37,363 nt of DNA from Roseateles toxinivorans. GTDB taxonomy: Bacteria > Pseudomonadota > Gammaproteobacteria > Burkholderiales > Burkholderiaceae_C. The first letter of the stretch is position 1. Each line of letters opens with the position of its first letter. A program made the position numbers and the translations under genes. The notes below the pieces were generated by a model. That model ran no database searches. It saw only the letters and a program-made list of their open reading frames with translations, and was not told the origin of the DNA. This document shows, in pieces, positions 1 to 37,363 of the stretch. The stretch is from contig CAMDHE010000038.1 of the NCBI GenBank assembly GCA_945898095.1, positions 1 through 37,363 on the forward strand. The letters run 5' to 3'.

Positions 1-1
1 G

Positions 2-2299
2 AAATCAGCAGTCTCGGACCTGGAGGTCTCGAGCGAAGATGAAGATGGCTTCCTCTGGCATATCCGCTACCCGCTGGCCGATGGAACGGGCGCCGTTGTC
101 GTTGCGACGACCAGGCCAGAAACGATGCTCGGCGACGTCGCGGTGATGGTCCACCCCGAGGATGAACGCTATCAGGCGCTGATCGGCCGTCAGGTCCTGC
201 TGCCGCTGACCGGCCGGCAGATCCCGGTGATCGCCGACGACTATGTCGACCGGGCTTTCGGCACTGGTGTCGTCAAAGTCACCCCGGCCCATGATCTGAA
301 CGACTATGCGGTCGGCCAGCGCCATGCCTTGCCGATGATCTGCGTGCTGACACTCGACGCCAAAATCAATGACGAGGCGCCGCTGGAATACCGCGGCCTG
401 GACCGCTTCGTGGCGCGCAAAAAAATCGTCGCCGATCTCGATGCGCTGGGTCTGCTGGTCGAAGTGAAGAAGCACAAGCTGATGGTGCCGCGCTGCGAGC
501 GCACCGGGCAGGTGATTGAGCCGATGCTGACCGATCAATGGTTTGTCGCCATGAACAAGCCGGGCCAGGACGGCCACAGCATTGCCGAAGGCGCGATCGA
601 GGCGGTGGCTTCCGGCGAGGTCAAGTTCTTCCCCGAGCAATGGGTCAACACCTACAACCATTGGATGGGCAATATCAATGACTGGTGCATTTCGCGACAG
701 CTCTGGTGGGGCCATCAGATTCCGGCCTGGTATGGCTCAGGCGGCGAATTGTTCGTTGCCCGCGATGAAGCCGAGGCGCGCGCCAAAGCCGCTGCGGCCG
801 GTTATGCGGGCGAATTGACGCGCGACGAGGATGTACTTGACACCTGGTACTCGTCGGCGTTGGTGCCCTTCTCGACCCTGGGCTGGCCCGAAAAGTCTAT
901 CGAGCAGGATCTGTTCCTGCCCTCTTCGGTGCTTGTGACCGGCTACGACATCATCTTCTTCTGGGTCGCCCGGATGATCATGATGACCAAGCATTTCACC
1001 GGCAAAGTGCCGTTCAAGCATGTCTATATCCACGGCCTGGTGCGCGATTCGCAAGGCCAGAAGATGAGCAAGTCCGAAGGCAATGTGCTCGATCCGGTCG
1101 ACCTGATCGACGGCATTGCCCTGGCGCCCCTGCTCGACAAGCGCTCGCAAGGTCTGCGCCGCCCCGAGACCGCGCCGAAGGTTCGCAAAGCCACCGAGAA
1201 AGAATTCCCGGAAGGCATTCCCGGCTTCGGTGCCGATGCGCTGCGCTTCACTTTCGCCTCGCTGGCCTCACTGGGCCGCAATATCAGCTTCGACACCAAG
1301 CGCTGCGAGGGCTATCGCAACTTCTGCAACAAGCTCTGGAACGCAACCCGCTTCGTGTTGATGAATTGCGAGGACGCCGATTGCGGCCTGATGGCGCATA
1401 GCAAGGAACAATGCGCGCCCGGTGGTCCGGCGCACAACTATTTGACTTTCAGCCAGGCCGATCGCTGGATCAGCAGCGAGTTGCAACGCGTCGAGCAGGC
1501 GGTGGCCGATGGCTTCGCGCAGTACCGGCTTGACTTCGTCGCCAACGCGATCTATTCATTCGTCTGGGACGAATATTGCGACTGGTATCTGGAAATCGCC
1601 AAGGTGCAGATCCAGATCGGCGATGCAGCCCAGCAGCGCGCCACGCGCCGCACCTTGATCCGCGTGTTGGAAACCATTCTGCGGCTGTTGCACCCGATTG
1701 CCCCATTCATCACCGAAGAGCTGTGGCAGACGGTGGCGCCGATCGCCGGGCGCAAGAGCAAGGACGAAGAAAGCTACCTGGCCACCGCAGCCTATCCACT
1801 GGCGCAAGTGGAGCGCATCGACCCAGCGGCTGACGCCTGGGTGCAAGGGCTCAAAGCGCTGGTCAACACCTGCCGCAGCCTGCGCAGTGAAATGAAGCTG
1901 TCGCCGGCCGAACGCGTGCCCTTGCTGGTCGGTGGAGACGATGGCTTTATCGGCGAATGCGCGCCGCTGCTGAAGGCATTGGCCAAGCTCAGCGAGGTGC
2001 AATTCATCGCTGATGAAGCAGCATTTGCTGCCGCCAGCAAGATGTCGCCGGTGCTGGTCCATGGCACTGCGCGCCTGGCCTTGCATGTACAGATCGATGT
2101 GGCTGCCGAGACCGCCCGCCTGGCCAAGGAAATCGCCCGCCTCGAAGGTGAAATCGTCAAAGGCGAAGCCAAGCTCGGCAACGAAGTCTTCGTCTCGCGC
2201 GCACCCGCCGCGGTGGTGGCGCAAGAACGTCAGCGGCTGGCCGAGTTCAGCGCGACAGTCACCCGCTTGCGTGAACAGGCAGCGCATTTGGGCGGCTGA
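2..2299 (+). CDS. valS: Valine--tRNA ligase, C-terminal part (5' end outside window)
   Basis: Class I aminoacyl-tRNA synthetase that charges tRNA-Val in the cytoplasm. The frame is open from base 2, so the first ATG inside (125) is internal; about 765 residues are present and the N-terminal HIGH part lies upstream. Visible in order: the editing (CP1) domain with [13 protein letters not shown] and the [14 protein letters not shown] stretch, the catalytic core returning with [16 protein letters not shown], the KMSKSEGN loop ([14 protein letters not shown]), an anticodon-binding helical domain, and a C-terminal coiled coil ([18 protein letters not shown]) typical of ValRS. A short insertion rich in charged residues follows KMSKS. 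It ends 100 bp before galU on the same strand. Confidence 0.97.
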
Positions 2300-2399
2300 A
2301 TGTCGCTGTGATCGATGTCACAGGCGGGCGGGATGGCTTCAAAAGCCGCCCGCAAGCCCATGCAACAATCGGCCGAATCAATCCTGAAAGTGATCAACA

Positions 2400-3275
2400 G
2401 TGGCAATTCACAAACTTACCAAAGCGATTTTTCCGGTAGCCGGCCTGGGCACGCGTTTCCTACCAGCGACCAAGGCGCAGCCGAAGGAAATGCTGCCGGT
2501 CGTTGACAAGCCGCTGATCCAATATGCGGTTGAGGAAGCCTACGCTGCCGGCGTGCGCGAGATGATCTTTGTCACCGGCCGCCACAAGCGGCCGATCGAA
2601 GACCATTTCGACATGACCTTCGAGCTCGAAGTCGCACTCGAACAAGCTGGCAAGCAGGAACTCCTCGATGTTGTCCGCAGCGTCAAGCCTGACGATATGG
2701 AATGCATCTACGTGCGCCAGGCGCAAGCCCTGGGTCTCGGTCATGCCGTGTTGTGCGCCAGACGCCTGGTCGGCAACGAACCTTTTGCGGTCCTGCTGGC
2801 CGATGACTTGATGGTCGGCGAGCAGCCGGTGCTCAAGCAGATGGTCGAGCAATATGCCGAGTGGCGCACATCGATTCTGGCGGTACAGGAAGTGCCCGCC
2901 GAACATACGCGTCGCTATGGCATCGTCGCCGGCACACCGGTCAGCGAGACGCTGATGGACGTCAGCCGCATCGTCGAAAAACCGGCGCCTGAAGATGCGC
3001 CTTCACGCCTGGCTGTGGCTGGCCGCTATATCCTGACGCCTGGTATCTTCCACGAAATCGCCAGCCAGCCGCGTGGTGTCGGCGGCGAAATCCAGCTGAC
3101 TGACGGCATCGCCGGCCTGCTGCGCCGGGAAAAAGTCTTTGCCTATCGCTATCAAGGCAAGCGCTACGACTGCGGCAGCAAGGAAGGATTCCTGCAAGCC
3201 AATGTCGAACTGGCCCTGGCGCATCCGCAACTTGGTCCGGGTTTTCGCGACTATCTGAAGTCGCTGGACATCTGA
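2400..3275 (+). CDS. galU: UTP--glucose-1-phosphate uridylyltransferase
   Basis: Makes UDP-glucose from UTP and glucose-1-phosphate, feeding LPS, capsule and trehalose or glycogen synthesis. The 291-residue length is normal for GalU. The nucleotidyltransferase signature is at residues 11-31 ([20 protein letters not shown]), followed by the sugar-binding region with [11 protein letters not shown] and, near the C-terminus, [18 protein letters not shown]. The start is a GTG: no in-frame ATG lies between it and valS, and the protein begins exactly where the family does. The ribosome site is weak. It converges on tusA-cysM, with a hairpin between. Confidence 0.96.
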
Positions 3276-3281
3276 ATCGCC

Positions 3282-3305
3282 GAAGCGTCGCGCTAGCGGC
3301 GCTTC
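3282..3305. terminator. Hairpin between convergent galU and tusA
   Basis: An inverted repeat GAAGCG-t-CGC / GCTA loop / GCG-g-CGCTTC pairs perfectly apart from one opposed mismatch. It sits in the 17-bp gap between the galU and tusA stops and covers the tusA stop codon. There is no U-tract on either strand, so it may be a weak or bidirectional terminator or an mRNA 3'-end stabiliser. Confidence 0.4.
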
Positions 3306-3520
3306 AGCCAATGCACGAATTCATCAGCCAGCGTTGACTGCTCGACCAACTCGTTGCCGGTTTGACGCGCGAAAGCCTGGAAGTCGCGCAAGGATCCAGG
3401 ATCAGTTGACCGCACCTTGAGCAACTGCCCGCTGCTCATCGAAGTCAACGCTTTCTTGGCTTTCAGTATTGGCAGCGGGCAATTCAGCCCGCGTGTGTCG
3501 ATTTCGATGTCTGCATCCAT
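3293..3520 (-). CDS. TusA/SirA-family sulfurtransferase
   Basis: Small cytoplasmic sulfur carrier of 75 residues. The family's Cys-Pro-X-Pro motif is present near the N-terminus (GLNCPLPILK, Cys14), the cysteine that carries persulfide sulfur. The ATG at 3520 is chosen because GAGGA lies seven bases upstream; an in-frame TTG at 3538 would add six residues but has no such site. It starts 26 bp after the cysM stop on the same strand, so the two probably form a sulfur-metabolism operon. Whether it acts as true TusA (tRNA thiolation) or as a paralogue cannot be told from sequence alone. Confidence 0.9.
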   Translation of the reverse strand: MDADIEIDTRGLNCPLPILKAKKALTSMSSGQLLKVRSTDPGSLRDFQAFARQTGNELVEQSTLADEFVHWLKRR

Positions 3521-3546
3521 GTCTTGATCCTCAATCAATCAGCGGC

Positions 3547-4455
3547 TCAGGCGGGAAAGACGCCGGTCGACAGATAGCGATCGCCACGGTCGCAGACGAT
3601 GAAAGCGATCGTCGCATTCTCCAGCGTGCGGGCCAATTGCAGCGCGACCCAGCAAGCCCCTGCGGCCGAAATGCCGGCGAACAAGCCCTCCTCGCGCGCC
3701 ATTCGCCGCGCCATCTCTTCGGCATCGGATTGCGTCACAAGCACCAACTCGTCGACCGCCTGCGGCTGGTAGATCTTGGGCAGATAGGCTTCGGACCATT
3801 TGCGGATGCCTGGGATGCGAGAACCTTCGGCAGGCTGGGCACCAACGATGCGCACGGCCGGGTTCTGTTCCTTCAGAAAGCGCGAGACGCCGGTGATGGT
3901 TCCGGTCGTTCCCATCGCGCTGACGAAATGGGTGATCTGCCCATCGGTATCGCGCCAGATCTCGGGCCCGGTGGTCTCGTAATGAATGCGCGGGTTGTCC
4001 AGGTTGGCGAACTGGTCGAGCACATGGCCACGGCCATCGCGCTGCATCTGTTCAGCCAGATCACGGGCATATTCAATCCCGCCGGAACGCGGTGTCAGGA
4101 TCAACTCGGCCCCAAAGGCCTTCATCGTCTGCGCGCGTTCGATCGACAGATCCTCCGGCATGATCAGGATCATCCGGTAGCCACGGATCGCTGCGGCCAT
4201 CGCCAGGGCAATGCCGGTATTGCCCGAAGTCGCCTCGATCAGACTGTCGCCAGGCTTGATTTCGCCGCGCTCCTCGGCGCGCTTGATCATGCTGATGGCG
4301 GGCCTGTCCTTGACCGAACCGGCCGGGTTGTTGCCCTCCAATTTACCCAGGATGACATTGCCACGCGCCTGTTCGGGTTTGAGCAAGCGCTGCAAGCGCA
4401 CCAGTGGCGTATTGCCGATCACATCTTCAAGGCTGGGGTAACTTTTCTTGCTCAT
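3547..4455 (-). CDS. cysM: Cysteine synthase B (PLP-dependent)
   Basis: Fold-type II PLP enzyme of 302 residues that makes cysteine from O-acetylserine and sulfide or thiosulfate. The PLP lysine is K49 in NNPAGSVKDRPA, and the phosphate/substrate loop TSGNTG is at 76-81. The C-terminal part carries GTTGTITGVSRFLKE, the phosphate-binding glycine loop. The N-terminus (PSLEDVIGNTPLVRL) and length fit CysM better than CysK, which usually has its own longer C-terminus. The partner tusA follows 26 bp downstream; the two together suggest assimilation and relay of sulfur. Confidence 0.95.
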   Translation of the reverse strand: MSKKSYPSLEDVIGNTPLVRLQRLLKPEQARGNVILGKLEGNNPAGSVKDRPAISMIKRAEERGEIKPGDSLIEATSGNTGIALAMAAAIRGYRMILIMPEDLSIERAQTMKAFGAELILTPRSGGIEYARDLAEQMQRDGRGHVLDQFANLDNPRIHYETTGPEIWRDTDGQITHFVSAMGTTGTITGVSRFLKEQNPAVRIVGAQPAEGSRIPGIRKWSEAYLPKIYQPQAVDELVLVTQSDAEEMARRMAREEGLFAGISAAGACWVALQLARTLENATIAFIVCDRGDRYLSTGVFPA

Positions 4456-4488
4456 GCCGAGATTGTCGCAGCCAGCGCGAACCAGGTC

Positions 4489-4716
4489 CTAGCTGCTTTC
4501 AATAAGCCGCGCCACATCGCCCTGGCAATGGGCGCATTTACCCACCAAAAGCAGATCGCCCTGTCGCACGGCGCCAGTGAAGTTCGTGATGATCACAGCA
4601 TGGCGGCATTGACCGCACCAGACATTTTCCAGCAGGCGTTTCTTGATCTCAGGAGGAATGGCTGCCCATAACTTGGCTGCCGCCGGGGTGAAGCTGGGGA
4701 TAGATTCAATCGTCAT
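4489..4716 (-). CDS. Small zinc-ribbon-like protein of unknown function
   Basis: 75 residues with two Cys-X2-Cys pairs (CGQC near residue 34 and CAHC near residue 61), a spacing that fits a zinc ribbon. The N-terminal third (AKLWAAIPPEIKKRLLENV) looks helical. No signal peptide or membrane segment is seen. It reads in the same direction as cysM and ends 33 bp before it, so it could be co-transcribed with cysM-tusA. The ribosome site before the ATG is poor. Function not recognised. Confidence 0.7.
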   Translation of the reverse strand: MTIESIPSFTPAAAKLWAAIPPEIKKRLLENVWCGQCRHAVIITNFTGAVRQGDLLLVGKCAHCQGDVARLIESS

Positions 4717-4758
4717 CGAGAAATTGTCACCGAAAAAGCCCTTTTTGACCCTTGGAGG

Positions 4759-5166
4759 TCAGGCCGAAAGATTGAAAAATTGGCCTCGGCCCAGGATCGT
4801 CGAAAAAGTGGCGCTAAGGGCGGCGGCTGATAGGGCCTCACGCTTGGCCAGACGCTGGCGCTGTCCGCCCTGCTGGCCGGTCTGAACGGTCGATGGCAAC
4901 TGGCCCGCCTGTTGAATACCCAGCAGATAAGCCCCTTGCAGCGAGTATCCGATTTGATCAAACAAGTTCTTGCTGGCGAGGTCGGTACTGCTCAGATCAT
5001 TCTCGCCTTGAGGCCTGGCTGACCCCGCAAAGGCGGAACCACGCATTGTGGACTCCATGGCCAGCAAGAACCCACTGGTTCCCTGCTGATATTGCGGACT
5101 GTCGCCTGGGCCCGCCGCCGTGGCGCCAGGGGCACTGATACTTTCAGCAGTGATGATGCCCATCAT
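4759..5166 (-). CDS. Unrecognised 135-residue protein
   Basis: No family recognised. A strong ribosome site GGGGAGG lies just before two adjacent ATGs (5166 and 5163); the second has the better spacing. The N-terminal ~55 residues are rich in Gly, Ala, Ser and Pro and look disordered. The middle (LFDQIGYSLQGAYLLGIQQ) could form an amphipathic helix, and the region between is Gln/Gly-rich (VQTGQQGGQRQR). No cysteines and no clear signal peptide. It precedes the zinc-ribbon gene by 42 bp on the same strand. The translation signal supports a real gene; conservation is unknown. Confidence 0.55.
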   Translation of the reverse strand: MMGIITAESISAPGATAAGPGDSPQYQQGTSGFLLAMESTMRGSAFAGSARPQGENDLSSTDLASKNLFDQIGYSLQGAYLLGIQQAGQLPSTVQTGQQGGQRQRLAKREALSAAALSATFSTILGRGQFFNLSA

Positions 5167-5190
5167 GACCTCCCCAGATGCCTGAAACAC

Positions 5191-5545
5191 ATACCCGGCA
5201 ATGATTTAATCCCGGTGCTCTGAGTAGATAAAGATTTCTATCCAAGCACCGCCCTTGTGCGAATCGGCCGATGGCAAGATGCGCCTACATCCCAAGACAT
5301 CGACAAGCGTCAAGGCACATCTGTATAGACGGTCGGATTCGGCAAAGAGTTAAGGGTAAATTTGGCGAGTCAACAACTCCAGGAGCCTCGACAAGTTTGT
5401 AGTCCCACGCATTCTTGACCGTTTTGAGATCGTGGCTCCAGCGCGCGGTGCGCGTGGCAGTGCCAGGTTCTCTCTGCAGGCTCGCGAAGTCGGCCAATTT
5501 GCATGGCATAATTGAAGGCTTCAACAGCGATGCCTTCGCAACCCA
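5191..5545. other. Non-coding stretch upstream of tRNA-Leu
   Basis: I see no gene here. Open frames on the minus strand run into the tRNA and are not credible. A possible -10 box CATAAT at 5507-5512 is placed about 35 bp before the tRNA and could serve its promoter, but no convincing -35 box is seen. The upstream end should hold the promoter of the minus-strand gene starting at 5166. Confidence 0.4.
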
Positions 5546-5630
5546 GCCCGGGTGGCGGAATCGGTAGACGCAGGGGACTCAAAATCCCCCGCCGCAAGGT
5601 GTGCCGGTTCGAGTCCGGCCTCGGGCACCA
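5546..5630 (+). tRNA. tRNA-Leu (anticodon CAA)
   Basis: An 85-nt class II tRNA with encoded CCA. The acceptor stem GCCCGGG pairs with CTCGGGC (one G-T), the anticodon stem GGGGA/TCCCC encloses loop CTCAAAA giving anticodon CAA for UUG codons, a long variable arm follows, and the T arm is GCCGG-TTCGAGT-CCGGC. Discriminator A is at 5627. A terminator hairpin lies 43 bp downstream. Confidence 0.97.
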
Positions 5631-5673
5631 GCAATGGTGCGAAGGTGCTGTTTTAGGGATCAGTCCCGCATTG

Positions 5674-5697
5674 AGCCACCCAGGAGGTGGCTTTTTT
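5674..5697 (+). terminator. Rho-independent terminator of tRNA-Leu
   Basis: Seven-base stem AGCCACC / GGTGGCT with a five-base loop (CAGGA), followed by a run of six T including the last stem base. It is well placed to end the tRNA-Leu transcript. Confidence 0.85.
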
Positions 5698-5809
5698 GCG
5701 TCTGTCCGGGCCATGCCTGCCTTGCGCTGCCCCTACACTCAGTCCGGTCGCGCCGCCTTTGAAGCGCCGCTTGTATTTTCTATTCACCGCGCCACCCGAG
5801 CCGAGATTC

Positions 5810-6388
5810 ATGCCTCAAATGCCTCCAGTCACCAAAGCCTTCATGCTGGCTTGCGTGGGTTTTTATTGCGTCTTTTTCCTGCTACCCGGACTGCAGCTCT
5901 GGTTCGAACTCTGGCCACTGCACTCGGGCAACTTCATGCCCTGGCAGTTGGTCAGCTATGCCTTCTTGCATGGCACCGAACTGCATTTGTTCTTCAATAT
6001 GCTGGGGCTGTGGATGTTCGGCTCCGAACTCGAACGGGTCTGGGGCGGCCGGCGCTATATGCAGATCCTGCTGGCCAGCACGCTCAGCGCTGCCGGTCTG
6101 CAACTGCTGTTCACCTCATTGACCGGTTCGAACGCGCCGACAGTCGGTGCCTCGGGCGCCTTGTTCGGCCTGCTCTTGTCCTTCGGCATGCTCTTCCCTG
6201 ACCGGATCATCGTGCCACTGTTTCCGCCGATCCCGATGAAGGCCAAGTATTTCGTCGCGATTTTCGGCGCGCTGGAATTGCTGATGGGTCTGGGCGGAAG
6301 CACCGGTGTGGCGCATTTCGCCCATCTCGGCGGCATGCTCGGCGCCTGGGCGATGATCCGCTACTGGCGCAGCGGCCGCCGCAGATAA
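5810..6388 (+). CDS. Rhomboid-family intramembrane serine protease
   Basis: A 192-residue inner-membrane protein with about six hydrophobic segments that cleaves membrane proteins within the bilayer. The catalytic serine is in GASG (Ser115); the partner histidine is in AHFAHLGG (His172, with His169 nearby), and HLFFNMLGLWMFG holds the conserved Asn63 of the oxyanion region. The ATG at 5810 is chosen because it opens just before the first membrane segment; a longer frame from 5687 would run through the terminator hairpin. It converges on the SDR gene with only 8 bp between stops. Confidence 0.9.
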   Translation: MPQMPPVTKAFMLACVGFYCVFFLLPGLQLWFELWPLHSGNFMPWQLVSYAFLHGTELHLFFNMLGLWMFGSELERVWGGRRYMQILLASTLSAAGLQLLFTSLTGSNAPTVGASGALFGLLLSFGMLFPDRIIVPLFPPIPMKAKYFVAIFGALELLMGLGGSTGVAHFAHLGGMLGAWAMIRYWRSGRRR

Positions 6389-6396
6389 GCAGGGGC

Positions 6397-7302
6397 TCAG
6401 GCCAACAGGCCGTCGGCCGGCTGTGGATAGCGCAAGCGCAGCCCCAGTTCGGTTTTGAGGCGCTGGTTGTCGAGCCGGCGCGATTCGCTCATGAAGCTCA
6501 TTTGCATCGGTGCGATCTGGTCTTGCGCCTCGGCCCGGCTGATTCGCGGCGGGCGCGGCAGGCCGCAAAGATCAGCCGCCAGGTCGAAATAATCTCCCAT
6601 CAGCAACTCGCTGTCGTCGCAGACATGGAGCACCCGCTGCGCCAAGCCGCGGTGCAGCGCGAGGATGCAGGCACGCGCCAGATCATCGGCGTGGATATGG
6701 TTGGTGAAGACATCATCTTCGCGCCGCAGCACCGGCGAGCCGCGTGCCAGACGCTCGCGCGGATGACCGCCAAGCCGGTTCGAGGCATAGATGCCGGGCA
6801 CGCGCAGTACCGTCACCGCGCTACCGGACCTGGCGCCGAAAGCCATCAATTGCTGTTCAGCGTCGACACGGCGGCGCGCGCGGTCGGTGGCGGGAGCGAC
6901 CGGCCTCGACTCATCGAAGCTTGCGCCGCCACAGTCACCGTAGACACCGCTGGTACTGGCGTAGACGATACGGCGCGGCGGCGTCTTGCGGGCCAGGGCT
7001 TGCAGCAGGTTGCGAGTGCGTGTGTCCTGCTTGCCAAGCGGCGCCGGCGGTGCCAGGTGCAGCACCAGGTCAGCCCAGCCGGCCAGCCTTGACAGCGATG
7101 CAGGCTGGTCGAGGTTGCCGGCCAAAGGCATAGCGCCGGCCTGGCGCAGCAAGTCAAAACGCTCAGGGCTGGAGCTCAGCGCGGCGACCCGCCAGCGGCA
7201 CCCGAGCAGGCCGAGCACGCGCATGCCGACATCGCCGCAGCCGACGATCAGCAAACGCGGTTTCTTGGCAAAGTTGCTTGTCATCGGTGAATTCAGGAAC
7301 AT
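6397..7302 (-). CDS. NAD(P)-dependent epimerase/dehydratase-like SDR protein
   Basis: Extended short-chain dehydrogenase fold of 301 residues. The N-terminal Rossmann loop reads LIVGCGDVGMRVLGLL, and the later IVYASTSGVYGDCGG stretch carries the Ser/Tyr region of the catalytic site, although the usual YxxxK is not obvious and Arg-rich sequence (RARRRVDAEQQ) stands where it would be expected. This resembles YeeZ-type SDR proteins whose substrate is unknown. An alternative start is ATG 7284 (MTSNFAKK), directly before the Rossmann strand; neither start has a clear ribosome site. It is divergent from the reductase at 7382. Confidence 0.85.
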   Translation of the reverse strand: MFLNSPMTSNFAKKPRLLIVGCGDVGMRVLGLLGCRWRVAALSSSPERFDLLRQAGAMPLAGNLDQPASLSRLAGWADLVLHLAPPAPLGKQDTRTRNLLQALARKTPPRRIVYASTSGVYGDCGGASFDESRPVAPATDRARRRVDAEQQLMAFGARSGSAVTVLRVPGIYASNRLGGHPRERLARGSPVLRREDDVFTNHIHADDLARACILALHRGLAQRVLHVCDDSELLMGDYFDLAADLCGLPRPPRISRAEAQDQIAPMQMSFMSESRRLDNQRLKTELGLRLRYPQPADGLLA

Positions 7303-7381
7303 GGCGCCAGCTCAGGCAAAATAGCGGATCAGTGTACGGCCCGGCATCCACGGGCCGCTGTTCCGTCTAGAAGCCCAAACA

Positions 7382-8416
7382 ATGAATTTTCAGGTCACCG
7401 TCCAGCCCAGCGGCCGCGCTTTTTCAGTCTTGCCCGACGAAACCTTGCTGAGCGCGGCGATCCGCGATGGCATCGGCCTGCCCTATGGCTGCCGCGATGG
7501 CGCTTGTGGTTCCTGCAAGAGCCGTTTGCTCGAAGGCAGCGTCATCCATGGCACACATCAGAGCAAGGCGCTGAGCGCCGAGGAGGAAGCCGCAGGCATG
7601 GTCCTGACCTGCTGTGCCAAGCCGCAGACCGATTGCGTTCTGGAAGCCAGGACGGTGCCAGGCGCCGGCGAATTTCAGATCATGAAGCTGCCAAGCCGGG
7701 TCTTGAGTCTGGAGCGGCCCAGCGCCGATGTGGTCATCATGAAGCTGCAATTGCCGGCAACCCAGAACTTCCAGTTCCACGCCGGCCAATATGTCGAATT
7801 CATCCTGCGCGACGGCGCGCGGCGCAGCTATTCAATGGCCAACGCACCGCATAGCGCGCCCGGCACGATCGAGCTGCATCTGCGCCATATGCCAGGCGGC
7901 AAGTTCACCGACCATGTCTTTGGCGCGCTGAAGGACAAAGACATTCTGCGCATGGAGGGCCCGATGGGCAGCTTTTTCCTGCGTGAGGACAGCGACAAAC
8001 CGATCGTGCTGCTGGCCAGCGGCACCGGCTTTGCCCCGATCAAGGCCATCATCGAGCGGATGCAGCATCTGGCGCTGACCCGGCCGGCCCGGCTGTACTG
8101 GGGCTGCCGCAGCAAGGCCGATCTCTATCTGCATGACTGGGCTTTGCAGGCAGCTGCCAGCATGCCCAATCTGACTTATGTGCCGGTGCTGTCCGAGCCC
8201 AAGGCCGAAGATCACTGGCAGGGCCGCATTGGTTTTGTGCACCAGGCGGTGATGGCCGATCTGCCCGATCTGTCGGCTTACCAGGTCTATGCCTGCGGCG
8301 TGCCGGTGATGGTCGATTCAGCGCAGCGCGAATTCGTGCAGCAATGCGCTTTGCCGGCGGACGAGTTCTACGCCGACTCATTCACCTCCGAAGCGGACAA
8401 GCATGCCAAAGCCTGA
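7382..8416 (+). CDS. 2Fe-2S ferredoxin / FAD / NAD(P) oxidoreductase, CDP-6-deoxy-glucoseen reductase type
   Basis: Electron-transfer flavoprotein of 344 residues. The N-terminal plant-type ferredoxin domain has cluster cysteines C37, C42, C45 and C77 (GCRDGACGSCK and LTCCAKP). It is followed by an FAD domain with RSYSMAN at 148-154 and a GTGFAPIKAI nucleotide loop in the NAD domain. This domain order occurs in CDP-6-deoxy-delta-3,4-glucoseen reductase and in oxygenase reductases such as phenol and toluate reductases. No sugar-nucleotide or oxygenase hydroxylase partner lies beside it, so its acceptor is unknown. Its last five codons (KHAKA) and stop lie inside the first copy of a repeat that also starts the next gene. 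Confidence 0.88.
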   Translation: MNFQVTVQPSGRAFSVLPDETLLSAAIRDGIGLPYGCRDGACGSCKSRLLEGSVIHGTHQSKALSAEEEAAGMVLTCCAKPQTDCVLEARTVPGAGEFQIMKLPSRVLSLERPSADVVIMKLQLPATQNFQFHAGQYVEFILRDGARRSYSMANAPHSAPGTIELHLRHMPGGKFTDHVFGALKDKDILRMEGPMGSFFLREDSDKPIVLLASGTGFAPIKAIIERMQHLALTRPARLYWGCRSKADLYLHDWALQAAASMPNLTYVPVLSEPKAEDHWQGRIGFVHQAVMADLPDLSAYQVYACGVPVMVDSAQREFVQQCALPADEFYADSFTSEADKHAKA

Positions 8417-8440
8417 GGCTGGCATGTTTGAGGCGAAGGC
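8397..8440 (+). repeat. Hairpin repeat unit, copy 1 (44 bp)
   Basis: First of three copies. The unit contains CATGCC, two A, AGCC, loop TGA, GGCT, GGCATG: a ten-pair hairpin with an AA bulge, followed by a shared tail ending GGCGAAGGC. It holds both the stop of the reductase (TGA 8414-8416) and the first ATG of the dioxygenase frame (8403). Confidence 0.9.
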
Positions 8441-9290
8441 AGACTCAGCCACAACCGTTTACACCGTAGCCACAAGCATGCCAAAGCCTGAGGCTGGCAT
8501 GTTTGAGGCGAAGGCGAATTCAGTTGCAAGCATGCCAAAGCCTGAGGCTGGCGCTGCGGTAAGCTTTGTTCCGCCCTATGCCTGCGGGGCAGATTTCGAA
8601 GTTCAGTTGCACGAATCCGGCTCGACGGTGATCGCACCGGCAAGCCTGGCTGAAGCCGTGAACTGCAGCGCGGCCGAGCTCGCAGCGCTGGCAGCTTACT
8701 GGCAAGACCTGCCGGCCGATGCCTATCTGCGCGATGGCGGCCGTTACCGCTTCAGGCGCCACAGCTGCTTTGTCGCCGAGGCCAGCCACTTGCGCCAGGT
8801 GCAGCACCGCGCCCATTGGCAACCGCTCGAATACAACGCCCTGCATGGCGGCATCGAACGCTGGTTTGAGCCGATCGTCGCCGAGGTCAACGCCAATCAA
8901 GCCTGGTCACGCTTGCTGCTGGGTCTTACCGAGATCGCCTCAAGATTGAAAGGCCGGCAGCCCTGGTTCATCGAAGCGCATCAATTCCGCATCGATACCA
9001 CCGACGGCATTGGCCGGCCGACCCCCGAAGGCGCGCACCGCGATGGTGTCGATCTGGTGGCCGTGCTGCTGGTAGCGCGCGAGGGCATCAAAGGCGGCGA
9101 ATCAAGGGTCTTTGATGCCACCGGGCCGAACGGACAGCGCTTCACCATGAGCGAGCCCTGGACACTGTTGTTGCTCGACGATTTACGCGTGATCCATGAG
9201 ACCACACCGATTCAACCGACCGCCAGCCATGGCCACCGCGACACCCTGGTCGTGACGCTACGGGCCGGCGGTTTTATCGCACCCGCCTAG
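8403..9290 (+). CDS. 2-oxoglutarate/Fe(II)-dependent dioxygenase family protein (Pfam 2OG-Fe dioxygenase type)
   Basis: Probable cytoplasmic non-haem iron dioxygenase of the family that includes bacterial free-amino-acid hydroxylases such as the isoleucine dioxygenase. Iron ligands fit His212-x-Asp214 (AHRDGVD) and His265 (VIHETTPI); the arginine near the C-terminus (VVTLRAGG) can bind 2-oxoglutarate. The family-like part begins near residue 55 (FVPPYACGADF). The first ~50 residues are two full and one partial copy of MPKPEAG(MFEAKA), produced by a DNA repeat. Three in-frame ATGs (8403, 8478, 8532) open the copies and none has a good ribosome site, so the true start is uncertain. It overlaps the reductase by 14 bp. 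Substrate not predictable. Confidence 0.85.
   Translation: MPKPEAGMFEAKADSATTVYTVATSMPKPEAGMFEAKANSVASMPKPEAGAAVSFVPPYACGADFEVQLHESGSTVIAPASLAEAVNCSAAELAALAAYWQDLPADAYLRDGGRYRFRRHSCFVAEASHLRQVQHRAHWQPLEYNALHGGIERWFEPIVAEVNANQAWSRLLLGLTEIASRLKGRQPWFIEAHQFRIDTTDGIGRPTPEGAHRDGVDLVAVLLVAREGIKGGESRVFDATGPNGQRFTMSEPWTLLLLDDLRVIHETTPIQPTASHGHRDTLVVTLRAGGFIAPA
8472..8515 (+). repeat. Hairpin repeat unit, copy 2 (44 bp)
   Basis: By eye identical to copy 1 over all 44 bases. It begins 75 bp after copy 1, a multiple of three, so the dioxygenase frame is kept. Confidence 0.9.
8527..8552 (+). repeat. Hairpin repeat unit, copy 3 (partial)
   Basis: 26 bases match the first part of copies 1 and 2, then the match is lost. 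It lies 54 bp after copy 2 when measured ATG to ATG, again a multiple of three. The right arm of the hairpin is incomplete. Confidence 0.85.
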
Positions 9291-9299
9291 GTAGCCGCC

Positions 9300-10289
9300 A
9301 TGATGACTGCAAAGACAATCCGCCTGGCTTGGCTGAGCCTGGCAATGCTGCTCGGCGCCAGCCAGGCCTCGGCCCAGGATCGGCCGATCCGCTTGATCGT
9401 GCCCTACCCGCCCGGCGGGCCGCTCGACATCATCGCCCGCGCATTGGCCGAGCGAGTACGCGATCGCCTCGGCGTCGTGATCATCGAGAACAAGGCCGGC
9501 GCAGGCGGAAATTTGGGCGCCGATCTGGTGGCCAAAGCAGCGCCCGATGGCCATACCCTGGTGATGGGTGCGGTCGCCACCCATGCGATCAACCCCTGGC
9601 TTTACCGAAAGATCCCCTACGACCCGATCCGCGACTTCACCCCGATCATGCTGGTGGCCAAGGTACCCAATGTGCTGGTGATGAATGAAGCCACCGCCAG
9701 GCGCTTGGCTATCGACAGCGTTGCCGACCTGGTCGCTTATGCGAAGAAGAACCCCGGCAAGCTCAACTATGGCTCGGGTGGCAATGGCAGCGCCGGCCAT
9801 CTGGCGGGCGAAATGTTCAAGGCACAGGCGGGGGTCTTCATGACCCATATCCCCTATGCCGGTGGCAACCCGGCGCAACTGGGCCTGCTGTCAGCTCAGG
9901 TCGACCTGAACTTCGACAACCTGGCCAGCGCCTCGGTCAATATCAAAAGCGGAAGACTGAAAGCCTTGGCCGTCACCACCAGCCAGCGCAGTCAGGCCTT
10001 GCCGGATCTGCCGACCGTGGCCGAGAGCCCGGCAGCCATTGGCTTGAGCCGCTTCGATGTCGGCACCTGGTTCGGATTGTTCGGCCCGGCGAAGCTGCCG
10101 GCCGATGTCACGCAAAGACTCAACCAGGCATTTGTCGAGGCGATGGCATCGCCTGAATTGCGGGCCCGCATGAGCAGTTTGATGGCCGAGGGCTCGGCCG
10201 GCACACCCGAACAGTTCGCCGCCTTTGTCAAGGCCGAGCTGGCCAAATATGAACAGGTCGTCAAGGCCTCGGGTGCTTCGACCGACTGA
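9300..10289 (+). CDS. Tripartite tricarboxylate transporter receptor (Bug family)
   Basis: Periplasmic binding protein of 329 residues. A signal peptide (Lys/Arg-containing start, hydrophobic core WLSLAMLLGA, cleavage near ASA-QD) leads to the Bug signature PIRLIVPYPPGGPLDIIAR, then the ENKAGAGGNLGAD loop, KVPNVLVMN, and NPGKLNYGSGGNGS, all standard in the family. Such proteins bind carboxylates such as tricarboxylates, or other small acids, and pass them to TctA/TctB membrane subunits; none are in the window, as is common for orphan Bug genes in Burkholderiales. It ends 7 bp from the convergent livF stop. Confidence 0.93.
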   Translation: MMTAKTIRLAWLSLAMLLGASQASAQDRPIRLIVPYPPGGPLDIIARALAERVRDRLGVVIIENKAGAGGNLGADLVAKAAPDGHTLVMGAVATHAINPWLYRKIPYDPIRDFTPIMLVAKVPNVLVMNEATARRLAIDSVADLVAYAKKNPGKLNYGSGGNGSAGHLAGEMFKAQAGVFMTHIPYAGGNPAQLGLLSAQVDLNFDNLASASVNIKSGRLKALAVTTSQRSQALPDLPTVAESPAAIGLSRFDVGTWFGLFGPAKLPADVTQRLNQAFVEAMASPELRARMSSLMAEGSAGTPEQFAAFVKAELAKYEQVVKASGASTD

Positions 10290-10296
10290 GCTGGCC

Positions 10297-11013
10297 TCAC
10301 TCGCCCAGATAAGCCGCCCGCACCTGCGGATCAAGCAGCAGCGCCCGCCCTTCACCGCTGATCGTCACTTCGCCCGACTCAATCACATAGCCGCGGTTGG
10401 CCAATTGCAAGGCGCGGCTGGCGTTTTGCTCGACCAGCAGCAGGGTCACACCCTGGCTATGGATGTCGCTGATGACTTCGAAGATCTTGTCGACCATCAG
10501 CGGCGACAAGCCCATCGAGGGCTCGTCCAGCAGCAGCAATTTGGGCCTGGCCATCAGGCCCCGGCCCATCGCCAGCATCTGCTGCTCACCCCCCGACAAG
10601 GTGCCGGCGAGCTGCTTGCTGCGCTCTTTGAGGCGCGGAAAGATCGAAAAAATCCGGTCTATGTCGACCTCGATCTCGCTGTCCTTGCGCAGGTAGGCGC
10701 CCATCTGCAGGTTCTCGAGGATGGTCATGCGGGCAAAAGTGCCGCGACCTTCAGGCACCATCACCAGCCCTTGCCGGGCCAGGTCCCAGGCACCTTGCCC
10801 CTTGATCGACTGACCCAAGAATTGAATCTCGCCATCGGCCACCGCTTGCAGCCCGGTGATCGCCTTCAGCGTGGTCGTCTTGCCCGCACCGTTGGCGCCG
10901 ATCAGGCTGACCAACTCGCCCTTTCTGACCTCCAGGCTGACCGCTTTGACGGCCTGAATGCCGCCATAAGCGACTTTCAAGTCGGTGATCTTCAGCAAAA
11001 TATCGTCTGTCAT
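10297..11013 (-). CDS. livF: Branched-chain amino acid ABC transporter ATPase LivF
   Basis: ABC ATPase of 238 residues that powers the LivHM permease from the cytoplasmic side. Walker A GANGAGKT is at 39-46, the signature LSGGEQQ near 140, and Walker B LLLLDEPS follows, with the family's short C-terminus (YVIESGEVTISGEG). It begins 2 bp after the livG stop and is the last gene of livHMGF. Confidence 0.95.
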   Translation of the reverse strand: MTDDILLKITDLKVAYGGIQAVKAVSLEVRKGELVSLIGANGAGKTTTLKAITGLQAVADGEIQFLGQSIKGQGAWDLARQGLVMVPEGRGTFARMTILENLQMGAYLRKDSEIEVDIDRIFSIFPRLKERSKQLAGTLSGGEQQMLAMGRGLMARPKLLLLDEPSMGLSPLMVDKIFEVISDIHSQGVTLLLVEQNASRALQLANRGYVIESGEVTISGEGRALLLDPQVRAAYLGE

Positions 11014-11015
11014 GG

Positions 11016-11813
11016 TCAGCTTCCGCTCTGCGCCGCGACATGACCCGCGCCCAGATAGGCTTCGATCACCTTGGCATCGCGCTGCACCTCGTAGGGCGTA
11101 CCTTCGGCGATCTGCTTGCCGTAATCGAGTACCGTGACCCGGTCACATAGCCCCATCACCAGCTTGACATCATGTTCGATCAACAAGATCGTGCTGCCGT
11201 CCTTGCGAATCCGGTCGATCAACTCGCGCAGCACGATCTTTTCGGTCGCGTTCATGCCGGCCGCCGGTTCATCGAGCGCAATCAGCTTCGGGTCGGTGGC
11301 CAGGGCGCGGGCGATCTCGAGCCGGCGCTGATCGCCATAGCTGAGCGTGCGCGCCTTGTACTGGGCAAATTTACCGATGCCGACATAGTCGAGCAACTCC
11401 TGCGAGCGCTGTGCGATCGCCAACTCCTCAGCCTTGAAGCCTGGCGTGCGAAAGACCGCGCCGAGCAGGCCTGAATGGCTGCGCACATGGCGCCCGACCA
11501 TGACGTTCTCCAGCGCGGTCATTTCAGCAAACAGGCGGATGTTCTGGAAGGTGCGCGCGATGCCGGCCTTGGCCACCTGGTGCACGGCCTGCGGTCGGTA
11601 GCTGATGCCGCCCAAGGCGAAGCTACCGGCATCGGGTAGGTATTGGCCGGTGATGACATTGAAAAACGTTGTCTTGCCAGCACCGTTCGGGCCGATCAGG
11701 CCGTAGACCTGGCCTTGCTTGATCTCGATGCCGACATCCGAGAGCGCTTGCAAACCGCCAAAGCGCTTCGAAACGCCTTCGACCTTCAGCACGGTCTGCG
11801 CTGCAGCAGTCAT
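11016..11813 (-). CDS. livG: Branched-chain amino acid ABC transporter ATPase LivG
   Basis: ABC ATPase of 265 residues, the partner of LivF. Walker A GPNGAGKT is at 41-48 and the Walker B region reads LIALDEPAAGMN. The C-terminal extension after the H-loop (VTVLDYGKQIAEGTPYEVQ) is typical of LivG. The signature motif is altered to LSYGDQRRLE, as is usual in LivG. Its start overlaps the livM stop by 4 bp, indicating translational coupling. Confidence 0.95.
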   Translation of the reverse strand: MTAAAQTVLKVEGVSKRFGGLQALSDVGIEIKQGQVYGLIGPNGAGKTTFFNVITGQYLPDAGSFALGGISYRPQAVHQVAKAGIARTFQNIRLFAEMTALENVMVGRHVRSHSGLLGAVFRTPGFKAEELAIAQRSQELLDYVGIGKFAQYKARTLSYGDQRRLEIARALATDPKLIALDEPAAGMNATEKIVLRELIDRIRKDGSTILLIEHDVKLVMGLCDRVTVLDYGKQIAEGTPYEVQRDAKVIEAYLGAGHVAAQSGS

Positions 11814-12901
11814 TGCCTGCTCCCCTTGCCCAAGGCTTTGGGCGCCGCCTTGCGATGTTCAGGCGAAGGCCATAAGCCCCGGGGCCGTACCAGCATGATG
11901 CCTATCATCGCCAGCGCCACCAGCAACTGGCGCAGGATCGAGGCGTCGAGCCGGCCGCCGGTCATTTCCTGCAAGGGGCCGGCGACATAGCGCAGCGCCT
12001 CGGGCAGCATGGCCAGCAGCAAAGCGCCAAGAATCACGCCAGGAATATGGCCAATGCCGCCGAGCACAACCATCGCCACGATCATCACCGACTCCTGCAA
12101 ACTGAACGATTCGGGCGAGACGAAGCCCTGGAACGACGCGAACATCGTGCCCGACACCCCGCCGAAAGTGGCGCCCATGCCGAAAGCCAGCAGTTTCAGA
12201 TTGCGCGTATTGATGCCCATCGCCTTGGCGGCGATCTCGTCTTCGCGGATCGCCATCCAGGCGCGGCCGATGCGCGAGTTCTCCAACCGGTAGCAGATCA
12301 GCACGCTGACCACCACCAGCGCCAAAAACCAGTAGTAATACAGCGTCACCGAAGGCAAGGTAAAGCCGAACAACTCGGTCGACTTGCCAAGATCAAGACC
12401 GAAAAAATGGATCGAATCGATCTGGCCGATGCCGCGCGGCCCGTTGGTGATGTTGGCAGGCTGCTCGAGGTTGTTGAGGAAGACGCGGATGATTTCGCCA
12501 AATCCCAGCGTCACGATCGCCAGGTAATCGCCGCGCAGCTTCAAGGTCGGCGCGCCCAGGATCACACCAAAGAATCCGGCGACGGCGGCGCCGAGCGGTA
12601 TCACCAGCCATAACGGCGAATGCATGCCTTGCGGGAATTGCGCGGTGATCGATGCGAAATGTTCAATCAAATGCGGACTGTTCAGCAGCGCGAACATATA
12701 AGCGCCGACTGCATAGAAAGCGACATAGCCGAGGTCGAGCAAACCGGCGTAACCGACAACAATGTTCAGCCCCAGGGCCAGCAATACATAGAGCAGCGCC
12801 AGATCGATGATGCGCACCGGCCCGTTGCCGAACTGCTGCGCCAGCAAGGGCAACAGCAACAGGCCAAGGGCAGCCAGCAGAAAAACTGACAACTTGTTCA
12901 T
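11810..12901 (-). CDS. livM: Branched-chain amino acid ABC transporter permease LivM
   Basis: Inner-membrane permease of 363 residues with about nine hydrophobic segments. The conserved LNIVVGYAGLLDLGYVAFYAVGAY stretch lies near the N-terminus and the ABC-contact loop region contains AWMAIREDEIAAKAMGINT. The ATG at 12901 is preferred because it opens directly on the first membrane segment; an upstream TTG (12940) would overlap livH by 17 bp and add a polar, unlikely leader. Its C-terminus overlaps livG by 4 bp. Confidence 0.93.
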   Translation of the reverse strand: MNKLSVFLLAALGLLLLPLLAQQFGNGPVRIIDLALLYVLLALGLNIVVGYAGLLDLGYVAFYAVGAYMFALLNSPHLIEHFASITAQFPQGMHSPLWLVIPLGAAVAGFFGVILGAPTLKLRGDYLAIVTLGFGEIIRVFLNNLEQPANITNGPRGIGQIDSIHFFGLDLGKSTELFGFTLPSVTLYYYWFLALVVVSVLICYRLENSRIGRAWMAIREDEIAAKAMGINTRNLKLLAFGMGATFGGVSGTMFASFQGFVSPESFSLQESVMIVAMVVLGGIGHIPGVILGALLLAMLPEALRYVAGPLQEMTGGRLDASILRQLLVALAMIGIMLVRPRGLWPSPEHRKAAPKALGKGSRQ

Positions 12902-12923
12902 GCTTGTTCTGCGTCCGGCTGAC

Positions 12924-13847
12924 TCAGGCGCGATCTGCAACGCGTTCTCCCAGCAAGCCCGAAGGCCGCAGCGTCAGCACCAGGATCAAGGCCAGAAAGG
13001 CGAAGATGTCGGCATATTGGCTGCCCAGCACACCCCCGGTCAACGGCCCCAGATAGCCCGCACCAATCGCTTCGATCAAGCCGAGCAGGACGCCGCCGAC
13101 CATCGCGCCAGCCAGATTGCCGATGCCGCCCAGCACCGCCGCGGTAAAGGCCTTCAGCCCCGGCATGAAGCCCATCGTGTGCTGCACCGTGCCGTAATTG
13201 GCCGCCCACATCAGCCCGGCAACAGCAGCCAGCGCTGCGCCGATGACGAAAGTGGTCGAAATGATGAAGTCGGGTTTGACACCCATCAGGCTGGCCACCT
13301 GCGGATTCTCGGCCGTCGCTCGCATCGCGCGACCCAAGCGGGTGTGATTGACCAACCACATCAATGTGGCCAGGATCACCACGGTGCTGCCGAGAATCAG
13401 GCATTGCGTCACCGTGATCACCGGCCCGCCCAGGTCGATCGGCAGGGTCGGCAGCAGCAGCGGAAAGGGCTTGGGATTGGGTTTCCAGATGATCATGGCC
13501 AGCGTCTGCAGCAGCAGCGACATGCCCATCGCGGTGATCAGCGGCGCCAGCCGGGGGGCATTGCGCAAGGGCCGGTAAGCGATCTTCTCGACCAGGAAGT
13601 TCAGCAAGGTGCAGACCACGACCGAGCCGGCCAGCGCGATCAGCATCAGCAGCCAGCCGGGCAGACCCGCATCGGCCAGAATGCTGACCAGGGTCCAGCT
13701 GACCATCGCCCCGACCATCAGCACCTCGCCATGGGCGAAATTGATCAGGTTGATGATGCCGTAGACCATCGTGTAGCCCAGTGCCACCAGCGCATACATG
13801 CTGCCGAGGACCAGACCGTTGATGACTTGCTGGAAGAAAATGTCCAT
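12924..13847 (-). CDS. livH: Branched-chain amino acid ABC transporter permease LivH
   Basis: Inner-membrane permease of 307 residues with about eight hydrophobic segments. The N-terminus (FFQQVINGLVLGSMYALVAL) and GIINLINFAHGEVLMVGA are LivH hallmarks, and the loop RAMRATAENPQVASLMGV is the ATPase-contact segment. The ATG at 13847 is chosen over a GTG at 13868 because the protein then starts as the family does. It is the first gene of livHMGF; the gene before it is rarA, 45 bp upstream on the same strand, not a livK binding protein. Confidence 0.93.
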   Translation of the reverse strand: MDIFFQQVINGLVLGSMYALVALGYTMVYGIINLINFAHGEVLMVGAMVSWTLVSILADAGLPGWLLMLIALAGSVVVCTLLNFLVEKIAYRPLRNAPRLAPLITAMGMSLLLQTLAMIIWKPNPKPFPLLLPTLPIDLGGPVITVTQCLILGSTVVILATLMWLVNHTRLGRAMRATAENPQVASLMGVKPDFIISTTFVIGAALAAVAGLMWAANYGTVQHTMGFMPGLKAFTAAVLGGIGNLAGAMVGGVLLGLIEAIGAGYLGPLTGGVLGSQYADIFAFLALILVLTLRPSGLLGERVADRA

Positions 13848-13892
13848 GGATGATTTCTCGCTGGCCACGCGGGTGGCGAAAGCTGGTTCAAT

Positions 13893-15245
13893 TCAAAAAT
13901 CTGATTCCGGCGCTGTCGACTTTACAAGCCCCGCTGCTTCCTCGTTCAAACGGCGCAATTCAGCCAGACGCTCGCCGATCCGCAACTCAAGCCCGCGCGC
14001 CACGGGCAAGTAAAAACGCTGCTGTTCCAGCCCTTCGGGCAGGTAATTTACCCCGGCCGCGAAACCGCCGGCTTCGTCATGGGCATAGCGATATTCGCGC
14101 CCGTAGCCGAGCTCGGTCATCAGCTTGGTCGGCGCATTGCGCAAGTGCAGAGGCACCGGCCGGCTGCTGTCCTGCTTGATCAGCGCGCGCACGGCCTTGT
14201 AGGCGCTATAGACCGCATTCGACTTCGGCGCCACGGCCAGAAACACCACCGCCTGCGCCAAGGTCAGCTCACCCTCGGGTGAACCGAGCCGCTCATAGGT
14301 TTCAGCCGCGTCGAGGCAGATGCGCAGCGCGCGCGGGTCGGCCAGGCCGATGTCCTCGCTGGCCATGCGGATCAAGCGCCTTGCGATATAGCGGGCATCG
14401 ACACCGCCATCAAGCATGCGCGCAAACCAGTACAAGGCGGCATCAGGGTCGGAGCCCCGCACCGATTTGTGCAAGGCCGAAATCACGTCATAGAACTGCT
14501 CGCCGCCCTTGTCATAGCGGCGCAATTGTTCGCCCAGGGCGCGTTCCAGCGCCGGCTCGTCGATCTCGGTGGCGGTTGCTGGAGCCATTGCCGCAGCCGC
14601 TTCGACCGCGTTGAGCAAACGCCTGGCGTCGCCATCGGCATAAGCAGCCAGTCGCTGCGCCGCAGCGGCGCTGAACGGCGGGCAAGCCAGTGTCTGCACC
14701 GCGCGCGCCAGCAGCAACTCAAGCTCGGGCAGGTCGAGCGACTTCAATACATGGACCGTGGCACGCGACAGCAGGGCCGAGTTGACTTCAAACGAAGGGT
14801 TCTCGGTGGTCGCGCCGATGAAGGTGAACAGTCCCGATTCGACATGGGGCAAAAAGGCATCCTGCTGGGCCTTGTTGAAGCGATGCACCTCATCGACGAA
14901 GACCACGGTGCGCCGTCCCTGGGCAGCGACGCTGCCGGCACGTTCGACCGCTTCGCGGATCTCCTTGATGCCGCCGAGCACCGCCGAAATAGCAATGAAC
15001 TGGGCATCGAAGGAATGCGCCATCAGCCGCGCCAGCGTGGTCTTGCCGACCCCCGGCGGCCCCCAGAGGATCATCGAATGCAGGCGTCCGGCATCGAAGG
15101 CCGCGCGCAAAGGCATGCCAGGCCCGAGCAGATGGCGCTGGCCGATGACTTCATCAAGATGAGCCGGGCGCAAGCGCTCGGCCAAGGGCTGCTGCAAGCC
15201 GGCCCTGGGTGGCACATCAGTCTCCGGGAACAGCGAGTCGGTCAT
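13893..15245 (-). CDS. rarA: Replication-associated recombination protein A (AAA+ ATPase)
   Basis: 450-residue AAA+ ATPase of the RarA/MgsA/WRNIP1 family, which works at stalled replication forks. The N-terminal PLAERLRPAHLDEVIGQRHL leads to Walker A GPPGVGKT (62-69), Walker B with VVFVDEVHRFNKAQQD, and sensor 1 GATTENPSFEVNSALLSR. The C-terminal half carries the MgsA/RarA tetramerisation region (ALYWFARMLDGGVDARYIAR). It starts 5 bp after lolA, giving an ftsK-lolA-rarA operon, a common order in this group. Confidence 0.95.
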   Translation of the reverse strand: MTDSLFPETDVPPRAGLQQPLAERLRPAHLDEVIGQRHLLGPGMPLRAAFDAGRLHSMILWGPPGVGKTTLARLMAHSFDAQFIAISAVLGGIKEIREAVERAGSVAAQGRRTVVFVDEVHRFNKAQQDAFLPHVESGLFTFIGATTENPSFEVNSALLSRATVHVLKSLDLPELELLLARAVQTLACPPFSAAAAQRLAAYADGDARRLLNAVEAAAAMAPATATEIDEPALERALGEQLRRYDKGGEQFYDVISALHKSVRGSDPDAALYWFARMLDGGVDARYIARRLIRMASEDIGLADPRALRICLDAAETYERLGSPEGELTLAQAVVFLAVAPKSNAVYSAYKAVRALIKQDSSRPVPLHLRNAPTKLMTELGYGREYRYAHDEAGGFAAGVNYLPEGLEQQRFYLPVARGLELRIGERLAELRRLNEEAAGLVKSTAPESDF

Positions 15246-15250
15246 GCCGG

Positions 15251-15865
15251 CTATTGTTCGATCAGATCCGCGCCGGCCGGCAGCATGAAGCGAAAGCGTC
15301 CTGCTGGCAACTGAGGGTTGGCGTTGACAGCGTTGAAGTCGAGCCGTGAGCGCTGGCCGAAGCCGTCGACGATCTCGAGCGCGGCCAACTCGCTGCCCTT
15401 GAAGCCGATCTTCAGCGATTGGAAACTGCTGTCGGCCTGCCGCGGTAGCGCCTGCACCCAGTCGATACGGCCTTCCGAAGCCAGGCTTTTCAGCGTGAAA
15501 TCACGCTCCAGCTTGTTGCCCGCCAGCAAGGCCGCCGGTGTCGCGCCGAGGGCCTGGTTCATGCGGCGCGAGCTGGCCTGTTGCAGATCGGGGTCGTAGA
15601 TCCAGACCTTCTGCCCATCGCCGACGATCAACTGTTCGAACGGCTTGCTGTACTCGAAGCGGAAGCGGTCGGGCCGCTGGAATTCGAAACTGCCCGAGCT
15701 GCTTTTCTTTTTCGCGCCGTCAGGCGAAGACACGGTCTGGGTGAATTGCGCGCTGCCGCTCTTGACGTCGCGAACGAAATTCTGCAGCGCCTCGACCGCG
15801 TCGGCCCTGGCCAGGCTGACGCCACAACAGATGGCCAGCAGGCAAAGAATCCTGGCCCGCATCAC
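15251..15865 (-). CDS. lolA: Outer-membrane lipoprotein carrier protein LolA
   Basis: Periplasmic chaperone of 204 residues that ferries lipoproteins from LolCDE to LolB at the outer membrane. The signal peptide ([19 protein letters not shown], cleavage near ARA-D) is followed by [15 protein letters not shown] and [19 protein letters not shown], the half-barrel strands typical of LolA, and [17 protein letters not shown]. The start overlaps the ftsK stop by 4 bp (ATGA). Confidence 0.93.
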
Positions 15866-18201
15866 TCTTCGCGCTTGGGCAGCAGCAGATCGCGATTGCC
15901 ATTGGTGCCCATACTCGACACCAGACCCGATTTTTCCATCTGTTCGAGCAGCCTTGCAGCCCGGTTGTAGCCGATGCGCAGATGGCGCTGTACCAGCGAG
16001 ATCGAAGCGCGGCGGTGCTGCAGCACGATGCCGACCGCCTGGTCATACATCGGATCGGCCTCGCCATCGGCTTCGCCCGGGGCCATCGCCTCGCCGCCCT
16101 CACCTTCAAGCACACCGCCTTCGAGCATGCCCTCGATATAGTTCGGCTCGCCCTTGGATTTGAGATATTGCACGACGCGGTGCACCTCGTCGTCGCTGAC
16201 AAAGGCGCCATGCACGCGTATCGGCAGCCCGGTACCCGAAGGCATGTAGAGCATGTCGCCCATGCCCAGCAGCGCTTCGGCGCCCATCTGATCGAGGATC
16301 GTACGGCTGTCGATCTTGCTGCTGACCTGGAAGCTCAGCCGGGTCGGGATATTCGCCTTGATCAGACCGGTGATCACGTCGACGCTGGGGCGCTGGGTGG
16401 CCAGGATCAGGTGGATGCCGGCGGCGCGGGCCTTTTGCGCCAGCCTGGCGATCAGCTCTTCGATCTTCTTGCCGACGACCATCATCAGGTCGGCCAATTC
16501 ATCGATGACGACGACGATATAGGGCAGGCGTTCCAGCGGCTCGGGTTCTTCAGGCGTCAGGCTGAACGGGTTGGGCAATGACTCGCCGCGCTCGGCCGCT
16601 TCATCGATCTTCTTGTTGAAGCCGGCCAGATTGCGCACGCCGGCCTTGCTCATCAGCTTGTAGCGCCGCTCCATTTCGCCCACGCACCAGTTCAGCGCAT
16701 TGGCGGCCTGTTTCATGTCGGTCACCACCGGCGCCAGCAAATGCGGGATGCCTTCATAGACGCTCATCTCGAGCATCTTCGGGTCGATCAGGATCAGCCG
16801 CACATCGCGCGCTTCGGCCTTGTAGAGCAAGCTCAGGATCATCGCGTTGATGCCGACCGACTTACCCGATCCGGTCGTTCCCGCCACCAGGCAATGCGGC
16901 ATCTTGGCCAGATCGGCCACCACCGGCAGGCCGATGATGTCCTTGCCCAATCCCATCGTCAGTTGCGAAGGCGCATCGGCATAGATTTGCGAGCCGAGGA
17001 TCTCTGACAAACGGATCATCTGGCGGCGCGCATTCGGCAGTTCCAGCGCCATGTAGTTCTTGCCGGGAATGACTTCGACCACACGGATCGACACCAGGCT
17101 CAGCGAACGCGCCAGATCCTTGGCCAGGCCGACGATCTGCGATCCCTTGACGCCAGTGGCCGGCTCGATCTCGTAGCGGGTGATCACCGGGCCGGGCGAG
17201 GCGGCAACGACGCGCACCTCGACGCCGAAATCACGCAGCTTTTTCTCGATCATCCGCGACGTCATCTCGAGCGATTCGGGCGTGACTGACTCGATCCGAC
17301 CGGGTGCCGCATCGAGCAGATCAACCTGCGGCAATTTGCTGTCGCTGGCATCGACGAACAAAGTGGTCTGCCGCTCCTTGGCAACCCTTGTCGACTTGGG
17401 GACCTCGATCACCGGCGCTTCGATCACGATCGGCTGGTGCTCGACCACCCGCTCGACCTCGACGACCAGTTTGCGTTCCTGAGCGGCTTGCTCACCAAGG
17501 CGCTGATCCTCGACCATTTCGCGGTCAAGCAGGCGGCGCTCGCGCCATTCATCGATGCGGGTGCCGATCAGCTCCGCCAATTGCAACCAGGAAAACCTGA
17601 AGGCCAGCGACGCGGCAAGCAGCAAGACCGCGATCCAGACCACGCCCGAACCGGCAAAGCCCAGGAACTTCACGCTCAGCGGGCCCAGCGCAAAGCCCAT
17701 TGCGCCGCCGGCATGTCCGGGCAAATGGGCTTCCCAGGAGTAAAGCCGTGTCCATTCAAGCGCGCAAGCGGCGCAGAGCAGCAGCAAGGTGCCCAACAGG
17801 CGCGGAAGCAAGGGCCCGACTTGCTGCGCAGGACTGTTGATATGCAGGATCCTGGTCAAGCCGCTCAGCCACCAGCGCAAGGCCAGCAGCGGCAAGCACC
17901 AGGCCGAGTAGCCGAAACAGAACAGCAGCAGATCAGAAACCCAGGCCCCGAGTGCGCCGACTTTATTGGCATATTGCTCACGGCTGCCTGCGATTGAAAA
18001 GGCGGTGTCACCCAAGTCATGCGAGACCATCGCCAGCACAACCAGGCACCACAGCGGCGCCGCGATCAGCAGCCAGAGCGGCCTGCGCAAGGAAGGATTG
18101 AGAATCGGCGGCGGTGGCGCAATCTTCTTGGCCTGACGTCGGTGGACCTTGTCGGGCGCAAGCGCATCATCACCGCGCAGAAGGGAACCTGGAAAACTCA
18201 T
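15862..18201 (-). CDS. ftsK: DNA translocase FtsK
   Basis: 779-residue septal DNA pump that segregates chromosome termini and activates XerCD at dif. The N-terminal ~205 residues hold four to five membrane segments; a short charged linker follows, much shorter than in E. coli FtsK. The motor has Walker A GTTGSGKS near residue 439, the [20 protein letters not shown] stretch and Walker [16 protein letters not shown]. The C-terminal winged-helix gamma domain ([23 protein letters not shown]) reads KOPS-type sites. It is the first gene of ftsK-lolA-rarA and starts 47 bp after the Crp/Fnr gene. Confidence 0.96.
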
Positions 18202-18248
18202 GGCGCCATTGTCGCGCAGGATTCGTCTCCGTTTGCCGGGTCAGCAGA

Positions 18249-18914
18249 TCAATCTGGCAAGCTTTTCTTGATCAAGACCGAGCCACTCTCCAGCGTTTCG
18301 ATCACGCCGCTCAATTCGAGATCCTTCATCACCCGGCTGACCATTTCACGCGAGGCGCCGACCACCTTGGCCATATCCTGACGCGAAACCTTGCCGCGGA
18401 TGATTTTTACGCCCTTGTCGTCCTCGGACATGTCGAGCAGCGTGCGCGCAACCCGGCCGTAGACGTCGAGCAAGGCCAGCGATTCGATCTGCCGGTCGGC
18501 ATTGCGCAGCCGCGCGACCAGGCCGCGCAATGTCGCATAAGCCATGCTGTTGGCGTCGGGCAGGCAGCGGGAAAACTCCGTGCGCCCCAGCACCAGCATA
18601 TCGGTCTGGATTTCGGCGCGTACGGTGGCCGAATGCGGTTTATGATCGATCAAGCTCATCTCGCCGACATAGTCGCCCTGCTTGAGTACGGCGAGAATCA
18701 CCTCCCGGCCACGCGGATCGGCAGTCAACACCCGGGCACGGCCGTTCAGCAGGATGAACAGCGCATCGGACTTGCAGCCCTGTTCTACGATCAGCTCGCC
18801 CCTTTTGAAGCGTCGCTTCATGACATTGTCGGCAACCGACTGCGCCTGATCGGCGGTAAGCAGAGAAAAAAGCGGTACCCTGCGGATCAAATCCAGGTTG
18901 GACAGCATTGCCAT
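18249..18914 (-). CDS. Crp/Fnr-family transcriptional regulator
   Basis: 221-residue regulator: an N-terminal cyclic-nucleotide-binding-like barrel (VILAVLKQGDYVGEMSLIDH) joined by a long dimer helix to a winged helix-turn-helix (SRQDMAKVVGASREMVSRVM). The cNMP pocket stretch GEMSLIDHKPHSATVRA resembles the cAMP-type pocket (GE...R...A) in part. There is no N-terminal cysteine cluster as in Fnr, so it is not an oxygen-sensing iron-sulfur protein. AAAGG lies close to the ATG. It is divergent from trxB across 167 bp and reads towards ftsK, so it may control either. Confidence 0.92.
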   Translation of the reverse strand: MAMLSNLDLIRRVPLFSLLTADQAQSVADNVMKRRFKRGELIVEQGCKSDALFILLNGRARVLTADPRGREVILAVLKQGDYVGEMSLIDHKPHSATVRAEIQTDMLVLGRTEFSRCLPDANSMAYATLRGLVARLRNADRQIESLALLDVYGRVARTLLDMSEDDKGVKIIRGKVSRQDMAKVVGASREMVSRVMKDLELSGVIETLESGSVLIKKSLPD

Positions 18915-18973
18915 GAGAGCCTTTTTGATTGATGTTTATTGACGGAAACCTGTCCAACGGAAACCGCCATCCC

Positions 18974-20041
<1,068 letters not shown>

Positions 20042-20123
20042 ACCGCTGCGCCCTGGATTGGCCGGAAGTGACCGGAACAAGGGCTGAAATCTGGCATTCT
20101 TGGCAGTTCCAGGACCGCTAAGC

Positions 20124-20152
20124 TGGCTTCAGGGCCAAATTCAGGCTATACT
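20124..20152 (+). promoter_or_regulatory. Candidate promoter of rpmB-rpmG
   Basis: A -10 TATACT at 20147-20152 with a weak -35 TGGCTT at 20124-20129, spaced 17 bp. It would give a leader of about 210 nt before rpmB, holding two hairpins. Confidence 0.35.
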
Positions 20153-20217
20153 CATCCTCTTTGCCGATATAGGCCGCGCCTTTGCTGTGAAGTTGCAGCG
20201 AAGTGATTGTCTGGCAC

Positions 20218-20318
20218 GCACTTGGTAAGCGGGGTGGTCAAACCCCCCGCCGCTTTGAGTGCGCAGCGTGGTCATCGAAGAGTGCTTTTCCAAGCCAATG
20301 AAACCCAAGGGTTTTGGC
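20218..20318 (+). promoter_or_regulatory. Structured leader of rpmB-rpmG (two hairpins)
   Basis: Hairpin 1 (20218-20262): GCACT pairs with AGTGC and AAGCGG with CCGCTT around a GC-rich apical loop. Hairpin 2 (20294-20318): GCCAA pairs with TTGGC and AAACC with GGTTT around loop CAAG, with a two-base bulge. Neither is followed by a T-run, so they do not look like terminators. The rest of the 327-bp trxB-rpmB gap shows no gene. A ribosomal-protein binding or mRNA processing site is possible. Confidence 0.45.
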
Positions 20319-20368
20319 AGCTTGTTCTGGGCACCAAGTCAGCAACGACATAAAACCGGAGAAGCGTC

Positions 20369-20602
20369 ATGGCACGCGTCTGTCAAGTTACGGGTAAGCG
20401 CCCGATGGTGGGCAACAATGTGTCCCACGCCAACAATAAAACGAAGCGTCGTTTTCTGCCGAATCTGCAGTACCGTCGCTTCTGGCTGGAAACAGAGAAC
20501 CGCTGGGTGCGTCTGCGCATCAGCAACGCTGCTTTGCGTCTGATCGACAAGGTCGGGATTGAGCAGATCGTTGCCGATCTTCGCGCCAAGGGCGAACTCT
20601 GA
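20369..20602 (+). CDS. rpmB: 50S ribosomal protein L28
   Basis: 77-residue basic ribosomal protein. It opens [20 protein letters not shown], the L28 signature, followed by [18 protein letters not shown], typical of proteobacterial L28. GGAG lies eight bases before the ATG. rpmG follows 29 bp downstream, the usual pair. Confidence 0.98.
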
Positions 20603-20631
20603 TCGTCCACTAAGACTCAAGGAGCATCACC

Positions 20632-20799
20632 ATGGCCAAAGGCGCAAGAGAAAAAATCAAGTTGGAATCGACTGCTGGTACGGGTCATTTCTACACCACC
20701 GACAAGAACAAGAAGACGACGCCGACAAAGCTCGAATTCATGAAGTTCGACCCGAAGGCACGCAAGCATGTCCTGTACAAGGAAACCAAGCTGAAGTAA
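20632..20799 (+). CDS. rpmG: 50S ribosomal protein L33
   Basis: 55-residue ribosomal protein that begins [20 protein letters not shown] and contains [20 protein letters not shown], the L33 signature. It lacks the zinc cysteines, so it is the zinc-independent form. AAGGAG is placed eight bases before the ATG. It shares a transcript with rpmB and ends 28 bp before a strong terminator. Confidence 0.98.
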
Positions 20800-20822
20800 T
20801 TCGGCAACGGCCTTGCGGCCCC

Positions 20823-20857
20823 AAAAACCCTGCCGGCGCAAGCCCGCAGGGTTTTTT
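20823..20857. terminator. Rho-independent terminator after rpmG
   Basis: Stem CCCTGC / GCAGGG (20828-20833 with 20846-20851) with T6 after it and A5 before it, so it can work on both strands. It ends the rpmB-rpmG transcript. Confidence 0.92.
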
Positions 20858-20885
20858 ACTTTCCGTCCCAGTTCCAGAGCAGACA

Positions 20886-21156
20886 TGAAAAAGCCGGTCA
20901 TTGACCCTAGATTCGGCAGTTGACCGCTTCCCACCGCCACGAAGGCCGCATGCCAGCTAAGATTTTTCTACCCGCCAGCCATTCCCCCAATGGGTGAAAA
21001 CGCTACGCACCCGATTGAGCCATGCTAAGGCACGCTGGCTGTGTTGCTTCTCCTGGTGGGCATCAGCCCACTGCGTCGGCGCGCCTTGCCAGCGCACCGC
21101 ATCGCAACCCACTCGGCCGCGTCCAACTACCGGATCTAGGTTGACCGGCTTTTTCA
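20886..21156. mobile_element. 271-bp MITE-like element with ~38-bp imperfect inverted ends
   Basis: The left end (20886-20927) and the reverse complement of the right end (21119-21156) share TGAAAAAGCCGGTCA exactly, then after a 3-4 base gap CTAGATTCGGCAGTTG aligns with CTAGATCCGGTAGTTG. The two ends are 42 and 38 bp long. No target duplication is obvious. The interior has no transposase; a 66-codon frame on the minus strand (21157-20957) starts in the right end and has no known relative. It fills the gap between the rpmG terminator and the desaturase. Confidence 0.65.
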
Positions 21157-21174
21157 AGGGGAAACAAGGACTGA

Positions 21175-22395
21175 TCAGCTATGCACTGCGCGCAAGCTCA
21201 TCGAGAAGCTGCGCAGCTCGGCGATGCCGCTTTCCTCGGCCCGTCGGCACCAGGCTTGCAGGTCGCTGACCAACTGCTCGGCCGACACATTGGTGCGGGT
21301 CCACAGCTGGCGTAACTCTTCACGCATCGTCAAGAGCAGGTCCAGCGACGGACTGGCGGCGCGGATGCCGGCGATCTGTTGCATCCAGACGGCAGGGATC
21401 TTGTCCTCGTCGCGGTGCAACCAGCGCTTGGCCTGGCTGAACTGAACCCATTGCGCCTTGTGCTCGCCGCCCTGCGCCTTCAAGCGGCTGACCTCGGCAG
21501 CACAAGCGGCCTTCAAGCCCTGGGCATAGCTGGCCATCAATTCATAGCGGTTGGCAATGATCGCCTCAAGTGTGGCCTTGTCGGCTGGCTTGACTTCACC
21601 CTGGCGCAGCTTGGGCACCGTCTTGCGAACCTTGGCCCAGCCGATCATTTCCATCGCCCGGATATAGCCCCAGCCGATGTCGAACTCGAACCTCTTGACC
21701 GAGAACTTGGCTGAGGTCGGATAGGTATGGTGGTTGTTGTGCAATTCCTCGCCACCGATCAGGATGCCCCAGGGAGAGACATTGGTCGAAGCATCAGGTG
21801 CCTCGAAATTGCGATAACCCCAAAAATGGCCGATGCCGTTGATCACACCAGTCGCCCAGACCGGGATCCAGACCATCTGTATCGCCCAGACCGTCAGGCC
21901 GATGGCACCGAACAAAGCCAGGTTGATGACCAGCATGACGCCCACGCCCTGCCAGCTGTAACGGGTATACAAATTGCGCTCGAGCCAATCGTCAGGCGTC
22001 CCCAGACCATATTTGGCCGTCGTTTCGGAATTCAGCGCCTCGGCCCGGTAAAGCTCGACCCCAGTCAGCAGCAAGGCCGGCAGGCCGCGTGTCTGCGGGC
22101 TGTGCGGGTCCTCGTCGGTTTCGCATTTGGCATGGTGCTTGCGGTGTACCGCAACGAATTCCCTGGTCACCAGACCAGTAGTCAACCACAGCCAGAAGCG
22201 GAAGAAATGCGCCGGAACCGGCCCCAGATCGAGCGCCCGATGGGCTTGAGCACGGTGCAGGAAGATCGTCACGCCCAGAATCGTGAAATGGGTCACGACC
22301 AAGGTGTAGGCCACGACTTGCCAGATGCTGGCATTCAGCAGACCATAGCCGAGCCACTGCACTATTGCGTCATGTAACGCGATCAGGAAGTTCAT
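21175..22395 (-). CDS. Membrane fatty acid (acyl-CoA/acyl-lipid) desaturase
   Basis: 406-residue integral membrane di-iron desaturase that puts a cis double bond into acyl chains, probably delta-9. Three histidine boxes are present: HRAQAH (47-52), HRKHH (84-88) and HNNHH (219-223). Hydrophobic segments sit around 12-45, 65-80 and 150-190. A C-terminal helical extension of about 150 residues follows the core, as in many proteobacterial forms. ATG 22395 is chosen; a GTG at 22407 four codons earlier is also possible, with GGAG between them and the upstream bases. The gene lies just beyond the MITE-like element, which ends 18 bp from its stop. Confidence 0.93.
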   Translation of the reverse strand: MNFLIALHDAIVQWLGYGLLNASIWQVVAYTLVVTHFTILGVTIFLHRAQAHRALDLGPVPAHFFRFWLWLTTGLVTREFVAVHRKHHAKCETDEDPHSPQTRGLPALLLTGVELYRAEALNSETTAKYGLGTPDDWLERNLYTRYSWQGVGVMLVINLALFGAIGLTVWAIQMVWIPVWATGVINGIGHFWGYRNFEAPDASTNVSPWGILIGGEELHNNHHTYPTSAKFSVKRFEFDIGWGYIRAMEMIGWAKVRKTVPKLRQGEVKPADKATLEAIIANRYELMASYAQGLKAACAAEVSRLKAQGGEHKAQWVQFSQAKRWLHRDEDKIPAVWMQQIAGIRAASPSLDLLLTMREELRQLWTRTNVSAEQLVSDLQAWCRRAEESGIAELRSFSMSLRAVHS

Positions 22396-22500
22396 GCGTT
22401 TTTTCACTCCGCCCGCTGCCGGGCAACAAAATTAAACAATCCCCCTAGATTGTAGGGTAGCCGGGTGAAAAACGGCTAATTTTTCCTGGCCAAGGTCGGC

Positions 22501-23760
22501 TCAGACCTTCTCCCAGACCGCCGCGAAAAAGCCATCGGTCTGATGTTGATGCGGCCACAGCCTCAGATAGCCGTTTTCAACCAGGCTGTCGGCCTGTTCG
22601 ACATGGGCACGCGACAGCACCTCGTTGGCGGGCAATAACTTGAATTGCGGATGCGCCGCGCTGAACGCTTCGGCAATACCCTCGTTCTCGGCATCGAGCA
22701 AGCTGCAAGTCGCGTAGACCAGTCGCCCACCCGGCTTCAACAAACGCGCGGCGCTGGTCAGGATCACCAGTTGCTTGACTTTCAATTCTTCAATGCCGGG
22801 CAGCGACTGGCGCCATTTCAAGTCAGGATTGCGGCGCAAGGTACCCAGGCCGGAGCAAGGCGCATCGACCAGCACCCGATCGATCTTGCCAGCCAGGCGT
22901 TTGATGCGATCGTCGCGTTCATGCGCGATCTGCGCCGGAAAGACGTTCGATAAGCCGCTACGGGCCAATCTCGGCTTCATCGCAGCGAGTCGGTGGCCCG
23001 AGACGTCGAAGGCATAGAGCCTGCCGGTGTTGCGCATTGCCGCACCCAACGCCAAAGTCTTGCCGCCGGCACCGGCGCAGAAATCAACCACCATTTCGCC
23101 GCGTTTAGGGTCCAGCAGCAAGGCCAGCAATTGGCTGCCTTCGTCTTGTACCTCGACGCCGCCACCGGTAAACAGTTCGAGCTTGTTCAATGCCGGCTTG
23201 CCAGGTACCCGCAGCCCCCAAGGCGAATAGGGCGTCGGCTCGCAGGCAATGCCGGCCGCCTGCAAGGCCGCTTGCGCTTCCTCGCGCTTGTTCTTCAGGA
23301 CATTGACGCGCAGATCGAGCGGCGCAGACAAGCTCATGCTGTCTGCCAGGGCCCAGAACTTCTCGTCGCCAAGCCGCTTCAGCAGCGGTTCGGCCAGCCA
23401 TTCGGGCAGGTTATGGCGCAGGCGCGCAGGCAAAGCGGTCTTGTCAATCGCCTGCACCTGTTCCAGCCATTGCTGTTCGGTCGGACTCAGGGCGCCGCGC
23501 AGAAAGCTTTCATTGCCCTGCCAGGCCAGGATCGCCAAGCGGCGTTCGGTCGGCCCGATACCTGATTGCGCCAGATGCTGCAACAGCGGACGCTGCCGGA
23601 GCACGGCGTAAGTGGTCTCGGCAAGGGCATGGCGCTCACGCTGGCCGAGGGCCTTGTGGTTACGGAAAAAGGCGGAAACCACGCTGTCAGCGGGGAATTC
23701 GAGCTTGAGCACATTGCGAAGCAATTCGCAGCTCATATCTAGAAGGGCATTAGGATGCAT
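22501..23760 (-). CDS. RsmB/NOP-family rRNA (cytosine-C5) methyltransferase
   Basis: 419-residue SAM-dependent RNA m5C methyltransferase. The N-terminal part is an NusB-like/antitermination-type helical region (FFRNHKALGQRERHALAETTYAVLRQ). The Rossmann part holds VVDFCAGAGGKTLALGAAM (SAM loop), VLVDAPCSGLGTLRRNPDLK with the release cysteine, and VYATCSLLDAENEG with the catalytic TCS cysteine. It is in the RsmB group; the precise target cytosine is not certain. Its ATG shares the palindrome ATGCAT with the first possible ATG of the divergent DUF1653 gene. Confidence 0.93.
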   Translation of the reverse strand: MHPNALLDMSCELLRNVLKLEFPADSVVSAFFRNHKALGQRERHALAETTYAVLRQRPLLQHLAQSGIGPTERRLAILAWQGNESFLRGALSPTEQQWLEQVQAIDKTALPARLRHNLPEWLAEPLLKRLGDEKFWALADSMSLSAPLDLRVNVLKNKREEAQAALQAAGIACEPTPYSPWGLRVPGKPALNKLELFTGGGVEVQDEGSQLLALLLDPKRGEMVVDFCAGAGGKTLALGAAMRNTGRLYAFDVSGHRLAAMKPRLARSGLSNVFPAQIAHERDDRIKRLAGKIDRVLVDAPCSGLGTLRRNPDLKWRQSLPGIEELKVKQLVILTSAARLLKPGGRLVYATCSLLDAENEGIAEAFSAAHPQFKLLPANEVLSRAHVEQADSLVENGYLRLWPHQHQTDGFFAAVWEKV

Positions 23761-23763
23761 TCG

Positions 23764-24033
23764 ATGATTATCCCAGCCGAATCAACGAGCCCTGCGGCCG
23801 ACGCAGATTTGCCACCGCTGCCCGCCACGCCGACCGGCCTTTACCGTCACTACAAGGGCGGCGAATATCAGGTGATCGGCGCGGCGCGGCATAGCGAAAC
23901 CCTGGAGTTCCTGGTCGTCTACCGGCCGCTTTACAACGCGAGCGGCTTGTGGGTGCGGCCCCATGCCATGTTCTTCGGCACGCTCGAGGTCAATGGCGTG
24001 ACAGTGCAGCGTTTCACGCCGCTGCCAGGATGA
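23764..24033 (+). CDS. DUF1653 domain protein
   Basis: Small cytoplasmic protein (89 residues). The DUF1653 signature is clear: GLYRHYKGGEYQVIGAARHSETLE, then VVYRPLY and LWVRPHAMFFGTLEVNG. Function unknown. ATG 23764 is preferred because AGGA lies eight bases before it; an ATG at 23755 is in frame but would face the divergent methyltransferase start with no spacing for a ribosome site. It is convergent with purN. Confidence 0.9.
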   Translation: MIIPAESTSPAADADLPPLPATPTGLYRHYKGGEYQVIGAARHSETLEFLVVYRPLYNASGLWVRPHAMFFGTLEVNGVTVQRFTPLPG

Positions 24034-24080
24034 AGCTGCTGCCGGCCTTCAGCAGGGCCACCAGGACCTGACGGATTGCC

Positions 24081-24125
24081 GATCGCCATCGATCAGCATC
24101 GATCGCATCAGCTGCATTGACGATC
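24081..24125. repeat. Phased GATC cluster
   Basis: GATC tetramers start at 24081, 24091 and 24101, exactly 10 bp apart, and again at 24122, in the short gap between convergent DUF1653 and purN. The three 10-mers are near repeats of GATCgccatc. Confidence 0.5.
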
Positions 24126-24144
24126 AATATCCTGGCCGGAATCT

Positions 24145-24771
24145 TCAGCTGAAGGCCTGACTCTCTCCGCCCAGTTGCTGTACCAAGCCGCCTTCGATGC
24201 GCAACTGGTCTTCGACGAACCAGCGCACCGCACGCGGGTACATGACATGCTCCAGCGCCAGCACCCGATCGGTCACGCTGGCCAGATCGTCGCCCGCTTG
24301 CACGGCGGTAACGGCCTGGGCGACGATCGCGCCATGGTCGAGCTCGGCAGTGACGAAATGGACGGTCGCGCCGACGAATTTGCAGCCTTGGGCCAGCGCC
24401 CTGGCATGGGTATTCAAGCCGGTGAAAGCAGGCAGCAAGGACGGATGGACATTCAGCATGCGGCCGGCGTAATGGCCGACAAAGCCCGGTGTGAAGATGC
24501 GCATGAACCCCGCCAGCACCAGCAGATGCGGCTCAAAACCGTCAATCACGCCTTGCAATTCGGCATCGAATGCAGCCCGCCCGTCGAAGGCCCGATGGTC
24601 GACCACCGCCGTGGCGATGCCATGGCTTGCGGCGAATTCAAGTCCGGCCGCGTCAGGGCGGTTGCTGACCACGGCAACGATCCGCGCGGGCCAAGCCTCT
24701 TGCTCGCAGGCCCTCACGATGGCCTGCATATTGGAGCCTCGCCCCGAGATCAGAATCACGATGTTCTTCAT
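24145..24771 (-). CDS. purN: Phosphoribosylglycinamide formyltransferase
   Basis: 208-residue enzyme of purine synthesis that formylates GAR using 10-formyl-THF. N-terminal GRGSNMQAI (10-18) binds the GAR phosphate; the catalytic triad is N107, H109 (NVHPSLLPAF) and D145 (ELDHGAIV). ATG 24771 gives the family N-terminus (MKNIVILISGRGSN); a longer frame from 24816 would overlap trpS and adds an unlike leader. It is divergent from trpS with a 44-bp gap. Confidence 0.95.
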   Translation of the reverse strand: MKNIVILISGRGSNMQAIVRACEQEAWPARIVAVVSNRPDAAGLEFAASHGIATAVVDHRAFDGRAAFDAELQGVIDGFEPHLLVLAGFMRIFTPGFVGHYAGRMLNVHPSLLPAFTGLNTHARALAQGCKFVGATVHFVTAELDHGAIVAQAVTAVQAGDDLASVTDRVLALEHVMYPRAVRWFVEDQLRIEGGLVQQLGGESQAFS

Positions 24772-24815
24772 CCGCCGGCAGTGTAACAATGCGCCTCCAC
24801 TGACTCGCGCCCGCA

Positions 24816-25844
24816 ATGCCTACCGAATCCAGCTCCAAGCCCCAAGCGCGCCAGCGTGTGGTCTCCGGCATGCGCCCGACGGGTGCCCTGCACCTCGGCC
24901 ATTTCCACGGCGTGCTGAAAAACTGGGTGCATCTGCAATCGATTCACGATTGTTTTTTCTTCGTCGCCGACTGGCATGCGCTGACCACCCAATACCGCGA
25001 CAAGCAGGACCGCAGCCAGATCGAAGGCAATGTCTACGACATGGTGATCGACTGGCTGGCCGCAGGCGTCGATCCCGAAAAAGCCACCTTGTTCATCCAG
25101 AGCCGGATGCCCGAGCATGCCGAGCTGTTCACCCTGCTGGCGATGAGCACGCCGACCGGCTGGCTCGAGCGTATTCCCGGCTACAAGAGCCAGGCCGAAA
25201 AAGGCCGCGGGCGCGACACCTATGGCCTGCTAGGCTATCCCTTGCTGCAAGCGGCCGACATCCTGATCTACAAGGGCGACCATGTGCCGGTCGGCGAGGA
25301 CCAGGCTGCCCATGTCGAACTGACACGCGAAGTAGCCCGGCGCTTCAACCATGTCTACAGCCCGGCCGAGCCCATGCTGCCCGAGCCGCGCGAACTGCTG
25401 ACCAGCAATTCGCGGCTGACCGGGCTTGACGGCCGCAAGATGAGCAAAAGCGCCGGCAACGCGATCGCGATGCGCGATGCGCCGACTGTCGTCGCCGGCA
25501 AGATCCGCACGATGCAGACCGACCCGCAGCGGGTGCGCTTGCATGACGCCGGCGAGCCGGCGCGCTGCCCGGTCTGGCCGCTGCATCAGGTCTATTCAGA
25601 CCCGTTGACCCTTGACTGGGTCGAGCAAGGCTGTCGCAGCGCCGGCATCGGCTGCCTGGAGTGCAAGCAGCCGCTGATCGAGTCGATCCAGAAAGAACAA
25701 CAACCCTGGCGCGAGCGCGCCGATGAATATCTGGCCAAGCCCAAGCAAGTGCAATGGATCGTCGAGATGGGCACCGAACGGGCCCGGGTGGTGGCGCGCA
25801 AGACCTTGCGCGAAGTCCGTTCCGCCATGGGTCTGGCTTATTGA
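24816..25844 (+). CDS. trpS: Tryptophan--tRNA ligase
   Basis: 342-residue class I synthetase. HIGH-type motif HLGH is at 26-29 (GALHLGHFHGVLKNW), KMSKS at 208-212 (DGRKMSKSAGNAI). The GDHVPVGEDQAAHVELTREVARRFN stretch is the TrpRS tryptophan/AMP pocket region. It precedes the DUF3717 and MATE genes on the same strand, with only 10 bp to the next ATG. Confidence 0.96.
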   Translation: MPTESSSKPQARQRVVSGMRPTGALHLGHFHGVLKNWVHLQSIHDCFFFVADWHALTTQYRDKQDRSQIEGNVYDMVIDWLAAGVDPEKATLFIQSRMPEHAELFTLLAMSTPTGWLERIPGYKSQAEKGRGRDTYGLLGYPLLQAADILIYKGDHVPVGEDQAAHVELTREVARRFNHVYSPAEPMLPEPRELLTSNSRLTGLDGRKMSKSAGNAIAMRDAPTVVAGKIRTMQTDPQRVRLHDAGEPARCPVWPLHQVYSDPLTLDWVEQGCRSAGIGCLECKQPLIESIQKEQQPWRERADEYLAKPKQVQWIVEMGTERARVVARKTLREVRSAMGLAY

Positions 25845-25854
25845 AGCGGCTGCC

Positions 25855-26283
25855 ATGACGACAATCCATATCACCGACATCGAGGCCGCGATCAACTGGT
25901 GGCGAGAGCGCCAACCGTCCAGCGACGGTGTCGACCTCGCTGCCGAAGTCAACGCATTGGCCGAGACCTACGCCTTGATGGTGCATCGACGCGAAACTGA
26001 TTGCGCCGAAGAAAACCTGGGGCCCGAATCCATGCAAGCCTGGCTGCGCTGGTACGACAGCACGCCCGACGCGCCTTGCATCGCCATCTGCACCACCAGC
26101 CAGGGCGATGAGCAATGCAAAGGCTGCGGCCGCAGCTTTGACGAAGTGCAGCATTGGCCGGTGATGACGCCGGCCGAAAAGCGCATCACCTGGCGCCGCA
26201 TTTCGACCGAGGCGACAGCCTGGCGCTTCAACCGCTATGCCGAGCGCGCGCAGGACAACCAAGCTCCGCAGGCAGGCAATTGA
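25855..26283 (+). CDS. DUF3717 protein fused to a DUF1289-like cysteine motif
   Basis: 142 residues. The N-terminus (ITDIEAAINWWRERQPS) is the DUF3717 signature, a family mainly seen in Burkholderiales. The C-terminal half looks like DUF1289: CIAICTTSQGDEQCKGCGRSFDEVQHW, with four cysteines likely to bind metal, and the conserved hydrophobic tail with RITWRRI. A second, stand-alone DUF1289 gene lies 1.8 kb away. Its stop overlaps the MATE start (TTGA), 10 bp after trpS. Function unknown. Confidence 0.85.
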   Translation: MTTIHITDIEAAINWWRERQPSSDGVDLAAEVNALAETYALMVHRRETDCAEENLGPESMQAWLRWYDSTPDAPCIAICTTSQGDEQCKGCGRSFDEVQHWPVMTPAEKRITWRRISTEATAWRFNRYAERAQDNQAPQAGN

Positions 26284-27641
26284 GCCAACTCGACAGCCTG
26301 CGCCGGATATTGCCGCTGGCCTGGCCAGTACTCGTCGGTCAGGTCGCCTTGCTGGCCTACAGCACCATCGACACGATTTTGCTGGCACGTTATTCAGCCG
26401 ACGACCTGGCCGCCCTGGCGGTGGGTTCAGCGATCTACATCACCCTCTTCGTCGGTCTGATGGGCGTCATGATGGCGGTTGCACCCATGGTCGGGCGCCA
26501 CCATGGTGCGGGGCGTTACCAGGAAGCCGGCGAGCAGTTGCACCAGACCACTTGGCTGGCGTTCGCGCTGATGCTGCCGGGCATCCTGCTGCTGCTGCAT
26601 CCGGATTTATTGCTGAAGGTCTCGATGGCCAGCCCCGCGGTCGAAATCAAGGTCCGGGGCTACCTCAGCGCCTTGGCCTGCAGCCTGCCGCCGGCGCTGC
26701 TGTTCACCGCATTTCGCGGCTTCAACAACGCGGTCTCGCGACCCAAGGCGGTGATGATCCTGCAGGTCGGCAGCCTGGTCTTGAAGCTGCCGCTGAGCCT
26801 GCTGCTGATCCATGGCCTGCCGGACTCGGGTCTGCCGGCCATGGGCGCCGTCGGCTGCGGTATGGCGACTGCGATCGTGATGTGGACCCAGACCTTGATC
26901 GCCTTTGCCCTGCTGCGCAGCGACAAGTTTTATGTCCGCTACGGCCTGCATCGCGGTGGATTGCATCGCCCGGATTGGCTCAAGCTGAAGGCACTGCTCA
27001 AGCTCGGCCTGCCGATGGGTGCGTCGATCCTGATCGAGATCTCGGGCTTCACCTTCATGGCGATCTTCATCGCCAGATTGGGGTCAACCGCAGTCGCCGG
27101 CCATCAACTGGCGACCAATCTGGTGACCTTGATGTTCATGCTGCCGATGGCGCTGGGCAACGCCACCGGCACCCTGGTGGCACAGCGGCTTGGTGCCAAT
27201 GACCGCGCGGGCGCAGCGCGGATCGGCTGGCATGGTCTGGAACTCGCCATGGCGCTGTCCTGCGGCATTGGCGCGCTGATGTTTTTCGGCCGGGCGCAAG
27301 TGCTGGCCTTGTACACCGACGATGCCGCGATCATCGCTTCGGCCATGCCGCTGCTGCTCTGGGTCTGGGTGTTCCATATCGCCGACGCCAGCCAGACTCT
27401 GGCCGCCTATGTGCTGCGTGCCCACCATATCGCCACCCTGCCGATGGTCATCAATGCGCTGGCGCTCTGGGGTGTCGGGCTGGGCCTCGGTTACTGGATG
27501 GCCTTTGGTCATGTCGACTGGGCGCCCGCCAGCCTGCAAGGCGCTCCAGGCTTCTGGTCTGCGGCCACCGCCGGCCTGGTGATCGCCGCTATCGGGCTTT
27601 GCAGCTTGCTCGCCTGGGTGCACAGACGCGAGCGCGGCTGA
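26280..27641 (+). CDS. MATE-family multidrug/metabolite exporter
   Basis: 453-residue inner-membrane antiporter with about twelve hydrophobic segments in two bundles. The first helices (RILPLAWPVLVGQVALLAYS) and VDT-like IDTILLARYSADDLAALAVG are the MATE N-terminal signature, and MALGNATGTLVAQRLGAND repeats it in the second half. The start is taken as the TTG at 26280, which overlaps the preceding stop (TTGA); no ATG lies between it and the first helix, and a longer frame from 26154 would run over the DUF3717 gene. Confidence 0.9.
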   Translation: MSQLDSLRRILPLAWPVLVGQVALLAYSTIDTILLARYSADDLAALAVGSAIYITLFVGLMGVMMAVAPMVGRHHGAGRYQEAGEQLHQTTWLAFALMLPGILLLLHPDLLLKVSMASPAVEIKVRGYLSALACSLPPALLFTAFRGFNNAVSRPKAVMILQVGSLVLKLPLSLLLIHGLPDSGLPAMGAVGCGMATAIVMWTQTLIAFALLRSDKFYVRYGLHRGGLHRPDWLKLKALLKLGLPMGASILIEISGFTFMAIFIARLGSTAVAGHQLATNLVTLMFMLPMALGNATGTLVAQRLGANDRAGAARIGWHGLELAMALSCGIGALMFFGRAQVLALYTDDAAIIASAMPLLLWVWVFHIADASQTLAAYVLRAHHIATLPMVINALALWGVGLGLGYWMAFGHVDWAPASLQGAPGFWSAATAGLVIAAIGLCSLLAWVHRRERG

Positions 27642-28049
27642 TCAAAAAATCCCGGCCGCGTCCGCTTTCAACATCAAGGCCAGACGCAACAGCGCGCCCT
27701 CGCCCTGCATCAACTGCCCATCAAAATCAAAGGCTGGCAATTCACTCAATCCCAGCGCCAAGGCCGATGCGGCCGTCTGCGCTATGGCAAGGCTCACCGC
27801 CTCGCCTTGAGGATCCTGCTGCAAGGTTTCCATACCGCTGAAGACCTGCGCCAACTGGTACCGGCTCGGCGTCTTGCCCGACGCGGCCGCGGCCCAAGCC
27901 TTGCGCAGCAAGAGCGATTCAGCACCAATGGCCATTGGCAGATAGCTGACGCTGTAGCTGCTGCCGAGCAGCGCTTCAGGCAACTTGTCAAAGCAGTCAG
28001 GGCCAGCCGCTGGGTCGAAGAAAAAACGAATTTCAGGCATCGCGCTCAT
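27642..28049 (-). CDS. Putative DsbA/thioredoxin-fold-like protein, short
   Basis: 135 residues. The start (IRFFFDPAAGPDCFDKLPEAL) looks like the first strand and helix of DsbA-type oxidoreductases, but a Cys-X2-Cys pair is missing and one cysteine remains. The C-terminal LPAFDFDGQLMQGEG resembles the cis-proline strand. The ATG at 28049 overlaps the upstream DUF1289 stop (ATGA), which sets the start. A longer frame to 28202 has an unlike arginine-rich leader and is not favoured. It is the last gene of the ybaK operon and runs right up to the convergent MATE stop. Confidence 0.6.
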   Translation of the reverse strand: MSAMPEIRFFFDPAAGPDCFDKLPEALLGSSYSVSYLPMAIGAESLLLRKAWAAAASGKTPSRYQLAQVFSGMETLQQDPQGEAVSLAIAQTAASALALGLSELPAFDFDGQLMQGEGALLRLALMLKADAAGIF

Positions 28050-28267
28050 GGCCAGGATTCCGGGTCGCTGACGATCAGAACTCCCTGCGCCAGCAAGACT
28101 GCGCGCCGCGCCGGCAATCGCGCCAGCACCTGGGCACGGCTGGCATCGCTGCTGCCCGACCAGTGGGCAATTTCGTCGATCGTACGGGCGCAGCCCAGGC
28201 ATAAGCCGGTGGCTTCATGCATCGTGCAGACGTTGATGCAGGGCGACTCGATCTGTGGCGCGCTCAT
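28046..28267 (-). CDS. DUF1289 protein
   Basis: 73 residues with the family pattern PCINVCTMHEATGLCLGCARTIDEIAHW, four cysteines that could bind zinc or an iron-sulfur cluster. Overlaps ybaK upstream and the DsbA-like gene downstream by ATGA at both ends, so all three should be translated together. Function of the family unknown. Confidence 0.85.
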   Translation of the reverse strand: MSAPQIESPCINVCTMHEATGLCLGCARTIDEIAHWSGSSDASRAQVLARLPARRAVLLAQGVLIVSDPESWP

Positions 28268-28770
28268 GCCTGCACCACGTCGATCACCGGCGCGCCGGTC
28301 AACGCCGCCAGTTGTTCGGGCGTCATGCAGAACACACCATTCGGATGGCCGGCCGCCGCCCAGATCGTCTCGAAGCGGAACAGTTCCCGGTCGACAAAAA
28401 GCTGCGGCGGCCCGGCGCCATCGGCAGGCGAAAAACCCAGCGGCGAGACTCCACCGATCGAAAAACCGGTACTGGATTTCACATAATCAGCATCGGCGCG
28501 GCCGAGCGGACCGGTATGTTGTTTGAGCTTTTTCTCGTCAACGCGTCGATCGCCCGAGGTGATCACCAGCACGGCCGACAGATCGGTCTTGCGCTTGAAC
28601 ACCACCGACTTGGCAATCTGCCCCAGGCTCACGCCCAGCGCGTCGGCGGCTTCCTGTGAGGTGCGCGCAGCGACTTCAAGCCAGACCGGCTGATGCTGGT
28701 GGCGCTTGGCCCGCAACGCGGCGCTGACACGCCGGAAACCTTCGGGACGAATGGAATCTGAATCTTGCAT
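28264..28770 (-). CDS. YbaK/EbsC-family aminoacyl-tRNA editing protein
   Basis: 168 residues of the INS/YbaK editing fold that removes wrong amino acids (often Ser, Ala or Cys) from tRNA. Typical residues are AKSVVFKRK (with the catalytic-type lysine), SGDRRVDEKKL, and GVSPLGFSPADG with a GGVSP loop. The remaining helix region (TPEQLAALTGAPVIDVVQ) fits the C-terminal end. First gene of the ybaK-DUF1289-DsbA-like operon. Which tRNA it edits cannot be told. Confidence 0.88.
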   Translation of the reverse strand: MQDSDSIRPEGFRRVSAALRAKRHQHQPVWLEVAARTSQEAADALGVSLGQIAKSVVFKRKTDLSAVLVITSGDRRVDEKKLKQHTGPLGRADADYVKSSTGFSIGGVSPLGFSPADGAGPPQLFVDRELFRFETIWAAAGHPNGVFCMTPEQLAALTGAPVIDVVQA

Positions 28771-28820
28771 ACCGCGATTGTCTCGCAGGCTGACAAATCA
28801 ACGCTCGCCCCAAGCCTGGT

Positions 28821-30074
28821 TCAAGGCATCAATCGATAAAAAGGCCTTGTCAGCAAAATAGGCAGCAGGTCGAGCCGCAGATTCAGCAGCGTGCATTCCT
28901 CCGCACCACTGGCGCTGCTGCACCAGCCGATGCTGCCCGCCCCCTTGTAGAGGCGAAACTCGAAGCCCAAATCGGACTGCGTATCGGCAGCGTCAGCAAG
29001 ACCCTGGACCGCCAGGCCGCGCAGTTCGGGGGCCGGGCTATCGATCAACTTTGCCATCGCCGCGACGATGGTCGAGTCGCCAAGAATATCCATGTAGAAG
29101 GGCAATCTGCCCGAGTCTGGTTTGAAATCACTGGCCGCCGGATCGACCCGCTGGCCCTGCAATTTCATCGCTGAAGGAGAACTGATGCCGGTGCGCAAAT
29201 CATGCCGGTCGCCATGATCGAGATAGCTCAAGGAGGCATTGCGCAGATTGAAAGCGCCAAGCTTCGAGTGGGACGTAGCCTGACTCAAATCGACCAGTAG
29301 CGCACCCTTGGCGCCGATCACCTCGAGCGCATCTCCGCGCACCAGGACTGCGCTGTTCTCCTCGACGCCGAGGCCGAAGCGGTAGCCATGCGCGAGCATC
29401 AAAGGCAGCATCCGGCCGATGCGGCCGCGACGCAGAAAATGCTGATCGACGAACAGGTCGGCGCCAACAAAACTCAGGCCAAGATCCACCTCGAAGCCCT
29501 GGCGCAACTGCCCTTTGAGGACTTGCAAGGGTTCTGGAGGATCGCGAAACATCGTCCGGCTCATGATCGCCGCGCCGGCGCTGGTGCCGGCCACCACGGC
29601 ACCGCGCTGGTAGGCCGCCCGGATCGCTTTGAGCATCGCTGTCGGCTGACCGCCTGGCTGCAAGGTGTCAACGATCAACTCCTGTGCGCCACCGCTGAAG
29701 TACAAGCCGCTGGCAGCCGCCACTTTGGCGATCAAGGCCTCGTCATGCAGATTCTTTTGCAGATCGACGCCTTCCAGCCGCGGCGCCACCGGCATGGCTT
29801 CAGCCAGCGCGCCATGGCGACTCAAGACTTCAACCACCTGAGCCGCAACGCGTTCGGGCTTGCTCGAGGCGGTGGCGAAGACAAGCCAGCGCGCGCCCTG
29901 CCCGCCGGATTCCTCCACCAGACGTTGCCAGACCGCAGCGTTGTCGAACCTCAGCGCGCCGCCGATGATGATCGCAGGGCCCTGCGTCGACGCAGGCGCA
30001 GCCATGACCGGTGTCAGGCTGAACCAAAGCAAGGCCCCGAACAGCCGGAGCAGAATCAGCAAGAACTGGCGCAT
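28821..30074 (-). CDS. Secreted cyanophycinase (peptidase family S51)
   Basis: 417-residue serine exopeptidase-type enzyme that would cleave cyanophycin (Asp-Arg polymer) to dipeptides. A signal peptide (LILLRLFGALLWFSL, cleavage near VMA-AP) suggests export. The S51 core is clear: GGAQ with Q131, nucleophile GTSAGAA with Ser165, DQHF (210-213) and the acidic LGVEENSAVLV with E238. The length exceeds that of intracellular cyanophycinases because of about 130 extra residues at the C-terminus, as in the extracellular CphE type. It follows a GntR regulator by 16 bp on the same strand. No cyanophycin synthetase is seen in the window. Confidence 0.88.
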   Translation of the reverse strand: MRQFLLILLRLFGALLWFSLTPVMAAPASTQGPAIIIGGALRFDNAAVWQRLVEESGGQGARWLVFATASSKPERVAAQVVEVLSRHGALAEAMPVAPRLEGVDLQKNLHDEALIAKVAAASGLYFSGGAQELIVDTLQPGGQPTAMLKAIRAAYQRGAVVAGTSAGAAIMSRTMFRDPPEPLQVLKGQLRQGFEVDLGLSFVGADLFVDQHFLRRGRIGRMLPLMLAHGYRFGLGVEENSAVLVRGDALEVIGAKGALLVDLSQATSHSKLGAFNLRNASLSYLDHGDRHDLRTGISSPSAMKLQGQRVDPAASDFKPDSGRLPFYMDILGDSTIVAAMAKLIDSPAPELRGLAVQGLADAADTQSDLGFEFRLYKGAGSIGWCSSASGAEECTLLNLRLDLLPILLTRPFYRLMP

Positions 30075-30090
30075 CTGATCCGGAATGAAG

Positions 30091-30831
30091 TTACTCGCGC
30101 AAGCCGACTTCGTTCTGGTACAGGCAGACCGCAGTGTTCACATAGCGCTCCCGGTATTCGACCACCTCGCTGCCATAGCTCAAGGCCTTGCGCTGGATTT
30201 TCAGCAGAGACATCGGCGCGGGCAATTCCAGCGCTGTCATCACGAAGGCAGGCGACATGACTGCCGCGAGCTCTTCCTGGATCCGCACCACCGTGATGCC
30301 GAACATCGACTGGTACATCCCATAGATCGAGCCGGTCCGGTTCAGGAAAGCCGCTTTGTCAAAAGCGGCAAAACGCTGCCTCGACACCCAGACCCGGTCA
30401 AACATAGCCACAACGCCTTCGCAGCGGCGCAAATTGTCGATGCGGACCAACTCGGCACCGGGCGCGAGCTGCAATTGCCTGGCCAGCAACGCATCGGCTG
30501 GCACATGTCTGAAGCTGAGCAACTCGGCCGAAGCCCTGACCGGTTGACCCGTCAAGCTGGTGAAATTGAAGAAGGTCCCGAATGCATGCTCATCGGTATG
30601 CAGGGCCACCGTCGTGCCGATGCGCGCGCGCCGCAACAACACCCGCTCGGCCACCAGATCCTCAACCGCCTTGCGGACAGTGCCGATGCTGACCGAGAAC
30701 TGCTCGGCCAACTGACTTTCGGTCGGAATTCTGACCCCGGGCGCCCATTGGCCCGAGCGCAGCTTTTCGAGCATGCCGGTTCGCACCATGTCGTAGAGCG
30801 GTTGTTCGGTCGTTCTGGATGATTTCTTCAT
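30091..30831 (-). CDS. GntR-family regulator, UTRA (HutC) subfamily
   Basis: 246 residues: N-terminal winged helix (IPTESQLAEQFSVSIGTVRKAVEDL) and a C-terminal UTRA ligand-binding domain of about 150 residues. UTRA regulators usually sense small metabolites such as amino sugars or histidine-pathway products. It lies 16 bp upstream of the cyanophycinase on the same strand and probably controls it. A MITE copy lies 113 bp upstream of its ATG, so its promoter may be altered. Confidence 0.9.
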   Translation of the reverse strand: MKKSSRTTEQPLYDMVRTGMLEKLRSGQWAPGVRIPTESQLAEQFSVSIGTVRKAVEDLVAERVLLRRARIGTTVALHTDEHAFGTFFNFTSLTGQPVRASAELLSFRHVPADALLARQLQLAPGAELVRIDNLRRCEGVVAMFDRVWVSRQRFAAFDKAAFLNRTGSIYGMYQSMFGITVVRIQEELAAVMSPAFVMTALELPAPMSLLKIQRKALSYGSEVVEYRERYVNTAVCLYQNEVGLRE

Positions 30832-30944
30832 GCACCGGTCTGGAATTGGAGGTTGGGTGAATCAGCGACTACGCAAACTCTTGCCTCAGAAGGTCGCCCC
30901 AAAAACTGGCTTTCCTTCGAACAAATCAGAAGCATCTGAACTAG

Positions 30945-31060
30945 GGATGCTCTGCATAACCCCTCACGGCTTGTGCAAGTGCTGCCTCGGGCGGTCTGCG
31001 GCGTTGCATCCCATCCCGATCCGCACTACACACACTCGCGTTGAGTTATGCAGAGCATCC
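30945..31060 (+). mobile_element. 116-bp MITE, copy 1, flanked by CTAG duplication
   Basis: Ends are perfect inverted repeats of 16 bp (GGATGCTCTGCATAAC and its complement). CTAG stands directly on both sides (30941-30944, 31061-31064), a 4-bp target duplication. No coding capacity. About 111 of 116 bases agree with copy 2 at 33611, in the same orientation. It sits between the GntR/UTRA gene and the VOC gene promoter. Confidence 0.92.
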
Positions 31061-31098
31061 CTAGGGATGCCCGCGACCGAGCAGAGTATAAATTTATC

Positions 31099-31126
31099 TT
31101 GACATCAAATAATTCATATATATGAA
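31099..31126 (+). promoter_or_regulatory. Promoter of the VOC-family gene
   Basis: Perfect -35 TTGACA (31099-31104), 16-bp spacer, -10 TATGAA (31121-31126). Transcription would start near 31133 and leave a 45-nt leader to the ACG at 31178. Palindrome 31112-31127 covers the -10. Confidence 0.6.
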
Positions 31127-31127
31127 T
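31112..31127. promoter_or_regulatory. Perfect 16-bp palindrome, candidate operator
   Basis: ATTCATATATATGAAT is its own reverse complement and covers the -10 box of the VOC-gene promoter. A dimeric repressor here would block RNA polymerase. The nearby GntR-type regulators are candidates. Confidence 0.55.
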
Positions 31128-31177
31128 CGCTGAAAAATTTCCAACCCATCAAGAAAGCTATCGCGCAAAGGAAACCC

Positions 31178-31609
31178 ACGGCCAACTTCATCATTCATAT
31201 CGCGATGAAAGTCGATGGCGTCGAAAAGACCCCTACCTTCTGCGCAAACTTGTTCGGCTACAAGCATGTGAACAGGGTACGTCGCGAGGGCAAGAAAGGT
31301 GACCCTATCTCCGGGCACATGAGCGATGGCTCTATGAGCTTGACGCAGATCCATTACGAGGACGCAGAGTCCGATGAAGCCGATTTCGACGGCCCTGCGC
31401 CCTGCATCCATCACATCGGCATGGAAGTCGACGACCTCGACACTTTCATTGTCTCGATCAAGCAACAAGGCGGTGAAATCCTCACCGCCCCGGGCCATCT
31501 GCCGGTGAAGTTCCGCTCACCCAAGGACCCGGTCGCCGAAGTCGTGGCGATCGCCCGCTGGGGAAAAGAAACGCTGGCTGCCGGCGTGCACGGCGAATTT
31601 CTGGCCTGA
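31178..31609 (+). CDS. VOC-family (glyoxalase/bleomycin-resistance fold) protein, apparent ACG start
   Basis: 143 residues of the vicinal-oxygen-chelate fold. First strand ANFIIHIAMKVDG with a metal-type His, ANLFGYKHVNRVR, HHIGMEVDDLD starting the second half, and VAEVVAI with a Glu near the end. The family-like N-terminus begins at 31178, but this codon is ACG, placed six bases after a good AAGGA site; the frame stays open upstream to a TGA at 31100 without any ATG. The first ATG is 31205, which would drop the first strand and its His. So either ACG is used, or a mutation ATG to ACG has disabled the gene. Substrate unknown. Confidence 0.7.
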   Translation, partial: TANFIIHIAMKVDGVEKTPTFCANLFGYKHVNRVRREGKKGDPISGHMSDGSMSLTQIHYEDAESDEADFDGPAPCIHHIGMEVDDLDTFIVSIKQQGGEILTAPGHLPVKFRSPKDPVAEVVAIARWGKETLAAGVHGEFLA

Positions 31610-31713
31610 TTCAAGATAAGCGGACAGCCAAGGCTTCGGTGCGCGCGGCACAAAGTTCGTCGGGCAGGGTCAAGGGGCGGGCAGCGCCAAGGCCATGCCG
31701 ATGGGATCGGGGT

Positions 31714-31738
31714 GGTTCGACGAGCTCACCACGAACGG
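31714..31738. repeat. REP-like hairpin
   Basis: GGTTCGACGAGCTCACCAC followed by GAACGG: GTTCG pairs with CGAAC around GAGCTC. This resembles a dispersed GTTCGACAAGCTC-type repeat that I know from many proteobacterial genomes. It lies in the 268-bp gap between the VOC and GntR/FCD genes; nothing else is seen in that gap except the promoter at its right end. Confidence 0.4.
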
Positions 31739-31856
31739 ATCAGTGGGTGGCAAGCATTGCTCTGACTTGTCATCAAGAGCCCGCGGCAACATAAATGGTG
31801 AGCCGAGCCCCCTCAAACGGATGAGCAACCGGCATGGTCCATTTGTTTGCTCATTT

Positions 31857-31872
31857 TCGTATACGATATAAC
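31857..31872 (+). promoter_or_regulatory. GntR operator TCGTATACGA and -10 TATAAC
   Basis: TCGTATACGA (31857-31866) is a perfect palindrome and fits the TNGTNNACNA pattern known for FadR-type GntR proteins. TATAAC (31867-31872) abuts it as a -10 box. The expected transcription start would be at or next to the ATG (31878), suggesting an autoregulated, possibly leaderless message. Confidence 0.55.
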
Positions 31873-31877
31873 GCAAT

Positions 31878-32618
31878 ATGAGCGCCGTCCAACCCCTGCC
31901 TTGGCTGACCGAATCATCGGCTGAGCGTTTCAACGCTGTACGCGACACCTCGCTGGCCAAGCTGGTCCGGGATGATGTCCTCGCGCTGATCCTCAAAGGC
32001 GTGCTGACTGTCGGTCAGCGCATCAACGAACCCGATGTGGCGGCCCGTCTGGGCGTCTCGCGGGTGCCGGTGCGAGAAGCACTGCGTGAACTCGAAAGCT
32101 CGGGCCTGGTCGTCGCGCGCAAGCATGCAGGTGTCTTTGTGCGACAGCTCGACGAACCCGAAATCAGGGATCTCTACCAGTTGCGCAGCCTGCTCGAAGG
32201 CTTTGCCGGGCGCCAGGCCGCACTGCTGCCCGCCGACCGCAAAGCCGCCCTGCTGGCGATCCTGGTCGATTCGGTGCAGATCATGAATGACGCGGCCAGC
32301 AATGACTTGCCGCGCTATTACAGCGAAAACCTGCGCTTTCACTGGGCGCTGGTCGAAGCGGCTGGCAACCATTCGCTGACCGAAACCTACCGGGGCATCG
32401 TGCAGAAGCTGCATCTTTCGCGCCTGAAAAATCTCTCGCAGACCACCGGCATGCAGGCCTCGGTCGCCGAACATCTGCAGATCGTCGAGGCCGTTCGCCA
32501 AGGCGAGCCGCAGCGCTGCGAAGCGCTGATGACCCGCCATGTCAGCCAAGCCCATCAGCGACTGATCGCAAGTAGCGCAGCTGATTCCATCCCGATTACT
32601 CCGGAGACCATCCCATGA
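31878..32618 (+). CDS. GntR-family regulator, FCD (FadR-like) subfamily
   Basis: 246 residues: an N-terminal winged helix (VGQRINEPDVAARLGVSRVPVREALRELESSGLV), then an FCD domain of about 150 residues with ENLRFHWALVEAAGNHSL and HLQIVEAVRQGEP supplying the usual metal/ligand histidines. FCD regulators of this type commonly sense organic acids. Its stop overlaps the next ATG (ATGA), so it is co-translated with the Bug receptor. No ribosome site precedes its ATG. A palindrome matching the GntR consensus lies directly upstream. Confidence 0.93.
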   Translation: MSAVQPLPWLTESSAERFNAVRDTSLAKLVRDDVLALILKGVLTVGQRINEPDVAARLGVSRVPVREALRELESSGLVVARKHAGVFVRQLDEPEIRDLYQLRSLLEGFAGRQAALLPADRKAALLAILVDSVQIMNDAASNDLPRYYSENLRFHWALVEAAGNHSLTETYRGIVQKLHLSRLKNLSQTTGMQASVAEHLQIVEAVRQGEPQRCEALMTRHVSQAHQRLIASSAADSIPITPETIP

Positions 32619-33595
32619 AAAGACGCAGCATCATCCAGGCAGCGCTCGGCCTGCCCACCTTGTCAGGGCTTGCCGGCCTGGCCGCAGCGCAAAGCCAATA
32701 CCCGTCCAAACCGATCCGCTACATCGTTCCGGTCGCCGCAGGCGGCGGCAGTGACATGGTCGCCCGCACCTTGACCGAACGCTGGGGGAACCTGCTCAAG
32801 CAGACCTTCGTCGTCGACAATCTCGGCGGCGGCGGCGGTGTGATCGCATCACAAGCCGCGATGCGCGCTGCGCCCGATGGCTACACCTTGATGCAGGGCT
32901 ATGTCGCAACCCACGGCACCGGCCCGGCCACGCGCAAGCTGCCCTATGACCCAGTGAAGGACTTCACACCGATCGGCATGATCGGCGCCACGCCCAACGT
33001 GCTGGTGGTGAACGCCGCGCTACCGGTCAAGAACATCAAGGAATTCATCGACTACCTTAAGAAAAACCCCGGCAAATTGAGCTATGGCTCGGCCGGCCCC
33101 GGGTCGCTGACGCATATGACGATGGAACTGCTCAAGCTGCAGGTCCAATCATTCATGGTGCATATCCCTTATCGAGGCATCTCGCCGGCTTTCACCGACC
33201 TGATCGGCGGGCAAACCCAGGCCATGTTCCCCGGCCTGGCTGCGGCGCTGCCGCATATCCGCTCGGGCCGGATCCGTGCGCTGGCGGTCACCGGGATGCA
33301 GCGCCATCCGCTCTTCAAGGACCTGCCGACGCTGGACGAATCGGGCTTCAAGGGCTTCGATGCGCAGCAATGGTATGGCGTGGTCGGCCCGGCCGGCATG
33401 CCGGCGCCGATCGTCAAGCTGCTCAACGAAACCATGGGCGTGGTGCTGAAAGCACCCGATCTGCGCGAAAAGCTCTCGGTCGAAGCGATCGAGCCGATGG
33501 TGATGAGCCCCGAGAAGTTTGGTGACTACATCCGCGCCGACATCGCGCGCTGGACCAAGGTCGCCCTGGAACAGAACATCCAGCTCGACAACTGA
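32615..33595 (+). CDS. Tripartite tricarboxylate transporter receptor (Bug family)
   Basis: 326-residue periplasmic binding protein. The leader has a twin-arginine-like start (MKRRSIIQAALGLPTLSGLAG) with cleavage near AAA-QS, so Tat or Sec export are both possible. Bug signatures: PIRYIVPVAAGGGSDMVAR, VDNLGGGGGVIAS, TPNVLVVN, KNPGKLSYGSAGPGS. It follows the GntR/FCD gene with a 4-bp overlap and precedes mmgE/prpD, from which a MITE now parts it. Likely imports a carboxylic acid degraded by that enzyme. No TctA/TctB genes nearby. Confidence 0.93.
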   Translation: MKRRSIIQAALGLPTLSGLAGLAAAQSQYPSKPIRYIVPVAAGGGSDMVARTLTERWGNLLKQTFVVDNLGGGGGVIASQAAMRAAPDGYTLMQGYVATHGTGPATRKLPYDPVKDFTPIGMIGATPNVLVVNAALPVKNIKEFIDYLKKNPGKLSYGSAGPGSLTHMTMELLKLQVQSFMVHIPYRGISPAFTDLIGGQTQAMFPGLAAALPHIRSGRIRALAVTGMQRHPLFKDLPTLDESGFKGFDAQQWYGVVGPAGMPAPIVKLLNETMGVVLKAPDLREKLSVEAIEPMVMSPEKFGDYIRADIARWTKVALEQNIQLDN

Positions 33596-33610
33596 TCCGT
33601 ATCCTCCTTA

Positions 33611-33726
33611 GGATGCTCTGCATAACCCCTCACGGTTTGTGATAGCGCGGCCTCGGGCGGTCTGCGGCGTTGCATCCCATCCCGATCCGCACTACACACA
33701 CTCGCGTTGAGTTATGCAGAGCATCC
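33611..33726 (+). mobile_element. 116-bp MITE, copy 2, flanked by CTTA duplication
   Basis: Same perfect 16-bp inverted ends as copy 1, same orientation and length, about five mismatches, all near the left end's interior. CTTA stands on both sides (33607-33610 and 33727-33730). It lies 15 bp after the Bug receptor stop and 27 bp before the mmgE/prpD ATG, inside what should be one operon. Confidence 0.92.
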
Positions 33727-33753
33727 CTTACGCTTCATTCACCGGAAGATTCC

Positions 33754-35133
33754 ATGGCTCGCAATACCCGGGTCGTCGCCGACCACAATGCACCGCTGAT
33801 CACCCAGATCCTGGCCAAATTCGTCGCCACCCACCCCGGCTTTTCCGAGGGTGGCTGGAGCGCCGAAGTCGACCATGAAGCGCACCGCACTTTCATGAAC
33901 TGGCTCGGCTGCGCCGTCGGTGCTGCCCATCATGAAGCTGCCGACGCCGCATTGGCTGCGGTCGCGATGCTGCAACCGGCCGAACAAGCCACCCTGGCCG
34001 GCCGCAGCGAAAAAGTCGACATGGCCAGCGCTGCGCTGATCAACGGCATCACCTCGCACACCTTCGACTTCGACGACACGCATCTGAAGACCATCATTCA
34101 TCCGGCCGGCCCAGTGGCTTCGGCCCTGCTCGCGCTGGCTGAACATACCGGTGCCAGCGGCCGCGCGCTGATCGATGCGCTGGTGATCGGCATTGATGTG
34201 TCCTGCCGCGTCGGCAATGCGATGTACCCCGACCATTACGACCGCGGCTGGCACATCACCGGCTCGACCGGCACGCTCGGCGCCGCTGCTGCCTGTGCCC
34301 GCATGCTCGGCCTGGACGCCCAGCAGACCGCGATGGCCCTGGGCATTGCCGCCTCGCAGCCGATCGGCATGCGCGAACAATTCGGCACCATGACCAAGCC
34401 ATTCCACCCCGGCGCGGCCGCCAGGGCCGGCCTGATGTCGGCCTTGTTGGCCAGCAAGGGCTTTACTGCCAGCAGCAAAGCGCTGGAAGCGCCGCGCGGC
34501 ATGATGCAGACGATCTCGACCAAGAATGACTGGACCGAAATCACCAGCGAGCTCGGCGAGCGTTTCGAGATCTCGTTCAACAGCTACAAGCCTTTCGCCT
34601 GCGGCATCGTCATCCACCCCAGCATTGATGCCTGCGCCCAGTTGCGCGCCCAGGGTGTCACGCCCGACCAGGTGCAGAGCATAGAGCTGAAAGTGCATTC
34701 GCTGGTGCTCGAGTTGACCGGCAAGAAAGAGCCTGCCGACGGTCTGCAAGCCAAGTTCAGCGTCTACCATGGCTGCGCTGCCGGCCTGTTCTTCGGCCAT
34801 GCGGCTGAAGATGAGTTTTCCGATGAAGTGGTGAACCGCCCCGACATGGTCGCGCTGCGCCGCAAGGTCGTCGCTACGGTTGACGATTCGATCGACGAAG
34901 CCAGCGCCGATGTCACCGCCCTGCTGCATGACGGGCGCCGTGTCCATGTATTCGTCGAGCATGCGATCGGCTCGCTGCAAAACCCGATGACCGACGCCTT
35001 GCTCGAAGGCAAGTTCCACGGTCTATCGGACAGCGTGCTCGGCGCCGCCCGCACGGCCGAAATCATCCAGGCCTGCTGGAAAATCGGCCAGGCCGCCGAT
35101 CTGCGCGGCTTGACTGCCCTGCTGCGTCCCTGA
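33754..35133 (+). CDS. MmgE/PrpD-family protein
   Basis: 459 residues of the 2-methylcitrate dehydratase / cis-aconitate decarboxylase fold. The first half is an all-helical domain with the family's TSHTFDFDDTHLKTIIHPAGPVASALLALAE active-site stretch (two His and three Asp), then YDRGWHITGSTGTLGAAAA; the C-terminal lid domain (VQSIELKVHSLVLELTG, KFSVYHGCAAGLFFG) follows. The substrate is probably a tri- or dicarboxylic acid, in keeping with the Bug and GntR neighbours. ATG 33754 is chosen: GGAAG precedes it. A longer frame from the TTG at 33670 begins inside the MITE and is an artefact. Confidence 0.92.
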   Translation: MARNTRVVADHNAPLITQILAKFVATHPGFSEGGWSAEVDHEAHRTFMNWLGCAVGAAHHEAADAALAAVAMLQPAEQATLAGRSEKVDMASAALINGITSHTFDFDDTHLKTIIHPAGPVASALLALAEHTGASGRALIDALVIGIDVSCRVGNAMYPDHYDRGWHITGSTGTLGAAAACARMLGLDAQQTAMALGIAASQPIGMREQFGTMTKPFHPGAAARAGLMSALLASKGFTASSKALEAPRGMMQTISTKNDWTEITSELGERFEISFNSYKPFACGIVIHPSIDACAQLRAQGVTPDQVQSIELKVHSLVLELTGKKEPADGLQAKFSVYHGCAAGLFFGHAAEDEFSDEVVNRPDMVALRRKVVATVDDSIDEASADVTALLHDGRRVHVFVEHAIGSLQNPMTDALLEGKFHGLSDSVLGAARTAEIIQACWKIGQAADLRGLTALLRP

Positions 35134-35165
35134 ATCGAAACGCCGCTGCGGCAGGCCGGCAGACT

Positions 35166-35194
35166 GTGACCCGCTTCGATCGGGGTCATAGAAT
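35166..35194 (+). promoter_or_regulatory. Promoter of the ParB-like gene
   Basis: -35 GTGACC (35166-35171), 17-bp spacer, -10 TAGAAT (35189-35194). The start of transcription would be near 35201, which rules out the ATG at 35193 and favours ATG 35226 for the gene. Confidence 0.55.
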
Positions 35195-35225
35195 GCCGGC
35201 CCGCTCAAACAACAACAAAGCCTCA

Positions 35226-36038
35226 ATGAACATCATCGTCAATGACGAACTGCAAGCCTATATCGACCCATTGACGCCCGACGAGCGCCAAGCCTTGGAG
35301 CGCAGCATCGTCGACGAAGGCTGCCGCGATGCGCTGGTGCTATGGGGCGAGATCCTCGTCGACGGACATAACCGCTACGGCATCTGCCAGCAGCATGGCA
35401 TTGCCTTCGAGACCGTGCAAAACACCCGCTTCCAATCGCTGCAGGACGTCAAGCTGTGGATGATCGATCACCACCTGGGACGGCGCAGCCTGTCGGATTT
35501 CCAGCGCGGTGTGCTGGCCTTGCGCAAGAAGGAAATCACCAGCGCCCGGGCCATGGCCGCAGCGCTGGCACCCACTGTGGCAGGCCAGGAGACATCCACA
35601 GCCGAGCTGCCGCCGCCAGAACGCCTGAACACGCGCGAATCGATCGCCAAAGCGGCGCGCATCAGCAGCAATACCGTCATGCAGATCGAAAAAATCCAGA
35701 AGACTGCGGTGCCCGAGCTGGTCGCTGCGGTCAAGGCCGGAACGATTTCGATCAACACGGCAGCCACGGTTGCCAGCATGCCTGCGGCCGAACAGGTAGC
35801 CGCGGCAGCCGGCGGCAAGAGCGATTTGCAGCAAGCGGCCAAGCGCGTTCGCCAAGGACGCGCCAAACCTGCGGCAAGCGAAGCTGGCCCGGACGAAGCG
35901 CCGGAAGATGTCGCCCTGCGCAATCGCGAGACGCAATTGCTGCTGCTGCAAAGCACCGTCCAGCAATTGACCGCCGAGAACAAGGCGCTGCAGGAAGAAA
36001 ACCGCCAGCTGCGCGCGCAACTGGCCGCTGCGCAGTAA
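35226..36038 (+). CDS. ParB-like nuclease-domain/HTH protein with coiled-coil tail
   Basis: 270 residues. The N-terminal part has a ParB/Srx-like motif (GEILVDGHNRYGICQQHGI), then a helix-turn-helix region (NTRESIAKAARISSNTVMQIEKIQ), an Ala-rich linker, and a C-terminal leucine-zipper-like coiled coil (STVQQLTAENKALQEENRQL). Relatives are often annotated as plasmid partition-related proteins and occur on integrated elements. There is no ParA gene beside it and no parS-like site is recognised. It probably binds DNA as a dimer; role unknown. It has its own promoter. Confidence 0.75.
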   Translation: MNIIVNDELQAYIDPLTPDERQALERSIVDEGCRDALVLWGEILVDGHNRYGICQQHGIAFETVQNTRFQSLQDVKLWMIDHHLGRRSLSDFQRGVLALRKKEITSARAMAAALAPTVAGQETSTAELPPPERLNTRESIAKAARISSNTVMQIEKIQKTAVPELVAAVKAGTISINTAATVASMPAAEQVAAAAGGKSDLQQAAKRVRQGRAKPAASEAGPDEAPEDVALRNRETQLLLLQSTVQQLTAENKALQEENRQLRAQLAAAQ

Positions 36039-36124
36039 CGTTTGACATGAGGGTGTCCAAAGGGCGCAGCCTTTTAGGCATCCCCTCGATGGAAGGGTTG
36101 GACCGCATTCGGGGCATGCGTTAA

Positions 36125-36145
36125 ACTAGTCAGCATACTAGTCAG
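36125..36145 (+). promoter_or_regulatory. Operator of the Phd/VapC pair (two ACTAGTCAG repeats)
   Basis: ACTAGTCAG occurs at 36125-36133 and 36137-36145. Each holds the palindrome ACTAGT, centre to centre 12 bp, which is the spacing known from YefM/Phd operators with two short palindromes. It precedes the ribosome site TTAGGAG and lies 15-35 bp upstream of the antitoxin ATG, so it should mediate autorepression. Confidence 0.65.
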
Positions 36146-36159
36146 TTAGGAGTCCTGCT

Positions 36160-36417
36160 ATGCATTCTTGGCCCGTACAAGACGCTAAGGCTCGGTTCAG
36201 TGAGTTTCTTGAAAGGTGCTTGACTGAGGGCCCGCAGATGGTCACAAAGCGAGGTGCCGAAGCTGCGGTTTTGGTGCCTGCCGAAGAGTGGCGTCGGCTC
36301 CGTGCCGCTGCTCAGCCCTCGCTGAAGGAACTGCTGCTGTCTAAGCAGGGACGGACCGAGACGCTCGCGCCAGCTAGAGGCCGGGCTCGACGGCGCGCCC
36401 CTACCGCGCTGCGGTAA
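36160..36417 (+). CDS. Type II antitoxin, Phd/YefM family
   Basis: 85 residues. The N-terminal Phd/YefM fold reads WPVQDAKARFSEFLERCLTEGPQMVTKRGAEAAVLVPAEEW, a dimeric DNA-binding domain that represses its own promoter. The C-terminal tail, rich in Arg and likely disordered, should wrap the toxin. AGGAG lies eight bases before the ATG. The toxin gene begins 5 bp after the stop. Base use is less GC-rich than in the neighbours, in keeping with transfer. Confidence 0.9.
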   Translation: MHSWPVQDAKARFSEFLERCLTEGPQMVTKRGAEAAVLVPAEEWRRLRAAAQPSLKELLLSKQGRTETLAPARGRARRRAPTALR

Positions 36418-36422
36418 GCACG

Positions 36423-36836
36423 ATGTACTTGCTCGACACAAACGTAGTTTCGGAGCTCCGCAAGCCGAAGCCACACGGCGCAGTGTTGCAATGGATTCAG
36501 AACGTCCCGGACGCTGATCTGCATATTTCGGCAGTGACGATTGGCGAAATTCAAGCCGGTATTGAGTTGACTCGCGAACAAGACGAATCGAAGGCGGCAG
36601 AGCTTGACCAATGGCTGGAACTTGTCTCTGGCTCATTCAATGTGGTTCCAATGGATGCGCTGGTTTTCAGGATATGGGCTCGACTGATGCATCGAAGCTC
36701 CGACACGCTCTACGAGGACGCAATGATTGCTGCCACAGCCAAGGTGCACAAGCTCACCGTGGTGACTCGAAACGTGACGGACTTCAAGAGCTTTGGCGTG
36801 AGCGTACTTAACCCGTTCACCTCGCCTCGAAAGTGA
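36423..36836 (+). CDS. Type II toxin, PIN-domain ribonuclease (VapC-like)
   Basis: 137-residue PIN-domain RNase. Acidic metal-site residues: D5 (MYLLDTNVVSELRK), E42 (TIGEIQAGIE), D99 (YEDAMIAATA) and D120 (TRNVTDF), all in the expected places. VapC-type toxins cleave specific tRNAs or rRNA when the antitoxin is degraded. Antitoxin and toxin are adjacent and presumably co-translated. All four catalytic positions are present, so the toxin looks active. Target RNA unknown. Confidence 0.92.
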   Translation: MYLLDTNVVSELRKPKPHGAVLQWIQNVPDADLHISAVTIGEIQAGIELTREQDESKAAELDQWLELVSGSFNVVPMDALVFRIWARLMHRSSDTLYEDAMIAATAKVHKLTVVTRNVTDFKSFGVSVLNPFTSPRK

Positions 36837-36874
36837 CCTTCGACTTGCAGACTACGGGCTCTGCTGCGGTCTAA

Positions 36875-37294
36875 CTATTCGAGCAGCAGGCGCAGCCAGT
36901 CAGGCAACGGCGTCGACTTCTGCGTCGGGAAATCGGTCCACACCGTGGTGGCGCCGCCTGCCGCGTAAATCACACCGGGTTGGTCAACCCGTTCCAGCGT
37001 GATCCAGGTCTCGAAGCTGCTGCGCCCCGGATTCGATACGTAATGCCTGGCCAGCATCTCGCCCGGATATTCGAGCTGTTTGTAAAAATTACAAAAGGCG
37101 TTGACGATCACCGGGCCCTGGCCGCCCGGGTTTGGCGCGCCGCCAACCCGATGCAGCCATTCGATCCGCACGATCTCCATATAGCGGAAATAGACCGTGT
37201 TGTTGACATGGCCCATCGCGTCCATATCGCCCCAACGGATCGGGATCTTCATCTCGAAGATTCGCTTCTTCGCGTCGGGAATCTCGAATCTCAT
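36875..37294 (-). CDS. Acyl-CoA thioesterase, hotdog fold (4-hydroxybenzoyl-CoA thioesterase type)
   Basis: 139 residues of the 4HBT/YbgC hotdog family. The first helix region carries the signature RWGDMDAMGHVNNTVYFRYME, with D25 as the likely catalytic aspartate. FYKQLEYPGEML is the second typical stretch. The substrate is an acyl-CoA of unknown chain. The ATG overlaps the stop of an upstream gene (ATGA), so it is coupled to it. Confidence 0.93.
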   Translation of the reverse strand: MRFEIPDAKKRIFEMKIPIRWGDMDAMGHVNNTVYFRYMEIVRIEWLHRVGGAPNPGGQGPVIVNAFCNFYKQLEYPGEMLARHYVSNPGRSSFETWITLERVDQPGVIYAAGGATTVWTDFPTQKSTPLPDWLRLLLE

Positions 37295-37363
37295 GCTGTC
37301 ATCCCCAGCTCGGTTGTAATGCGCAGCACCAAGGCCTTCAAAGCCTCGACCTCGCCACTCAGG
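37291..37363 (-). CDS. C-terminal end of an unidentified gene (cut by window edge)
   Basis: The last 23 codons of a minus-strand frame (ends LKALVLRITTELGMTA) run in from beyond the window. The stop overlaps the thioesterase ATG by ATGA, which argues that this is a real gene in one operon with it. Too short to identify. Confidence 0.55.
   Translation of the reverse strand, partial: LSGEVEALKALVLRITTELGMTA

Follow-up and report, generated by a model that had tools for sequence, protein, structure and literature searches.

Bacterial MITEs are usually regarded as broken insertion sequences (IS) with an unimportant interior, and they usually originate as internal-deletion derivatives of IS. REP/BIME palindromes, which go with RAYT transposases, are repeated conserved hairpins found singly or as inverted pairs. 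Correia elements, ERIC, RUP and similar repeats are not known to have more than one end type each; like the element analysed here, they are repeated structured intergenic elements with terminal inverted repeats (TIR) or target duplications. PMC10969869 cites the MITEs of Polaromonas sp. JS666 (Mattes et al. 2008) and also mentions Correia elements. The hairpin core described below lies on a JS666 contig within a 267-bp element (L127) that has a 3-bp duplication. Searches of open-licence papers gave one unrelated paper for the end and core strings and otherwise nothing on point. Rfam 15 has no match to the core at gathering score, the matches being at chance level (20.4 versus 73 bits and 14.3 versus 70 bits).

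The window, a stretch of 37,363 nucleotides of a Roseateles toxinivorans contig, carries two repeats that agree with the MITE-like anatomy claimed for them in the preliminary description: they are short and non-coding, are bounded by TIR, lie between target duplications and belong to a family with many copies. They share with IS5-group MITEs the perfect TIR, the YTAR-like 4-bp duplication, the high copy number and the presence of IS5_4 transposases in relatives, but differ in having an interior that is not IS-derived and is common to elements with other ends. Like REP/BIME, the element has a repeated and conserved hairpin, single or as inverted pair; it also has TIR, target duplications and partner IS of the DDE type, which such palindromes are not known to have.

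Hairpin-deleted copies of a 162-bp element

The two 116-bp copies lie in the same orientation at 30945..31060 and 33611..33726 (plus strand). Both have perfect 16-bp inverted ends that read GGATGCTCTGCATAAC and its complement (30945..30960, plus, and 31045..31060, minus, in copy 1; 33611..33626, plus, and 33711..33726, minus, in copy 2). The flanking 4-bp duplications are exact, CTAG for copy 1 (30941..30944 and 31061..31064) and CTTA for copy 2 (33607..33610 and 33727..33730). The approximately five differences mentioned earlier are exactly five, at positions 26, 32, 33, 36 and 39 of the copies. With up to 3 mismatches the pattern GGATGCTCTGCATAAC has 4 matches in the window versus a mean of 0.33 after shuffling, and none of 100 shuffles reached 4. 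The conserved core has its left block at 30989..31007 in copy 1, where it reads GGGCGGTCTGCGGCGTTGC, and at 33655..33673 in copy 2 (both plus). In copy 1 the right block, where TTGCATCCCATCCC is still there, occupies 31004..31017 (plus).

In this genome a 162-bp element with the full central hairpin is present in about 100 copies. A search for the 16-bp end with up to 2 mismatches found 213 ends genome-wide, while the reversed control pattern gave 0. The 162-bp length is the main form (60 of the 74 collected copies), and compared to it each window copy misses the 46-bp tip of the central hairpin between TTGCAT repeats, with the TTGCAT junction at 31004..31009 and 33670..33675 (both plus). The idea that the 116-bp form is itself the active family is thus not borne out: the 162-bp form dominates and the window copies are its hairpin-deletion derivatives. 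The 116-bp form is likewise ruled out as founding unit by the 162-bp majority and by the arms of the window copies, which resemble those of full-length copies (1 difference between copy 1 and L010, 0 between copy 2 and L022) more than each other (5 differences). Eight hairpin-deleted copies and one 57-bp remnant are among the 74. None of the eight has another deleted copy as strictly nearest relative; the same zero came up for 1356 of 2000 randomly drawn sets of 8, so that this count says nothing on the mobility of deleted copies and the proposal that they are a dead end was dropped.

The 4-bp duplication is exact in 42 of the 71 copies that have both flanks, matches at three of four bases in 19 more and is missing in 10; shuffled flanks give on average 7.5 exact duplications, with a maximum of 16. 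The YTAR motif is found in 28 of the 42 exact duplications, whose consensus is C/T, T, A, G/A. The CTTA of copy 2 deviates from it. Many copies of the own draft genome sit at contig ends.

Two same-genus genomes, G673 and G676, whose flank segments are 87-96% identical to those of the window, have the corresponding place without element for both copies. The empty site of copy 1 is a single CTAG in G676 and CAAG in G673, and at that of copy 2 the tetranucleotide CTTA is not kept in either genome. Since each copy is missing at its place in these two genomes, and the duplications differ, the proposed two separate insertions without composite movement are upheld. The suggestion of recent activity holds only in part: both insertions are younger than the divergence from G673 and G676, but the 60 bodies of 162 bp all differ from one another, with a median of 11 differences and a minimum of 1.

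Partner insertion sequences

The prediction, from the 4-bp duplications, of an IS5-type transposase encoded outside the window is supported by the relatives. An IS5_4 transposase scores above the NCBIfam cut-off in 5 of 18 same-genus genomes, some with ends close to those of the element. None was found above the cut-off in the own genome, a draft of 209 contigs in which gaps remain (best score 21.7 versus 140 bits). No IS with exactly GGATGCTCTGCATAAC ends was found, the nearest same-genus IS ends differing by 2-5 bases; elements of other genomes, for example G025 and G015, have closer IS-end matches than the own element. Partner IS L272 and L238, the latter of genome G025, are both 1171 bp long, are flanked by CTAA and TTAA duplications and code proteins matching NF033581 (IS5_4) with 346 and 338 bits, respectively. 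L357, of 1182 bp, has CTAG on both sides in the sister genome G673, and further partner IS are L239, L260/L364, L241 and L246/L356. In G015, IS L276 is flanked by TCA on both sides, its protein matches NF033580 (IS5_3; 244 bits) and it has the end variant GTCTACGATC in common with element L092 of the same genome. The IS compared in G256 and G152 did not fit the end type of the element.

When the 162-bp element was compared to seven IS, the best matches were the terminal 19 bp and none fell below E 0.01. The alignments indicate that the element is not a shortened IS, only its terminal 16-19 bp or so resembling IS5-group elements of sister species. Three other candidates were discarded. The own IS5-like fragment L063 has an outer end that reads differently. 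An element on a Cupriavidus plasmid does not form one unit with the adjoining IS481 gene, as it has its own ends and flanks. Viral 16-mer matches, in 14 stretches that all lack a mate end, were taken as chance.

One folded core with different ends

The interior of the element is an imperfect hairpin with strongly covarying stems and the invariant internal-loop letters GGCGTTGC ... GCGCCTTG. The right block, with up to 4 mismatches, accompanies an exact left block in 100 of 108 evaluable matches; the invariance of the left block is partly ascertained, the block itself having been the search query. Covariation reached 0.353 versus at most 0.147 for the slid control in alignment A1, composed of 43 sequences hand-chosen among 70 non-redundant cores, some with indels being left out. 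A recount without hand choice on 100 of the loci (A3, 113 distinct rows) gave 0.402 versus at most 0.099, and 32 rows from other families gave 0.757 versus at most 0.133 for the control. Unpaired loop letters are kept across 16 families, with GCGCCTTG exact in 27 and CGGCGTTGC in 19 of the 32 rows.

A covariance model, R1, was built for the core. The core is present in 83 of 150 sampled same-family genomes, the other 67 having no model match, and in other families the model matches in 54 sampled genomes, of which the 19 better-scoring ones had their copies inspected. All 21 genomes chosen for a prior BLAST match to the element carry it, at 1-147 copies per genome. The core occurs singly or as inverted pair in many genera.

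Several ends surround this core: IS5-group ends with a 4-bp YTAR duplication, IS5_3-type ends with a 3-bp TNA duplication, and others outside the family. A transposase was identified for two of these types (IS5_4 and IS5_3). Duplications of 3 bp only are found in 26 elements, and IS L276 (TCA/TCA, NF033580) provides the IS matching the 3-bp TNA target. In other families, G323 and G494 have CTAG-like flanks, and the right end is followed by TA in all 8 cases; judging by their shape and flanks, these ends may be IS481- or IS630-like. This sharing of the hairpin core by elements with other ends is what is new relative to the preliminary description. A first tree showed 4 changes of duplication type, an impression of frequent switching that was abandoned when leaving out five rows that were doubtful or on long branches (L080, L105, L139, L187 and L203) reduced these to 2 (bootstrap 2-3), a single origin not being rejected (p-AU 0.366). 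With only two changes and one origin not rejected, the ends appear to be mostly inherited together with the core and switching to be rare.

Origin and persistence of the element

We favour, with a probability of about 0.7, a non-autonomous element built around a conserved, structured core and mobilised in trans by any transposase suited to the ends it has at the time, these having been switched a few times. The window repeats are hairpin-deleted copies of the 162-bp MITE present at about 100 copies. An IS5-group DDE transposase (NCBIfam IS5_4) would use the 16-bp ends in trans, excising or copying the element for insertion at YTAR-like sites with 4-bp duplication. The hairpin tip would have been lost later in each window copy by deletion between the flanking TTGCAT repeats, probably through slippage. 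The interior does not come from the IS5-group partner, and the structured core would have persisted while the ends passed a few times between transposase types. As a guess, folded DNA or RNA may help the element to spread or to be tolerated.

An ordinary MITE, derived by internal deletion from one IS5-group IS and keeping old IS sequence as its interior, would account for the TIR and duplications, which fit this group. It is very unlikely given that the seven partner or related IS resemble the element only at the ends, and that the same interior occurs whether the ends go with 4-bp or with 3-bp duplications, with further end types in other families. The covariation might instead stem from repair or template switching between the palindrome arms, the core being an old passive interior. 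Correction of quasi-palindromes is an established route of mutation that can create such covariation, and the deletion-prone tip, seen in the eight deleted copies and the remnant, agrees with it. Arm correction would not keep unpaired loop letters across 16 families, though, and specific mismatches persist, which renders this account unlikely.

The core could also be a structured element useful to the host (an RNA, a protein site, or a signal for the nucleoid or for mRNA ends). Transposon ends would then have captured it, and it would have been retained for the benefit of the host, a reading considered quite unlikely. The strong covariation and conserved loop letters speak for it, as does intergenic location: of the 72 named-locus elements that have a neighbour on either side, only 2 fall within a gene called by a home-made predictor, though about 79% of these loci are predicted coding. 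Selection against gene disruption would give the same location, however, and genomes with the element range from 1 to 147 copies, while 67 of the 150 family genomes show none. Elements next to genes have no preferred strand (31 on the same strand as the gene, 21 on the opposite one), so that orientation gives no support for an RNA role.

Extending the favoured reading of a trans-carried structured core, it is possible, if tentative, that mobile elements of this kind form a class defined by the fold rather than by the transposase. Whether single or in an inverted pair, the hairpin would be the heritable unit across many proteobacterial families, borne by any fitting DDE transposase (IS5-group, IS5_3-type and probably IS481- and IS630-like), with the core promoting spread by an interaction at the DNA or RNA level.

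Here it is the interior that is conserved and the ends that vary, and a genome can have as many as about 100-150 copies. With the covariance model, these repeats, a cause of broken assemblies, could be annotated. Should the fold be under selection, it would offer a handle on how a non-autonomous element outlasts its transposase.

Two window copies and their family in the genome

The two repeats of the window (30945-31060 and 33611-33726) are 116 bp long, lie in the same orientation, differ at five positions, carry perfect 16-bp inverted ends and are flanked by exact 4-bp duplications, CTAG and CTTA, respectively, all as given in the preliminary description. Copy 1 is located between genes for a GntR/UTRA regulator and a glyoxalase-like protein; the neighbours on either side of copy 2 code for a TctC receptor and an MmgE/PrpD protein. 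The window also codes for a protein with only a sub-threshold coiled-coil match in Pfam (35226-36038), whose N-terminal part we take to resemble a ParB-type domain, and for a VapC-like PIN-domain protein (PF01850; 36423-36836).

Both insertion sites are uninterrupted in two genomes of the same genus, G673 and G676, to which flank BLAST segments are 87-96% identical. The copy 1 site reads as a single CTAG in G676 and as CAAG in G673; at the copy 2 site the element is absent from both relatives, local bases differ and CTTA is kept in neither. These element-free sites bear out the earlier proposal of two separate insertions, which occurred in the genome's own lineage, the intervening DNA not having moved as a composite unit.

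The draft (4.71 Mb, 209 contigs) holds 213 element ends within two mismatches (control, 0) and 39 complete copies of the 162-bp class with perfect ends. Fetched stretches contain 74 elements, 60 of 162 bp, five of 161 or 163 bp, eight of 111-125 bp and one of 57 bp. A further 28 ends are unpaired within these stretches, many of them lying at contig ends. An exact 4-bp duplication borders 42 of the 71 copies with both flanks, compared to 7.5 on average with shuffled flanks, while 19 agree in three bases and 10 mismatch; the target consensus is C/T-T-A-G/A. Mismatched flanks, as in L009 (TTAG/CTTA) and L304 (TTAG/CTAA), could result from recombination between copies or from wrong draft joins at repeats. 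The 57-bp remnant L060 (G000:C23:134-190) is little more than its two 16-bp ends, and the bases beside it, TAAG and CTTA, form a reverse-complementary pair rather than a direct duplication. A lone element end, L037 (G000:C4:2083), abuts coding-looking sequence, presumably resembling an IS91-type protein, as if the remainder had been replaced.

Relative to the 162-bp form, the 116-bp form lacks 46 bp that lie between two TTGCAT repeats and make up the hairpin tip. With the hairpin excluded, the arms of copy 1 show one difference to full-length element L010 and five to copy 2, and those of copy 2 none to full-length L022. By sequence comparison, the window copies derive from the full-length form by deletion. 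The deletion junction of L007 differs, and none of eight deleted copies has another deleted copy as strictly nearest, as is also the case in 1356 of 2000 random sets of eight. The simplest reading is that the hairpin deletions are independent of each other; slippage probably caused them.

Insertion sequences with similar ends

Searches with PF01609 covered 25 genomes. ISs of ~1.17-1.2 kb have GG ends and 4-bp duplications (L272, L238, L239, L260, L241, L234 and L246), and ISs of ~0.84 kb have GA ends (L276, TCA/TCA, and L243). NCBIfam assigns the L272 and L238 proteins to IS5_4 and the L276 protein to IS5_3. The preliminary description had suggested an IS5-like or related transposase coded outside the window. 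IS5_4 is above cut-off in 5 of 18 genomes of the window's genus, but no IS5_4 reaches cut-off in the element's own draft. In sister genome G673, a 1182-bp IS with an open IS5_4 frame is bordered on each side by CTAG and has the ends GGAAATCCTGCATAAG / GGATGGTCTGAATAAC; in G669 ends GGACACTCTGCATAAC / GGAAGGTCTGCAAAAC flank a frame with stops. The best match of the 162-bp element to seven ISs is its terminal 19 bp, none falling below E 0.01. End variant GTCTACGATC is common to an IS and an element in G015, and IS and element ends likewise agree in G025; for G256 and G152, the IS used in the comparison is of another type than the element. ISs with similar ends exist, and the elements are probably mobilised in trans.

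A covarying core framed by different ends

The core of the element covaries, with a score of 0.353 on 43 hand-chosen sequences (slid versions, <= 0.147). Taking every match of the model in 100 loci, 116 in number with 113 distinct rows, gives 0.402 (<= 0.099), this second alignment being fitted to the model itself. The whole 162-bp strand folds as one long imperfect hairpin (z -6.0; 116-bp copy, z -4.9), and Rfam 15 gives nothing near threshold at the elements. Genes were predicted with a home-made finder. Of the 72 named-locus elements that have a gene to either side, 2 fall within a predicted gene; ~79% of these loci is predicted coding. Between tandem genes, own and named loci together, the core follows gene direction in 31 cases and the opposite in 21, which gives no support for a strand-specific RNA role; any role of the core is putative.

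The covariance model detects 103 cores in the own genome (E <= 0.001) and matches in 83 of 150 sampled genomes of the same family (E <= 1e-4). BLAST with the 162-bp form, two candidates being scored per genome, matched 72 of 299 genomes of this family, often at the centre only. The exact left-block 19-mer occurs in at least 109 stretches, mainly Comamonadaceae records (Comamonas, Acidovorax, Paracidovorax, Polaromonas, Simplicispira, Curvibacter and others), and the right block follows within four mismatches in 100 of 108 evaluable matches of a search that used the left block only. The exact core 19-mer is also present in three viral contigs (L400, L401, L402). Polaromonas JS666 carries the core (L127) and its MITEs are cited in PMC10969869, so part of these findings is perhaps already in print; searches of open-licence papers for the elements otherwise returned nothing on point.

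In other genera the core is flanked by GGRANCCTCTGCACRAATC- or GGCAACGCTGAACAAGTCC-like ends with 4-bp duplications (CTAG, CTAA, TTAG, others) or by GARCSTGTTTACGATC-like ends with 3-bp TNA duplications. A core common to elements with different ends is seen under a strict criterion in 34 elements of the 4-bp kind, including 4 of 20 own copies, and 26 of the 3-bp kind; the assigned ends of L080, L105, L139 and L187 look doubtful. Short forms are mostly 160-162 bp with either end type, and a longer form is ~267 bp. On the core tree, duplication type needs 4 changes compared to 19.7 in shuffles, and 2 (bootstrap 2-3; shuffled 18.5) when five doubtful or long-branch rows are left out, a set for which a single origin is not rejected (p-AU 0.366). 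So few changes argue that ends mostly travel with the core and were probably changed on rare occasions.

The core beyond the family and its possible vehicles

In a class-wide sample, with 18 candidates scored per genome, 56 of 229 genomes match the model at the same threshold (E <= 1e-4), 54 of them outside the family. The 20 loci inspected come from 19 of these 54 genomes and 16 families, some of the other 35 scoring weakly. All 20 fetched loci match the model again, with a covariation of their own of 0.757 (<= 0.133 slid), and 160 kb from 22 other sources give 0 matches. A second, inverted core, which played no part in choosing the loci, is found in 12 of the 20. Such inverted pairs, ~105 bp apart and connected by a CCTTCGGG-like linker with the potential to fold into a small, very stable hairpin, are present there and in L289 and L388-L391 (G323). 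The other-family cores also share the loop letters, with GCGCCTTG exact in 27 of 32 and CGGCGTTGC in 19 of 32. IS481 elements have CTAG targets and TGT ends, and IS630 elements TA targets. Ends are GGGAACCTCTGCACGAATC-like in G443 and G455, TGTCCTGTCTCC-like with CTAG-like flanks in G323, and TACTCTTTCAAGG adjoining CTAG in G494; TA follows the right end in 8/8 elements with TTAACCCGGCAA ends.

The phage collection gave 0 records and the plasmid collection 2. An Azotobacter chroococcum plasmid matches other-family-type elements over 51-57 bp. L108, an element of CTCTGCACGAATC end type on plasmid pRK1-5 of Cupriavidus basilensis, has an IS481-family transposase gene at a distance of ~90 bp. pRK1-5 is a conjugative IncP plasmid and may possibly serve as a vehicle between genera.
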